From Paracoccaceae bacterium (GTDB taxonomy: Bacteria; Pseudomonadota; Alphaproteobacteria; Rhodobacterales; Rhodobacteraceae), in NCBI GenBank assembly GCA_947371955.1, contig CANBRQ010000002.1, forward strand, positions 1 to 64,000: a DNA stretch of 64,000 nucleotides, written 5' to 3'. Below the pieces are notes generated by a model. That model was not told the DNA's origin. It ran no database searches and was given only the letters and a program-made list of their open reading frames with translations. Numbering within the stretch: the stretch's first letter is position 1; the number at the start of each line of letters is the position of its first letter. The translations under genes were made by a program, and so were the position numbers. Positions 1 through 64,000 of this stretch are shown piece by piece.

Positions 1-301
1 GCACACAGAAACTCGCATCCCCGTCCGCCACCACCGGCCCGCTTCCAACACCGTCTGGCGTCGTCTTCGTTTCGGTGAAGCGGTATCTAGGCCCACTCAA
101 CAAAACCCGCAAGACACAAAATCAACAACCGTCGCATTTTCTTCGTAATCTGGGAATTACTGGCGATGCCATGGGGTTACGGGAAATTTTACCAAACGGT
201 CAGGGCATCTGACGACAGATTGTTGCGCGGGTTTTCCAGCGATGCCCGGAAAACGGGTCCCTTCGACGATTCCCTCGTGAAAGGAAATCCTGACCCCGGT
301 T

Positions 302-901
302 TCAGACCGGGAGCAAGCTCTGCGCGCCGTTGCGGTAGATGCGGACACCCAGCAACAGGACAAGAATGGCGGCATAGGTCAGCACCTCGACCGTGTAGAC
401 CTTGCCGATCATCAGGAAGTGCACCATGGCCAAGCCGGTCGCCAGATAGGCCAGTTTGTGCAGCCTGTTCCAGGTCTTCGCCCCCAACTTGCGGATTGAG
501 GCGTTGTTCGAGGTCACCGCCAACGGGATCAGCAACAGCAACGCTGACATGCCGATGATGATGTACCAGCGCTTGTAGAGGTCGGGCAAGATCTGGCTCC
601 AGCGCAGGCCCATGTCGATCGTGAGCCAGGCGGTGAAGTGCAGCACCACGTAGGCGAAGGCCACCAGCCCCAGCTGCCTGCGGAATTTGAGCAGGTTCAG
701 CCCAATCCAGCGCAGAGGGCTGATGAACAGCGTGGCGATCAGCAGGCGCACGGCCCAAAGGCCGAGGCCCCATTCAATGCCGCGCACCGGGTCGACCGCC
801 TGCAAGCCGGTGAAGATCACCCAAGCGGCCGGCAAGATGCCAAGGATATACACCGTCCAGGTTGGGACCCGGCGGATTTGTTTGTTGATGAGGTCCAGCA
901 T
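302..901 (-). CDS. msrQ: Protein-methionine-sulfoxide reductase heme-binding subunit MsrQ (YedZ family)
   Basis: 199 aa multi-TM protein with conserved His in TM segments (VLHFTAWL, LHKLAYLATGLAMVHFLM); abuts msrP. Confidence 0.9.
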   Translation of the reverse strand: MLDLINKQIRRVPTWTVYILGILPAAWVIFTGLQAVDPVRGIEWGLGLWAVRLLIATLFISPLRWIGLNLLKFRRQLGLVAFAYVVLHFTAWLTIDMGLRWSQILPDLYKRWYIIIGMSALLLLIPLAVTSNNASIRKLGAKTWNRLHKLAYLATGLAMVHFLMIGKVYTVEVLTYAAILVLLLGVRIYRNGAQSLLPV

Positions 902-1800
902 CAGTAGTTCTGCGCCAGGTCCATGCCGGCATAAAGGCTCGCCACCTCGTCACCGTAGCCGTTGAACTTCAGGGTGTCTTGACGCCCGGCAAAGAGGCCC
1001 GCGCCAATGCGGCGCTCGGAAGCCTGGCTCCAGCGCGGGTGATCGACCTCGGGGTTCACGTTGGCAAAGAAGCCGTATTCGTTGGCGGCCATCATGTTCC
1101 AGGTGGTCTGGGGCATCTGATCAGTCAGGCTGATGCGGACAATCGCCTTCACACCTTTGAAGCCGTATTTCCACGGTGTCACCAGACGGATCGGCGCGCC
1201 GTTCTGGTTTGGCAGGGGTTTGTCATAGAGGCCGGTGGCGATGATGGTCAGGGGATGCATGGCTTCGTCAAGCCGCAGGCCCTCACGGTAAGGCCATTCG
1301 AGGATGCCCATCTTCTGGCCGGGCATTTCCTCGGGCCGAACCAGCGTTTCAAAGGCCACGTATTTGGCAGAGGGCTGGACGCCGATCTTGTCCAGCAGGC
1401 CAGACAACTGGAAGCCCTGCCACGGAATGATCATCGACCAGGCCTCAACACAGCGGAAGCGGTAGATGCGCTCCTCGATGGGCAATCCAGCGATCAGGTC
1501 GCCAAGGGCATAGTCTCCCGGATTGTCCACCATGCCGTCGACCTTGACCGTCCAGGGATCGGTCTTCAGCATCGAGGCATTGGCGGCGGGGTCTTCCTTA
1601 CCGGTGCCGAATTCATAATAGTTGTTGTAGCCCGAGATTTCCTCGAAGGTGTTGGGCGCGTCGTCGGTGGAATACTTGCTTTTCGCCAGCGCAGGCGTGG
1701 CAAGCAGGGCGGCCCCGGCTGCCGCGATGATCTGACGACGGTTCAGGTAAAGATGTTGGGGGGTAACATCGGACCAACGCAGAGGGGTCTTGAAGGTCAT
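901..1800 (-). CDS. msrP: Protein-methionine-sulfoxide reductase catalytic subunit MsrP (YedY-like molybdopterin protein)
   Basis: Tat-like signal ([21 protein letters not shown]), [18 protein letters not shown] molybdopterin motif; start placed at MTFKTPLRW rather than the longer ORF. Confidence 0.92.
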
Positions 1801-1935
1801 GTGCAGCTCCTCGGATGCCAAAGGGCAAATGATGGGGCAGACGTGAAGAAAAGCAAAACTCCAGCCGCCACGTAAGACTGTACGCCGGGAATGCCTGCGC
1901 CGTTTCACGCTTTGACCTCACAAGGTCGTGATCAT

Positions 1936-1961
1936 TAGGGTGGGGTTATAACCCCACCCTA
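1936..1961. repeat. Palindromic element, copy 1
   Basis: tagggtggggttataaccccacccta; near-identical to the element at 14302-14329. Confidence 0.7.
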
Positions 1962-3137
1962 CGTCAGCGCCGCCAGCCTGCGCGTGACGATGGGCATGGT
2001 CAGCAAGGTGCTGGCCACCGCCATCAGCAGCAAGGCCGTGAAGGTCGCGGGCGAGATGATGCCCTTGTCCAACAGGATATTGGCGAAGATGATCATGATC
2101 AGCGCTTTGGTCTGCAACAGCCAGCCAATCACCCAGGTCTCGGCCCGCTGCCAACCCAAGAGCCGTCCCGCCACATGCACCCCCGCCAGCTTGCCCCCGA
2201 CCGAGGCCGCCAGCAGCGCCCCCGCCGCCAGAAACACCACCGGCCCACCCAGATCCCAACTGGTCCGCAACCCGGTCGACAGGAAGAACACCGGCATCAA
2301 GGCCACCAGTACCGCCTCGCGGAAGGCGTCAACCCGCACCTCGCCAAACCAGCGCGCCTCCAGCACGGCACCGGACAGGAAGGCGCCCACCATGAAATGC
2401 AAGCCCGCCCAGTCCGCCGCAAAGGCGCTGGCGGCCAGCCAGATCAGCCCGACACACCAGCGGTCGCTTTCGCGCAGCCGTGGCATCAGGCGGCGCAGCA
2501 ACGGAGCCGCGGTCAGGAAGATCAGGATGAAGCCCACCTGCCGCCCCAACCGCTCCCAATCCAGCAAGATCAGCGCCAGCACTCCCCAGATCGCCACGTC
2601 GTCCAGACTGGCATAGCGCAGGATGCGCTGACCCAAAGGCTGCCGCAGCAAGCCCAACTGCCCCAGAAACAGCACCAGAATCGGCAGCGCGGTCACCGCA
2701 CAGGCCATGCCGATCCCCAGCACCGCCTGCCACGCCTGCCCCTTGTCACCCACCCAGCCCGGAGCCTGCACCAACCCGAAGGCCACCACTGCGCCCAGCA
2801 CCAAAGGCACCACCAGCGCAAACCCCGCCGCAACCGAAGTTTCCCGCCGCTTGGCCCAGGCTTCCGCGACATCCAGTTCCAGCCCGGCGACAAAGACGAA
2901 CAGCATAACCGCCCACTGTGCGATGGCATTGATGCCGGTGATCACCTCGAGCCGGAACAGCCCCTGATAGACCGTAGGGGCCAAAGCCCCCATAACCCCC
3001 GGCCCCAACAGAATGCCGCCAATGATCTGCACTACCACCAACGGCAGCGTCACGGTTCCGCCACAGGCACGCCAGACCGCCCAAGGCAAGGAAAAGATGA
3101 TCAACAGCGCAAGCAGCAGCGTTTCGGTCAATGACAT
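1959..3137 (-). CDS. Cation:proton antiporter (Kef/NhaA-CPA2 type membrane protein)
   Basis: Multi-TM protein, [11 protein letters not shown] and VFVAGLELD motifs of the CPA2 family; start at [12 protein letters not shown]. Confidence 0.8.
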
Positions 3138-3291
3138 CGGGCCTCCTTGGCAACGGCTCGGCGACCTTAGCGCGGCCAGTCCCAAGGTCAATCACGACGC
3201 GTTCACTAGTTTTTTATCGAGCCAAACCAATCTGTTCGCCGCACTGCCGCGTAACCTCCATGCCAATACCGGCAAGACACTGGAGCTCCCA

Positions 3292-3777
3292 ATGATCCGC
3301 AGAACCTTTCTCGCCTTGACGACCGCCATCCTGATGGCACCGCTCGCAATGCCCGCCTTTGCCGCCGACAAGGATATCGTTGACACCGCCATTGCCGCCG
3401 GCAATTTCACCACGCTCGTCGCTGCCATTCAGGCGGCTGGCCTTGTGGACACGCTGAAAGGCGCTGGTCCCTTCACCGTCTTCGCACCGACCGACGCCGC
3501 TTTCGCAGCGTTGCCCGCCGGCACCGTCGAGAGCCTGCTGAAGCCCGAAAACAAGGACAAGCTGATCGCCATCCTGACCTATCACGTCGTCCCGGGCATG
3601 GTCATGTCCAAGGACCTGACCGAAGGCATGAAGGCCAAAACCGTACAGGGTGGCGAACTGACCATCACCCTCGCCGGTGGAGCCAAAGTGAACGGTGCCG
3701 TCATCTCCACCGCTGACGTCGCGGCGACCAATGGCGTGATCCACGTCGTTGACTCGGTGATCCTGCCGCCGATGTAA
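3292..3777 (+). CDS. Fasciclin domain-containing secreted protein
   Basis: Signal peptide [24 protein letters not shown]; fasciclin motifs [39 protein letters not shown]. Confidence 0.92.
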
Positions 3778-3793
3778 TCGGTCCAAACGAACG

Positions 3794-3820
3794 AACGGGG
3801 GGCCTTGCGCCCCCCGTTTC
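3794..3820. terminator. Bidirectional intrinsic terminator between fasciclin gene and clpB
   Basis: GC-rich hairpin aacggggggc-cttgc-gccccccgtt followed by T residues, between convergent CDS. Confidence 0.75.
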
Positions 3821-3824
3821 TATG

Positions 3825-6437
3825 TCAATGCACCCGCGCCTCCGGCGGACGCTCCCGCGTCGAGCGCACGATCCGGTCGCCAATGAACAGCCCGTCGACC
3901 CCGGCCGAGACGAGAACCGTCGACCCATCCAGAATATCGCCGGCCAGCAACATTTGCGCCAACTGATCCTGCAGATGCCGCTGAATGACCCGCTTCAAGG
4001 GCCGCGCCCCGTACACCGGATCATAGCCTTCATCCGCCAGCCAGGCCTTGGCCGCCGCATCCAACTCCAGCGTGATCTTCCGTCCCGCCAGCCGGGCTTC
4101 CAGCTTGCGCAACTGAATCTCGACGATGGCCCCCATGTCAGAGCGGGCCAGACGTTCAAAGATGATCGTCTCGTCCAGCCGGTTCAGGAACTCGGGCCGG
4201 AAATGCGCCCGCACCGCCTCCATCACCTCGGCCCTTGCGCGGGTCGGGTCGGCCCCCTCCGGCAACTGGCTGAGGCTATAGGCCCCAAGGTTCGAGGTCA
4301 GGATGATCAGCGTCTGCTTGAAGTCCACAGTCCGCCCCTGACCATCGGTCAGCACCCCATCATCCAGCACCTGCAACAGCACGTTGAACACGTCCGGATG
4401 CGCCTTCTCGACCTCGTCGAACAGCACAACCTGATAGGGCCTGCGCCGCACCGCTTCGGTCAGAACCCCACCCTCGTCATAGCCGACATAGCCGGGCGGA
4501 GCCCCGATCAGACGGCTGACGGCGTGTTTTTCCATGAACTCGCTCATGTCGATCCGCACCATCGCACTGTCATCGTCAAACAGATACTCCGCCAAGGCCT
4601 TGGTCAATTCGGTCTTGCCCACGCCCGTCGGCCCAAGGAACAGGAACGACCCCAAAGGCCGCCCCTCGTCATTCAGGCCCGCCCGCGCGCGCCGCACCGC
4701 ATTGGCCACGGCGGTCACAGCCGCCCTCTGCCCGACGACCCGCTCACCCAGCTTGTCTTCCATGGCGAGCAGCTTCTCCTTCTCGCCCTCCAGCATCCTG
4801 GAAACCGGAATCCCGGTCCACCGTTCGACGACCTCGGCAATCTGCTCCGGCCGCACCGCTTCAGACACCAACGCCAGCCCTTCGCGCGCTTCGGCCTCGA
4901 CCAACTGGCGTTCCAGACTGGGCAAGGTGCCATACTGCAACTCCCCCGCCTTTGCGAAGTCGCCGTCGCGCTTGGCGACCTCAAGTTCCGCCCGGCCGCG
5001 ATCCAGTTGCTCCTTGATCTCGCGCGCCTTTTCCAGCGAGTCCCGCTCGGCCTGCCACGTCGCCGTCATAGACGCAGACTGTTCCAGCAAGTCCGACAGT
5101 TCCTTTTCCAGCTTCTCCAGCCGGTCCTTGGAGGCCGCATCGTCCTCCTTCTTCAGCGCCTCGGCCTCAATCTGCAATTGCAGGATGCTGCGGTCCAAAG
5201 CGTCCAGTTCCTCGGGCTTCGAATCCACTTCCATCCGCAGACGGCTGGCCGCTTCGTCCATCAGGTCAATCGCCTTGTCTGGCAGGAACCGGTCGGTGAT
5301 ATACCGGTGCGACAGCGTCGCCGCCGCCACCAAAGCCGCGTCGGCAATCCTGACACCATGGTGAAGTTCGTACTTCTCCTTGATGCCACGCAGGATGCTG
5401 ATCGTATCCTCCACCGTCGGCTCATTCACCATCACCGGCTGGAAGCGCCGGGCGAGGGCCGCGTCTTTCTCGACATATTTGCGGTACTCATCCAGCGTGG
5501 TCGCCCCCACGCAGTGCAGATCGCCCCGCGCCAAGGCCGGCTTGATCAGGTTGGCCGCATCCATCGCGCCATCCGATTTGCCCGCACCAACCAGCGTGTG
5601 CATCTCGTCGATGAACAGAATGATGTCGCCTTCGGCCGCCGTGACTTCATTGAGGACCGACTTCAACCGTTCCTCGAACTCACCCCGGTACTTCGAGCCC
5701 GCGATGAGCGACCCCATATCCAGCGCCATCAGCTTCTTGTTGCGCAAGCTCTCCGGCACGTCGCCGTTGACGATCCGCAGCGCGAGGCCTTCGGCAATCG
5801 CCGTCTTGCCCACGCCCGGCTCGCCGATCAGCACCGGGTTGTTCTTCGTCCGGCGCGACAGCACCTGCATTGTCCGGCGAATCTCATCATCCCGCCCGAT
5901 GATCGGGTCAATCTTGCCCTCCGCCGCAGCCTCGGTCAGATCGCGGGCATATTTCTTCAAGGCATCGTAGCCTTCCTCCGCCGAAGCCGAATCCGCCGTA
6001 CGCCCCTTGCGGATATCATTGATCGCCGTGTTCAAATTCTGCGCCGTCACCGCACCTGCGTCCAAAGCCTCTTTGGCCTTCGACGAAACCATGCACAGTG
6101 CCATCAGAATACGCTCGACAGGCACAAAACTGTCCCCGGCTTTCTTGGCAACCTTCTCCGCCTCATCCAGCACACGCGCCAAGGCCGGGTCCATGAAGGG
6201 CTGCGCATCGCCCGTCACTTTCGGCAGCTTGGCCAAGGCCAGCGTCAAAGACTCGCTCACCCGCGCAGGTTCACCCCCCGCGCGGCGTATCAGGTTGGAG
6301 GACAACCCCTGCTCGTCATCCATCAGCGCTTTCAGCAGATGCTCGGGCGCCAGCCGCTGGTGGCTTTCCCGCATCGCAATCGTCTGCGCAGCTTGCAGGA
6401 ACCCGCGCGACCGTTCCGTAAATTTCTCAAGGTTCAT
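3825..6437 (-). CDS. clpB: ATP-dependent chaperone ClpB
   Basis: 870 aa, two Walker A motifs ([26 protein letters not shown]), Clp-N repeat and middle coiled-coil. Confidence 0.97.
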
Positions 6438-6692
6438 AGTGGCTTCTCCTCATCAAGCGCCCGAAGGATGCCCGCAGCAACAGCACATCCCCCCAGCCTC
6501 CGCCCTCACTTGGGTATGCCACCGAAGCTTTGCAATGCAACAATCTGCCGCGCCGCGAATTTGTCAGACCCAGCTTGCGCGGTATCCATCAGGATAGCCG
6601 TCTTATGCCCCTGACCGCGTGCCGGATCTGGGATCGTTCCCCTATACGCTTGTGAAGCAAGTACGATTTACGATGTTCTGGGGGAATCACAG

Positions 6693-6965
6693 ATGAAGAT
6701 GGAACGGCCTGCCAGCCTATCCATGAACGACGCCGGCCAAACCGCGGCCGCATCCAACCGGGTGCGCCCGTCGGTCCGGCATCCCTTCATGCCGATCTCC
6801 GAATATGAAGCCCGGATGTTTGACGCCCTGCACGCCAAGGAAACCCTGGCCGAGGCCGCTGAAGCCACCGGCCGCAAGCCCCGCCTGCCCCGCTTCTCGC
6901 TTCTGCGCGGCGAAGTGGCGCAGTTGGCCGAACGTGTCCTGCACATCACCCGCGGCGCCGCTTGA
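6693..6965 (+). CDS. Small conserved hypothetical protein (90 aa)
   Basis: ORF between clpB and queG in an otherwise non-coding gap; no recognised domain. Confidence 0.5.
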   Translation: MKMERPASLSMNDAGQTAAASNRVRPSVRHPFMPISEYEARMFDALHAKETLAEAAEATGRKPRLPRFSLLRGEVAQLAERVLHITRGAA

Positions 6966-7016
6966 CGACCTGACCCCTCCGCCGCCACATAGGGGACCCA
7001 AGTTCAAGGCCCGCCC

Positions 7017-8057
7017 GTGCAAGCGCTTTCCCTTTCCCTTCGCCAGACAGCGCTCGACTTCGGCTTCTCGGCCATCGGCATCACCGCGCCCGACGCCATC
7101 CCGCAGGCCGTCCCCCGCTTGCGCGGCTTCCTTGAAGCCAACCACCACGGCCAGATGTCCTGGATGGAGGACCGCGAAGCATGGCGCGGCAACCCCGAAG
7201 CCCTCTGGCCCGAGGCCCGCTCGGTCATCATGCTGGCCGAACTCTACAGCCCTGAAGTCAACCCACTTGAAGGCCTGAACCACCCCTCCCACGGCCTCAT
7301 CTCATCCTACGCGCAAGGCAAAGACTACCACGACCTGGTTAAACGCCGCCTCAAACGCCTTGCCCGCTGGCTGATCGACCAAGCCCCCTGCGAGGTCAAA
7401 GTCTTTGTCGACACCGCCCCGGTCATGGAAAAGCCCCTCGCCGAAGCTGCGGGCCTCGGCTGGCAAGGCAAACACACCAACCTTCTGTCGCGCTCCTTGG
7501 GCAACTGGTTCTTCCTCGGTGCCATCTTCACCACACTTGACCTGCCCAAAGACCAGCCCGAAACCTCCCACTGCGGCACCTGCACCGCCTGCCTCGACGC
7601 CTGCCCCACCAAGGCCTTCCCCGCCCCCTACCAACTCGACGCCCGCCGTTGCATTTCCTACTTGACGATCGAGCATAAAGGCCCCGTCGCCGAGGACCTT
7701 CGCCCCCTCATGGGCAACCGCATCTACGGCTGCGACGATTGCCTCGCCGCCTGCCCCTGGAACAAGTTCGCCGTGGCCGCGTCAGAAATCGGCTACCAGC
7801 CCAAAATCGGCCTGCCCGAACTCTCCGACCTTGCCTGCCTAAATGACGCCCAATTCCGCCAGCGCTTCGCCGGTTCTCCCATCAAGCGCATCGGAAGGGA
7901 CCGCATGGTCCGCAACGTCCTCTACGCCATCGGCAACTCCGCCGACCTCACGCTGATCCCTATAGCCCAGCGCCTGAGCGCAGACCCCGATCCCACCGTG
8001 CAGGATGCCGCAACTTGGGCGCTCAAACGGCTCGCAGCCGATCCCGCAGCCCCGTGA
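7017..8057 (+). CDS. queG: Epoxyqueuosine reductase QueG
   Basis: Two 4Fe-4S clusters [16 protein letters not shown] and [19 protein letters not shown]-like C-terminus; GTG start. Confidence 0.95.
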
Positions 8058-8457
8058 TCTGATCCCGCAGCGCCAGCAACTCATCCGCCGCCATCCCGCA
8101 GGCATCGAAGATGCAGCCCGCAATCGCATCGGATTCCGCCTGCAAGCCGCGCCCCTTGTCGGTCAAAGCCACCCGCACCTGCCGTTCATCCTTGGCAACC
8201 CTTGCCCGGTTGACCAGCCCCAACCCTTCCATCCGCTTCAAAAGCGGCGTCACGGTATTTGACTCCAGCTGCAGCGCCCGGCCCAATTCTCCCACTGTCT
8301 GACCGTCTTCGGTCCACAACTGCATCAGCACCAGAAACTGCGGATAGGTTAGACCCAGCCTTGCCAGCAGCGACTGATAGACCCGCTGCATGGCATGGTT
8401 GGCCGAATACAGCGCAAAGCAGATCATGTCGGGAAGTTTCAGATCAGGTTGGCCCAT
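8023..8457 (-). CDS. ohrR: MarR-family organic-peroxide-sensing regulator OhrR
   Basis: wHTH with [14 protein letters not shown]-terminal reactive Cys ([10 protein letters not shown]); divergent from ohr. Confidence 0.88.
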
Positions 8458-8480
8458 AGATCACCTCTGCGACCTGATTA

Positions 8481-8559
8481 AATCGTACACGATCAAATCG
8501 CAAGAGTCTTGACCGGCTCAGCCGACTCAGCTAACAAATCGTGCACGATCAAATCGCAA
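8481..8559. promoter_or_regulatory. Putative OhrR operator pair in the ohrR-ohr intergenic region
   Basis: Two near-identical 24-bp repeats aaatcgt(a/g)cacgatcaaatcgcaa at 8481-8504 and 8536-8559, each holding atcgt(a/g)cacgat (perfect palindrome in copy 2). Confidence 0.7.
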
Positions 8560-8574
8560 ACGAGGATTAACCCC

Positions 8575-9003
8575 ATGTCGATTGACCCGAAGTACTGGAC
8601 CGAAGCCACCGCCACCGGTGGCGGCCGCAATGGCACCTCCAAACTGGCCGATGGCAAGCTGACCATCACCATGGCCTCGCCCAAGGAACTGGGCGGTTCC
8701 GGCCTTGGCCATAACCCGGAAGAGCTGTTCGCCACAGGCTACGCCGCCTGCTACCTGGGTGCGATGCGCTTCGCCGCAGCCTCTGAAAAGCTGGGCACCG
8801 TCCCCGACAATGCCACCGTCACCGCCCATGTCGGCCTCGGCCCGCGCTCGGACGGCGGCTTCGGCCTTGGCATCAAGCTCGCCGTCTCGCTGCCCGGCGT
8901 CGCCCCCGACGTTGCCGCCAAGATTGCCGAGCGTGGACATTTCATTTGCCCCTATTCGAACCTGATCGCCGGCAATGTGAAGGTCGAAACCACCCTCGTC
9001 TGA
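8575..9003 (+). CDS. ohr: Organic hydroperoxide resistance protein Ohr (OsmC family)
   Basis: LGHNPEELFATGYAACYLGAM and HFICPYSNLIAGNV Cys motifs. Confidence 0.93.
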   Translation: MSIDPKYWTEATATGGGRNGTSKLADGKLTITMASPKELGGSGLGHNPEELFATGYAACYLGAMRFAAASEKLGTVPDNATVTAHVGLGPRSDGGFGLGIKLAVSLPGVAPDVAAKIAERGHFICPYSNLIAGNVKVETTLV

Positions 9004-9017
9004 CCCTGCACCCTGAA

Positions 9018-9036
9018 GAATTTTCGCCGAAAATTC
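9018..9036. terminator. Palindrome/terminator-like hairpin downstream of ohr
   Basis: gaattttcg-c-cgaaaattc perfect inverted repeat 15 bp after the ohr stop. Confidence 0.5.
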
Positions 9037-9117
9037 CTGGGCACAACCCTCCTGATCGCCTTGGCGGTTGCCCACCCCGCAAGGGCTGCTAGGCTGCCGC
9101 CAAAATCGGAGAGTGCA

Positions 9118-9885
9118 ATGGTCGACCGTCTCAAAGGTAAAGTAGCGATTGTTTCAGGGGGCGCCACAGGCTGTGGCGCCGCCGCCGTGCGGTTGTTCGC
9201 AGCCGAAGGTGCCGCGGTCGGCATCATCGACCGCAACGTCTCCGCCGGACAGGCGCTTGCCTTCGAACTGGCGCAAGCCGGCAAACGGGTCGTCTTCGCC
9301 ACCGCCGACGTGTCAAAGAAAGATCAGGTCGAGGCCGCCGTGGCCAACATCAAAGCCTCGCTCGGCCCGGTCAACGTTCTGTTCAACCACGCCGGCACCA
9401 TCGTCATCAAACCCTTCCTTGAGACCGAAGAAGAGGACTGGGACTTCCTCTTCGACGTCAACGTGAAGTCGATGTACCTGATGACCCGCGCCGTTTTGCC
9501 GATGATGCTTGAGGCGGGCAAAGGCGCCATCGTCTGCACCTCCTCCATCTCCGCCGTGTACGCGACCCCGAACGAAGTGCTCTATGACGCCACCAAAGGC
9601 GCCTGCCACATGTTCGCCCGCGCCATCGCGGTGGAGTTCCGCGACCGCGGCATCCGCTGCAACGCAATCTGCCCCGGCTTCATCGAAACCCCGCACGGGT
9701 TGCGGGAAGTGAAAGAACTCACTGCCTTGGGGGTCGATGTGTCCGAGGCTGCCCTGAAAGCCGCCCAAGGCCGCTTCGGCCAACCCGAAGACATCGCCCG
9801 CGCCGCGCTGTATCTGGCGTCAGACGACGCCGAGTTCGTCAACGGCACCCAGCTGTTCGTCGACAACGGTTTCTCAGCGGTGTGA
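9118..9885 (+). CDS. SDR-family oxidoreductase
   Basis: Rossmann-like IVSGGATGCGAAAVRLF, NHAG, catalytic S/Y..K (YDATKGA), FVNGTQLFVDNGFSAV C-terminus. Confidence 0.9.
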   Translation: MVDRLKGKVAIVSGGATGCGAAAVRLFAAEGAAVGIIDRNVSAGQALAFELAQAGKRVVFATADVSKKDQVEAAVANIKASLGPVNVLFNHAGTIVIKPFLETEEEDWDFLFDVNVKSMYLMTRAVLPMMLEAGKGAIVCTSSISAVYATPNEVLYDATKGACHMFARAIAVEFRDRGIRCNAICPGFIETPHGLREVKELTALGVDVSEAALKAAQGRFGQPEDIARAALYLASDDAEFVNGTQLFVDNGFSAV

Positions 9886-9946
9886 AAGCCTGAAGAAAAG
9901 GTTAATGCCACAGGTATAAATCCTGTAAAATCAATGATCTAAATAT

Positions 9947-9964
9947 GATTGCACGCGTGCAATC
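9947..9964. promoter_or_regulatory. Perfect 18-bp palindrome, putative transcription-factor operator
   Basis: GATTGCACGCGTGCAATC, 19 bp upstream of the ATG at 9983. Confidence 0.6.
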
Positions 9965-9982
9965 CAACCCAAAGGCCCGCCC

Positions 9983-10981
9983 ATGTCAGACGCCCACTGG
10001 ATCTACACCCAAACCGTGAAAACCTTCGCCGCCGGGGCCGAACCCCCGTTTGAGGACCCTTCGGAACTGATGGCCTCCTGGGGCGCGGTCTGGGGCATCG
10101 ACAACGATGTGGGCAAGATCCGCTCGATCCTGATGCACCGTCCCGGCCCTGAATTGAACGTGGTCGACCCTGCCCACCGCCTGCCCGAGATCGGAAGCTA
10201 TGGCGACCCGAAGGTCGGCTGGTACTTCCAAAGCGACACCCTCCCCGACCTGCCCCTGATGCAGCGCCAGCACGACGCCTTCACCGCCGCTCTTGAGGCC
10301 GAGGGCGTCGAGATTCACTACATGGAAGGCGAGGCTGGCAACCGCCTGAAACAGATCTACACCCGCGACCCGCTGATCATGGTCAAGGGCGGCGCCATCG
10401 TCTGCAGGATGGGCGCCCGGATTCGCCGAGGCGAAGAACTCGCCGTCACCCGCACCCTCGCCAAGATCGGCATCCCGATCCTGCGCACCATCTCTGGCCG
10501 CGGCATTATGGAGGGCGGTAGCTTCGCCTGGCTGAACGACAAGACCTGCGCCACCGGGGTCGGGGTGCGCGTGAACCGGGAAGGCGCCGAACAGGTGGGC
10601 GAGGTCCTGAAGCGGCAGGGCGTCGACCTGCTGATCGTCGAGCTCACGGGCTATGACATCCACCTCGATGTCTCCTTCCTGATGATCGACCAGGATCTGG
10701 CGATCCTGAACCCGATGGGCCTGCCCTACTCTTTCCTCGAAGACCTCACCGCCCGAGGCATCCGCTACATCGAGACCGACCCCGGCGATGATCCCTGGAT
10801 CGTCAACTCCCTCGCCATCGCCCCCGGCAAGGTTCTGATGCCAGAAGGTGCCACCAACCGCACCCTCGACCGGCTCGCAGCGGCCGGGGTTACATGGGCC
10901 ACGATCCCCTACGCCGCCAACCACAAGAACGGCGGCGGGCTGCATTGTTCGACCACACCGCTGCGCCGCGACAGCTTGTAA
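9983..10981 (+). CDS. Amidinotransferase / dimethylarginine dimethylaminohydrolase-like (guanidino-group modifying enzyme)
   Basis: Pentein-fold motifs: MEGGSFAWLNDKT, DIHLDVSFLMID, GGGLHCSTTPLRRDSL (catalytic His and Cys). Confidence 0.85.
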   Translation: MSDAHWIYTQTVKTFAAGAEPPFEDPSELMASWGAVWGIDNDVGKIRSILMHRPGPELNVVDPAHRLPEIGSYGDPKVGWYFQSDTLPDLPLMQRQHDAFTAALEAEGVEIHYMEGEAGNRLKQIYTRDPLIMVKGGAIVCRMGARIRRGEELAVTRTLAKIGIPILRTISGRGIMEGGSFAWLNDKTCATGVGVRVNREGAEQVGEVLKRQGVDLLIVELTGYDIHLDVSFLMIDQDLAILNPMGLPYSFLEDLTARGIRYIETDPGDDPWIVNSLAIAPGKVLMPEGATNRTLDRLAAAGVTWATIPYAANHKNGGGLHCSTTPLRRDSL

Positions 10982-11011
10982 GGCTTGACCAGACGGCGGG
11001 GGACGCCTAAT

Positions 11012-11043
11012 CAGGCGGCAGGGTATCCGGTCCCTGCCGCCTG
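11012..11043 (+). terminator. Intrinsic terminator-like hairpin after amidinotransferase gene
   Basis: 12-bp perfect stem caggcggcaggg / ccctgccgcctg with 8-nt loop, followed by caattta. Confidence 0.6.
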
Positions 11044-11145
11044 CAATTTATGGTGAAACCGGGGAAGATCCCGCGCAACCTGATCCACATCGGGACCCAT
11101 CGGCAACGCAGGCGCCCGAGCAGAAAGTCCCGCTTAGGACAGGCC

Positions 11146-11571
11146 ATGACCCCACTTCCCAGCCTCGACGCCGCCAAGGCGCAGGCCCGCTATCTTCGCG
11201 TCGATCTTGCCGCCCGGGGGCGAGAGATCAGTCACTCTGCCGCCCTTGAACTCGTCGCCAAGAGCTACGGCCAGCGCGACTGGAACACCCTGCACGCTGC
11301 CATCGGCAACGTGCCACGCCCGCCGGTGCATGTCGGCCAGATCGTCCCCGGCCACTATCTCAAGCAGGAATTCCTTGCCGAGGTCACCGCTGTGCAAGAG
11401 GTGGGCGACGGCTGTTTTGAGGTCACTTTGACCCTCGACAAGCCGGTGGATGTGGTCACGTTTGACAGCTTCTCGAACTTCCGCAGCAAGGTCCGCAAGG
11501 TGATCGCGCCGGATGGGCGGTCATTGGACCAGACCTCAGACGGGGTGCCGCATCTGGTGCTTTGGGGATAG
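11146..11571 (+). CDS. Glyoxalase-superfamily-related small protein
   Basis: LDAAKAQARYLRVDLAARGREISHSAALELVAKSYGQRDWNTLHA N-terminal motif typical of this conserved family. Confidence 0.6.
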   Translation: MTPLPSLDAAKAQARYLRVDLAARGREISHSAALELVAKSYGQRDWNTLHAAIGNVPRPPVHVGQIVPGHYLKQEFLAEVTAVQEVGDGCFEVTLTLDKPVDVVTFDSFSNFRSKVRKVIAPDGRSLDQTSDGVPHLVLWG

Positions 11572-11644
11572 ATCCAACCGGATTTCTTCGGTCCTGCACC
11601 GAGTTTCCCTAATCTTGCCGCGATTTCCCGGCTTGCTTGGCCGC

Positions 11645-12202
11645 ATGATGACAGAACTCCTGCACCCCGGATCGCCCAACCTTCTGCTGACCAGCCTTTT
11701 CGGCTGGTTCGCCTTGGTCAACTTGCTGGCCTTCGCGGGTTTCTTCCTTGACCACCGCCGAGCCTTAACGGACGAAGGGGCCGTGCCAGAACTGCCTTTA
11801 CTGGTGCTGTCCACCGTGGGCGGCTGGCTGGGGGCGCAACTGGGGCGGCTGTTCTTTCGGGGTCAGACGCGAGAGCGGTCTTTCGGGGTGTTCCTAAACA
11901 TTTCGATCCTGCCCATGCTGGCCTTTGCCGCGATGATGGCCTCGCAGGATGTCGATTGGTCGAGCCTTGCAGGCAAGACGTTAGAATTGATGACACCGAA
12001 GCCGGAAGCACCACCGGTCGCGGCTACTTCGGCTGCCCCAGCGCCTGCCAGACCGGAGGCTGTCAAGGCTGAGGTGCCCAAGCCAGTCGTTCGCAAGCCT
12101 GACGCAAAAAAGTCCACCAAAACGCCCTCGGTGACAGACAATCCCGACTTGCCCAAGCGGATCGGGCCAAGCTCCAAGAAAGAAGCCTGGCAGTCGCGTT
12201 AG
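11645..12202 (+). CDS. DUF1294 family membrane protein
   Basis: LLSTVGGWLGAQLGRLFFRGQTRERSFG motif and TM segments; Ala/Pro/Lys-rich C-terminal tail. Confidence 0.7.
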   Translation: MMTELLHPGSPNLLLTSLFGWFALVNLLAFAGFFLDHRRALTDEGAVPELPLLVLSTVGGWLGAQLGRLFFRGQTRERSFGVFLNISILPMLAFAAMMASQDVDWSSLAGKTLELMTPKPEAPPVAATSAAPAPARPEAVKAEVPKPVVRKPDAKKSTKTPSVTDNPDLPKRIGPSSKKEAWQSR

Positions 12203-14208
12203 CGGGCGTCCTGTTCCAGGTTCAGCCACAGAACCTCGGCTTCCGTCAGGGTCAGCGCGGCGCCGGGCAGGGTCGAGACGATTTCCCCCGGAGAGCGCGG
12301 GCCGATCAGGGCCAGCGAGGGGAAGCTTTGGCTCAGCACCCAGGCCGTGGCGATGTTGTGGGCCGAGACGCCCTTTTCAGCCGCAAGGGTTTCGGCACGG
12401 CGGCGGCGTTCGGCATTGGCCGGGCTGCCGAAGCAGGTTTCGGGTGCCGTGTCGGCGGGCAGGCGGTTGCGCAGGGCCTCGGGCAGGAAATAGCCGCGCG
12501 CTTGGGACGACCATGACAGATGCGCCACGCTGCCTTGCCGCAGGAAGGCGAGGGTTTCCGGCGTGTTGGAGGTGATGCACCCCGCCCAGACCGGCTTTTC
12601 CATCACCGCCAGCGAAAGGTTGTTGTTCAGGATGCGGAAGGGTTCCAGCCCGTGCTTGGCGGCGTAGTCGTTCGCCTCGCTCAGGCGGGCGGGGGACCAG
12701 TTGGAGCCACCGAAGATGCCGATCTTGCCTGCGGCTTTCAGCGCGTTCAGGGCATCGATGAATTCGCCCACCGGGACGGAAGGATTGTCGCGGTGCATGA
12801 TGTAAATCGGAGCCGAGGACAGGCCGAGCCGTTCAAGGCTTATGTCGAGTTGGGTGCCGATTGCCCGGGGGGTGCAATAGGGAGTGTGTGCGCCCTTGGC
12901 GATGACGACGACATCCTTGGCCACGCCGCGCGCGGCGATCCATTCGCCCAGCACCCGTTCATGCTGGCCGCCACCGTAGACAAAGCCGGTGTCGAACGTG
13001 TTTCCGCCCGCTTCCAGCCACGCGTCCCAGACAATCGCTCCCTCTGCCACGGTGTTGCGGTTGTCGCAGCCGATGATCAGTTTGGAGACAGGCAGCGTCA
13101 CGCCCTCCAGGGCGATCTTGGGGACTTGCGGCAGGCCTTTGGGCAGGACGCCGGGCAGGATGCGGTTGGTGGCGGGGGTTTCCGCGAAGGTCTTGTAGCC
13201 GACCTCGGCCCGCCACTTGTCGAGCGTCTCGTTGTTGCCGATGGAATCGGCGTGGCTGGGCGCGGGACCGGAGGCTTGCAGCGCGCCAGAGGCGATTGTG
13301 TTCGAGACATACTGCGCCTCGAAGGCAAAGAGCATGCGGGGGTCGCGCAAGACCTCGGTGCGGGTTTCCTTGCCAACGGTGATGTGGAGCGTGGCGTCCG
13401 AGGGGCCGGCGTTGCGGCCGGGGACCCAGGGGTCGTCGATGATGATCTGGCCTTTGGGCCCGGTGATGATTGCCCGGTTGTCCATGTTGCGCGCCACGGC
13501 AACCGCGATTTCAGCGGTGAAGCCGGACGCAAAGCTGAGAAGCCCATAGGTCACAGCATCCACGCCGGTTTCGGCGAGCGTGCCAACTGCTTTCACGGAA
13601 GTGGGGTTGGCGAAATCAGCGCCAACCGCAGCCCCCGCAATCAGCCGGGCCAGAGAGGCGGGATAGCCGCCCACATCCAGAATGCCACCACCGCCGAGCG
13701 CCATCTCGTACAGGCGAGAGCCGGGCTTGTAAGGCGCGTTGAAACCGAAATGGGTGCGGATGTGCTGCGGGGTGCCAATTTCTCCAGATGCAATGATCTC
13801 CAGCACCCGGGCGATTTGCGGGTGGCAGCGGTACATGAAGGCTTCCATGAAGAAGCGGCCCTCTTGGGCGGCCACTTCCGTCACCGCGATGACCTCGGCG
13901 GAGTTCATGCCGGCGGGCTTTTCGCAGAGCACATGCTTGCCGGCGCGCAGGGCGGCGATGGACAGTTCGGCATGCCAAGGGTGCGGGGTGGAGATGTAGA
14001 TCGCATCCACATCGGCGTCCGCCATGATGGCGGCATAGGTGGCATGGCGCTTGTCCGCCGGAATGGCATAGGCGTCGCCAAAGGCATCGCGTCGCGCCTG
14101 ATCGCGCCCGGCGATGGCCACCAGTTTGCCGCTTGTCGATTGAGCCAAGCCGTCGGCGTAGTTGTGCGCGATAGCACCCGGGCCGATGATCCCCCAGCGA
14201 ATGGTCAT
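12199..14208 (-). CDS. Fused Gfo/Idh/MocA-family dehydrogenase and aldo/keto reductase (bifunctional)
   Basis: 669 aa single ORF: N-term GIIGPGAIAHNYADGL...CEKPAGMN (Gfo/Idh), C-term LIIGCDN..NTFDTGFVYGGGQHERVLGEWI..VIAKGAH..IYIMHRDNP (AKR catalytic residues). Confidence 0.88.
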   Translation of the reverse strand: MTIRWGIIGPGAIAHNYADGLAQSTSGKLVAIAGRDQARRDAFGDAYAIPADKRHATYAAIMADADVDAIYISTPHPWHAELSIAALRAGKHVLCEKPAGMNSAEVIAVTEVAAQEGRFFMEAFMYRCHPQIARVLEIIASGEIGTPQHIRTHFGFNAPYKPGSRLYEMALGGGGILDVGGYPASLARLIAGAAVGADFANPTSVKAVGTLAETGVDAVTYGLLSFASGFTAEIAVAVARNMDNRAIITGPKGQIIIDDPWVPGRNAGPSDATLHITVGKETRTEVLRDPRMLFAFEAQYVSNTIASGALQASGPAPSHADSIGNNETLDKWRAEVGYKTFAETPATNRILPGVLPKGLPQVPKIALEGVTLPVSKLIIGCDNRNTVAEGAIVWDAWLEAGGNTFDTGFVYGGGQHERVLGEWIAARGVAKDVVVIAKGAHTPYCTPRAIGTQLDISLERLGLSSAPIYIMHRDNPSVPVGEFIDALNALKAAGKIGIFGGSNWSPARLSEANDYAAKHGLEPFRILNNNLSLAVMEKPVWAGCITSNTPETLAFLRQGSVAHLSWSSQARGYFLPEALRNRLPADTAPETCFGSPANAERRRRAETLAAEKGVSAHNIATAWVLSQSFPSLALIGPRSPGEIVSTLPGAALTLTEAEVLWLNLEQDAR

Positions 14209-14301
14209 GAGTTCCTCCCTCAGTTGCCGCCTTCGTAGCAGCGGGAGAGGCTGTTCCGGAAGAGAAATTTTTACTAAATTTTTGCCGCACTGCGGCGGTG
14301 C

Positions 14302-14329
14302 GTAGGGTGGGGTTGTAACCCCACCCTAC
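14302..14329. repeat. 28-bp palindromic element, copy 2
   Basis: gtagggtggggttgtaaccccaccctac; near-identical to the element at 1936-1961. Confidence 0.7.
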
Positions 14330-14338
14330 CTGAACCTC

Positions 14339-15205
14339 TTAAGCCCGAACCAGACGCTCGTATTCGGTCGCGACGCGCTTGGTCAGGTCGCCGACCTCAA
14401 ACATGTGGTCGCCGATCTGGCCCACGGGGGTCACTTCCGCGGCAGTGCCGGTCAGCCAGCATTGTTCGAAGCTGGTAAGTTCTTCCGGCAGAATGTGGCG
14501 TTCGTGCACGACGATCTGCATGTCTTTCAGCATGCCGATAACCGTCTGGCGGGTGATGCCGTTCAGGAAGGCGTCGGCCTTGGGCGTGTGTACTTCGCCA
14601 TCCTTGACGAAGAAGATATTCGCTCCGGTCGCCTCTGCCACATAGCCGCGATAGTCGTACATCATTGCGTCCGAGCAGCCCTTGGCCATGGCAGCATGCT
14701 TTGACATGGTGCAGATCATATACAGACCCGAGGCCTTGGCAGCGGAAGGGATCGTTTCCGGCGAGGGACGTTTCCACTTGGAAATGTCCAGTTTCGCGCC
14801 CTTCATCTTGGCGTCGCCGTAGTAGGCACCCCAGGTCCAGCAGGCGATGGCCAGCCGCACCGGGTTGGCCGAGGCTGCAACGCCCATTTCCTCGCCAGCG
14901 CCCCGGAAGGCAATGGCGCGGACATAGGCGTCGGTCAGACCGTTGGCCGCAAGCACTTCGGCCTTGGCAGCGTCAATCTCGGAGGCGGTGTAGGGGATCG
15001 GCATGTCAAGCAGTTGGCCCGAGAGCAAAAGACGCTCGGAATGCTCGGTCGATTTGAAGATCTTGCCGTTGTAGCAGCGCTCGCCTTCAAACACGGCGCT
15101 GGCGTAGTGCAGCGCATGGGTCAGGATGTGGACCTTGGCGTCACGCCATTCCACCAGCTTGCCATCCATCCAGATGAACCCGTCGCGATCGTCATATCCC
15201 GCCAT
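14339..15205 (-). CDS. ilvE: Branched-chain amino acid aminotransferase
   Basis: PLP class IV motifs: HALHYASAVFEGERCYNGKIF, DAYVRAIAFRG, EATGANIFFVKDG, GITRQTVI; start at MAGYDDRDG. Confidence 0.93.
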   Translation of the reverse strand: MAGYDDRDGFIWMDGKLVEWRDAKVHILTHALHYASAVFEGERCYNGKIFKSTEHSERLLLSGQLLDMPIPYTASEIDAAKAEVLAANGLTDAYVRAIAFRGAGEEMGVAASANPVRLAIACWTWGAYYGDAKMKGAKLDISKWKRPSPETIPSAAKASGLYMICTMSKHAAMAKGCSDAMMYDYRGYVAEATGANIFFVKDGEVHTPKADAFLNGITRQTVIGMLKDMQIVVHERHILPEELTSFEQCWLTGTAAEVTPVGQIGDHMFEVGDLTKRVATEYERLVRA

Positions 15206-15430
15206 CTTGGCCTCCCGCTTTGCGAATGTTGCGCTGGTTAGGTCCACTTCGGACATAATGTTGCGCGAAATCGACGCTGGGATACCTGTTGTGTCGCACA
15301 ATGTCAACAAGGCTGACGTAATTTCTGCGGCCGTTCCTCCGGATGAGACTGCACAAAGATCCAATCTTTCTGACTGCCGAAATCAAACCTTCGTGTATAA
15401 CCACCATCGCGACAAATTGAGGAGGACCCT

Positions 15431-15922
15431 ATGATCGCCAAACTATTGACTTCGGCTGCTTTCGTCATGTTGGCCGGAGCGGCTTCGGCCGATGGACTGC
15501 AGAAATGGGGGTCCTCTGATTACTGGGATGTCATGATTGACCCGTCGCTGGGAAATGGCTGCCTCATTCAGGGAGAGTTCCGCGATGGCAGCCTTGTGCG
15601 CATCGGGCTCGACAAAGTGGCGGGCGGTGGCTACGTGACCGTCTTCAACACCGCCTGGGGCGATATTGAGGAGGGCGCGACCTATCCGGTCAGCTTTGAT
15701 CTGGACGGGGACGCCTACAACGGCGAGGCCAAGGGCCTGTACCTGAACGGGGTGCCGGGCGCCGATATCGCCTTTGACAGCGTCGATTTCTTCATGAGCA
15801 TCGCCAAGCATCAGACCATGACCATGTTCAACAAGGATGGTGGGCAGGTCCTGACAATCGACCTGACCGGCACGATGGCTGGGCTGGATGCGGTTCTGAC
15901 CTGCCAGGACGAACAGGGCTGA
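15431..15922 (+). CDS. Secreted hypothetical protein
   Basis: 163 aa, signal peptide MIAKLLTSAAFVMLAGAASA, two mature-region Cys; no recognised domain. Confidence 0.65.
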   Translation: MIAKLLTSAAFVMLAGAASADGLQKWGSSDYWDVMIDPSLGNGCLIQGEFRDGSLVRIGLDKVAGGGYVTVFNTAWGDIEEGATYPVSFDLDGDAYNGEAKGLYLNGVPGADIAFDSVDFFMSIAKHQTMTMFNKDGGQVLTIDLTGTMAGLDAVLTCQDEQG

Positions 15923-16033
15923 CAGAGCAAGACCTGCCCCAAGGCCGCGTGGTCTTGGGGCAATGTCCTCAGCATGAATTTGCAGCTTGGAACGGCAACA
16001 GGGCTGACGTAAATTCACCGCAGGGAGGACGCC

Positions 16034-16534
16034 ATGGCAGAAAATGCTTCGGGCAGTGAGGGCCTGCTATTCCTGACAGATGAACAGCTGCGCAAGGGCA
16101 TCGAGGCGATGTTCTTTGCCTATCGCGGCTTTACGGCGGACCCGGACCGGATTCTGGAGGGGATGGATTATGGACGCGCCCACCACCGCGCCATCCATTT
16201 CATCAACAGGTCTCCCGGCCTGACGGTGTCGAACCTGCTGACGATGCTTGGGGTGACCAAGCAAAGCCTGAACCGCGTGCTGCGCACCCTGTTCGATGAC
16301 GGACTGGTCGAGGCGCGGGTCGGGAAGACCGACAAGCGCGAACGTCGGCTGCACCTGACGGAGAAAGGGGCCGCCCTGGAGCGCGCCCTGTCCGACGCGC
16401 AGCGCGCCAGGATGCGCGCCGCCTATCGGGCAGCGGGGCCGCAGGCGGTGCAGGGCTTCCGCACGGTGCTGGAAGCCATGATGGACCCGGAGATGCGGCG
16501 GCAATACCTCGGTCTTCGGGAGGATGCGCCATGA
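16034..16534 (+). CDS. petP: MarR-family regulator, PetP-like
   Basis: MarR wHTH with GVTKQSLNRVLRTLFDDGLVEARVGKTDKRERRLHLTEKG; stop overlaps start of adjacent response regulator. Confidence 0.7.
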   Translation: MAENASGSEGLLFLTDEQLRKGIEAMFFAYRGFTADPDRILEGMDYGRAHHRAIHFINRSPGLTVSNLLTMLGVTKQSLNRVLRTLFDDGLVEARVGKTDKRERRLHLTEKGAALERALSDAQRARMRAAYRAAGPQAVQGFRTVLEAMMDPEMRRQYLGLREDAP

Positions 16535-17232
16535 CGGAGAACCAGTCGCATCTGCTGGTGGTCGATGACGACGAACGCATTCGCGGCTTGTTGCAAAAGT
16601 TCCTGATCCGCAGCGGCTTTCTGGTGACAACGGCTCGCAACGCTGATCAGGCCCGCCGGCTGATGGCCGGACTGGAGTTTGACCTTCTGGTTCTGGACGT
16701 GATGATGCCGGGCGAGGATGGCATCAGCTTCACCCGCAACCTTCGCCAGCGTCTGGCCGTGCCGGTCCTGCTGCTGACCGCACGCGGCGAAGCCTCCAAC
16801 CGGATCGAGGGACTGGAGGCGGGGGCGGATGATTACCTTGTGAAGCCGTTCGAGCCAAAGGAACTGCTGCTGCGCATCAACGCCATCCTGCGCCGGGTGC
16901 CGCAGGTCAAACCGGCCGAGGCGGCGCCAAAGTTTCTGCAACTTGGCACGGTGCGCTATGATTTCGACCGCGGCGAGTTGTGGCGTGGCAACGAGTTGAT
17001 CCGCCTGACTGCGACCGAGGCGCAGCTGATGCGCATCTTCGCCGCAGCGCCGGGAGTGGCCGTGGCGCGCGAACGCCTTGCCGGCGACATGCCGCGCGAG
17101 GCGGGGCTTGGCCAGGAACGTGCCGTCGATGTGCAGATCACCCGCCTGCGTCGCAAGATCGAGGACGATCCGCGCCAGCCGCGATATCTGCAAACCGTGC
17201 GCGGCGAAGGCTATATGCTGCAGCCTGACTGA
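16531..17232 (+). CDS. petR: OmpR-family response regulator, PetR-like
   Basis: Receiver VVDDDERIRG...LDVMMPGEDG...KPFEPKEL plus wHTH (RLRRKIEDDPRQPRYLQTVRGEGYML); no histidine kinase adjacent. Confidence 0.78.
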   Translation: MTENQSHLLVVDDDERIRGLLQKFLIRSGFLVTTARNADQARRLMAGLEFDLLVLDVMMPGEDGISFTRNLRQRLAVPVLLLTARGEASNRIEGLEAGADDYLVKPFEPKELLLRINAILRRVPQVKPAEAAPKFLQLGTVRYDFDRGELWRGNELIRLTATEAQLMRIFAAAPGVAVARERLAGDMPREAGLGQERAVDVQITRLRRKIEDDPRQPRYLQTVRGEGYMLQPD

Positions 17233-17253
17233 GAGTGCATTTGTGCCCGGCCG

Positions 17254-17278
17254 CCGGAGGGGTCTCACACCCCTCCGG
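17254..17278. terminator. Hairpin downstream of the response regulator
   Basis: 10-bp perfect stem ccggaggggt-ctcac-acccctccgg. Confidence 0.6.
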
Positions 17279-17386
17279 ACCTCCCCGTGGGATATTTGGG
17301 CCGTGTGAATGGGGGGTGCGGGGGGTGGACTTGACAGGGTTGCCGCAGCATTGTCTGACGCGGAACCGCAAGCCCCCGAGGATGAC

Positions 17387-20300
17387 ATGCCCAGTTACCT
17401 GAACCTTGAAATGCGTCTGCGCCGGATGAACAAGCGGCTGGACGAATTGCAGCAATGGCTGGCGCGCGAGGTGGTTGTCCTGAACGGTTGGGCGCTGTCC
17501 GGAGCTTCTATTGACAAGGGGACGCGCTGGCAGGACGACGGCGTGCCGCTGGCTTTCGCGCACGGGGCGGTGACGGTGCCGGAGCACTGGCCGCTGGACG
17601 AGGTGCGGCTGCATCTGTGGCTGGGCGGCGAGGGTCTGGTCCGGTTGATCGGCGAGAAGGTGAACGCCTTCGGCCTGAACCCGCCGCATATGGACTTCCG
17701 GGTTACGGAACGATCGTTTCGGATCGAAGCTGACTGCGTGGCGCGGTTGGAACAGGGCGTTCCGAACCGGGATGCCGCCTTGGGGCGGACGGAATTGGTC
17801 TGGGTGGAAAAGGACCTTGCCGACCTGATCATGATGCTGCGGCAGGTGGTGGAGATGGTGCGGTTTCTGGGCGGGCATGAGGTTGAAGGCTGGCCGGTTC
17901 CGGAGTGGTTCCCGCGCCGACCGCATCCCGATCACAACGATCCACATGCCGTCTGTGCCCCGGTGATGGATCTGGCAGAGACGGCGTTCCATCTGCTGGA
18001 CTGGCCAACTGAAACCTCGGCCTATCTTAAGCGGATTTCCACCACCGCCGAGACCCTGTCGATCTGGAAGCTGCCCGCCTTCGACGGCCCGGCAGAGCCT
18101 TTGTCGGACAAGGCCCGCGCCTCGGTCGTGGCGGCCCGGGATCACTTGCGCGAGGGTCTGCGCGCGCTGCAGACACGCTTCCCGAAAGAGGGTGCCATGG
18201 CTCTGACTGGCCATGCGCATATCGACCTCGCGTGGCTGTGGCCGATGGTGGAGACGCGACGCAAGGGGGTGCGGACCTTCCACACCGTCATCCAATTGAT
18301 GGACCAGTATCCCGAGTTCCGCTTCAACCACTCCACAGCGCAACTTTATGACTTTGTGGGTCAGGATGACCCGGCCTTGCTGGAGGCGATCACGGCAAAG
18401 GTGGCGGTAGGCCAGTGGGAACCTTTGGGTGGAATGTGGGTGGAGCCGGATACCAGCATGCCCTGCGGCGAGTCGCTGATCAGGCAACTGCTGTACGGGA
18501 TCCGGTATTTCGACAAGCAGTTCGGTCGCGACAAACGGTCAACGGTCTGCTGGCTGCCGGATACCTTTGGCTTCTCGCCGGTGCTGCCGCAATTGTTGAA
18601 GGGCGCGGGGATGGGGGCTGTGTTCACCATCAAAAGCAACTGGTCCGAGCTTCACAAGCTGCCGCATGATCTGTTCCTGTGGCAGGGGCTGGATGGGTCG
18701 GAGGTGGTGATGCACACCTTCGAGAACCCGGCCAATGGCTACAATGCCGAGATCGGACCAAGGGCTGCATTGGGCACCTGGGCCAATGTGCAGGACAAGT
18801 CTGTTCTTGGGGAATCGCTGCTGTGCTATGGCCACGGCGATGGCGGCGGTGGTCCGACTGAGGATCACATCCTGCGCGCCCGCCAGTTGGAGGACTTCCC
18901 GCTGGTGCCAAAGCAGGCCCATGTCAACGTGACCGACTGGTTCCGCTCCATTCCCTTCCGCATTCAGGCGCCTTTGCCGAAATGGGTGGGCGAGATTTAT
19001 CTAGAATACCATCGCGGCACGCTGACGACCCAAGGACGCACCAAGTTCCTGCACCGCAAGGCCGAGCGCGCCTTGGTCGGGGCGGAAATCCTGGGCTCCA
19101 TGGTGGCGCTGAACGGTGGCGCGGTTCCCGCCTCGCTGGAGACGGATTGGCAGGTGCTGCTGCGCAACGAATTCCATGACATCTTGCCCGGTTCCTCCAT
19201 CCGCGAGGTTTATGAGGTGGCCGAGGCGGAGCTGTCGCAGGTGATCGCGGCGGGCAGGACCCGACAAGATACGGCATTTGAACTTCTCGCGAAAGCGATG
19301 GCCGGCACCGAAGCGGGCGTCGTGGTGGTGAACCCCGACCTCTCACCCCGCCCGCTGCGTATTGTTTCAAGCGAACCACTTCCCGGGGGGCAAGCGGTGG
19401 AAGGTGGCCATGTTCTGAGTGCGCCGGAAGCGGTTGCGGGGCTTTCGGTCACGGCGCGGGCCGGACTGGCCGAGCCCGGGCCGTTGACGGTTTCGCTGAA
19501 CGGGCTGGAGAATGCGTTCCTGAAGGCGACCTTGGCCGCCGATGGCACCCTGTCCAGCGTGATCGACAAGCGCTCCGGGCGGGAATGCCTTGCGGACCGG
19601 GGCAACCAGATCTGGGCCTATGTCGACAAGCCGCGCTTCTTTGACGCCTGGGATATCGAAGAGGATTACGCCGCCTCGGGTCAGGAACTGCTGGCCGAAC
19701 GCATTGAAGTGACCGAGACCGGCCCACACCGTGCTGCCCTGCGCATCACACGGCGGTTTGGCGCCAGCACCATCGTGCAGCATATCCGGCTTTGGTCGAA
19801 TTCGCCCCGGCTGGAATTCCATACGGAACTGGAGTGGCACGACCGCCGGGTGCTGCTGAAAACGCGCTTCCCGCTGGCGGTGAAGACCGACCAAGCGCTG
19901 TTCGAATGCGCCTGCGGCGTGATTTCTCGCTCCACCCACCGCAACACTGCGCGGGATGAGGCGCGGTTCGAGGTGGCGGCGCATCGCTTTGCCCTGCTAG
20001 CCGAACGCGGCTTTGGCGTGGCGCTGCTGAATGATGGCAAATATGGCCACCATGCCTTGGGCAATGAACTGGGAATCAGCCTGTTACGCTCGCCGGTCTT
20101 CCCCGATTTGCTGGCGGATGAGGGCTATCAGGCCTTCACCTATGCCCTGCTGCCCTTCGCAGGCGACTGGCTGGAGGGCGGCGTTCTGGCCGAGGCGCAG
20201 GATCTGAACCAGCCGCTGTTTGCCAAGGCGGCTTCCGTGACTGAAGGCGTCTGGCAGGCGGTTGGGGTGGACGGTGCTCTCGCCCTGTCCGCCTTGAAAC

Positions 20301-20488
20301 CGACCGAGTCGGGCGATGGGCTGGTTCTGCGGATCTATGAACCGGCCGGAGGGACTGTCCGGCCGCAGATTCGGCTTGCCGCAGGCTGGCAAGCTGATGG
20401 CGCGGTCAATCTTCTGGAAGAACCCTCTGATTCCACCGAGGCCATGGGACCCTTTGCGATTTCCAGCCTGAAGCTGACCCGGGCATGA
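17387..20488 (+). CDS. Alpha-mannosidase, glycoside hydrolase family 38
   Basis: GHAHIDLAWLWPMVETRRK, WLPDTFGFSPVLPQLLKGAG, GHGDGGGGPTEDH motifs. Confidence 0.93.
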   Translation: MPSYLNLEMRLRRMNKRLDELQQWLAREVVVLNGWALSGASIDKGTRWQDDGVPLAFAHGAVTVPEHWPLDEVRLHLWLGGEGLVRLIGEKVNAFGLNPPHMDFRVTERSFRIEADCVARLEQGVPNRDAALGRTELVWVEKDLADLIMMLRQVVEMVRFLGGHEVEGWPVPEWFPRRPHPDHNDPHAVCAPVMDLAETAFHLLDWPTETSAYLKRISTTAETLSIWKLPAFDGPAEPLSDKARASVVAARDHLREGLRALQTRFPKEGAMALTGHAHIDLAWLWPMVETRRKGVRTFHTVIQLMDQYPEFRFNHSTAQLYDFVGQDDPALLEAITAKVAVGQWEPLGGMWVEPDTSMPCGESLIRQLLYGIRYFDKQFGRDKRSTVCWLPDTFGFSPVLPQLLKGAGMGAVFTIKSNWSELHKLPHDLFLWQGLDGSEVVMHTFENPANGYNAEIGPRAALGTWANVQDKSVLGESLLCYGHGDGGGGPTEDHILRARQLEDFPLVPKQAHVNVTDWFRSIPFRIQAPLPKWVGEIYLEYHRGTLTTQGRTKFLHRKAERALVGAEILGSMVALNGGAVPASLETDWQVLLRNEFHDILPGSSIREVYEVAEAELSQVIAAGRTRQDTAFELLAKAMAGTEAGVVVVNPDLSPRPLRIVSSEPLPGGQAVEGGHVLSAPEAVAGLSVTARAGLAEPGPLTVSLNGLENAFLKATLAADGTLSSVIDKRSGRECLADRGNQIWAYVDKPRFFDAWDIEEDYAASGQELLAERIEVTETGPHRAALRITRRFGASTIVQHIRLWSNSPRLEFHTELEWHDRRVLLKTRFPLAVKTDQALFECACGVISRSTHRNTARDEARFEVAAHRFALLAERGFGVALLNDGKYGHHALGNELGISLLRSPVFPDLLADEGYQAFTYALLPFAGDWLEGGVLAEAQDLNQPLFAKAASVTEGVWQAVGVDGALALSALKPTESGDGLVLRIYEPAGGTVRPQIRLAAGWQADGAVNLLEEPSDSTEAMGPFAISSLKLTRA

Positions 20489-20520
20489 CCGAAGCCTAAC
20501 CTTTTAACCAGTTTACCCCA

Positions 20521-20553
20521 CGCCCCGGCAGCCCTGACCGGCCGACCGGGGCG
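20521..20553 (+). terminator. Terminator-like hairpin after alpha-mannosidase
   Basis: cgccccgg ... ccggggcg 8-bp stem; weak T tract. Confidence 0.4.
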
Positions 20554-20668
20554 CGTTCTATTTCGGGGAAACCAATTCTTAAGTGCAGAAGGATATCGGT
20601 GGAGAAGCCCGAACCGAACGGGCTCCCGATCGCATGCAACAATCGTGGATTTTGACCGAGAGATGCCC

Positions 20669-20956
20669 ATGGCGCATGACTGGAAGCTTTTCGAACCTCA
20701 GGACCGGCTCGGCATCGCGCCGTCCGAACCGCTGATGTCCTTTCTGAACGGGCACGGCGCAACGCCGGTGCGAATCTCGATGCGCCATCAGAAGCGGCCG
20801 GATTCCCGGGTGCTTCAAGTCCTTCTCACCGCGTCGCGTGCCTGGAAGGGCCGCGACTTGGGGTTTGATGTGTCCGACCTGCCGCCCCGACTGGTGCAGG
20901 ACTTCATCCGTCTGGGGCTTACCGCTGAAAACACTGGCTGGAGTGGATTGAAATGA
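20669..20956 (+). CDS. STAS-like domain protein at head of chemotaxis operon
   Basis: DSRVLQVLLTASRAWKGRDLGFDVSDLPPRLVQDFIRLGL resembles STAS fold; ATGA overlap with cheY; start uncertain among 20645/20663/20669. Confidence 0.6.
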   Translation: MAHDWKLFEPQDRLGIAPSEPLMSFLNGHGATPVRISMRHQKRPDSRVLQVLLTASRAWKGRDLGFDVSDLPPRLVQDFIRLGLTAENTGWSGLK

Positions 20957-21327
20957 CGCTGAAAGTGCTTGCCATCGACGATTCCAAGACAATCCGCGAA
21001 CTTCTGCGCTCGGTCATGGAAGAGGCCGGGTTTGACTTCGAATCCGCCGTGGATGGCGTTGACGGGGTGGAACGCTATGCCGAAGTGCGGCCTGATGTGG
21101 TGATCACCGACATCAACATGCCGAACATGGACGGCTACGGCGTGATCGATGCGATCCGCAAGGGCGACATCGACAATCAGGTGCCGATCCTCGTGCTGAC
21201 CACCGAAAGCGGTGACAAGCTGAAGGCCCGCGCAAGGGATGCCGGGGCGACCGGCTGGATCGTCAAGCCGTTCGACGATGTCTCGCTGGTCTCTGTCATC
21301 CGCCGTGTGACGGGCATGGTGGCGTAA
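20953..21327 (+). CDS. cheY: Chemotaxis response regulator CheY
   Basis: Stand-alone receiver: AIDDSKTIRELL, ITDINMPNMDG, TTESG, KPFDD. Confidence 0.93.
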   Translation: MTLKVLAIDDSKTIRELLRSVMEEAGFDFESAVDGVDGVERYAEVRPDVVITDINMPNMDGYGVIDAIRKGDIDNQVPILVLTTESGDKLKARARDAGATGWIVKPFDDVSLVSVIRRVTGMVA

Positions 21328-21328
21328 G

Positions 21329-23554
21329 ATGAGCAATCCGATCCTCGACACGTTCTTCGAAGAGACGGAGGAGCTTCTCGAATCGCTCGCCGAGGGGCTG
21401 GAGTCCATGCAGGGCGCGGAGTTCGACAAGGAGACCGTCAATTCGGTCTTCCGCGCGGTCCATTCGATCAAGGGCGGGGCCGGGGCCTTCAAGATGACCG
21501 AACTGGTCAATTTCGCCCATAGTTTTGAAACCGTGATGGATGCCGTCCGGTCAGAGACCTTGGCCCTGACGCCGCAGATCATGCATACGCTGATGCGGTC
21601 GGCCGATTGTCTGGCTGATCTGGTCGATGCCGCGCGCAGTGGACGCACGATCTCGGAGGAGGTGACATCCGGCTTTTTGACCGCCCTGCAGGCCTGCCTA
21701 GGCGAAGGCGAGATCGAAGCTGTCGATGCCTGGGACAACTTCGAATTCAACGCCGTAACCCTTGATATTGAGCCAATCAGCGCCGACGCGTCCGCCGTCG
21801 CAACGGTGGAAACGCCCGTCCTTTCGGACACTGATCAGGTGCAGATCGGTTTCCAGATCGACTTCCGGCCGCATGCCGCCCTGTTCACCAATGGTCACGA
21901 GCCGGCCCTGCTGTTCGCGGCCCTTGGCGATCTGGGTCAGATGACATCGCGCATCGACATGACGAAGCTGGCCGATTGGTCCGATTTCAATCCGACTGAG
22001 CCGCGTCTGAGCTGGACCGTTGATCTGCGGACAGATGAGAGTGAAATCTCCGTGCAAGAGGTGTTCGAGTTCGTCCACGGCCTCTGCGATCTGACGATCA
22101 AACCGCTGATGGGGCCGCCGCCCTCGCCCAATGGAGAGGTTTCGACCGACAGCACAGGCGCGCCGAACAAGTCCGTCGCTGGCCCGCTGGCTATCGCCGC
22201 GATCGATATCTTTGGCCCGGAGGCCATCGCCATGCCAGCGACTCCTTTGACGGCGGCAGCGCCCGCGGTCGTTGTTGCCTCTCGGGCCAAGGCCGAACGG
22301 AACGATGACGGGTCCGATGCCAAGGCCCCAAAAGCTACGCTGCGCGTCGATCTTGACCGGGTCGATCGGCTGATCAACGCGGTAGGAGAGTTGATCATCA
22401 ATCAGGCGATGATTGCCCAGCGCCTACAGGACATGACCTCGACCCGGGATGACGATCTTGTCATGCACATCGAGGATTATCGCCTTCTGGCACGCGACAT
22501 CCAGGAAGGCGTGATGGCGATCCGCGCCCAACCGGTGAAGTCTCTATTCCAGCGTATGTCCCGCATTGTGCGCGAAGCTGCGGATGCCACGGGCAAACTG
22601 GCCGAACTGGTGACCTCCGGCGAAGGCACCGAAGTCGACAAGACGGTCGTCGAACGTCTGGCCGACCCCTTGACCCACATGATCCGCAACGCCGTGGACC
22701 ACGGGCTGGAAAGCCGCGAGGCGCGGGCCGCCGCTGGCAAGCCTCCGATGGGCACGATCCGCCTGTCAGCCTCGCACCGGTCGGGCAGCGTGATCATTAC
22801 GGTGAAGGACGACGGCGCCGGCCTGAACCGACCCAAGATTCTGGAGATCGCCAAACGCAAGGGCCTGATTGCCCCAGAAGCGGAACTGAGCGATGCAGAA
22901 GTAGACCAACTTCTGTTCATGGCCGGCTTTTCGACAGCCGCTACGATCTCCAATCTTTCGGGGCGCGGCGTCGGTTTGGACGTGGTGCGCAATGCCGTTC
23001 AGGCGCTGGGTGGCCGGATTTCGATTGCAACGACGCCGGGACAGGGCACTGAATTCACCATCATGCTGCCGCTGACGCTCGCCGTCATGGACGGAATGGT
23101 GGTGACGGTCGGCGGGCAAACATTGGTGGTGCCGATCACTTCGATCATCGAAACCATCCGCCCTTTGCCGTCCGATCTGCACCGCATCGGGACGGACGAG
23201 ACCTTGCTGTCGATCCGAGGCCGGATGATTCCAGTCGTCGATGTGGCACGCAGTCTGGGCTTTCCCTCACCGGGTACTTTGAACGCTCCTCTCTTGCTGC
23301 TGGTTGAATCAGAAAATCTCGGCGAATGCGCGCTGGTCGTCGATTCTGTTCAGGATCAGCGTCAGGTCGTCATCAAGAGCCTGGAAAGCAATTTCGGCTC
23401 AGTCCCCGGCGTTTCCGCCGCCACGGTGCTGGGCGATGGCCGGATCGCGCTGATCCTTGACCCTGATGCCATCGCGGGCGGCCGTGTCACCTCGAACTAT
23501 CCCATGACCAATATCCTCTCGAATGCGGGAAGGACCGCCTATGCAAATGCTTGA
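21329..23554 (+). CDS. cheA: Chemotaxis histidine kinase CheA
   Basis: Hpt AVHSIKGGAGAF; N-box MIRNAVDHGLE; DDGAGLN; GRGVGLDVVRNAV; CheW-like C-terminal domain. Confidence 0.96.
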   Translation: MSNPILDTFFEETEELLESLAEGLESMQGAEFDKETVNSVFRAVHSIKGGAGAFKMTELVNFAHSFETVMDAVRSETLALTPQIMHTLMRSADCLADLVDAARSGRTISEEVTSGFLTALQACLGEGEIEAVDAWDNFEFNAVTLDIEPISADASAVATVETPVLSDTDQVQIGFQIDFRPHAALFTNGHEPALLFAALGDLGQMTSRIDMTKLADWSDFNPTEPRLSWTVDLRTDESEISVQEVFEFVHGLCDLTIKPLMGPPPSPNGEVSTDSTGAPNKSVAGPLAIAAIDIFGPEAIAMPATPLTAAAPAVVVASRAKAERNDDGSDAKAPKATLRVDLDRVDRLINAVGELIINQAMIAQRLQDMTSTRDDDLVMHIEDYRLLARDIQEGVMAIRAQPVKSLFQRMSRIVREAADATGKLAELVTSGEGTEVDKTVVERLADPLTHMIRNAVDHGLESREARAAAGKPPMGTIRLSASHRSGSVIITVKDDGAGLNRPKILEIAKRKGLIAPEAELSDAEVDQLLFMAGFSTAATISNLSGRGVGLDVVRNAVQALGGRISIATTPGQGTEFTIMLPLTLAVMDGMVVTVGGQTLVVPITSIIETIRPLPSDLHRIGTDETLLSIRGRMIPVVDVARSLGFPSPGTLNAPLLLLVESENLGECALVVDSVQDQRQVVIKSLESNFGSVPGVSAATVLGDGRIALILDPDAIAGGRVTSNYPMTNILSNAGRTAYANA

Positions 23555-24005
23555 AGATACAACAAAATCCGAAGTTGAATTCGTCACCTTCTCAGCTGGC
23601 GAGCAAAGTTTCAGCATCGAGATCACGCAGGTACGCGAGATCCGGCGGTGGAGCCCGGTGACCGCCCTGCCCCATGCCCCGCATGAGGTGCTGGGTGTCA
23701 TGAACCTGCGGGGTTCGGTGATCCCGATCTACGACCTCGCCGCGCGTTTCGGTCTGGGCCAGACGCCCGAGAACCCGCGCAACGTCATCGTCGTGGCCAT
23801 GCACGGCGGCCAGACCGTTGGTCTTCTGGTCGAGGCGGTTTCCGAGATCCTGTCTGTCTCTCGTGAGCAGATTCAGGAAACCCCCGACATCCGCTCGGAA
23901 ATGGCGCGGCAAAGCATTACCGGCGTGATCCCGATCGAAAACGGCATGACGCGGGTGATCGACCTCGGCGCAGTGCTGCACCCATCGAACAGGTCAGTGG
24001 CATGA
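23541..24005 (+). CDS. cheW: Chemotaxis coupling protein CheW
   Basis: EFVTFSAGEQSFSIEITQVREIRRW, GVMNLRGSVIPIYDL, GLLVEAVSEIL; overlaps cheA 3' end. Confidence 0.94.
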   Translation: MQMLEDTTKSEVEFVTFSAGEQSFSIEITQVREIRRWSPVTALPHAPHEVLGVMNLRGSVIPIYDLAARFGLGQTPENPRNVIVVAMHGGQTVGLLVEAVSEILSVSREQIQETPDIRSEMARQSITGVIPIENGMTRVIDLGAVLHPSNRSVA

Positions 24006-24955
24006 CAGCTGCGCTTTCCTCCGTTGGTCCGCCCGATCGTGAGACGAGCGCTGCGCGCGATCGCATCCCGTTCTCCGATGCCGATTTCCAGACCATTGCC
24101 GATCTGGCGATGCGCGATTTTGGGTTGCACCTGACCACTGCAAAGCGGGACCTTGTCTATTCCAGGCTGCTCAAACGGCTGCGCAACCTTGGGCTGGAGA
24201 CGTTTCGCGACTATTGCGCGCTTCTGACAGGTCCGCAGGGGGAAGCGGAACGCACCGCCATGCTGTCCGCCCTGACGACGAACGTCACGCATTTCTTCCG
24301 CGAGGACCACCACTTCAAATTGCTGCGCGAGGTCGCGTTGCCGCCCCTGATCAAGTCCGCGCGAGAAGGCGGACGCATCCGGACCTGGTCAGCTGGCTGT
24401 TCGGCCGGACAAGAGCCCTACTCACTGGCCTTCACCGTGCTGGGCCTGTGCCCCGAGGCGGGAAAACTGAACCTGCGCATCCTTGCCACCGACGTAGATT
24501 CCGAAATCCTCGCGAAGGCCGAGGCGGGGAATTACCCTGAGGAAGAGCGCAAAGCCATTCCCGAGGCGATGCGCCGCTTCATAGAACCCGCCCAAAACGG
24601 CTTCACCATTGGCGGCGCTGCGCGCGATCTCATCACCTTCGGAAAGCTCAATCTGATTGAGAACTGGCCGATCGCTGGCCCGTTCCAGGTCATCTTCTGT
24701 CGCAATGTGGCGATCTACTTCGACAAACCGACCCAATCCCGCCTTTGGGCCCGCTTTGGCGAGTTGTTGGCGCCGGAAGGTCATCTCTGCATCGGCCACT
24801 CCGAACGCGTCGCGGGCCCGGCCGAGCTGATGTTTCGCACCGTCGGAGTAACCGCCTATCAACGCCTTGCTGGCGCCAAGACAGCCTCTTCGCCGCCAAG
24901 CGCAGCGACGGCACTCTCAAACTTTCCCAACCGCCTGGAGGGACATGAAAAATGA
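24002..24955 (+). CDS. cheR: Chemotaxis protein methyltransferase CheR
   Basis: LTTNVTHFFREDHHF, RTWSAGCSAGQEPYSLA, VIFCRNVAIYFD motifs. Confidence 0.95.
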   Translation: MTAALSSVGPPDRETSAARDRIPFSDADFQTIADLAMRDFGLHLTTAKRDLVYSRLLKRLRNLGLETFRDYCALLTGPQGEAERTAMLSALTTNVTHFFREDHHFKLLREVALPPLIKSAREGGRIRTWSAGCSAGQEPYSLAFTVLGLCPEAGKLNLRILATDVDSEILAKAEAGNYPEEERKAIPEAMRRFIEPAQNGFTIGGAARDLITFGKLNLIENWPIAGPFQVIFCRNVAIYFDKPTQSRLWARFGELLAPEGHLCIGHSERVAGPAELMFRTVGVTAYQRLAGAKTASSPPSAATALSNFPNRLEGHEK

Positions 24956-25338
24956 GCCTGCGTGACACAATTCGCATCATGGTTATTGATGATATGTCCG
25001 TAAGCCGGGCACTCATCACCCAGTCTCTCGAAGAATTGGGCGTCACGAAGTATCAGACCGAGAACGATGGCAAAGCGGCTCTGGGCAAGCTTGTTGCCGC
25101 TCCGGTCCACCTGGTCCTTTGCGACATGAATATGCCGGGAATGAACGGTTTGGAGTTGCTGCATGCCCTGCGCAACAACAAGACGACGGCGCGCATCGGG
25201 TTCATTCTGATCACAGGGCAGCCCACACCGGAACTGCTGCGCATCGGTCAAGAGCTGGGGCTGAACAACCTCATCCGCAAGCCCTTCACAACCGCCACGA
25301 TGAAAGCCTCGATCGAGCGCGTCGTTGGCCCGCTGTAA
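24952..25338 (+). CDS. cheY: Second CheY-type response regulator
   Basis: MVIDDMSVSRALI, LCDMNMPGMNG, ITGQ, KPFTT; ATGA overlap with cheR. Confidence 0.92.
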   Translation: MSLRDTIRIMVIDDMSVSRALITQSLEELGVTKYQTENDGKAALGKLVAAPVHLVLCDMNMPGMNGLELLHALRNNKTTARIGFILITGQPTPELLRIGQELGLNNLIRKPFTTATMKASIERVVGPL

Positions 25339-25350
25339 TTGGGGGCCTCA

Positions 25351-25728
25351 ATGACGGAAACCTTGCCGCCCTTGCTGGAGCGTACGGCCGCCATTCTAGC
25401 GGACAGCGCCCATTTGCTGCTGCAGATAGAAGACAGCATCGCCCCGCTCCTCGGCAAAGCGCCGCACAGCGGGGATACCATGGTCTCGGCGGCAAGCTTT
25501 CGGGACAATATTATATCGCTGCAAAAAATCGACCTACTGAGCCAAACTCTGGAGGATCTGTCGTTCTGGCTGGAAGATCTTGCCACCGAAACGCGGCGTC
25601 TGCCCGGTGGGTCAATCTCTGCCGAGACTGCCATGACACGGTTGCGCCTAGCCGACCTGCGCCAACGGCTGCAAGGGCAGCCGGCACTGTCCCAGAGCGA
25701 ACCGCGCCCCGAGCCTGTGCTTTTCTGA
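25351..25728 (+). CDS. Hypothetical helical protein in chemotaxis operon (candidate CheZ-like phosphatase)
   Basis: 125 aa; predicted helical; contains SLQKIDLLSQTLEDL with D-x3-Q spacing as in CheZ; sits 12 nt after cheY. Confidence 0.7.
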   Translation: MTETLPPLLERTAAILADSAHLLLQIEDSIAPLLGKAPHSGDTMVSAASFRDNIISLQKIDLLSQTLEDLSFWLEDLATETRRLPGGSISAETAMTRLRLADLRQRLQGQPALSQSEPRPEPVLF

Positions 25729-25878
25729 AGTGCCTCCGCCAAAAGCTCTGGCGGCCCGTCAGGGCCCAACATGCCGCCAGATCCTGAGCTGTTAAACCGG
25801 CCTTAAATGCCTGCCCGTAAGATGCCCGCGACGAACGTGGCATCGACCCGGAAAAGGGGTCGAACCCAGAGGGACAAC

Positions 25879-28260
25879 ATGTTGAATTTCGCATCTATTC
25901 CGCTGAAGGCCAAGCTGCCTGCGATCATCGTCGGGATCGGCCTACTGGTCGCCGTGATGGTCGGCTGCATCGGCTACATTCAGATTTCGAACCTGGCCGT
26001 CAAAAACCTTGAGGCGCGGGTCACGTCCCTCGGCAAGGAAGGCAAGCGGTCCGTTGAAGGGTTCTACGCGGTGCTGCAGCGCGACATGACGGATATGTCC
26101 AGTTCACCCGCCGTCGTGTCGGGCTATCGGCGACTATTGATGGGGTGGAAGTCCAACGCAACCGATCCTTCTGGCACGCTGGTCGCGGACTACATCACCA
26201 ACAATCCCAAACCGCTCGGCCATCGCAAGGACTTCGATCGACCGGATGTAAGCAATGTCTACAACCAGCAACATAGTGAGTTTCATCCGGCCTTCCGCCG
26301 CTGGACCGAATTGCACGCATATTACGACTTCTTCCTGATCGATCTTGATGGCAACGTCATATACACTGTCATGAAAGAGACCGATTTCGCCAGCAATCTG
26401 CTCACAGGGCCGGATAAGACCGGCCCTCTGGCGCAAGTTTATGCCCAGGCCAAGGCGGATACCAAGGGCGACGTCCACTATTCCGATTTTGCGCCCTACG
26501 GACCCTCCGCCGGTGCGCCGGCCGCCTTCGTCGCCCGGGCCATTCTCGACGACAAGGGGGCCGTCATAGGGGTCATGGCCATTCAAATGTCTGACGCATT
26601 GCTGAACGGAACCGTCGACAACAACAGCAACCTCGGAGAGACCGGAGAACTGCTCATCCTGTCCGCTGATGGGCGCGCCCGCACCGCCTCGCGCTTTCCG
26701 TCAGGCTTCCGGATTCTTGATTCCCTCCCGGTTCTGGGCGGGTTGCTTTCCAAGGACCCCAGTGAACTCGCCATCCATCACAACGTGAAACTCAGCGATG
26801 GCAATATGGGCACAGCCTTGACCACGCGTCTTGATCTGCCTGGGCTGGATTGGCACGCAGTTGTCGAGATTGACGACAGTGAGGCCTATGCGCCGGTGAT
26901 GGCCGCCGTGCAGCTTCTGATGATCGGCACGCTGGTTGCGTCCGTCGTCGCGGCACTCTTGGGCGTCTGGATTGCGCGCGGCGTGATCAAGCCAATCGTG
27001 CGTGTATCCGGGGCGATCCGAACCATCGCTGAGGGTGATCTGAGGGCAATCATCGTCGATGCGGACCGCAACGACGAAGTGGGCGATATTGGCAAATCGC
27101 TCGACGCCCTGCGGGAGAAGCTGGGTCTGTCAGCCGGGCTGGAGCAAGAGCGTCATCAGGCCTCTGACGCCCAGCGCAACATTGTGGACGCCCTGACCGT
27201 CGGATTGCGGGAATTGTCCTCAGGGAATCTGACACAATCGATCCAAGCGGAGTTCGGCGATCACGAAACTCTGCGCCAAGACTTCAACGAAACAGTGGAG
27301 CGTTTGTCAGAGACGATCTCGATGGTGGTCGAGACGTCCGAAAGCATCCGCTCGCGTGCCCGCGAAATCAGTCAGTCGTCCGAAGACCTGTCGACGCGAA
27401 CCGAAACCCAGGCCGCCACGCTGGAGGAAACCGCTGCGGCACTGGATGAATTAACGGCTTCGATTCGCTCTGCCGCCGAAGGGGCGAAGGAGGTGGAGGG
27501 TATTGTGCGGTCCGCACGGAACGAGGCCGAGGAAAGCGGAAAGGTTGTTCAGGGCGCCGTCAGTGCCATGACCGAGATTGAACGGTCGTCGGACCAGATC
27601 TCGCAAATCATCGGAGTCATTGACGACATCGCCTTCCAGACCAATCTTCTCGCATTGAACGCCGGGGTGGAGGCAGCGAGAGCCGGCGATGCAGGCAAGG
27701 GCTTTGCGGTCGTGGCTTCTGAAGTGCGGGCTCTGGCCCAGAGGTCCTCGGCGGCTGCAAAGGAAATCAAGGCGCTGATCAGTGCCTCGACCCAGCACGT
27801 CGGGCGCGGTGTGGAACAGGTTGGCCGGGCAGGCGATGCGCTTGCCAATATTGTCAATCGGGTCGGGCATATCTCGACTCTGGTGTCGAACATCGCGGCA
27901 GCGGCGACCGAACAATCCACCGGACTGGCCGAAATCAACGTCGGGGTAGCCCAACTGGATCAAGTCACCCAGCAAAACGCCGCGATGGTCGAGGAATCCA
28001 CGGCGGCGAGCCAGTCGCTCAGCCAGGAAGCCGCCGGCCTGTCGGAACTGGTGGCGCAGTTCAAGTTGCGCAAGTTCACCTCGGGCAATGCCGCTCACGC
28101 CAGCCGACCCGTGGTCCACCCCCCTGCCAAGCGACGGCCGAAGCGCGAATCCGACATGCCATCGGAAGCCAGGGCCACTCCCAGCCGGGAGGTCATGCAA
28201 GATGTACCGCCCCCGCGGGCACAGGCCACCACGGCCAAGGGAAAATGGCAGGACTACTGA
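25879..28260 (+). CDS. Methyl-accepting chemotaxis protein (Cache-like periplasmic sensor, HAMP, MCP signalling domain)
   Basis: TM1 [24 protein letters not shown], hairpin [47 protein letters not shown]-terminus KWQDY. Confidence 0.95.
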
Positions 28261-28317
28261 CCTAATTGATTCTTGCTGGGCCGCAAGGCTCTCTATGCCC
28301 CTCAACAGGAGAAAGCT

Positions 28318-29349
28318 GTGCCAGACATCACGGTCATTGTCGCCGGTGGAAATCCCGCAATGCGGATCAAGCTGGTCAGGGCGCTCGATGCGGCTCCAGG
28401 GTTTAAAGTGATCAGTCAGGCCTCGGATCTGCCAGCAACCTACACCTCTGCCGAAGCGATGGAGCCGGACGTAGTCCTGGTCTCACGCGAACTGACCTTG
28501 CTGCCCGAGTTCAGCCTGATGCGGTCGTTGTTTCGTGCCTTGGAAGCGCGCTGGATTCCCGTGGTCCATCAAGGATTGCTCGGCGCGGCACCGCAAGCGG
28601 CGGCAACAGCGGAAACGGCGGGGGATTTTCCCGCCGTTGACACCGCGCAGTCCGGCGATGTCATCCGTGCTCAAATTTCGGCCGCAATGCGGCAAACGCT
28701 GGCCCGCAAGCCAACAGTTGTTGCGGCCCCGATCCGGACTCCGGTTTCGCTGAAATCCGGCAAGCTGATCCTGCTCGGCGCCTCAACCGGGGGTGTGGAT
28801 GCGTTGCTGGCTGTCTTGTCTGCGATGCCGGCCGATTGCCCGCCGATTGCGGTGGTGCAGCACACCGGGCAGGGGTTCAGCGAAAGTCTGATCCGCCTGC
28901 TGGATCGCCGCTGCGCCGTAACGGTCGAAGCGGCTCAGGACGGGATGGAACTGCGGCCTGGACGCGTTTGTGTGGCTGCCGGTTGCCCGGGTCACATCCG
29001 GTTGAAGTCGAACAAGCCATACCGGATCACCGTGGAACCAGGGCCGCTGATTTCAGGCCATCTGCCTTCGGTCGACGCGCTGTTCCGTTCTGCCGTGTCG
29101 TCGGGCGCGAATGTGGTAGCGGCGCTTTTGACCGGGATGGGACGCGATGGAGCGGAGGGGCTGCTCGCCCTGCGCAACGCGGGGGCGGCGACCATCGGTC
29201 AGGACGAAAGTTCCAGCGTTGTCTACGGCATGCCCCGCGCAGCCTGGGAGTTGGGTGCGGTACGGCAACAATTGCCCTTGGGTGAAATTGCGGGGGCCAT
29301 CTTGAGGGCCTGCGCGCAGGGTTCGGAAGAAGGAAGGGTGGCATCGTGA
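28318..29349 (+). CDS. cheB: Chemotaxis protein-glutamate methylesterase CheB with degenerate receiver domain
   Basis: Methylesterase motifs ILLGASTGGVDALL, AVVQHTGQGFSESLI, LTGMGRDGAEGLLALRNAGAATIGQDESSSVVYGMPRAA; GTG start with aggaga RBS. Confidence 0.9.
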   Translation: MPDITVIVAGGNPAMRIKLVRALDAAPGFKVISQASDLPATYTSAEAMEPDVVLVSRELTLLPEFSLMRSLFRALEARWIPVVHQGLLGAAPQAAATAETAGDFPAVDTAQSGDVIRAQISAAMRQTLARKPTVVAAPIRTPVSLKSGKLILLGASTGGVDALLAVLSAMPADCPPIAVVQHTGQGFSESLIRLLDRRCAVTVEAAQDGMELRPGRVCVAAGCPGHIRLKSNKPYRITVEPGPLISGHLPSVDALFRSAVSSGANVVAALLTGMGRDGAEGLLALRNAGAATIGQDESSSVVYGMPRAAWELGAVRQQLPLGEIAGAILRACAQGSEEGRVAS

Positions 29350-29879
29350 CCGTAATCACTGAAGCAAAACTGGTCTACGTGGTGCAAGGCACCTATTACG
29401 TCTCGGCGCATCCTGAAGTGACAATGTCGACGGTCCTAGGCTCTTGCATATCCGTCTGCCTCTTTGACCCGGTGGCCGCGATCGGCGGCATGAACCACTT
29501 CCTGTTGCCCGCCGGACGAGGAACCGAATCGGGCCACATCCGGTTTGGCGTCAATGCCATGGAAAAGCTGATCAACGAGTTGCTGAAATCGGGCGCAAGC
29601 AAGGCACGGCTGCAGGCCAAGCTGTTCGGCGGCGCACGAATGTCGGCGACGCTGACCGACATCGGGCGGCAGAATGCGGCCTTCGCCCACAGCTTTCTGT
29701 CCAATGAAGGGATTCCCAACGCGTCTGAAAGCGTGGGTGGCACTTTGGCCAGGCGGGTCATCTTCCGGCCGACGACGGGTCAGGTCAAGCTGCTGTTCGT
29801 GCAAAACGACGAGGTTGAACTCAATGAGTTGCCGCCGCCGCGTCCGCAACCGCAACCGGGTTCCGTCGTCATGTTCTAG
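29346..29879 (+). CDS. cheD: Chemoreceptor glutamine deamidase CheD
   Basis: STVLGSCISVCLFD, GGMNHFLLP, KLFGGARM; GTG start overlapping cheB stop. Confidence 0.93.
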   Translation: MTVITEAKLVYVVQGTYYVSAHPEVTMSTVLGSCISVCLFDPVAAIGGMNHFLLPAGRGTESGHIRFGVNAMEKLINELLKSGASKARLQAKLFGGARMSATLTDIGRQNAAFAHSFLSNEGIPNASESVGGTLARRVIFRPTTGQVKLLFVQNDEVELNELPPPRPQPQPGSVVMF

Positions 29880-29946
29880 TCCGCAAAGGCTTGCGTCCGG
29901 ACGCCGCGCTTGCGACCTTGGCCGGGCAACCCTTGCGGAGAAGCCC

Positions 29947-31005
29947 ATGCGTACCCTGGATGTCGAAACCCCGGCGGTTCTGGTCGATCTTGACGTGGTC
30001 GAAGCCAATATCCTGCGCGCCCAGCGCCTGTTTGACGGTTTGGGCAAGGGATTTCGCCCCCATATCAAGACCCACAAGATCCCCTACCTCGCCCGCTTGC
30101 AGATGCAGGCCGGGGCAGTGGGGATTGCCTGCCAGAAAATCTCGGAGACCGAGGTTTTTGCGGCGGACGACTTCGGCGACGTCCTTTTGTGCTACAACCT
30201 GCTGTCGGCTGAAAAGATCGCCCGGGCACGGGTTCTGGCAGAGCTTGGGCAGATCACAGTTGTGGCAGATAATGCCGATGTGGTGGCCGCCTTGTCGGCA
30301 GGCATGGCGGGGTCCACGGCGCAGCTGCGGGTTCTGGTTGAATGTGACACCGGCATGGGCCGCTGCGGCGTGCAAAGCCCCGAGGCGGCCCGGGATCTGG
30401 CGCGGCTGATTGCCAATTCGAAGGGCCTGCGGTTCGGCGGGCTGATGACCTATCCGAAACCCGATGACGAGTTGCAGGTCCAGGCATTCCTGTCCGCTGC
30501 CCGCGACCTCTGTGCGCCAGATGTGGGCCCTTGCGACATCATTTCCAGCGGCGGGACGCCATCGCTCGACAAAGCGGCATTGGCGCCGTGCATCACGGAA
30601 TATCGTGCTGGGACCTATATTTACAACGACCGCTCCCTGATCGCGCGCGGTGCCTGTGCCGTGTCCGACTGTGCGTTGACCGTGCTGACCACGGTTGTCA
30701 GCCGGCCGACACCGGACCGGGCGATCTTGGACGCCGGGTCCAAGACGCTGACCTCTGACCTGTTCGGCCTGCAGGGATACGGCATGTTGCGGGACTATCC
30801 CGAAGCGCAGATTGCCGGCCTCAGCGAAGAGCATGGCACTGTCGACCTGCGCCCATCCCTGCGCCGGCCCAAGATCGGTGAGAAGGTGCACGTCATCCCG
30901 AACCATTGCTGCCCAGTCAGCAATCTGACGGATAGGGTGATATTCCATCGCCGTGGTGAGGTCATCCGCGCCGAGGACGTGGCGGCACGGGGTTGTGTGA
31001 CCTGA
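29947..31005 (+). CDS. D-threonine aldolase / D-serine dehydratase-like PLP (alanine racemase-fold) enzyme
   Basis: TPAVLVDLDVVEANILRAQ, RPHIKTHKIP, EYRAGTYIYND, LDAGSKTLTSD, VHVIPNHCCPV motifs. Confidence 0.88.
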   Translation: MRTLDVETPAVLVDLDVVEANILRAQRLFDGLGKGFRPHIKTHKIPYLARLQMQAGAVGIACQKISETEVFAADDFGDVLLCYNLLSAEKIARARVLAELGQITVVADNADVVAALSAGMAGSTAQLRVLVECDTGMGRCGVQSPEAARDLARLIANSKGLRFGGLMTYPKPDDELQVQAFLSAARDLCAPDVGPCDIISSGGTPSLDKAALAPCITEYRAGTYIYNDRSLIARGACAVSDCALTVLTTVVSRPTPDRAILDAGSKTLTSDLFGLQGYGMLRDYPEAQIAGLSEEHGTVDLRPSLRRPKIGEKVHVIPNHCCPVSNLTDRVIFHRRGEVIRAEDVAARGCVT

Positions 31006-31068
31006 CGCAGCATCCATATTGCCTTGCCCGCCGTATTCCCCTTTGATCGGCGAAAACAGGGGATCTTC

Positions 31069-31992
31069 ATGACGCTTATCTACGCCCATCCCAGTGCCAG
31101 CCGCCACCGCACACCGCCCGGCCACCCCGAGCGGGCGGACAGGGTGCAGGCGGTGGAGCGGGGGCTGGAAGGCTTGGCGGTAACGCACCGCGCCGCCCCG
31201 CTGGCCGACGAGGCCGAGCTTCTGCGCTGTCATCCGCAGGGCTATATCGACAGGATCAAAGCGGCGGAACCTGCGACGGGCACCATACAACTTGACCCCG
31301 ATACATGGATGTCAGCGGGGTCCTACGAGGCCGCTTCGCGCGCGGTCGGAGGCGCTTGTGCCGCGGTGGATGCCGTTCTGGCTGGTGACGCGAAGAACGC
31401 CTTCGTTCTGGCCCGCCCACCCGGCCACCATGCGGAAACCGCCACGCCGATGGGATTTTGTCTGTTCGGCACGGTCGCCATTGCGGCAAAGCGCGCCCTG
31501 GATCACCACGGGCTGACCCGCGTCGCGGTCGTGGATTTCGACGTCCACCACGGCAACGGCACCCAGGACCTGCTGTGGAACGAACCCCGGGCGCTTTTCG
31601 TCACCAGCCAGCAGATGCCGCTTTGGCCGGGCACCGGCGACCGCAGTGAAACGGGTACGCATGACCAGATCCTCAACCTGCAGCTTGCGCCCCATTCCGA
31701 CGGCAAGGTGATGCGTGCCGCTTATGAGGCCGAGGTTTTCCCGGCACTGGAGGCTTGGAAACCCGAACTCATCCTGATCTCTGCCGGATTTGACGCCCAT
31801 GCCGATGATCCTTTGGCGCAATTGAACTGGCTGGAGGATGATTTTGCCTGGCTGACCCACCGCCTCTGCGACCTCGCAGACAGACACGCCTTGGGCCGGG
31901 TGGTATCCTGTCTGGAAGGCGGCTATGATCTGGAGGCGCTGACGGCCTCGGTCGCGGCGCATGTGGGTGTCTTGCAGGAGCGTGGCCGTTGA
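31069..31992 (+). CDS. Histone deacetylase-like / acetylpolyamine amidohydrolase family protein
   Basis: RPPGHHAE, VVDFDVHHGNGTQDL, LISAGFDAHADDPLAQL. Confidence 0.92.
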   Translation: MTLIYAHPSASRHRTPPGHPERADRVQAVERGLEGLAVTHRAAPLADEAELLRCHPQGYIDRIKAAEPATGTIQLDPDTWMSAGSYEAASRAVGGACAAVDAVLAGDAKNAFVLARPPGHHAETATPMGFCLFGTVAIAAKRALDHHGLTRVAVVDFDVHHGNGTQDLLWNEPRALFVTSQQMPLWPGTGDRSETGTHDQILNLQLAPHSDGKVMRAAYEAEVFPALEAWKPELILISAGFDAHADDPLAQLNWLEDDFAWLTHRLCDLADRHALGRVVSCLEGGYDLEALTASVAAHVGVLQERGR

Positions 31993-32228
31993 CCGAGAAA
32001 ACCGTCGCAGAATTGACCTTTGAAGAGGCCATGGCCGAACTTGAAAAGGTCGTCACGCAGCTGGAGCGGGGCGATGTCGCGCTGGAGGCCTCCATCAAGC
32101 TTTACGAACGGGGCGCAGCTTTGAAAGCGCTGTGTGCAAGCAAGCTCAAGGATGCCGAGGAAAAGGTCGAACTGATCCGCGCTGCAGAAGGCAAGGCCAT
32201 AGGCACCACGCCGGTGGAGGGGTTGTGA
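31989..32228 (+). CDS. xseB: Exodeoxyribonuclease VII small subunit
   Basis: LTFEEAMAELEKVVTQLERGDVALEASIKLYERGAALKALCASKLKDAEEKVE. Confidence 0.95.
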   Translation: MTEKTVAELTFEEAMAELEKVVTQLERGDVALEASIKLYERGAALKALCASKLKDAEEKVELIRAAEGKAIGTTPVEGL

Positions 32229-33091
32229 GCTTTTCCGAAATTCTGGCTGCCGACGCCGCCGCGGTTCAGGAGCGACTAACCGCAGCCCTTGCCGACAAGG
32301 CCGACGAGCCCGTCATCCAAGCCATGCGCTACGCCTTGAACGGCGGCAAACGCCTGCGCGGTTTTCTGGTGCTGGAAAGCGCGCGCTTGCATGGCGTCGG
32401 TGACCGCGCCCTCAGCGCGGCCGCCGCCATTGAGGCGTTGCATGCCTATTCCCTGATCCACGACGACTTGCCCTGCATGGATGATGACGACCTGCGCCGC
32501 GGCCAGCCCACCGTTCACAAGAAGTGGGATGAGGCTACGGCCGTTCTCGCTGGCGATGCCCTGCAAACGCTGGCCTTCGAACTGCTGTGTGACCCCGTGC
32601 TTGGTTCGGCAGAGGTCCGGATGGGCTTGGTTCTGGGTCTGGCCAAGGCCTCTGGCGCCGAAGGCATGGTTCTGGGGCAGGCGCTGGATATGGCTGCCGA
32701 GATTGCGCCCAACCCTCTGACGCTGGACCAGATCACCCATCTGCAAGCGGGCAAGACCGGCGCTCTGATCCGGTTTTCCGCCCAAGCCGGGGCGATCATT
32801 GCGGGCGCCGACACAAGGCCGCTGAATGCCTATGCCCAAGCTCTGGGCCTCGCCTTCCAGATTGCCGATGACATTCTGGATGTGAAGGGTGATCCGGCCA
32901 AGGCTGGCAAACGGCTCGGGAAGGATGCCGAGGCCGGGAAGGCCACCTTCGTTTCCCTGCTTGGGCTGGAAGGTGCCGAGGCGCGGGCTGCCGCCCTGAT
33001 CGCCGAGGCCGAAGCCCATCTTGCCCCCTATGGCACCAAAGCTGCGACCTTGGTTGCGGCGGCGCGCTTCGTCATTTCGCGCGAAAGCTGA
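32225..33091 (+). CDS. ispA: Polyprenyl (farnesyl/geranyl) diphosphate synthase
   Basis: [43 protein letters not shown] start overlapping xseB stop. Confidence 0.94.
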
Positions 33092-33098
33092 GGATTTC

Positions 33099-35018
33099 AT
33101 GCCTGACCCTACCCGTCCGCTTACCCCGACCCTCGACCGCGTCAGCATTCCCGCCGACATGAAGGCGCTGACTGACCGGGAATTGCACCTGCTGGCCAAT
33201 GAGTTGCGTGCCGAGACGATTTCCGCCGTTTCTGTCACGGGCGGCCATTTGGGCGCGGGTCTGGGCGTGGTGGAACTGACCGTCGCCCTTCACGCCGTCT
33301 TCGACACGCCGCGTGACAAGCTGATCTGGGATGTCGGCCACCAGTGCTATCCCCACAAGATCCTCACCGGCCGCCGCGACCGCATCCGCACCTTGCGGAC
33401 CGAAGGCGGACTGTCCGGCTTCACCAAGCGCAGCGAATCTCCCTATGATCCGTTCGGAGCGGCCCACAGCTCCACCTCCATCTCCGCCGCCTTGGGCTTT
33501 GCCATGGCCGCTGACCTTGGCGGCGACCCGGGCGATGCAATTGCCGTGATCGGTGACGGCTCCATGTCCGCCGGCATGGCGTTTGAGGCCTTGAACAACG
33601 CCGGCCACCTGAAAAAGCGCTTCTTCGTCATCCTGAACGACAACGAGATGTCGATTGCGCCACCGGTGGGTGCGCTGTCCTCATACCTGAGCCGCCTTTA
33701 TGCCGGGGCACCCTTTCAAGAGATCAAGCAGGCGGCAAAGGGCATGGTCAGCCTGTTGCCCGAACCTTTCCAGGAAGGTGCGCGCCGCGCGAAAGAGATG
33801 CTGAAAGGCCTGACGGTTGGCGGTACTTTGTTTGAAGAACTCGGCTTTTCCTACATCGGCCCGATTGACGGCCACGACCTTGACCAGCTTCTGCCGGTTC
33901 TGCGCACCGTGAAGGCCCGCGCCACCGGACCGATCCTGATCCATGTGATCACCAAGAAGGGCAAAGGCTACGCCCCCGCCGAGATGGCCGCCGACAAGGG
34001 CCACGCCCGCGCCAAGTTTGACGTCCTGACGGGCGTGCAGAAGAAATCCCCTTCCAACGCGCCCTCCTACACCAAGGTCTTCGCCGAAGCGCTGATCAAA
34101 GAGGCAGAGGCCGACAGCAAGATCGTCGCCATCACCGCTGCGATGCCCGATGGCACCGGCCTTGATCTCTTCGCCAATCGTTTTCCCAAGCGCATGTTCG
34201 ATGTCGGCATCGCCGAACAGCACGCCGTCACCTTCTCTGCCGGTCTGGCTGCGGGTGGCATGAAGCCCTTCTGCACCATCTACTCCACCTTCCTTCAGCG
34301 CGGCTACGATCAGGTCGTCCATGACGTCGCGATCCAGCACCTGCCCGTCCGCTTCGCCATTGACCGCGCTGGATTGGTCGGGGCCGATGGCGCGACCCAC
34401 GCTGGCGCATTCGACACCGCCTTCCTCTCCAACCTCCCGGGTTTTGTGGTGATGGCCGCCGCCGATGAGGCTGAACTCGTCCACATGGTCGCCACCGCCG
34501 CCGCCCACAACTCCGGCCCCATCGCCTTCCGCTACCCCCGTGGCGAGGGAGTCGGCGTAGAGATGCCCGCCAAAGGCATCCCCCTGGAAATCGGCAAAGG
34601 CCGCATCCTGCGCGAGGGCAAACGCGTCGCCCTCCTCTCCTTCGGCACCCACCTGTCCGAGGTGCTGAAAGCCGCCGAGGCCCTCACAACTCGCGGCCTG
34701 CCCCCCACGGTGGCCGACGCCCGCTTCGCCAAACCCCTCGACCGCGACCTGATCCTGCACCTCGCCCGCACGCACGAGGCGCTGATCACCATCGAAGAGG
34801 GCGCCATCGGCGGCTTCGCCAGCCACGTGGCACATCTGCTGGCCGAGGAGGGCATCTTCGACAAGGGCCTGAAATTCCGCAGCATGGTCCTGCCCGACAC
34901 CTTCATCGACCAGGCCTCGCCCGAAGCGATGTACCGCGTGGCGGGGATGGAAGCCCCGCAGATCGAGGCGAAGGTGCTGGAAACCTTGGGCGTTGCGGTG
35001 GTGGGACGAAGGGCTTGA
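33099..35018 (+). CDS. dxs: 1-deoxy-D-xylulose-5-phosphate synthase
   Basis: [48 protein letters not shown]; ispA-dxs order. Confidence 0.97.
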
Positions 35019-35503
35019 ACCTGCGCTACGTCAGCTTGCCCGGCCGGGGCCAGACCGATGCCTGCGTGACCGCCGCCGTGCGGTTGTTGCAGATGGCTGG
35101 GCTGCGGCTCTCAGGGACTTTTGCCTTGGAGACCGATGATCCCTCCTGCGACATGAAGCTTCAGGTCCTGCCAGAGGGGCCGGTGGTCTGCATCAACCAG
35201 AACCTCGGGCGTGAGGCGAAAGGGTGCCGTCTGGATGGCGGGGCATTGGAGGCGGCGGTGGTAGAGGTCTCGACCCGCACCGAAGGTGCGCAGGCGCTGA
35301 TCGTCAACAAGTTCGGCAAGCTGGAAGCCTCGGGGCGGGGATATGTGCCGCTGATCGCCGAGGCGCTGGAGCGAGGGATTCCCGTGCTGATTGGCGTCAA
35401 CGCGCTGAACCTGCCCGAACTGCTGACCTTTGCAGGGGACATGGCAGAGCCTTTGCCGGGTGATCCGCAGGCGATTGCCGATTGGGTCTTAGCCCAGACC
35501 TAA
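35015..35503 (+). CDS. DUF2478 domain-containing protein
   Basis: [58 protein letters not shown]; overlaps dxs stop (TTG start). Confidence 0.72.
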
Positions 35504-35585
35504 CCAAGGCTGAGAATTTCTGTTCTTGGCATTAAGCAAGGATTGCCGCAAGGTTGGGTTTCCGCCGCAACCCTCGGGACTCAAA

Positions 35586-36002
35586 ATGATCCACAAGCGC
35601 ATTCGCCCCTTCAACACCAAAGACACCTATCCCGAACAGAAGCTGGACAATGATCTGTCCCATGCTGTGGTGACAAGGGGCGGCACGACGGTGTGGTTTC
35701 GCGGCGCCTGCCCGCAGGATCTCGACACGGCGCAAAACCTTGGCAGCCATGACCCGGCGGAGCAGACCCACAAGGTCATGCAGAACATCAAGCAGATCAT
35801 CGAGGAAGCCGGCGGCACGATGGAACACTTGGTCAAGCTGGTGGTTTACCTGACCGACGTGCGCCACCGCGAACCCGTCTACCGCACGATGGGCGAGTAT
35901 ATCAAAGGCGTGCATCCGGTCTGCACCGGCCTGACGGTTGTGGCCTTGGCCCGCCCCGACTGGCTGGTGGAAATCGATGCCACCGCTGTGATCCCGGACT
36001 AA
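35586..36002 (+). CDS. RidA/YjgF family enamine/imine deaminase-like protein
   Basis: RidA-like AGGTMEHLVKLVVYLTDVRHREPVYRTMGEYIKG...PDWLVEIDATAVI. Confidence 0.88.
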   Translation: MIHKRIRPFNTKDTYPEQKLDNDLSHAVVTRGGTTVWFRGACPQDLDTAQNLGSHDPAEQTHKVMQNIKQIIEEAGGTMEHLVKLVVYLTDVRHREPVYRTMGEYIKGVHPVCTGLTVVALARPDWLVEIDATAVIPD

Positions 36003-36003
36003 G

Positions 36004-36678
36004 ATGACCTTCTCCCTCGTCGCCCGCTGTGCGGAAACCGGCCAGTTCGGCATGGCCATATCGTCGTCCTCCCCTGCCGTGGCGGCGCGCTGCGCCTCTG
36101 CACGGGCGGGGGTTGGGGCGGCGGCCAGCCAGAACATCACCAATCCCGGCTTGGGGGATTTGATGCTGGACCTTCTGGCCTCAGGCCTGTCCGCTCCACA
36201 GGCGGTGGCAGAAGCCGTGCGGCAAGAGAAGTTCCCCGAATACCGCCAGCTTCTGTGCGTTGATGCGCAGGGGCGGACGGCCACATGGTCCGGCGAGAAC
36301 GCCCTTGGCATCTGGGGCGCTGCAGAGGGCAAGAACGTGGCGGCGGGCGGAAATCTGCTGGCCGACAAGGCGATTCCCGCTGCAATGGTGACGGCTTTTG
36401 AATCTGCACAGGGCCACCTCGGTGACCGCTTGCTGACGGCCATGCAGGCAGCGCTTGCCTTGGGGGGCGAGGCCGGGCCGGTGCATTCGGCAGGTCTGCT
36501 GATTGTGGGCACTCATCCTTGGCCGCTGGCCGAACTGCGCTGCGACTGGGAAGAGGGCGATCCGATTGCCCATATCGCCCGCGCATGGGCTGTCTACAAG
36601 CCGCAGATGGCAGCCTATCAGACGCGTGCCCTGGACCCTCGGGCGGCGCCGGCTTACGGTGTGCCGGGCGAAAAGTAG
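36004..36678 (+). CDS. DUF1028 family protein (predicted Ntn-hydrolase)
   Basis: MTFSLVARCAETGQFGMAISSSSPAVAARC, GVGAAASQNITNPGLG, AAGGNLLADKAI. Confidence 0.88.
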   Translation: MTFSLVARCAETGQFGMAISSSSPAVAARCASARAGVGAAASQNITNPGLGDLMLDLLASGLSAPQAVAEAVRQEKFPEYRQLLCVDAQGRTATWSGENALGIWGAAEGKNVAAGGNLLADKAIPAAMVTAFESAQGHLGDRLLTAMQAALALGGEAGPVHSAGLLIVGTHPWPLAELRCDWEEGDPIAHIARAWAVYKPQMAAYQTRALDPRAAPAYGVPGEK

Positions 36679-37614
36679 GTGGCCCTGCGCTTTACCCTGC
36701 GGCAACTGGAATACCTCGTGGCCGTGGGTCAGGCGGGGTCGATAACCTTGGCGGCAGAGGGGCTGAACGTCTCGGCCCCGTCGATCTCGACCGCCATTGC
36801 CCAGCTGGAGGCGGAGTTCGGGCTGCCCCTATTCGTCCGCAAACATGCGCATGGCATGTCGCCCACCCAATCCGGGCGAGAGATCATCCGTGAGGCGGCT
36901 TTGGCTCTGACCGCGGCCGGGCGCCTGACGGAACTTGCCGCACAGTATCGTGGCACGGTCAAGGGGCGGCTCAACATCGGCTGCCTGCTGACCTTCGCGC
37001 AAATCCTCGTCCCGCAACTGCGCCGCAGCTTCATCACCCGCTATCCGGAGGTGGAGTTTCATCAAACCGAGACCCATCAGGCGGCGTTGATCGAGGGGCT
37101 TCGGGATGCGACGCTGGACGTGGCGTTGACCTATGACCTCGCCCTGCCTGCCGATCTGGAATTCATCGAACTGGCCTCGCTGCCGCCCTTCGTCATGCTG
37201 CCAAAGGCGCACCCCTTGGCCGGGCGCTCCTCGGTGAGCTTGGCGGAGTTGAAAGACTGGCCCCTTGTGCTGCTGGACCTGCCCTTGTCTGCGGACTACT
37301 TCCTGTCGTTGTTCTTCGAAAAAGCGTCACTGAAGCCGCGGATTGCGGATCGAAGCCGCGATATGGCTGTGGTGCAGTCGCTGGTCGCCAATGACTTCGG
37401 CTATTCCATCGCCAATGTCCGGCCTTTGACCAACCGGGCACCGGATGGCAAGCCGCTGGCCTATGTGCAGCTGTCTGGCCCGGTTCAGGCTATGCGAATG
37501 GGGCTTTTGTGCGCGAATGGCAGCCGCGCCTCGCTGACGATCCGCGCCTTCATCGACCACGCGACCGAGACGCTGCAAGACATCCTGCCAGACCTGACTT
37601 TGCGCCAATCCTGA
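36679..37614 (+). CDS. LysR-family transcriptional regulator
   Basis: N-terminal wHTH RQLEYLVAVGQAGSITLAAEGLNVSAPSISTAIAQLEAEFGLPLFVR; GTG start. Confidence 0.92.
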   Translation: MALRFTLRQLEYLVAVGQAGSITLAAEGLNVSAPSISTAIAQLEAEFGLPLFVRKHAHGMSPTQSGREIIREAALALTAAGRLTELAAQYRGTVKGRLNIGCLLTFAQILVPQLRRSFITRYPEVEFHQTETHQAALIEGLRDATLDVALTYDLALPADLEFIELASLPPFVMLPKAHPLAGRSSVSLAELKDWPLVLLDLPLSADYFLSLFFEKASLKPRIADRSRDMAVVQSLVANDFGYSIANVRPLTNRAPDGKPLAYVQLSGPVQAMRMGLLCANGSRASLTIRAFIDHATETLQDILPDLTLRQS

Positions 37615-37631
37615 CCCTGAGAGTGTAAGCT

Positions 37632-39698
37632 ATGCGCGACCCTCGCTATGACATCCTGTTCCAGCCTCTGGCGATCGGGCCTTTGACCGCGAAGAACCGT
37701 TTCTATCAGGTGCCGCACTGCAATGGCGGCGGCTATAGGGACCCTTCGGCAGCGGCGGCGATGCGGGGGATCAAGGCGGAAGGCGGCTGGGGCGTGATCT
37801 TCACCGAACAGACCGAGATGCACCACACGTCTGAGATCACGCCCTTCATCGAGCTGCGGCTTTGGGAGGACAAGGATATCCCCTCCGTTGCCAAGATGGC
37901 GGATGCGATGAAGACGCATGGGGCGCTGGCGGGGATTCAACTGGCTTATTCCGGCATCAACGGCCCCAACATGTACACCAAAGAGGTGCCGCTGGCGCCC
38001 TCGGCGCTGCCGATCCGGACCTTTACCAATGACCCGGTGCAGGCGCATACGATGGACAAGACCGATATCAAGAACCTCCGCCGCTGGTTCGTGAAAGCCG
38101 CCAAACGCAGCAAGCTGGCAGGGTTCGATCTGATCTGCCTGTACGGCGCGCATGGCTTCGGGATTTTCCAGCATTTCCTGTCCCGCGCCACGAACCAGCG
38201 CACCGACGAATACGGCGGAAGTCTGGAGAACCGCTCTCGTTTCGCCCGCGAAGTGGTGGCCGATATGCGGGATGCCGTGGGCGATACCATGGCCCTGACG
38301 ATGCGGGTCTCGCTGGACGAGACGATCGGGCAACTTGGCTTTTCCAACGCCGAGGTGCGCGATTTCATCTCTATGAACGCGGAATTGCCCGATCTGTGGG
38401 ACTTGGCCATGGGGACGTGGGAGGATTGCTCCGGCCCATCCCGCTTCAAGGAAGAAGCGGCGCAAGAGGCTTGGGTGACGGGCATCCGGGAACTTTCACC
38501 GAAGCCGGTGGTGGGGGTGGGCCGGTTCACCTCTCCGGATGTGATGGCGCGGATGATCAAATCGGGACGGCTGGATTTCATCGGCTGTGCCAGGCCCTCG
38601 ATCGCCGACCCGTTCCTTCCGAAGAAGATTGCCGAGGGTCGGGTCGAGGATATCCGCGAATGCATCGGCTGCAACATCTGCATCACGGGGGATATGACGC
38701 AAGGCATGGGCCGCTGCACGCAGAACCCGACATGGATGGAGGAATGGCGGCGCGGCTGGCATCCGGAGAAGATCGCCCCAAAAGGCGTCAGCGAAAGCGT
38801 TCTGATCATCGGCTCGGGTCCCGCCGGGCTGGAGGCGGCGCGGGCGGCGGCGTTGCGCGGCTATGATGTGGCGGTGGCCGAAGCGCGCGAAGAGTTCGGC
38901 GGCCGCGTGACGCGCGAGCGGAAGTTGCCAGGCCTTTCCGCATGGGGTCGCGTGGCGGACTATCGGCTGTTTCAGCTGAAACAGAGACAGAATGTACAGC
39001 TTTATCCCGGATCTCGGCTAAGCGCGGAGGAGGTTCTGGACTTCGGCTTCCAGCATGTCTGCGTCGCCACAGGCTCGATCTGGCGGGCCGATGGCGTGGC
39101 GCGTCAGCATGTCGTGCCGATGCCAATCGATGCGCGGATGCCGGTCTTCACCCCAGATGACCTGATGACCGGGCGCCTGCCGAAGGGCCGGATCGTGATC
39201 TATGACGACGACCACTACTATATGGGCGGCGTTCTGGCAGAACTTTGCGCGCAGGCCGGCTGCGAGGTGACATTGGTCACCCCCTCAGCCTTCGTGTCGG
39301 ACTGGACGGCCAATACGCTGGAGCAAAGCGCCATCCATCGGCGGCTGGCGGCGAATGGCGTGACAATCCGGCTGAACACCGGAGTGGTGATGGTGAAGGC
39401 CGAGGGGGTTGAGACGAACTGCACCTATACCGACCAGCGTGGCCTGATCGGCTGCGATGCGGTGGTTCTTGTCACCTCCCGCACCTCGGACGACAGCCTG
39501 TACAACGATTTGAAAGATCGTGAGGCAGATTGGGCCGATGCGGGCATCAAGTCGGTCAAGCTGATCGGCGACGCCGCAGCCCCCGCCCCTATCGCTTGGG
39601 CCACCTTTGCAGGCCACCGCTATGCGCGGGAGTTGGACGAGCCCGACTGGGGCGACGCCCTTCCCTTCCGCCGCGAAGTCACAAGGCTGGAGGATTAG
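37632..39698 (+). CDS. FMN/4Fe-4S/FAD amine dehydrogenase of the trimethylamine/histamine dehydrogenase family
   Basis: NRFYQVPHCNGGG with Cys30 (6-S-cysteinyl FMN), YGAH, CIGCNICITGDMTQGMGRC 4Fe-4S, SVLIIGSGPAGLEAARAA. Confidence 0.88.
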   Translation: MRDPRYDILFQPLAIGPLTAKNRFYQVPHCNGGGYRDPSAAAAMRGIKAEGGWGVIFTEQTEMHHTSEITPFIELRLWEDKDIPSVAKMADAMKTHGALAGIQLAYSGINGPNMYTKEVPLAPSALPIRTFTNDPVQAHTMDKTDIKNLRRWFVKAAKRSKLAGFDLICLYGAHGFGIFQHFLSRATNQRTDEYGGSLENRSRFAREVVADMRDAVGDTMALTMRVSLDETIGQLGFSNAEVRDFISMNAELPDLWDLAMGTWEDCSGPSRFKEEAAQEAWVTGIRELSPKPVVGVGRFTSPDVMARMIKSGRLDFIGCARPSIADPFLPKKIAEGRVEDIRECIGCNICITGDMTQGMGRCTQNPTWMEEWRRGWHPEKIAPKGVSESVLIIGSGPAGLEAARAAALRGYDVAVAEAREEFGGRVTRERKLPGLSAWGRVADYRLFQLKQRQNVQLYPGSRLSAEEVLDFGFQHVCVATGSIWRADGVARQHVVPMPIDARMPVFTPDDLMTGRLPKGRIVIYDDDHYYMGGVLAELCAQAGCEVTLVTPSAFVSDWTANTLEQSAIHRRLAANGVTIRLNTGVVMVKAEGVETNCTYTDQRGLIGCDAVVLVTSRTSDDSLYNDLKDREADWADAGIKSVKLIGDAAAPAPIAWATFAGHRYARELDEPDWGDALPFRREVTRLED

Positions 39699-39701
39699 GC
39701 C

Positions 39702-41288
39702 ATGTCAGTGCCTGTTTTACTGCACGGCCTGCGCCTGTTCGGAAAGGTTGGCCTTTATGACCTGACGTTGGAAGATGGGCGGATCGCCAACATCCTACAA
39801 ACGGCCAAGGGCGGCTCCGGGTTGCTGGCCTTGCCGGGCTTTTGCGAAAGCCATGCCCATCTGTTCCCGGGCGGCGTGGCGCTGGAGCAGTTGAATCTGG
39901 CTGCCGTTCACGATCCCGATGCCCTGACGGCGGCCCTGCTGCCCCATGCCTTGGCGACCGCACCCGGGGAGTTGGTCTGCGCCTATGCGGCGAATTATGA
40001 TCTGCTGGGCGGGGTTAGGCCGGACCGGCACGCCTTGGATGAGATCCTGCCCAACCGCCCCGTTTGCATTGCGGCGACGGACTTTCACTGCGCCTGGGCC
40101 AACACCGCCGCACTTCAGTGGGCGGGGATTCTCAATGGTTCCCCGGTCGAAGGCGTGCAAATGGCAGATGGCAAATCCACCGGCGAGTTGCGGGAATTTG
40201 CGGCGATGGATCTGGTGCGCCGTCTTGCCCCTTCGGGCGGGCGAGAGACCCTTGGGCTTATGGCAGTGGAACCTGAGGCTGTGACGCCTGAGCAGCGCGC
40301 CAGAGACAAGGCGACGATCCGGCGTGCGATGGAGGAATGCCTGCGCCATGGCATCACCTCACTCGTGAATATGGACGGCAACCTGTACCTCGCGGACCTG
40401 CTGACAGAGATGGCCGCAGACCTGCCCCTGCGCGTCAGCCTGCCTATGACCCTGGTGCCCGGGATGACGGCAGAACGAAGGGATGTGTTGCTGAAAAGGG
40501 CCATGTCAGAGCCTGTTGGCCACCTGACCTTTGGCCGGGTCAAGATGTTCATGGATGGGGTTTTTGACACCTGGACAGCGTTTCGCACGGATGATTACCC
40601 TGAAAGACCCGGCTTTCGCTCTGCCCCGCTGTTTGCGCCGGTGGAGTTTGCAGCGCTTTGCGTCGAAGCCGATGCCATGGGCCTGCAAATCGCGGTTCAT
40701 GCGGTGGGCGATGGCGCGGTCAGGGCGACGCTGGATGGCTATGAAGCGGCCCGCACCGCCAATGGCGCGCGCGACAGCCGCCACCGGATTGAACATATCG
40801 ACATGATCCACCCCGCCGACCTGCCCCGGCTGAAGGCTTTGGGCGTGGTCGCTTCGATGCAGCCGGTGCATCCGCCGGGGTTGGCGGGCTTGCCGCTGGA
40901 GCCTACCACCTCGATCATGTCACCCAGCCGGTGGGGGGATGCGTTTCCGTGGCGGGCGATCCGGGACCTTGGCGTGCCGCTGGCTTACGGGACGGATTGG
41001 CCCGTCTCACCCCTGTCGCCACTGCACGCCCTGCATTGTGCGCTGTCGCGGCAGCCTTGGGCGACGGGCGGGCCGGATCAGCGACTGACCTTGGCAGAGG
41101 CCTTGGACGCCTATAGTGCGGCCGGCGCCTATGCGGACTTTGCCGAAGCTGCGCGGGGTCGAATTGCGGTGGGAATGGCGGCAGATCTGGTCTTGTTGTC
41201 TGGTGACCTCGCCGGACTATCCGATTCGCACGATGCGTGCCGGGTCGAAAAAGTGTTCAGCGGCGGGCACTTGGCTTGGGAATCCTAG
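39702..41288 (+). CDS. YtcJ-like metal-dependent amidohydrolase
   Basis: GFCESHAHLFPGG, ATDFHCAWANTAAL, IAVHAVGDGAVRATLDGYE, HRIEHIDMIHP, YGTDWPVSPLSPLHALH. Confidence 0.9.
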   Translation: MSVPVLLHGLRLFGKVGLYDLTLEDGRIANILQTAKGGSGLLALPGFCESHAHLFPGGVALEQLNLAAVHDPDALTAALLPHALATAPGELVCAYAANYDLLGGVRPDRHALDEILPNRPVCIAATDFHCAWANTAALQWAGILNGSPVEGVQMADGKSTGELREFAAMDLVRRLAPSGGRETLGLMAVEPEAVTPEQRARDKATIRRAMEECLRHGITSLVNMDGNLYLADLLTEMAADLPLRVSLPMTLVPGMTAERRDVLLKRAMSEPVGHLTFGRVKMFMDGVFDTWTAFRTDDYPERPGFRSAPLFAPVEFAALCVEADAMGLQIAVHAVGDGAVRATLDGYEAARTANGARDSRHRIEHIDMIHPADLPRLKALGVVASMQPVHPPGLAGLPLEPTTSIMSPSRWGDAFPWRAIRDLGVPLAYGTDWPVSPLSPLHALHCALSRQPWATGGPDQRLTLAEALDAYSAAGAYADFAEAARGRIAVGMAADLVLLSGDLAGLSDSHDACRVEKVFSGGHLAWES

Positions 41289-42262
41289 AAGCGGATGGTG
41301 CGAAGCCCGTTCATAACTGAAACCAGAGCCTCGGAAATTCCCGGCTCTGACAGCGCGTGTCCGGCCATGGCGATCAGCCGCAGGTCGCATTTCGCCCAGC
41401 CCTGCGCCAGCTTCCACGCGGCGACGGGCGGGCAGATCATGTCCAGCCGACCCTGCACCAAGGTTGCGCCAATGTCCTCGATGCGCTTGCGTTCCCGCAG
41501 GATCCAGCCGTCCGAGGCGAGGAAGCCCGCGTTCTGGAAATAATGGTTCTCCAGCCGCGCAAAGGCGCGGGCGTAGTCGGCGGGACCTTCGCCGAAGGGA
41601 CCATCGGGCGCGACCGAGGCCAAGGCGTTTTCCCAGTTCGACCAGATGCGGCCCAAGCGGATTTCCTCGGGCAAATCGCCCGAGAACAGGCGGCGGTGAT
41701 AGGCGCCGATCATGTCGCCCCGTTCTCCCGGCGGAATTGGCGCCACGAACCGCGCCCAGAGATCGGGGTAGAAAGCCCCTGCCCCGCCGCCGTAGAACCA
41801 GGTTAACTCATTGCGAGTCATCAGGAAAATGCCGCGCAGGACCATATGGGCGGTGCGTTCTGGGTGGGTGATCGCATAGATCAGCGCCAGTGAGGCACCC
41901 CAGCTTCCGCCGAACAGGATGAACTTCTCGATGTCGAGCGTTTGGCGGATTACCTCGATGTCGTGCACCAGATGCCAAGTGGTGTTGTTTTCCACGCTGG
42001 CATGCGGGCGCGATCTTCCGCAGCCGCGTTGGTCGAACAGGACGACGCGGTAATGGGCCGGGTCGAAATAACGCCGCATCGCGGGGCTGCATCCGCCGCC
42101 GGGGCCGCCGTGCAGGACCAGAACGGGCACCCCTTGTGGGTTGCCGCATTGCTCTACATAGATACGGTGGCCGTCGCCCATGTCTATCACGCGCTGGTCG
42201 AAGGGCTCGACCGGCGGGTAAAGGTAGTCAATCGCGCGTTTTGGGCCTGATCTGTGATCCAT
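41285..42262 (-). CDS. pip: Proline iminopeptidase (alpha/beta hydrolase)
   Basis: LHGGPGGGCSP, LFDQRGCGRSRPHA, FGGSWGASLALIYAITHP. Confidence 0.94.
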   Translation of the reverse strand: MDHRSGPKRAIDYLYPPVEPFDQRVIDMGDGHRIYVEQCGNPQGVPVLVLHGGPGGGCSPAMRRYFDPAHYRVVLFDQRGCGRSRPHASVENNTTWHLVHDIEVIRQTLDIEKFILFGGSWGASLALIYAITHPERTAHMVLRGIFLMTRNELTWFYGGGAGAFYPDLWARFVAPIPPGERGDMIGAYHRRLFSGDLPEEIRLGRIWSNWENALASVAPDGPFGEGPADYARAFARLENHYFQNAGFLASDGWILRERKRIEDIGATLVQGRLDMICPPVAAWKLAQGWAKCDLRLIAMAGHALSEPGISEALVSVMNGLRTIRF

Positions 42263-42319
42263 CCCGGTCTATATAGCCTTTGCAGCGGCCGGTGACACGG
42301 CTTTTGAAGGAATGATGAC

Positions 42320-43066
42320 ATGCAAACCACCATTGACCCCAGCGAAGTCGCGAAGTTTGAGGCGATGGCTGCCGAGTGGTGGAACCCGAACGGCAAGTTC
42401 CGGCCTTTGCATCTGATGAACCCGTGTCGGCTGGACTATCTCACGCGCCAGATCGCGGCGGAGTATGGCCGGGATCTGGCGCAGCCGAGGCCGTTTGCGG
42501 GATTGCGAATCCTGGATATTGGCTGCGGTGGTGGGTTGCTGTCAGAGCCTATGGCGCGGCTTGGGGCAGATGTTGTGGGTGCCGATGCCGCCCCCCGCAA
42601 TATACCGGTGGCGCAGGTGCATGCCGAGAAATCCGGGCTGAGCATCGACTACCGGTTTACCACGGCGGAAGACCTTGCTGCGGCGGGGGAACAGTTTGAT
42701 GTCGTGCTGAATATGGAGGTGGTGGAGCATGTCAGTGACCCGCTCGCGTATTTGACCGCCTGCCGGGAATTGCTGAAACCTGGCGGAATCATGCTGTGTT
42801 CGACGCTGAACCGGAACCCGAAAAGCTATCTGATGGCGATCATCGGGGCGGAATGGGTGATGCGCTGGCTGCCGAAGGGCACGCATGACTGGGCCAAGTT
42901 CATCACCCCGGATGAGTTGTACGATCTGATCAGCAAGGCGGGCCTGACGCCCTTGGACCGCAAGGGGATGGTGTTCAACCCGGTGTCGTGGGGCTGGTCG
43001 CTGTCTTCGCGGGACCTGTCGGTGAACTATGTCACGACATCCCGGAAAGACCGCGCAAGGGCTTGA
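42320..43066 (+). CDS. ubiG: Ubiquinone biosynthesis O-methyltransferase UbiG
   Basis: [64 protein letters not shown]. Confidence 0.96.
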
Positions 43067-43133
43067 GAACGCAGCGTTAATCAGGGTCTGAACCCCGGTT
43101 TTGTCTGTCTTGAACGCGTCTTGCTTGCGTCTT

Positions 43134-43165
43134 CCTTGTGTCTCTACACCGGTAGAGACACAAGG
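43134..43165. terminator. Bidirectional terminator-like perfect hairpin between convergent ubiG and aldo/keto reductase
   Basis: 14-bp perfect stem ccttgtgtctctac-accg-gtagagacacaagg. Confidence 0.7.
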
Positions 43166-43192
43166 CCGTTAACCATGTTTCGCCGAATCACC

Positions 43193-44185
43193 TCAGCCGA
43201 GGCTGATCTGGTCGATCTGCGCCAGTTCCTCGGCGGTGAAGGACAGATTGTCCAAGGCGCCGACGCAATCCGTCACCTGTTCCGGCCGCGAGGCGCCGAT
43301 CAGGGCCGAGGTGGTGCCGCCATTGCGCAGCACCCAGGCCAGCGCCATCTGCGGCAGGGTCTGGCCCCGACCTGTGGCCATGGTGTTGAGGGCGCGAACC
43401 TTGGCCAGAACCTCCTCGGTGATCGACGAGGATTTCAGGAAATGGCCCACGGCGGCGCGGCTGTCATTGGGGATACCGCCGAGGTACTTGGTCGTCAGCA
43501 CACCTTGCGCCAAGGGCAGGAAGGGAATGCAGCCGACGCCAAGTTGGGGCAGCAGGTCCTTCAGACCGTCGCGTTCAATCCAGCGGTCGAAGATGTTGTA
43601 GCTGGGCTGGTGGATCACGCAGGGCGTTCCAAGGTCAGCCAGAATCTTCACGGCGGCCTTGGTCTGTTCGGAATTGTAGCTCGAAATCCCGACATAGAGC
43701 GCGCGGCCGGAGCGGACGATGTAATCCAAAGCGCCCATCGTCTCTTCCAGCGGGGTTTCAGGGTCGAAGCGGTGGGAATAGAAGATGTCGAAGTAATCCA
43801 GCCCGGTGCGCTTCAGGCTTTGGTCACAAGAGGCGACCAGATATTTGCGGCTGCCCCATTCGCCGTAGGGGCCGTTCCACATCTCGTACCCGGCTTTCGA
43901 GGAGATGATCATCTCATCCCGCAGGCCGGCGAAATCGGTGCGCATGATCTCGCCAAAGGCTGATTCGGCGGAACCGGGCGGCGGGCCGTAGTTGTTGGCG
44001 ATGTCGAAATGGGTGATGCCCAGATCGAAGGCGGTGCGCAGGATCGCCTGCTTGGTCTTGTGCGGCGTGTCGTCACCGAAGTTATGCCACAGGCCCAAGG
44101 AGATAGTGGGCAGCTTGAGGCCCGACCGTCCAACGCGGTTGTAGATCATGCGGTCATAGCGGGTCTCGGCGGGAATATAGGTCAT
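43193..44185 (-). CDS. Aldo/keto reductase (L-glyceraldehyde-3-phosphate reductase/YghZ-like)
   Basis: NRVGRSGLKLPTISLGLWHNFGDDTP, FDIANNYGPPPGSAE, YFDIFYSHRFDPETPLEETM. Confidence 0.92.
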   Translation of the reverse strand: MTYIPAETRYDRMIYNRVGRSGLKLPTISLGLWHNFGDDTPHKTKQAILRTAFDLGITHFDIANNYGPPPGSAESAFGEIMRTDFAGLRDEMIISSKAGYEMWNGPYGEWGSRKYLVASCDQSLKRTGLDYFDIFYSHRFDPETPLEETMGALDYIVRSGRALYVGISSYNSEQTKAAVKILADLGTPCVIHQPSYNIFDRWIERDGLKDLLPQLGVGCIPFLPLAQGVLTTKYLGGIPNDSRAAVGHFLKSSSITEEVLAKVRALNTMATGRGQTLPQMALAWVLRNGGTTSALIGASRPEQVTDCVGALDNLSFTAEELAQIDQISLG

Positions 44186-44339
44186 CGGCGGCCTCCTGTT
44201 CGCTGACGCTTTGTCCTCTGTCAGCCCGGGAAATTCCAGCGGAATTCCGTCGAGGGAACCAAAGAAGGGCCTGTTGCATTGCCCTTTCTGGCACGCGCTG
44301 CGATAGTGCGGCGGGGGTCCAGAAGGGTCGCGAGTCATT

Positions 44340-46145
44340 ATGGTCATGTCGGTTGGTCACAAGCTTTTGGTCGGTGCGGCGGTCTTGGCACTAGCGGCTG
44401 CGTTTGCGATTCCGGGCCGGGCGTTTGATGCGGTTGAGTTCAATGTAACAGGTGCCAGCAAGGCGCTGACCAAGGACATCAAGGCGGCCTCGGGTCTGGT
44501 GGGCTCCAAGGCGGACAAATCTGCGCTGGATCTGTTTGCGGATGCGCAGGCGGAATATGGGAAAATCCTTTCGGCGCTGTATGCTTCGGGGCATTATGGG
44601 CCGGAGATTCATGTGCTGATTGATGGGCGTGAGGCGGCGAGCATTGCTCCGCTGGATGCGCCCTCAACGATCAAACATATCACGGTGACGGTGGACCCGG
44701 GGCCGGCCTTCACCTTCTCGGACGCGCGGATTGGGCCGTTGGCGCGGAAGACGGTGATTCCCTCGGGCTTTGCGGCGGGCAAGGTGGCCGATTCAGGGAT
44801 GATCAAGGCGGCGGTGGCGGCGGGGCTGGATGGCTGGCGGACCGAGGGGAATGCCAAGGCCGATGTGGCGGCGCAGGACCTGACGGCGGATCATGCCAGT
44901 TCAACGCTGTCGGCATCGGTGCAACTGGCGCCCGGGCCGGTGCTGCGGTTTGGCGATCTGGTGATCCATGGGGCGAAGTCGATTCGCGAGGCGCGGGTGC
45001 GCAAGATTGCGGGCCTGCCCACCGGCAAGCGGTTCAGCCCGGCCGACGAGGCGCGGGTGGCGGAGCGGTTGCGGCGGAGCGGGGTGTTTTCGTCGGTCTC
45101 ATTGACCGAGGACGAAAAAGTGACGGCGCCGGACCTTTTGGGTCTGACCGCCGATCTGGTGGAGGCCAAGCCGCGCCGCTACACCTTTGGCGCGGAAGTG
45201 GCGACGAATGAAGGTTTGGGGCTGAACGGCAGCTGGCTGCACCGCAACCTCTTGGGCGGCGGTGAGCGGTTTGAGGTGACGGGCGCCTTGACCAACATCT
45301 CGGCCAAGGGCAGCGGGATGGATTATTCGCTGGGTGCCACGCTGGACCGACCGGCGACGCCGGGGCCGGATACGACGCTGAACCTGTCGTTCAAGATCGG
45401 CCATGTCGATGACGCGGATTACTCGGCCAATGTGCTGACGACGGGCTTTGGCTTCACGCATTACTTCAGCGACAGCCTGACCGGCCATGCTGCGTTGAGC
45501 TACAGCTATTCAGACGGCAAGGATGCGGCGGGGGATTTCCTGTATCGCAGCGTGGCCTTGCCTATGGGCGTGACCTGGGACAGGCGCGACAGCAAGACGG
45601 ATGCGACCAAGGATTTCTACATTGATCTGAACGTGAAGCCCTTCCTTGGCTTTGGCACCTCGGACAACGGGGTGCGGGTTGCGTTTGACGGGCGGTACTA
45701 CAAAAGCCTTGGAGCGCAGAAGGGCATCGTGCTGGCAACGCGGGTGCAGGGTGGGGCGGTTCTGGGCGCCTCGGCCTTGGGCACGACGCGGGGCGATCTG
45801 TTCTATTCGGGCGGTGGCGGCACGGTGCGGGGGCAACCCTACCAGTCGCTGGGCGTGACGGTGATGGATGGCGGGACGCCGGTGGATACCGGGGGGACGC
45901 GGTTCCTTGCGGCTTCGCTGGAGGCGCGGGTTCGGGTGACAGAGTCGATTGGGATTGTGGGCTTTGTCGATGCAGGCTCGGTCGGGTTGGGCGGGTTGTC
46001 GGGCAATGCGTGGCAGGCCGGCGCGGGGCTGGGTCTGCGCTATGCGACGGGTGTGGGGCCGATCCGGCTGGATGTCGCGGTGCCGGTGCATGGCAAGACG
46101 GACGAGAAGTTTCAGATTTACATAGGATTGGGGCAGGCATTCTGA
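44340..46145 (+). CDS. tamA: Outer-membrane Omp85-family assembly protein TamA
   Basis: Signal peptide, POTRA-like region, C-terminal barrel VGPIRLDVAVPVHGKTDEKFQIYIGLGQAF; upstream of tamB with overlapping stop/start. Confidence 0.88.
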   Translation: MVMSVGHKLLVGAAVLALAAAFAIPGRAFDAVEFNVTGASKALTKDIKAASGLVGSKADKSALDLFADAQAEYGKILSALYASGHYGPEIHVLIDGREAASIAPLDAPSTIKHITVTVDPGPAFTFSDARIGPLARKTVIPSGFAAGKVADSGMIKAAVAAGLDGWRTEGNAKADVAAQDLTADHASSTLSASVQLAPGPVLRFGDLVIHGAKSIREARVRKIAGLPTGKRFSPADEARVAERLRRSGVFSSVSLTEDEKVTAPDLLGLTADLVEAKPRRYTFGAEVATNEGLGLNGSWLHRNLLGGGERFEVTGALTNISAKGSGMDYSLGATLDRPATPGPDTTLNLSFKIGHVDDADYSANVLTTGFGFTHYFSDSLTGHAALSYSYSDGKDAAGDFLYRSVALPMGVTWDRRDSKTDATKDFYIDLNVKPFLGFGTSDNGVRVAFDGRYYKSLGAQKGIVLATRVQGGAVLGASALGTTRGDLFYSGGGGTVRGQPYQSLGVTVMDGGTPVDTGGTRFLAASLEARVRVTESIGIVGFVDAGSVGLGGLSGNAWQAGAGLGLRYATGVGPIRLDVAVPVHGKTDEKFQIYIGLGQAF

Positions 46146-49100
46146 TGCGTACTTTGCTTGCACTTCCCCTGTGCCTGATGCCGTTCCATGCGTTGGCCGA
46201 TGCGGCGGCGGACAAGGGCTTTCTGACCAGCTGGCTGGAAGAGAACCTGTCAGGCGGCGGACGGACGATCACGATTGACGGGTTTCAGGGGGCTTTGTCC
46301 TCGGAAGCCAGTCTGACGCAGATGACGATTGCCGACAGTCAGGGCATCTGGCTGACGCTGAAGGATGTGAAGCTGGTCTGGGACCGCACCGCGCTGTTTT
46401 CGGGTGCGATTTCCATAACCACACTGTCTGCGGGTGAGATTGATCTGGAGCGGTTGCCGGTGACCGACGCGGCCTCGGCCCTGCCAGCGGCGGAGGCGAC
46501 GCCCTTTGTCTTGCCGGATTTGCCAGTGTCCGTGGCGATTGATGCGATTTCGGCCCCCAAGTTGCTGCTGGGGCCGACGGTGCTGGGACAGGCGGTTGAA
46601 GCGAGCCTGACGGCGGACATGAAGCTGTCGGGCGGCGAGGGGTCGGCGCATCTGAACTTGCTGCGCGGCGGGGATGGGCCGCAGGGCCATGTGACGCTGG
46701 CGGCGAGTTATGCGAACGGCACCAAGGTGCTGGGCCTGACGCTGGATGCGGCGGAGGATGCGCATGGGATTGCAGCGACCCTGCTGCATGTGCCGGGCGG
46801 GCCGGCGACCAGTTTGAAGATTGATGGAACCGGACCGCTGTCCGATTTTGCGGCAACGGTGGATCTGTCGACCGATGGGGCCACGCGGCTGGCGGGCAAG
46901 GTCAGCACGGGCACGGATGCGGCGGGCAACCGCAGCTTTGCGGCTGATCTGGCCGGGGACCCTACCCCGGTCTTCTTGCCGGAATATGCCAGCTTCTTTG
47001 GGCCGAATGTGTCGCTTTCGGTCAAGGGCCGGCAGGCGGTGGATGGCGCGCTGCGGTTGGAGACGCTGTCCGTGCAAAGTCAGGCACTGAGCCTGCAGGG
47101 CAGTCTGGCGCTGGCTGCGGATGGCCAGCCTGAAAACCTGAACCTGACAGGCAAATTGGGGCTGGAGACCGGGCGGGTGAACCTGCCGGCCACGACCGCT
47201 GATCCGATCACCCTGCAAAGCGCTGATCTGACGCTGAGTTACGACAAAGCCACCGGTCCGCTTTGGCATTTCGCGACGACGGTGAACCAGTTTGACAGCG
47301 GGACGCTCGCCGCCGGTCTGTTGAAGCTGACGGCAGAGGGGCAGTTGGGCGCGCAGGTGTTTGACGGCTCGGCGCAGTTTGACGCCTCGGGTCTGGTGGC
47401 GGCTGATCCGGCGCTGGCGCAGGCCTTGGGCGCTAGCGTGTCTGGGACGGCGGATTTCAAGCTGGATCAGGCAACGTCGGCTTTGCAGGTGTCGACCCTG
47501 ACTTTGACGGCACCGGGTTATGCGGTGCAGACCCAAGGTACGATCGGGAAATTGGCGGAGCTGCAGGGCCATGTCGCGGGGCAGTACGATGATCTGTCGC
47601 GGCTGTCCGGCTTGGTGGGCAAGCCGCTGACGGGCGCGGCGCGTTTCGTTGCGGATGGCAGCTTCGCGGCGTTGAGTGGTGCTTTTGACATAAAGGGCCG
47701 GGTGACCGGTCAGGGTCTTGGGATTGGCATTGCGCAGGTGGACGCCTTGCTGGCGGGGGCCAGCACGGTTGATTTTGACGCCAAGCGGGATGAAAGCGGC
47801 ACGGTGCTGCGCAGCCTTGCGGTGCGGGCGGCGAGTCTGTCGACGGATTTGCAGGGCAGCGTCACGGGCAAGGGCGCCACGCTGACGGGGACTTTGGGGT
47901 TTCCGGATGTCTCGGTTCTGGGGGCTGGCTACAAGGGGGCTTTGACGGCGCAGGTCGATTTCAGCGGCGGGATGCAGCAGGGACAGATCAAGGCTGCGGC
48001 GCAGGGGCAGGATCTGGCCGTGGGCCAGCGCCAGATGGATGGCATTCTGGCGGGCACCTCTGATCTGACGCTGGAGGCGACCTATGCCGGGGGTATTGCG
48101 ACGATCCAGAAGGCGCAGGTGACCTCGGCGCAGGGGCAGGTTGCAGTCAGCGGGACGGTTTCGGCGGACCAAAGTGATGTGCAGGCGACGCTGGCATTGG
48201 TGGACCTGTCTGTGATGGGGCCGGGCTATAGGGGCGCTGTGAAGGGTGAGGTTGGGTTCACGGGCGGGATGGAGAAGGGGCATATCTCTGCCTCGGTTCA
48301 GGGGCAGGATATTGCGGTGGGCCAGCCGCAGGCCGATGGGCTTTTGGCGGGTGCCAGCGATGTGACGCTGGAGGCGGCGTTTGCCGGGGGCGTGGCGACG
48401 ATTGAGAAGGGCGTCGTGTCGTCGCCGCAGGGGCAGGTGGTTTTGGCGGGCACGGCTTCGGTTGACCATAGTGAGCTGAAGGCGACGTTGTCGCTGCCGA
48501 GCCTGAAGCCGCTTGGTGCGGCCTTCAAAGGCAAGATCGACGGCACGGCGGCGTTTGTCGGCAAGATGGATGATGCGACGGTGACGCTGGATGCCAGCGC
48601 CAGCAATCTGGCTGTTGGGCAGGCGCAGGCCGATGTGCTGCTGCGGGGTGCCTCAAAGCTATCGGCGCAGGTCAGCCTGACGGCGGAGGGGGTGCGGATT
48701 GACCGGGCCTCGATCAGCAATCCGCAGGTGACGGCCAATCTGAGCGGTACGGCGGTGGGGGCGGTCAGCAATCTGACGCTGTCTGCGAAGCTGGCCAATC
48801 TGGGCCTGCTGCTGCCGCAGTTTCCGGGGGCGGTTACCGTCACGGGCACCGTGGCGCAGAGGCCGGAGGGGACGAGCCTGAACCTTGCCGCCAAAGGACC
48901 GGGGCAGATTGATGCCAAGCTGGGGGGGACCGTCGCAGCGGATTATGGGCGGGCGGATCTGAAGATCACGGGGTCTGCCACGGCGGCGCTGGCGAATGGG
49001 TTCATTTCGCCCCGGTCGGTCGATGGTGCGGTGCGGTTTGATTTGCGGCTGGTGGGGCCGTTGGCCTTGTCGTCGGTGAGCGGTCCGGTTTCGATCAGCG

Positions 49101-50239
49101 GGGGACGACTGGCCGATCCGTCGCTGCCCTTCGGGCTGACGGACATGGCGGCGACCGCAAAGCTGGGCGGCGGCCGGGTGCAGCTTGATGTGACGACGGG
49201 TGTGTCGACGGGGGGCAAGATTGGCGTGCAGGGCTCGGTTGGGCTGGCTTCGCCCTATCCGGCGGATTTGTCTGTGAAGGTCACGCAGGCTGTTCTGAAG
49301 GACCCGCAGCTGTTCGAGACGGTGGCCAATGGCACAGTCAGCTTCAAGGGTACGGCCACAGGAGGCGCTACCATTGCGGGCTCTGTCGCGCTGGGCAGGA
49401 CCGAGCTTCACATCCCATCGACCGGGATGGGGGCGGATGGCGGGCTTCCGGGCCTGAAGCACCGCAACGATGCCGCCGCGGTCAAGGCGACGCGTGGGCG
49501 GGCTGGCGTTGGCGGCGCGACATCGGGCAAGGCAGCGGGGCCGGCCTTCGCGCTGGATCTGTCGATTTCGGCACCGAATCAGGTGTTTATCCGCGGCCGC
49601 GGTCTGGATGCGGAACTGGGTGGCAGTCTTGTGCTGCGGGGGACGACGGCGAATATCGTGCCCTCGGGCGCGTTCAACCTGATCCGGGGGCGGCTGGATA
49701 TCCTTGGCAAGCGGCTGGTGCTGACCGAGGCGCAGATCCAGATGCAGGGTGCTTTGGTGCCCTATGTGCATGTGCTGGCCTCGGTGGAAAGTGCAGACAT
49801 CACCTCATCGGTGCAGATCGAGGGGGATGCCACCAATCCGGCGGTGACCTTCGTTTCGGTGCCTGAGCTGCCGCAGGAGGAGGTTCTGGCGCATCTGCTG
49901 TTCAACAAGGGCCTGTCCAACATCAGCGCGTTTCAGGCAGCGCAACTGGCCTCGGCGGTGGCGACACTGGCGGGGGGTGGCGGCGGCGGGATCATGGGCG
50001 CGCTACGCAGCAAGACCGGGCTGGACAACCTTGACGTGAAGTCTGATGCCACGGGCAATACCTCGGTCACGGCTGGCAAGTATATCAACGAGAAGACCTA
50101 TAGCGAGGTCACCGTTGATCAGGCCGGCAAAAGTTCGATCAGCCTGAACTATGACGTGACGCGGAACATCACGCTGAAAGGCCATGTCGATTCCGACAGC
50201 AAGACCGGCGTGGGCATCTATCTGAAGCGCGATTACTGA
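46145..50239 (+). CDS. tamB: Translocation and assembly module protein TamB (DUF490/AsmA-like)
   Basis: 1364 aa, long beta-rich repeats, C-terminal FNLIRGRLDILGKRLVLTEAQIQMQGALVPYVHV...ELPQEEVLAHLLFNKGLSNISAFQAAQLASAVATL. Confidence 0.9.
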   Translation: MRTLLALPLCLMPFHALADAAADKGFLTSWLEENLSGGGRTITIDGFQGALSSEASLTQMTIADSQGIWLTLKDVKLVWDRTALFSGAISITTLSAGEIDLERLPVTDAASALPAAEATPFVLPDLPVSVAIDAISAPKLLLGPTVLGQAVEASLTADMKLSGGEGSAHLNLLRGGDGPQGHVTLAASYANGTKVLGLTLDAAEDAHGIAATLLHVPGGPATSLKIDGTGPLSDFAATVDLSTDGATRLAGKVSTGTDAAGNRSFAADLAGDPTPVFLPEYASFFGPNVSLSVKGRQAVDGALRLETLSVQSQALSLQGSLALAADGQPENLNLTGKLGLETGRVNLPATTADPITLQSADLTLSYDKATGPLWHFATTVNQFDSGTLAAGLLKLTAEGQLGAQVFDGSAQFDASGLVAADPALAQALGASVSGTADFKLDQATSALQVSTLTLTAPGYAVQTQGTIGKLAELQGHVAGQYDDLSRLSGLVGKPLTGAARFVADGSFAALSGAFDIKGRVTGQGLGIGIAQVDALLAGASTVDFDAKRDESGTVLRSLAVRAASLSTDLQGSVTGKGATLTGTLGFPDVSVLGAGYKGALTAQVDFSGGMQQGQIKAAAQGQDLAVGQRQMDGILAGTSDLTLEATYAGGIATIQKAQVTSAQGQVAVSGTVSADQSDVQATLALVDLSVMGPGYRGAVKGEVGFTGGMEKGHISASVQGQDIAVGQPQADGLLAGASDVTLEAAFAGGVATIEKGVVSSPQGQVVLAGTASVDHSELKATLSLPSLKPLGAAFKGKIDGTAAFVGKMDDATVTLDASASNLAVGQAQADVLLRGASKLSAQVSLTAEGVRIDRASISNPQVTANLSGTAVGAVSNLTLSAKLANLGLLLPQFPGAVTVTGTVAQRPEGTSLNLAAKGPGQIDAKLGGTVAADYGRADLKITGSATAALANGFISPRSVDGAVRFDLRLVGPLALSSVSGPVSISGGRLADPSLPFGLTDMAATAKLGGGRVQLDVTTGVSTGGKIGVQGSVGLASPYPADLSVKVTQAVLKDPQLFETVANGTVSFKGTATGGATIAGSVALGRTELHIPSTGMGADGGLPGLKHRNDAAAVKATRGRAGVGGATSGKAAGPAFALDLSISAPNQVFIRGRGLDAELGGSLVLRGTTANIVPSGAFNLIRGRLDILGKRLVLTEAQIQMQGALVPYVHVLASVESADITSSVQIEGDATNPAVTFVSVPELPQEEVLAHLLFNKGLSNISAFQAAQLASAVATLAGGGGGGIMGALRSKTGLDNLDVKSDATGNTSVTAGKYINEKTYSEVTVDQAGKSSISLNYDVTRNITLKGHVDSDSKTGVGIYLKRDY
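47708..48895 (+). repeat. Four tandem 297-bp (99-codon) repeats inside tamB
   Basis: Repeat units start at 47708, 48005, 48302, 48599 (GQGLGIGIAQVDALLAG / GQDLAVGQRQMDGILAG / GQDIAVGQPQADGLLAG / ASNLAVGQAQADVLLRG). Confidence 0.8.
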
Positions 50240-51075
50240 CGGGGGGGCGGGCGGCGACGTTCGGCATCGACGGCGGCCCCCAGAAGCACGGTGTAGGCGC
50301 TGACGTAGAGCCAGATCAGCAGGACAACGACTGCGCCGATCGAGCCGTAGATGCGGTTGTAGGACGGGAAGTTGGCGAGGTAGAGCATGAAGCCGCGCGC
50401 CGCCAGCGCCCAAAGCACCACAGCCACCAGCAGGCCCCAGCTGAACAACGGCGGGAGGCGCGCGCCGTAGTTCGGGCCATAGCGGTAGGCGATGCCGACC
50501 GAGGCCACCACCAGCACCACGCCCAGCGCGAGGTTGGCGCGGTGCAGCAGCACGGCATCGTCGCCCGGCAGCGGCAGAAGGCCGATGACCAGCGGGGCCA
50601 CCACGGTCACCAGCATGGCCGCCAGCGCAAAACCGATCAGCACCAGCGTGAGCAGCAGCGCCCTGAGCTGGTGGTGCCCGCCAGAGCGGTTGGGCAGTTG
50701 ATGAATGGCGTTCAGGCCACGGATCAGCGCGGCAACGCCCGCACGGGCCGACCAGAGGGCAAAGAGGGTGGACAGCACGGTTGCCCAGCCAAGCTGCGGC
50801 CCGCGCACCTCCAGCAGGGCCTGAACCTGGGAGCGGATCAGCGTCAAAGCCTCGGGCGGCAGAAAGCCCTTCAGCAGGTCAACCTGAGTCTGGATGACGG
50901 AAGGGTCGTTGAGCGTGCCCCAGATCGCGATGATGGCAGCGGCAGCAGGGAACAGGGCCAGAAACCCGAAGAAGGCCACGCCAGCGGAGATCAGGTCCAA
51001 TTCGGCTTGCTCGGCCCGGCGGTAAAGCCGCAGCCCGGCGGCCAGAATGTTAGGCGGCAGCGGTAGGCGTCGCAA
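50233..51075 (-). CDS. YihY/BrkB family inner-membrane protein
   Basis: ELDLISAGVAFFGFLALFPAAAAIIAIWG, YRYGPN, LIWLYVSAYTVLLGAAVDAERR. Confidence 0.93.
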   Translation of the reverse strand: MRRLPLPPNILAAGLRLYRRAEQAELDLISAGVAFFGFLALFPAAAAIIAIWGTLNDPSVIQTQVDLLKGFLPPEALTLIRSQVQALLEVRGPQLGWATVLSTLFALWSARAGVAALIRGLNAIHQLPNRSGGHHQLRALLLTLVLIGFALAAMLVTVVAPLVIGLLPLPGDDAVLLHRANLALGVVLVVASVGIAYRYGPNYGARLPPLFSWGLLVAVVLWALAARGFMLYLANFPSYNRIYGSIGAVVVLLIWLYVSAYTVLLGAAVDAERRRPPPRQ

Positions 51076-51168
51076 ACCACGATCCTCCGCCGTGTTCAGG
51101 TTTCATAAACGCAAACGGGCCCGCCGGTGTGGCGCGCCCGATGTGCGAAGCTTGTCAAACTGAACTAA

Positions 51169-51468
51169 TCAGTTGCTGCCCGGCAGCGGAGTGGTGGTTG
51201 CAGCGCCGGAGCCAAGAACCAGAGCGAAGCCAGCAGCAGCAATGCCGAGGGTGGCAATTTCGCTCGACGCCAAAGCGCCGCCGAGGCCGAGGCCACCGAC
51301 GCAAGCCGGACGTTCCTTGCCCTTGGCAACGACTTTGTCGTTGTCCTGGCAGGCTTCACGCTTCTCAGTCGTGGCGGGCGCAGTTGTCGTGGCCGTGGTA
51401 GCAGCCTGAACAAAAGACACAGAGCCCAGCAGAGCCAGCGCGGCGGTCAAGGTTACGAATTTTTTCAT
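51169..51468 (-). CDS. Small secreted protein, YjbE-like
   Basis: MKKFVTLTAALALLGSVSFVQA signal peptide, Thr/Ala-rich region, Cys pair, hydrophobic C-terminal segment; upstream/downstream context yjbF-yjbH. Confidence 0.6.
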   Translation of the reverse strand: MKKFVTLTAALALLGSVSFVQAATTATTTAPATTEKREACQDNDKVVAKGKERPACVGGLGLGGALASSEIATLGIAAAGFALVLGSGAATTTPLPGSN

Positions 51469-51544
51469 GGAATCTCTCCAGATTGATTGCATTAGTTCGT
51501 TGGTAGCACAAATCTGCGCTTTAGGTAAGACCCTTATCGAAAGC

Positions 51545-52237
51545 TCAGTCCACGAGCCTTTGCAACCGCATGGTTGCCACTTGAACGGAAACAAACTGAT
51601 CAGACTGCCTCAATTTTCCGCTTCCGTCGAACCAGTAGGCATTCTCGAACCTCGTATCCGGATTGGCACAGGATTCGTTGACCCGGCGGGCGACGTAGCC
51701 CTGCCCGTACAGATCAATCGTTTCGGATCCGGCGGTCGAGAAATTGCAATCGAAATCAAGGCGTTGCGGCTGGTCTGCCCCGTCGAGATAGTAATAGACG
51801 CGGTGGAAGAAGCCATTTCCGGAACTGATCTGGCCGATGCTGGGCGCCACCGCAGACATCATGTCCGAACCAAACCCGCGCGTTGCCACGAGGACGCCGT
51901 CGTTCATCGACACGGTTTGATACGCCGTGCTGGCCCAGGTTCTGATGGACCCATTGATGCCATAGGGCGCCACGAAGCCATTGAATCGAAGTTTATCTAC
52001 TTTTACGCCATAAACCGGCACGGCCGATTGCGCCAAGGCGGTCTGAATCGCCTGAAGCCGGGCGCCGGTCGGGGCCGTGGATGCCGGTTTGCGTGCAAGG
52101 CCGAATCCGCTGGTGAAGAGGTTCCGGGTCGCCTCTGCCGCCACGGTCGTATCAGACACATCGGGCGCGCTGCCGCAGGCCGACAGCAGGGCAGCACTCA
52201 GCAGGGCGCCAACGAGGGCAGGGAGATTGCGTTTCAT
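51545..52237 (-). CDS. YjbF/GfcB family lipoprotein
   Basis: Lipobox LLSAC; DGVLVATRGFGSDMMSAVAPS; adjacent to YjbH-family gene. Confidence 0.8.
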   Translation of the reverse strand: MKRNLPALVGALLSAALLSACGSAPDVSDTTVAAEATRNLFTSGFGLARKPASTAPTGARLQAIQTALAQSAVPVYGVKVDKLRFNGFVAPYGINGSIRTWASTAYQTVSMNDGVLVATRGFGSDMMSAVAPSIGQISSGNGFFHRVYYYLDGADQPQRLDFDCNFSTAGSETIDLYGQGYVARRVNESCANPDTRFENAYWFDGSGKLRQSDQFVSVQVATMRLQRLVD

Positions 52238-54420
52238 TTCCACACCCGTCCCCATTGAGCATCCATCCGCGTCTGGTCATAGCTGCGCAAGACCTCGTAC
52301 AGGCGGTCATTGACTTCAAGCCGGGCGCCACCGTCGCGCTGGATCGGGTGGATCGGCAGCGTCCGCGTCGTGCGCGTCGGCTTGCCGGTCAGCCAACTGA
52401 ACGGGATTTGCAGCGTGATGCCCTTGTCGAACGAACCCTCTCCGAACTTGGCCGAAGAAACGTTCGTCTTGGTCGCAAAAGCACCGATCCGCCAGCCGTT
52501 GGCAAACTCTCGCGTCACGGCCAAAGTGGCACCGACATCGCCGGCCAGATAGCGGCCGACGTCAAGTTCGGCGTGGAAGCCATTGCCGAAGTCATAATAG
52601 CCAGAGACGTGGCCAGTCGCGACGCGGTAGTCTTTGCGTTTGGGTTGATTGGGGTCGTGGAAACCGAACCCCAGGGCGCCGCCGTAGTCGCGCTTGGCGA
52701 CATAGTTCAACTCTACCCCCAGCGCCCAGCGACGCGCCACCGGACGCCAGAGAACTTCGGTCGAAATGCCGCCGAACATGCGTTCCAGATAACCGACCGT
52801 CACCCGGCCATAGAGATCCGGCCCGAGGCGGGAGTACCAGGCAGCGGTCAAAGTCTCCAGCGAGGGTTGCTTGGTGAAGTATTTCGTCTGGTCGGTACGC
52901 ACGCGGGGCATCGTGCAGTTGGTTTTCGGACAGGGCTTGTCTTCGATATTGCTGAAGGCAAGTTGCGTGACCGACCCCGAGAAGATGATGCCCGGCGACA
53001 GTTCATATTGCGCGGAAAGCCGTGCCCCGATGCCAAGCTGCAGCGGGTTGGACGGGTTGAACAACTGGCTGCGGGAGTAGGGCAGCAGCGACCAGTTGAA
53101 ATGCGGGAAGAAGGCCGCATTTGCCTCTGTCCCGGCGAGAGGCAGCCCGGCCTCCACGATATCCGAGCGGATGCGCAGGGCGTGACCGGCATCGGGCGCG
53201 AATTCCAGGTTTTCCATGTCCGTGCGCCGGATCACGACCTTGGAGCCGGGAAGGCCATGGTCGACCGGAACCAGCTCGAACAGCTCAACCGAGGCGGGAA
53301 GGACATGGGTCATGGCCCGCGCCACGCGGCCGACGGCCTGTGCCGCCGCGTCATATTTGGTGCTGCGGAAGCGGACCTGAGCTTTCGTTGCCGTCACACC
53401 CAGAGACTCGACGGTGATCCCGGTGCCTTCGAGGTTGGCTGACAGGTCGTTGAGCAGGCTGGTCTGGACGCCGGCAACAGCGGTCCAGCCGGTCGTCCAC
53501 TTTTCGGGGTTGGCGGCGCGCGAGGGGCGGACGAGCACAGGCTGCGGCCCACTGCCACCCATGCCACCGGCGGGGCGCTGATCCGGATTGAGCACGAAGG
53601 TAAAGCTTAGACCGACTTCGCTGCCATACATATAGTAGCCGCCCAGCCGGACAGAGGGGTTGGGCTGGTATTCGAAGCCGAAGTTCAAAGGACTCTTACG
53701 CTCGAACGTGCCGCGGCGCTTGGATTCTTCGGTATAGGCATCCGAGGAATACTCGGCCTTCAAGGTCAGCTTATCATTGACCTGATACTCGATGCCACCG
53801 AAGGGCGCGGCATCGCCACGGAACCATTGCTTGACGTTGAAGTTGCCGCCCTTGCCAATCTTCACCTTCGGACGCGCGCCGAAGGGTGCGCCGATGGAGT
53901 TGTAGCTGCCAAGCCGACCAAAGCCGATGCCTGCGGTCACTTTGAGACGGGGGCCGAAATTCTTGGTGGCGGCAATGTATTCGGCCGCCGACAGGCCGGT
54001 GCCAACGAAATCCTGCAGGCCAATGGTCACAGACGGGAGGAAGCGGCCTTCGGTCAGGATCTGATAGCTGATGTCGAAGTTGCGGTCATAGTAGATGTCA
54101 AACCCATCGCAGAGCGGATGAGGGCCCGGGCCTTTGCAGACCTTGTCGCCCCAGTTTCGGATGCCGACATAGCGGAACACACCCGATAGACGCGGTGATA
54201 TCTGAAATCGCAGCGAATTGCGGAAGACCGGGCCGAATTGCGAGTGGCTCAACGTCAGAAAGCCATCCGGCATCTGTTCGCCCGAGGGCATGTCGATCAA
54301 GCCGACCTGACCGGACAGGTTAATGCTGGGCCGGGTTTCTGCCTGTGACATGGTGGCTGCGGCCAAAAGGGCCAATCCAACCAAGGCTCGCGACACGATC
54401 GTTCGGAAAGAGTTTTTCAC
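52234..54420 (-). CDS. YjbH-family outer-membrane exopolysaccharide biosynthesis protein
   Basis: SGQVGLIDMPSGEQMPDGFLTLSHSQFG; WYSRLGPDLYGRVTVGYLERMFGGISTEVLWRP; GTG start at 54420 gives a signal peptide. Confidence 0.85.
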   Translation of the reverse strand: MKNSFRTIVSRALVGLALLAAATMSQAETRPSINLSGQVGLIDMPSGEQMPDGFLTLSHSQFGPVFRNSLRFQISPRLSGVFRYVGIRNWGDKVCKGPGPHPLCDGFDIYYDRNFDISYQILTEGRFLPSVTIGLQDFVGTGLSAAEYIAATKNFGPRLKVTAGIGFGRLGSYNSIGAPFGARPKVKIGKGGNFNVKQWFRGDAAPFGGIEYQVNDKLTLKAEYSSDAYTEESKRRGTFERKSPLNFGFEYQPNPSVRLGGYYMYGSEVGLSFTFVLNPDQRPAGGMGGSGPQPVLVRPSRAANPEKWTTGWTAVAGVQTSLLNDLSANLEGTGITVESLGVTATKAQVRFRSTKYDAAAQAVGRVARAMTHVLPASVELFELVPVDHGLPGSKVVIRRTDMENLEFAPDAGHALRIRSDIVEAGLPLAGTEANAAFFPHFNWSLLPYSRSQLFNPSNPLQLGIGARLSAQYELSPGIIFSGSVTQLAFSNIEDKPCPKTNCTMPRVRTDQTKYFTKQPSLETLTAAWYSRLGPDLYGRVTVGYLERMFGGISTEVLWRPVARRWALGVELNYVAKRDYGGALGFGFHDPNQPKRKDYRVATGHVSGYYDFGNGFHAELDVGRYLAGDVGATLAVTREFANGWRIGAFATKTNVSSAKFGEGSFDKGITLQIPFSWLTGKPTRTTRTLPIHPIQRDGGARLEVNDRLYEVLRSYDQTRMDAQWGRVWK

Positions 54421-54534
54421 AGAAGCCAGCCTCTTCGATTGAGCCTTTAGTTTAAGCAAACACTCCGATACGGCAACCCGGATTATCTTTTTCGCGGACG
54501 ATCTGCGGCAACGCAGCAACGCAGGTCCCTGAAA

Positions 54535-56472
54535 TCAGGCTTTCAGGGTGGATTCCGCTGCGAAACCAAGCGTGTCGCCATCGGTCGCCTGACCGAAGCC
54601 TTCGACATAAGCGGCAGCGACGGCGCGGGCGGCTTGTGCGTCACCGGTGGCCATCGCGTTGCGGAGCGCTTGCAGGGCCTTGGCCATGTCAAGCTCTGTC
54701 AGGCTGCCTTCGCGGGCGCGCAGGATCTTGGCATGCGGCGTCGTCAGCAGGCCCGCGCCGATAAGCAACTCTTCATGCATCTTTTCGCCGGGGCGCAGGC
54801 CGATCATCTGAATCTCGATATCGCCATCGGGCCGGCTTTCATCGCGGACCGTGTAGCCCGAGGCCTGGATCATCTGTTCTGCCAGATCGCGGATCCGCAT
54901 CGGTTTGCCCATGTCCAGCACGAAGACATCGCCCCCCGGTTCGGACACGGAACTGGAGAAACTGCCGGCCAGCAGGACAAGGTGCGCCGCTTCGGAGATG
55001 GTCATGAAATAGCGGGTCACGTCTTCATGCGTCAGGGTAACCGGGCCGCCGCGCCGGATCTGATCCTTGAACAACGGCACGACCGAACCGGAGGAGCCCA
55101 GAACGTTGCCGAAGCGCACCATGGAATAGGTGGTCTTGGTCGACCGTTTGGCGAGGTCTTGTACCACCATCTCGGCCAGCCGCTTGGAAGCGCCCATCAT
55201 GTTGGTTGGCCGCACGGCCTTGTCGGTGGAAATCAGGATGAAGCGCTGCACCCCGGCCTCTTCCGCGGCATCGGCCAAGGTGCGGGTGCCCAGCACATTG
55301 TTCACCATGCCCGCGACCGGGTTCATTTCGACCAGCGGCACATGCTTGTAGGCGGCGGCGTGGACCACGACTTCAATCCCATGGTCCGACATGGCCGAGC
55401 GGGTTGCCCGCGAATCCGTCACCGAGCCCAGAATCGGGATGATCTCTGTCTTGTCGACGTCGGGCCGCAGGCGAAGTTCACGGTCAATCTCGTACAGGGC
55501 AAGCTCGCTCACCTCAAACAATACGAGTTTGCGGGGGACGAAGGTCAGCAACTGGCGACAGAGTTCCGAGCCGATTGAGCCCCCTGCCCCGGTCACCATA
55601 ATCGTCCGGCCCGAATAGGCAGCGACGCCATCGGTCACCTCTTGCTCGACCATCTCGCGGCCAAGGAACTTGTTGGCCGATACGGGGGCGAGGTTCTTGA
55701 CCAGCGCCTCGGCCCCGACCAACTGCGCGAAGGACGGCAGGGCCAGCACGTCAACGCCCAGATCCTGCAGACGCCGGGCGATCTGGGTCTGCTTGGGCGC
55801 AGAGACCGAGGGCATGGCCAGAAGCACGCGGTCAATCTCTTTGTCCCGGACGATCTGTTCGATCTTGTCGGGTGACATGACACGCAGTCCGGCGACGGTC
55901 ATCGAGTGCAGGCTTTTGTCGTCATCCAGGAAGGCCACGACCATGATGGATTCGTGCGATTTCAGCGCGGCGGCAAGTTGGGTACCGGTGGTGCCCGCGC
56001 CGTAGATCAGCACACGCCAGCGCCGATGGCCCCAGCGCAGCACCAGAAGGTAGAAGTTGAGCATCGCCAGACGGATCCCGACCGAGCCCAGAAAGAACAG
56101 CAGGCCGAACAGACTGATGCCGATGGCCGGAAAGGTCACGCCAAGGGCGCGGCACATCAGCCACAGCGCCGCCACCAGCAGGCCGGAAAAGCAGGCGGTG
56201 CGCAGAACGGCGAGGGATTCGAACGCCTTCAGACGAATGTTGGGGATGCCCAGCAGCATCGAGACGAACGCCGAGACCAGCGGAAACGCCAGAAACACGT
56301 CCCGCATGTGCCAGACCATTTCCGCTGGCATCCATGACGAGCTGACCAGCATCACACTGATCAGCAGCGCCAGCGGGGCAATGACGACGTCGATCAACAG
56401 AAAGACGAATCTCTTGTGCACCCTGTTCAGGCGGTCAACTGAAGCAAAGAGGCGGGTGCGCAGGGATGTCAT
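54535..56472 (-). CDS. Membrane-bound nucleoside-diphosphate-sugar epimerase/4,6-dehydratase (CapD/WbpM-like)
   Basis: N-terminal TM segments, two Rossmann motifs (YGAGTTGTQLAAAL, VTGAGGSIGSELCRQLL), ISTDKAVRPTNMMGASKRLAE. Confidence 0.92.
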   Translation of the reverse strand: MTSLRTRLFASVDRLNRVHKRFVFLLIDVVIAPLALLISVMLVSSSWMPAEMVWHMRDVFLAFPLVSAFVSMLLGIPNIRLKAFESLAVLRTACFSGLLVAALWLMCRALGVTFPAIGISLFGLLFFLGSVGIRLAMLNFYLLVLRWGHRRWRVLIYGAGTTGTQLAAALKSHESIMVVAFLDDDKSLHSMTVAGLRVMSPDKIEQIVRDKEIDRVLLAMPSVSAPKQTQIARRLQDLGVDVLALPSFAQLVGAEALVKNLAPVSANKFLGREMVEQEVTDGVAAYSGRTIMVTGAGGSIGSELCRQLLTFVPRKLVLFEVSELALYEIDRELRLRPDVDKTEIIPILGSVTDSRATRSAMSDHGIEVVVHAAAYKHVPLVEMNPVAGMVNNVLGTRTLADAAEEAGVQRFILISTDKAVRPTNMMGASKRLAEMVVQDLAKRSTKTTYSMVRFGNVLGSSGSVVPLFKDQIRRGGPVTLTHEDVTRYFMTISEAAHLVLLAGSFSSSVSEPGGDVFVLDMGKPMRIRDLAEQMIQASGYTVRDESRPDGDIEIQMIGLRPGEKMHEELLIGAGLLTTPHAKILRAREGSLTELDMAKALQALRNAMATGDAQAARAVAAAYVEGFGQATDGDTLGFAAESTLKA

Positions 56473-56621
56473 GAGAGCAAAGGCGGCCTTCTGGTTTTGG
56501 GCAAAGTCTTGCCAAACAATGAATTCAAAGCTGGTGCATCAAGTCCTTCCCTCAGCAGCACGGTACGGCTGCTGCACAGCCCAATCAAGTCAAACGCCGT
56601 TAAACAAACATCAAAGTACTT

Positions 56622-57236
56622 TCAATTGTGCCAATTTATAGCACGAAGTGCGGTCAAAGCCATCAGCCTAAGGTCCGAAAAGACCGTCCTGTGGCTTTGG
56701 TAGATCAGGTCGAGGCGGGCTTTGCGGGGCACGCAGCGCCGGGAATAGACCGCATCAGTCTCTTCGGGGGTGCGGCACTTGGCCAGAAGACGCTCTTCGT
56801 GGCGGTGGAAGACCAGCGTGGCAAGGCCCGTGATCCCCGGGCGGCTTTGCAGGACTTGGGCGTAGATCTCGGGGTGACGCTCCACATATAGCCGGAGCGG
56901 GGGGCGGGGGCCGACAAAGCTCATGTCGCCTTTCAGGACGTTCCAAAGCTGCGGCACCTCGTCCAGACGGCAGCGGCGCAGGAAGCGGCCGGTTTTGGTG
57001 ATGCGATTGCGCTTGTCGCCGCCGGAGACACCTTGCTCGGGCGGTACGACGGTCATGGTGCGCAGTTTCCAAAGCTGAAAGGGCCGGTCGGGCGCCCGCA
57101 TCCGCTCGGACAGGTAGAAAAGCGGGCGCCCCTCGCAGACCCAAAGCCACAGCAAAAGCGCAGCAAAGGGAATGGCAAGGATCAGGGCCAGAAGCAGGGC
57201 GAGAACGATGTCCAGGATACGTGTGGACAGGATCAT
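56622..57236 (-). CDS. Initiating sugar transferase (polyprenyl-phosphate phosphoglycosyltransferase, ExoY/WcaJ C-terminal type)
   Basis: [47 protein letters not shown]. Confidence 0.93.
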
Positions 57237-58102
57237 GGCCAGAGCGCCTTCAGGGCGTTTAGGTCAGCCACGATACCGGAAGCCGTCGCTTCGGGCAGAT
57301 CAATGCAGGTTTTCAGTCGGGTGACCGACAGGGCGACGCGGGGGATGGCGGCCTCTCGCGGTGGGCCGAAGCGCCAAGTTGCACCGAAGGCCGTCAACAG
57401 GTCGGCCATGGGCAAGGCGGGCTCCTGCGCGAGGTTGAGGATTTCGGGCAAGCTATCGCCCTGCGCGGCGGAGGTTAGCAAATGCCGCAGCGCGGCGGCA
57501 AGCGCCTTGGGGCCGATGTAGGACCGTTCCGGCCCACCGGACTGGCCCGGGATCGGGTCCAGCACGACCACGCCCTGACGCGCGCTGGACAACAGTGCAT
57601 CCGCCCCGGCGACATTGCCAAGCCGCAGGATGGTCAGGCCGAAGCCGGAACCGGGTTGGCGCAGGATCTCTTCGGCCTCAAGCTTGGCGCGGCCATAGTC
57701 GCCAAGCGGATCGGGGCTTCGGGTTTCGTCGATCGGGGTCAGTTCCGGGCGATAGACGGCGGCGGTGGACATGAAAAACACGTGCCGCGCGCCGCAGGAT
57801 TGTGCTGCCTCTCGCAAGGCGGCGGCGGAACGGCGGTTTTCCGCCAATCCGGCGGCATCGCCACGCGTTTGTCCGGCCAAATGCAGGAAAATCGCACCCT
57901 TCGGCAACACGGGATGCGGTATTTTTCCAATATCCCATGCGATATCAATATCTTGATTTAATGTACGGGATGACCACAACACCCGCAATCCGGCAATGGC
58001 CACACCCCATTGGACTCGCAGCGCCTGACCGATTCGGCCTTGCGCGCCTGTCACGATCACGCAGGGCTCGCTCCATTGCAGATTAGTCACATATTTATCC
58101 AC
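57233..58102 (-). CDS. NAD-dependent epimerase/dehydratase family protein
   Basis: VIVTGAQGRIGQALR, FFMSTAAVYRP, YGRAKLEAEEIL; start GTG at 58102 with upstream aaggaaag rather than the longer ORF. Confidence 0.82.
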   Translation of the reverse strand: MDKYVTNLQWSEPCVIVTGAQGRIGQALRVQWGVAIAGLRVLWSSRTLNQDIDIAWDIGKIPHPVLPKGAIFLHLAGQTRGDAAGLAENRRSAAALREAAQSCGARHVFFMSTAAVYRPELTPIDETRSPDPLGDYGRAKLEAEEILRQPGSGFGLTILRLGNVAGADALLSSARQGVVVLDPIPGQSGGPERSYIGPKALAAALRHLLTSAAQGDSLPEILNLAQEPALPMADLLTAFGATWRFGPPREAAIPRVALSVTRLKTCIDLPEATASGIVADLNALKALWP

Positions 58103-58210
58103 AAAGCTTTCCTTAACCGTATTCCAATACGATTGACCCGCCAAGACTCCGCAGTATGTACTGCACCCAATTGAAATCCAGCCCATGCGGGCCGGATGCA
58201 GGAGTCCCGC

Positions 58211-59344
58211 ATGTCTGCACGTTTTCGTTCTGTCGTTCCCGCGATTGTCCTGATGGGTTTGGTTGGTCCTTTGGCCTCGTGCTCTCCGCCGCAGGATGTG
58301 GCGGATGTGGCGCAGGTGGTGGCGGGGGTGAACCGGCCAGATGCGAATTTTGCGGTGGAACTGGTGACGCGCGATACGCCGGAAGTCGTGGCGGAATGGC
58401 CCAATAGCCATCCGCAGCAAAGCCTGGGCTGGATCACCCATCAGCGCACCTCGTCTGACCCGTTGATCGCGCCCGGCGACAAGCTGAGCCTTGCCGTCTG
58501 GGACAATGACGACACCTCGCTGCTGTCGTCGCCGGCGCAAAAGGTCATCCAGTTGCCGGACTTGCGGGTGTCCAGCGATGGGACGATCTTCCTGCCCTAT
58601 GTCGACAAGGTCTATGTCGCCAAGATGACCCCGGAAGAAGCGCGGGTTGCCATTCAGCAGAAACTGCTGGCGATCATCCCCTCGGCGCAGGTTCAGCTGA
58701 ACTATGGCTCGGGCACGCAGAATTCGGTCGTTGTGCTTTCGGGCGTGGCCAATCCGGGCAATGTGTCACTGACCGACCGCAGCACCACGGTGACCAGCGT
58801 GATCGCGCAGTCGGGCGGGGTGCCGGTGGGCATGGCAAACCCGCAGATCAACCTGCAACGCGATGGCAAGCTGTACCGGATTTCGGCGGATACCCTGCTG
58901 CAGCATCCGGAACTGGATACGACGCTGCGCGGCGGCGACAAGGTGTTCATCACGCCGGATGACCGCTATTTCATGTCGCTGGGCGCGGCGGGGAAAGAGG
59001 CGGTCATCAACTTCACCCGCGACGAGATCACCACGCTGGAGGCGATGTCGCTGGTGGGCGGGTTGGATCAGGGCACGGCTGACCCCAAGGGCATTCTGAT
59101 CCTGCGCAACTATCCGGCATCTGCCGTGCGGAGCGACACGAAAAAGGGGCCGCCGAAGCAGCGGATGATCTTCTCGTTCGACCTGACCACGGCCGATGGC
59201 TTGTTCAGCGCAGGTGAGTTCAAGGTTGAGGACCGCGATCTGGTGCTGGTGACGCAAAGCCCGCTGGTCAACACGCGGACGATCCTGAACTTCGTGAGCG
59301 GCTTCCTGTCGACGGGCCGCACGGTGATTGCCGCCACGAACTGA
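58211..59344 (+). CDS. Polysaccharide export outer-membrane lipoprotein (Wza/KpsD family)
   Basis: Lipobox PLASCS; DPLIAPGDKLSLAVWDND, LRVSSDGTIFLPYVDKVYVAKMTPEEARVAIQ, GVANPGNVSLTDRSTTVTSVIAQSGG. Confidence 0.9.
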   Translation: MSARFRSVVPAIVLMGLVGPLASCSPPQDVADVAQVVAGVNRPDANFAVELVTRDTPEVVAEWPNSHPQQSLGWITHQRTSSDPLIAPGDKLSLAVWDNDDTSLLSSPAQKVIQLPDLRVSSDGTIFLPYVDKVYVAKMTPEEARVAIQQKLLAIIPSAQVQLNYGSGTQNSVVVLSGVANPGNVSLTDRSTTVTSVIAQSGGVPVGMANPQINLQRDGKLYRISADTLLQHPELDTTLRGGDKVFITPDDRYFMSLGAAGKEAVINFTRDEITTLEAMSLVGGLDQGTADPKGILILRNYPASAVRSDTKKGPPKQRMIFSFDLTTADGLFSAGEFKVEDRDLVLVTQSPLVNTRTILNFVSGFLSTGRTVIAATN

Positions 59345-59347
59345 GGA

Positions 59348-59791
59348 CTATTCGGCGTCTTCCAGCCTTATGCGCAACTCGCGCAGCACCGGCAGCACGG
59401 CACGGACCCGGTCCGTGCCGATCGCTTTGACGATATCGGCAATCAAAGGGGCGACCGACTGCACCGCTGCGTCGCGGGCGGCACGACCGGCGGGACTGAT
59501 CGCCACGAACTTCTGGCGGGCATCGTCCCAATCGGGTCGGATATGCACATGCCCGGCCCATTCCAGTTTCGACAGCGTGTTGGTCATCGCCCCGCGGGTC
59601 AGGTGAAATGCCTTGGCCAGTTGCGCCGGGGTACGTTCTTCCTGCAGGCGGGCGAGGTGGTTCAGCACGGAAAAGTGCGACAATTCCATGCCCTTGGGCA
59701 AAACCTTGGAGATGCGGTTGCGCGCCAGCTGATCCGCAATCAGCAACTCGCCGAACAGCGAGACGGCTAGGTCTTCGGTCCGCTCGGTCAT
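59348..59791 (-). CDS. MarR-family transcriptional regulator
   Basis: LPKGMELSHFSVLNHLARLQEERTPAQLAKAFHLTRGAMTNTLSKLEWAGHV. Confidence 0.9.
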   Translation of the reverse strand: MTERTEDLAVSLFGELLIADQLARNRISKVLPKGMELSHFSVLNHLARLQEERTPAQLAKAFHLTRGAMTNTLSKLEWAGHVHIRPDWDDARQKFVAISPAGRAARDAAVQSVAPLIADIVKAIGTDRVRAVLPVLRELRIRLEDAE

Positions 59792-59804
59792 GGCCCGATC
59801 TCAG

Positions 59805-60635
59805 TCATGGTCCGTCGAAGTCCCGGTCATGTGTGAGGGACGGCACGCGGCGGCGGGCGTCGTCGACTTTGAATAGGTCGAGGTCGACCAGCGTGACGCC
59901 GGGCTCTGTCCCGCCATCAGCCAGCACCTCGCCCCAAGGGGCCACGGCAAGGCTGTGGCCGTGGGTACGGCGGCCCTTGCCGTTGGTTTCCGTGTGAAAG
60001 CCGGTTTGGGCGGGGGCAAGGACGAAAGCACCGCTTTCAATGGCGCGGGCCCGCAGCAGGGTTTCCCAATGGGCGGCGCCGGTGATGTGGTTGAAGGCGG
60101 CGGGCACTGTCAAAACTTGCGCGCCGGCTTTCGCCAGCCGGCGGTAGAGATGCGGGAAGCGGACGTCATAGCAGACGGTCATGCCGATTTTCGCGAAGGG
60201 GGTTTCCGCCAACACCGCTTTGGTGCCGGGACGGAAGCCTGCGGATTCACGGTAGACCTCAGTTTCCGAGACGTTCACGTCGAACATGTGGATCTTGTCG
60301 TATTTGGCCGCGATGTCACCTTGCGGGGTGATCAGGAAGGATCGGTTGGCAAAGCGGCCGTCCTCGTCTCCGGTCAGAAGCGCCAGTGAGCCAATCAGCA
60401 GCCAGATACCCAGGTGCGCCGCGTCCTCCCGCAGGGCTGCCAAGGTTTCATCCTCGGACTCCAGCCGCAGCAAGGACCTTTGCACGGCGCGGTTGGACCA
60501 GAGGCCGTTGGTGCATTCCGGGGTCAGGACGAAGCCTGCACCTTGTGCCTGGGCTTGCCGCACATAGCCCCGCGTGGCTGCGAGGTTTTGTGCCAGATCA
60601 TCGCTGACGTTCAGCTGAACAAGAGCAGCCCGCAT
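59805..60635 (-). CDS. Carbon-nitrogen hydrolase (Nit1-like deaminated glutathione amidase family)
   Basis: Catalytic E (FVLTPECT), K (AAKYDKIHMFDV), C (IGMTVCYDVRFPHLYRRLA). Confidence 0.93.
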   Translation of the reverse strand: MRAALVQLNVSDDLAQNLAATRGYVRQAQAQGAGFVLTPECTNGLWSNRAVQRSLLRLESEDETLAALREDAAHLGIWLLIGSLALLTGDEDGRFANRSFLITPQGDIAAKYDKIHMFDVNVSETEVYRESAGFRPGTKAVLAETPFAKIGMTVCYDVRFPHLYRRLAKAGAQVLTVPAAFNHITGAAHWETLLRARAIESGAFVLAPAQTGFHTETNGKGRRTHGHSLAVAPWGEVLADGGTEPGVTLVDLDLFKVDDARRRVPSLTHDRDFDGP

Positions 60636-60640
60636 CGGCG

Positions 60641-60895
60641 TCAGGCCAGAAGCGGGTCAAGCGCCCCGGCATGGTCCAACGCGTGGATGTCATCGCAGCC
60701 GCCGACATGCTGGCCGCCGATGAAAATTTGCGGGACGGTGCGGCTCCCATTGGCGCGGCGGGTCATCGTCTCGCGCAGCATGGGGTCGCGGCCGACGTCG
60801 ATTTCGGTGAAAGCCACGCCCTTTTTGGTGAGCAGGCGCTTGGCGGCGACGCAATAGGGGCAGGTTTGGGTCGTATAGATCTCAACAGGTTTCAT
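60641..60895 (-). CDS. grxC: Glutaredoxin 3
   Basis: CPYCVAAKRLL active site, TVPQIFIGGQHVGGCDDI. Confidence 0.95.
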   Translation of the reverse strand: MKPVEIYTTQTCPYCVAAKRLLTKKGVAFTEIDVGRDPMLRETMTRRANGSRTVPQIFIGGQHVGGCDDIHALDHAGALDPLLA

Positions 60896-60932
60896 GAGCG
60901 TAATCCTTGGGCCATGGGGCGACTATACTGAC

Positions 60933-61652
60933 TTAAGCATCCTTCGCAACGCGCGCCATGACCAGAACGGAAACCCCTATTGCACCGGCGGCAACGCAGG
61001 CTTCGGCCCCTGCAGCCAAAGTGGCGCCGGATGTCATCACGTCATCGACCAGCAGAACATGCCGGCCCTGGACCTTGACCAGATGCCGCGGATGCAGGGT
61101 CAGGGCGGCGGACATGTTGGCAAAGCGGCCGTCGCGGGTCAGCCCATCCTGCGACCCGGTAGAGCGGCGGCGTTGCAGAAGGTCGGGGCAATGCTCCAGC
61201 TTGGCCAGTTTGGCGATGCGGGAGGAGAGCAAAGCCGCCTGATTGTACCGCCGCTTGAGCAGCCGCAGCCAATGCAGCGGGATCGGGGCCACAAGCATAT
61301 CGGGAACCAGCAGGGGCGCTGCGGCCTTGAACATCCAGTCCGCCGCAGGGCGGGCGAGGTCGAGCCGGTCGCCATGTTTCAGGGCCAGAACCAGCTTCCG
61401 GCCATTGTCGCGGTACATCAACGCCGCGCGTCCCGCTGTCCAGGGCCGGGCGAAGGTCAGGCAGTCGTCGCAGAGGGGGTCGCGGTCGTCCTCTCCGGGC
61501 AGGGACACCCCGCAATGGTTGCAGACAAGGCCCGTGATGAAGGGCGTGTCACGCCAGCAGTCGCCGCACAGGCCGAAATCGCTGGTCACCCGCGCCCCGC
61601 AGGACAGGCATTGCGGCGGGTAAAGCAGGTGCAGCAAGGCTTGCATTCCCAT
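60933..61652 (-). CDS. ComF family phosphoribosyltransferase-like protein
   Basis: Zn-ribbon Cys motifs, NQAALLSSRIAKL, VLLVDDVMTSGATLAAGAEA. Confidence 0.93.
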   Translation of the reverse strand: MGMQALLHLLYPPQCLSCGARVTSDFGLCGDCWRDTPFITGLVCNHCGVSLPGEDDRDPLCDDCLTFARPWTAGRAALMYRDNGRKLVLALKHGDRLDLARPAADWMFKAAAPLLVPDMLVAPIPLHWLRLLKRRYNQAALLSSRIAKLAKLEHCPDLLQRRRSTGSQDGLTRDGRFANMSAALTLHPRHLVKVQGRHVLLVDDVMTSGATLAAGAEACVAAGAIGVSVLVMARVAKDA

Positions 61653-61675
61653 CCGTCTCTCCTTAGGTCCGCGCC

Positions 61676-62488
61676 ATGCAGACACCGCCGCTTCTGACCG
61701 ACCGCCCGACGCTGATGCGCAACCGCGCCCGCGCCACCGCCCTGTTCCTGCAGGAGATGGCCGTGGCCGAGGCGCAGGATCGTCTGGCCGAGGTTAACAG
61801 AACCTTTACGGCACCTCTGGTCGTGACAGGTTTTCCGCATTTGTGGCCGGAAATGCCCACGATTGCCGATGACGAAGTTTTGGCGGCCGAAGTGCAGGGT
61901 CACGATCTTGTGATCAGCGCGCTGACGCTTCACTGGGCGAATGACCCGGTCGGGCAATTGGTTCAGTGCCGCAGGGCGCTGAAGCCAGACGGCTGGTTCA
62001 TGGCGCTGATGTTCGGCGGGCAGACTTTGCATGAGTTGCGGGCCTGCCTGGCGCAAGCTGAGGCGGAGGTGACAGGCGGCCTCAGCCCCCGCGTGCTGCC
62101 GATGGCAGAGATCCGCGACTTGGGCGGCTTGTTGCAGCGGGCGGGGTTTGCGCTGCCGGTGGCGGACAGTTTTACCACGCAAGTGCGCTATCGTGATGCG
62201 TTTCACCTGATGCGTGACCTGCGCGCGATGGGAGAGGGCAATGCCCTGGCCCAACGTTTGCGCAGGCCGACGCGTCGGGCAGTGTTTATCCGTGCGGCGG
62301 AGTTGTACCAGCAGACCTACGCCGGACCGGATGGCCTGATTCCGGCGACGTTCGAGATGATTGTCCTGACCGGTTGGGCCCCGCATGACAGCCAGCCGAA
62401 ACCACTTCGGCCCGGTTCTGCGGCAACGCGCCTGTCAGATGCGCTTGGTGCCGCAGAACTGAAGCTGCCGCGCGATCCGGGGCTTTGA
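61676..62488 (+). CDS. SAM-dependent methyltransferase-like protein (NDUFAF5-like) with degenerate motif I
   Basis: RNRARATALFLQEMAVAEAQDRLAEVNRTF; HDLVISALTLHWANDPVGQLVQCRRALKPDGWFMALMFGGQTLHELR. Confidence 0.82.
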   Translation: MQTPPLLTDRPTLMRNRARATALFLQEMAVAEAQDRLAEVNRTFTAPLVVTGFPHLWPEMPTIADDEVLAAEVQGHDLVISALTLHWANDPVGQLVQCRRALKPDGWFMALMFGGQTLHELRACLAQAEAEVTGGLSPRVLPMAEIRDLGGLLQRAGFALPVADSFTTQVRYRDAFHLMRDLRAMGEGNALAQRLRRPTRRAVFIRAAELYQQTYAGPDGLIPATFEMIVLTGWAPHDSQPKPLRPGSAATRLSDALGAAELKLPRDPGL

Positions 62489-62537
62489 CGCAGGCACAAT
62501 TGCCGCTATCTGAGGCGCAACACCCAAGGAGCGATTT

Positions 62538-63599
62538 ATGTTTGACGTGACCTCAGGACTTGGCCGTTTGGCCCATGCTCCGGCCAACCATCCTGCCGTG
62601 AAGCCTGCCAAGGTCGGCGTTCTGCTGGCCAATCTGGGCACGCCCGATGGCTATGACTACTGGTCGATGCGCCGCTATCTGAACGAATTCCTGTCGGACA
62701 AGCGCGTGGTGGACTTGCCGGACTGGAAATGGCAACCGATTCTGCAAGGCATCATCCTGACCTTCCGGCCGTCGAAATCCGGGGCGAACTACAAGTCGAT
62801 CTGGAACGAGGAACTGAACGAAAGCCCCCTGCTGACGATCACCAAGCAGCAGACCTCGGCGATCCGGGAAAGCCTTGAGGCGATCTATGGCGACCGGGTC
62901 GTGGTCGATTTCTGCATGCGTTACGGCAATCCGTCGACCCCGTCCAAGGTGCGGGCGATGGTGGAGGCCGGGTGCGAGAAGATTCTGTTCTTCCCCCTGT
63001 ACCCCCACTATGCCGGCGCCACTTCGGCCACCGCCAATGATGCGTTCTTCAGGGCCTTGGCCACGGAGAAGCGGCAGCCCTCGGCCCGGACTGTTGCGGA
63101 GTATTTCGAGCATCCCTTGTATATCAAGGCCCTCGCCCAATCGGTGACCGAGGCCTATGCCAAGCTGGATCACAAGCCCGACGCTTTGGTGACCAGCTAT
63201 CACGGCATGCCGCAGCGCTACTTGATGGAGGGTGACCCCTATCATTGCCAATGCATGAAGACGACTCGTCTGCTGCGTGAGGCATTGGGTTGGGAAAAGG
63301 GCTCGATCGATGTCAGCTTCCAGTCGGTGTTTGGCCGGGAAGTCTGGCTGAAGCCTTATACTGTGGAACACGTGGCCGAATTGGCCAAGGCGGGCAAAAA
63401 GCGGATAGCGGTGATGGCCCCGGCCTTCTCGGCCGATTGCATTGAAACGCTTGAGGAAATCAAAGGCGAGATTTGCGAGGCCTTCCTGCATGCGGGCGGG
63501 GAAAGCTTCACCTATATCCCCTGCCTGAACGCAGAGCCTGCCCATGTGACCGCCCTGACGGCGGTGATCCGCGACAATCTGGGTGGCTGGCTCGCCTGA
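62538..63599 (+). CDS. hemH: Ferrochelatase
   Basis: VLLANLGTPDGYDYWSMRRYLNEFLSDKRVVD, YGNPSTPSKV, TSYHGMPQRYLMEGDPYHCQCMKTTRLL, APAFSADCIETLEEI. Confidence 0.97.
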   Translation: MFDVTSGLGRLAHAPANHPAVKPAKVGVLLANLGTPDGYDYWSMRRYLNEFLSDKRVVDLPDWKWQPILQGIILTFRPSKSGANYKSIWNEELNESPLLTITKQQTSAIRESLEAIYGDRVVVDFCMRYGNPSTPSKVRAMVEAGCEKILFFPLYPHYAGATSATANDAFFRALATEKRQPSARTVAEYFEHPLYIKALAQSVTEAYAKLDHKPDALVTSYHGMPQRYLMEGDPYHCQCMKTTRLLREALGWEKGSIDVSFQSVFGREVWLKPYTVEHVAELAKAGKKRIAVMAPAFSADCIETLEEIKGEICEAFLHAGGESFTYIPCLNAEPAHVTALTAVIRDNLGGWLA

Positions 63600-63628
63600 G
63601 CCGCGCCGCCAGAACGTCTGACCAAATG

Positions 63629-63659
63629 AAAAGGACGGCAGGTTAGTGCCGTCCTTTTG
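63629..63659. terminator. Bidirectional intrinsic terminator after hemH
   Basis: aaaaggacggca-ggttag-tgccgtcctttt, perfect 12-bp stem with A/T flanks. Confidence 0.85.
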
Positions 63660-63682
63660 CGAATTGGATAGGCCCGTTTGGA

Positions 63683-63874
63683 TCAGTTGCCAGCGGCAAC
63701 AGCAGCGACAACCAGCAGCAGCAGCAGCGGAACGACGATACCGCCGGCCGACGAAGAGTTGGTGGTCGCAGCAGCGACGACGGGAGCGGGTTCAACAACC
63801 GGCTGAGCCATGCCGCCAGCGAAAGCGGTGGAAGCGGCCAGCGACAGGGCAGCGGCGAGGGCGAATTTTTTCAT
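63683..63874 (-). CDS. Small secreted/membrane protein (63 aa)
   Basis: Signal peptide MKKFALAAALSLAASTAFA then short linker and hydrophobic VVPLLLLLVVAAVAAGN C-terminus. Confidence 0.6.
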   Translation of the reverse strand: MKKFALAAALSLAASTAFAGGMAQPVVEPAPVVAAATTNSSSAGGIVVPLLLLLVVAAVAAGN

Positions 63875-64000
63875 CTTGGTCTCCGTTTTGATTCATCCGG
63901 TCGCTTCACCAGCGAAGGCGCGACAGAATTGTTGCTCGTGGCAGCATAAAAGCATTTTGGCGGCGGATTTGCAACCGCCCGACGCCGCGTTTGCGGAAGT

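Follow-up and report, generated by a model that had tools for sequence, protein, structure and literature searches.

The CheT-like gene and its che cluster

The window analysed here, the whole 64,000-nucleotide stretch of contig CANBRQ010000002.1 from a Paracoccaceae bacterium, carries a chemotaxis (che) cluster with the following features.

20645 to 20956, + strand: cheS-like gene encoding a STAS-domain protein, the first gene of the cluster (PF13466, STAS_2, E 1.9e-7, over the cut-off)
20953 to 21327, + strand: cheY1, counterpart of the Sinorhizobium (S.) meliloti sink CheY1 (54.5% identity, same place before cheA) and likely substrate of the CheT-like protein
21329 to 23554, + strand: cheA (Hpt, H-kinase_dim, HATPase_c and CheW domains)
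23523 to 24005, + strand: cheW (PF01584)
24002 to 24955, + strand: cheR (PF01739, PF03705), a possible second binding partner, given the CheT-CheR binding reported for S. meliloti (PMC12654446)
24952 to 25338, + strand: cheY2 (PF00072; 40.6% identical to S. meliloti CheY2)
25351 to 25728, + strand: cheT-like gene, 125 amino acids, with D61-x-x-x-Q65, a predicted helical hairpin and a conserved C-terminal tail (identified by its open reading frame, homology to CheT and invariant Q58, D61 and Q65)
25522 to 25545, + strand: codons of the proposed catalytic segment, Q58-K-I-D61-L-L-S-Q65
25711 to 25725, + strand: codons of E-P-V-L-F, the C-terminal tail (family consensus G-[DE]-[VI]-[DE]-L-F-COOH)
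25807 to 28260, + strand: gene for a methyl-accepting chemotaxis protein (MCP) ending in KWQDY (PF00015, HAMP)
28273 to 29349, + strand: cheB, methylesterase domain (PF01339 only)
29346 to 29879, + strand: cheD (PF03975), with a tail, GSVVMF, resembling that of the CheT-like protein

The cheS-like gene has a match in the STAS gene of Ruegeria TM1040 and shares 4 nt with the start of cheY1. Each of the two window CheY proteins has its S. meliloti namesake as its best match. In gene content (cheS-like STAS, cheY1, cheA, cheW, cheR, cheY2, cheT, mcp, cheB and cheD) the cluster equals that of S. meliloti; the S. meliloti, Ruegeria and Phaeobacter clusters used for comparison were reached with CheD as query. 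The main S. meliloti che cluster, which includes fliF, was taken from strain USDA1021 (locus L099, NZ_CP021802.1, 551676 to 568128), where the record is labelled as plasmid psymB, probably through mislabelling or a fusion of replicons. Pfam detected no receiver domain in the window CheB, and CheB of Ruegeria and Phaeobacter is annotated likewise. The end of the MCP, KWQDY, conforms to the CheR/CheB-binding pentapeptide pattern x-[HFYW]-x-x-[HFYW], for which the host genome's other complete MCP termini showed no clear fit. Despite the che genes, FliM (PF02154) had no match in the host genome, which may reflect genome incompleteness or a divergent FliM.

The cheT-like open reading frame (ORF) begins with an ATG at 25351, closely preceded by a GGGGG purine run and 12 nt past the cheY2 stop, and it is intact; coordinates and translation agree with the first-pass annotation, which had placed a 125-aa product here just past an intact cheY2, and the ORF is real. 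The claim that the product has no recognised domain holds for Pfam, in which the protein had no match at E values up to 10, and the NCBIfam collection gave a single weak match, to CheT (E 0.003). Compared with its ortholog at locus L011, the gene has a dN/dS of 0.11 (NG86) or 0.16 (YN00), and it is under strong purifying selection.

Distribution of the family and conservation of the DxxxQ motif

With the window protein as the sole query, matches were found in 8 of 101 genomes of relatives, including copies that are 32 to 36% identical to it, and a nine-sequence profile matched in 84 of 397 genomes of the host's family. A tblastn search of plasmids with the window protein and two relatives gave no matches. 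In every locus examined except L029, cheR-cheY2 lies directly 5' of the gene of this family (T), the order cheW-cheR-cheY2-T is kept in nearly all loci, and the 3' neighbour is either an MCP gene or cheB-cheD. When the class was searched with a 30-sequence profile, relatives appeared in other families, several of them adjoining cheD in the order cheB-cheY-cheD-T, which is also the rhizobial order. The class-level matches L049, L050 and L051, which had no che genes alongside, looked like chance and were discarded.

The D-x-x-x-Q pair with CheZ spacing that had been proposed as catalytic is present, and D61-L-L-S-Q65 is the sole DxxxQ in the window protein. Taken alone, this presence is near chance, as residue shuffles of the protein contain DxxxQ in 37% of cases and QxxDxxxQ in 2%. 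The motif is lifted above chance by its conservation: Q58, D61 and Q65, together with L107, are invariant in an alignment of 36 distinct Rhodobacteraceae sequences (36/36), most of which are only 20 to 40% identical to the window protein. Conservation of the Asp and Gln among orthologs had been chosen beforehand as a point on which the proposal could fall, and it came through intact. The same data bear on the possibility that the ORF is non-functional or arose by chance, an idea to which the shuffling frequency of 37% and the missing Pfam domain might lend some colour; the low dN/dS, a reading frame that stays open and syntenic in distant genera and the invariant motif refute it and leave it with a vanishingly small probability.

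AlphaFold2, run with four sequences, predicted helices at residues 5-35, 47-83, 91-97 and 100-107, with a mean pLDDT of 63 and a pTM of 0.43. In this low-confidence model D61 and Q65 both lie on the long second helix (47-83). A long helical hairpin, the other feature on which the proposal had been staked in advance, is thus predicted, and the description of the protein as all-helical agrees with the helices to the extent that a model of such low confidence can be followed. A Foldseek search of the PDB with this model, which is too uncertain for the purpose, returned no match below E 0.001 and no CheZ-like fold; in CheZ, the long hairpins pair into a dimeric four-helix bundle. Designed coiled coils were the only PDB entries found by a sequence search with the family profile, and they were set aside.

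Relationship to CheT and comparison with CheZ

The only NCBIfam match of the window protein was NF047973 (CheT), for which its 17.6 bits miss the naming cut-off of 200; this narrow equivalog model serves to name close orthologs of the S. meliloti protein, and the claim made here is limited to the wider CheT family. NF047973 also matches five of nine relatives (best E 6.9e-8), and further relatives reach 1.6e-8. In the opposite direction, profile A4, which was built from 30 Rhodobacteraceae sequences, none of them rhizobial, finds the S. meliloti protein encoded between cheD and fliF with 49.9 bits, and the cheD-fliF ORF of S. meliloti USDA1021 scores 226.5 bits against NF047973, over the cut-off of 200. 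Aligned by hhalign with CheT-like proteins of another alphaproteobacterial order, which had been collected with NF047973, A4 gave a probability of 99.4% (E 6e-22). On the strength of the A4 match, the NF047973 match and this profile alignment, the window protein is placed in the wide CheT family and is, by its sequence, a diverged Rhodobacteraceae version of CheT that extends a known family. The comparison shows that the CheT family, with its invariant Q-x-x-D-x-x-x-Q, spans the alphaproteobacteria and is not confined to rhizobia.

The likeness to S. meliloti CheT includes homology over the whole length, the same size, an aligned LQ-x-x-D-x-x-x-Q (LQKIDLLSQ in the window, LQGIDLAVQ in S. meliloti), an aromatic C-terminal tail (GDFEAF in S. 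meliloti) and a cluster with cheS, two cheY genes and cheD and without CheZ. The two differ in gene position, as the window gene lies between cheY2 and mcp/cheB whereas the S. meliloti gene lies 3' of cheD. They also differ in sequence, with 28 of 110 aligned residues identical (approximately 25%), well under what the NCBIfam name requires, and for the window protein the activity is predicted.

The absence of cheZ, cheC and cheX noted in the first-pass annotation extends to the whole host genome, as far as an assembly of 92% completeness in 353 contigs can show it, where CheZ (PF04344), CheC (PF04509) and CheX (PF13690) had no match; the CheD noted at the same time is also there. CheZ was found in none of the 397 genomes of the host's family and in 70 of 190 genomes across the class. 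CheC, CheX and FliY phosphatases have a different fold and an E-x-x-N motif; what they have in common with the window protein is the task proposed for it, removal of the phosphate from CheY. In Pfam the window protein itself matches none of PF04344, PF04509 and PF13690.

The kinship originally proposed, with the protein as a short and strongly diverged CheZ, is not supported. A shrunken but true CheZ would account for a D-x-x-x-Q spaced like that of CheZ on what is predicted to be a long helix, for the hairpin in the model, for a genome without CheZ and for a conserved, acidic and hydrophobic C-terminal peptide past a linker, as CheZ also has. Yet the protein has no Pfam CheZ match, and its family aligned with 20 alphaproteobacterial CheZ sequences at an hhalign probability of 0.2% (E 0.31), so that homology to CheZ is undetectable in sequence while that to CheT is strong. 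All 20 of these CheZ proteins carry F-Q-D-[LIV]-[TS]-G-Q, in contrast to Q-K-I-D-L-L-S-Q in the window protein and Q-x-x-D-[LI]-[LV]-x-Q in its family, and CheZ exceeds 200 amino acids compared with 125 here. A diverged CheZ is accordingly quite improbable, and the sequence comparisons place the protein in the CheT family, already known, rather than making it a new kind of CheZ. The other half of the original reading, a phosphatase that uses the same chemistry as CheZ, is plausible and the preferred reading in view of the invariant Asp and Gln, the modelled hairpin and the homology to CheT.

Proposed function and the C-terminal tail

In S. meliloti, CheT has recently been shown to help end the CheY signal where CheZ is missing; it has a DXXXQ motif, enhances the dephosphorylation of just one of the two CheY proteins and forms a complex with CheR (Agbekudzi et al. 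2024, doi 10.1111/mmi.15303, as summarized in an Agrobacterium review, PMC12654446). Based on this precedent and on the homology, invariant motif and che context established above, we infer that Rhodobacteraceae CheT is probably a DxxxQ CheY~P phosphatase, with CheY1~P as its likeliest substrate, that may also bind CheR. The second helix of the hairpin would present D61 and Q65 to phosphorylated CheY. By analogy with CheZ, Gln would orient the water for attack while Asp would touch the active site of CheY, and the acyl phosphate would be hydrolysed faster. The S. meliloti substrate is reported to be the sink CheY1, with decay of CheY1~P sped up, that of CheY2~P unaffected and the effect reportedly modest. 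Since the CheY encoded at 20953 is the syntenic counterpart of this sink CheY1, it is most likely the substrate, rather than the adjacent CheY encoded at 24952; draining the phosphate sink CheY1~P would then help signal termination. Binding to CheR, as for S. meliloti CheT, is a further possible activity.

Alternatively, CheT could act mainly as a scaffold that binds CheR, and perhaps CheY, and couples adaptation to signalling, with DxxxQ serving as a CheY-binding face and contributing little catalysis. The CheT-CheR complex reported for S. meliloti (PMC12654446), the adjacency of cheT to cheR-cheY2 in nearly all loci and the family-wide conservation of the tail would fit such a role. It is considered unlikely, though, since catalysis would call for just what is seen, namely that precisely D and Q, spaced as in CheZ, stay invariant among highly divergent sequences, and S. 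meliloti CheT is itself reported to speed CheY1~P decay. The assignment to CheT provides a name and a testable function for genes that in Rhodobacterales are called hypothetical or have no Pfam family, such as those encoding WP_011536822.1 of Ruegeria sp. TM1040 and WP_014881834.1 of Phaeobacter inhibens. It also suggests a way in which chemotaxis signals could be terminated in a large set of CheZ-less bacteria from marine and fresh waters.

Past an unconserved linker, the proteins of the family end in F in 33 of 36 sequences, preceded by L in 27 of 36. CheD proteins of the same clusters end similarly (GDVELF, GAIELF; SSIEFF in S. meliloti CheD), and this CheD tail was seen in loci L009, L059, L063, L099, L107 and L112, reaching as far as Azospirillum and Vibrio. 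Lineages that possess CheZ likewise have the tail on their CheD, so it is not exclusive to CheT; as far as these protein ends indicate, it is a general CheD feature which CheT shares. In a limited search of the literature, no account of a tail shared by CheT and CheD turned up, and it is apparently a new detail.

The shared tail suggests a common docking partner for CheT and CheD, for example the pocket in which CheR binds pentapeptides, or a surface on CheY. It is conceivable, though somewhat doubtful, that both proteins use the same docking tail (G-[DE]-[VIL]-[DE]-L-F-COOH on a flexible linker) to compete for, or be gathered by, one partner, in which case signal termination and receptor adaptation would be coupled via a single peptide-binding site. 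Mimicry by the CheT tail of the CheR-binding pentapeptide (NWETF type) was also considered, prompted by the terminal NWEVL of the relative at L063 and by the CheR binding of S. meliloti CheT (PMC12654446); a further reading considered was mimicry of the CheY-binding CheZ tail (SQDDIDALF type). In this tail, common to CheT and CheD, there is a tangible starting point for studying how CheT is linked to CheR, as has been reported.

Some members of the T family, in Phaeobacter, Novosphingobium and Sphingomonas, are missing the tail. Short unannotated proteins with Q-x-x-D-x-x-x-Q are encoded 3' of cheW or cheB in che clusters of Sphingomonas (L106, 10470 to 10736) and Novosphingobium (L111, 4381 to 4656), and these are probably very diverged CheT proteins without the tail. 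In Acetobacter persici, a hypothetical protein encoded 3' of cheD (WP_157763167.1; L103, 8580 to 8960) is CheT-like, with LQGMDVGTQ and the tail GVIDFF.
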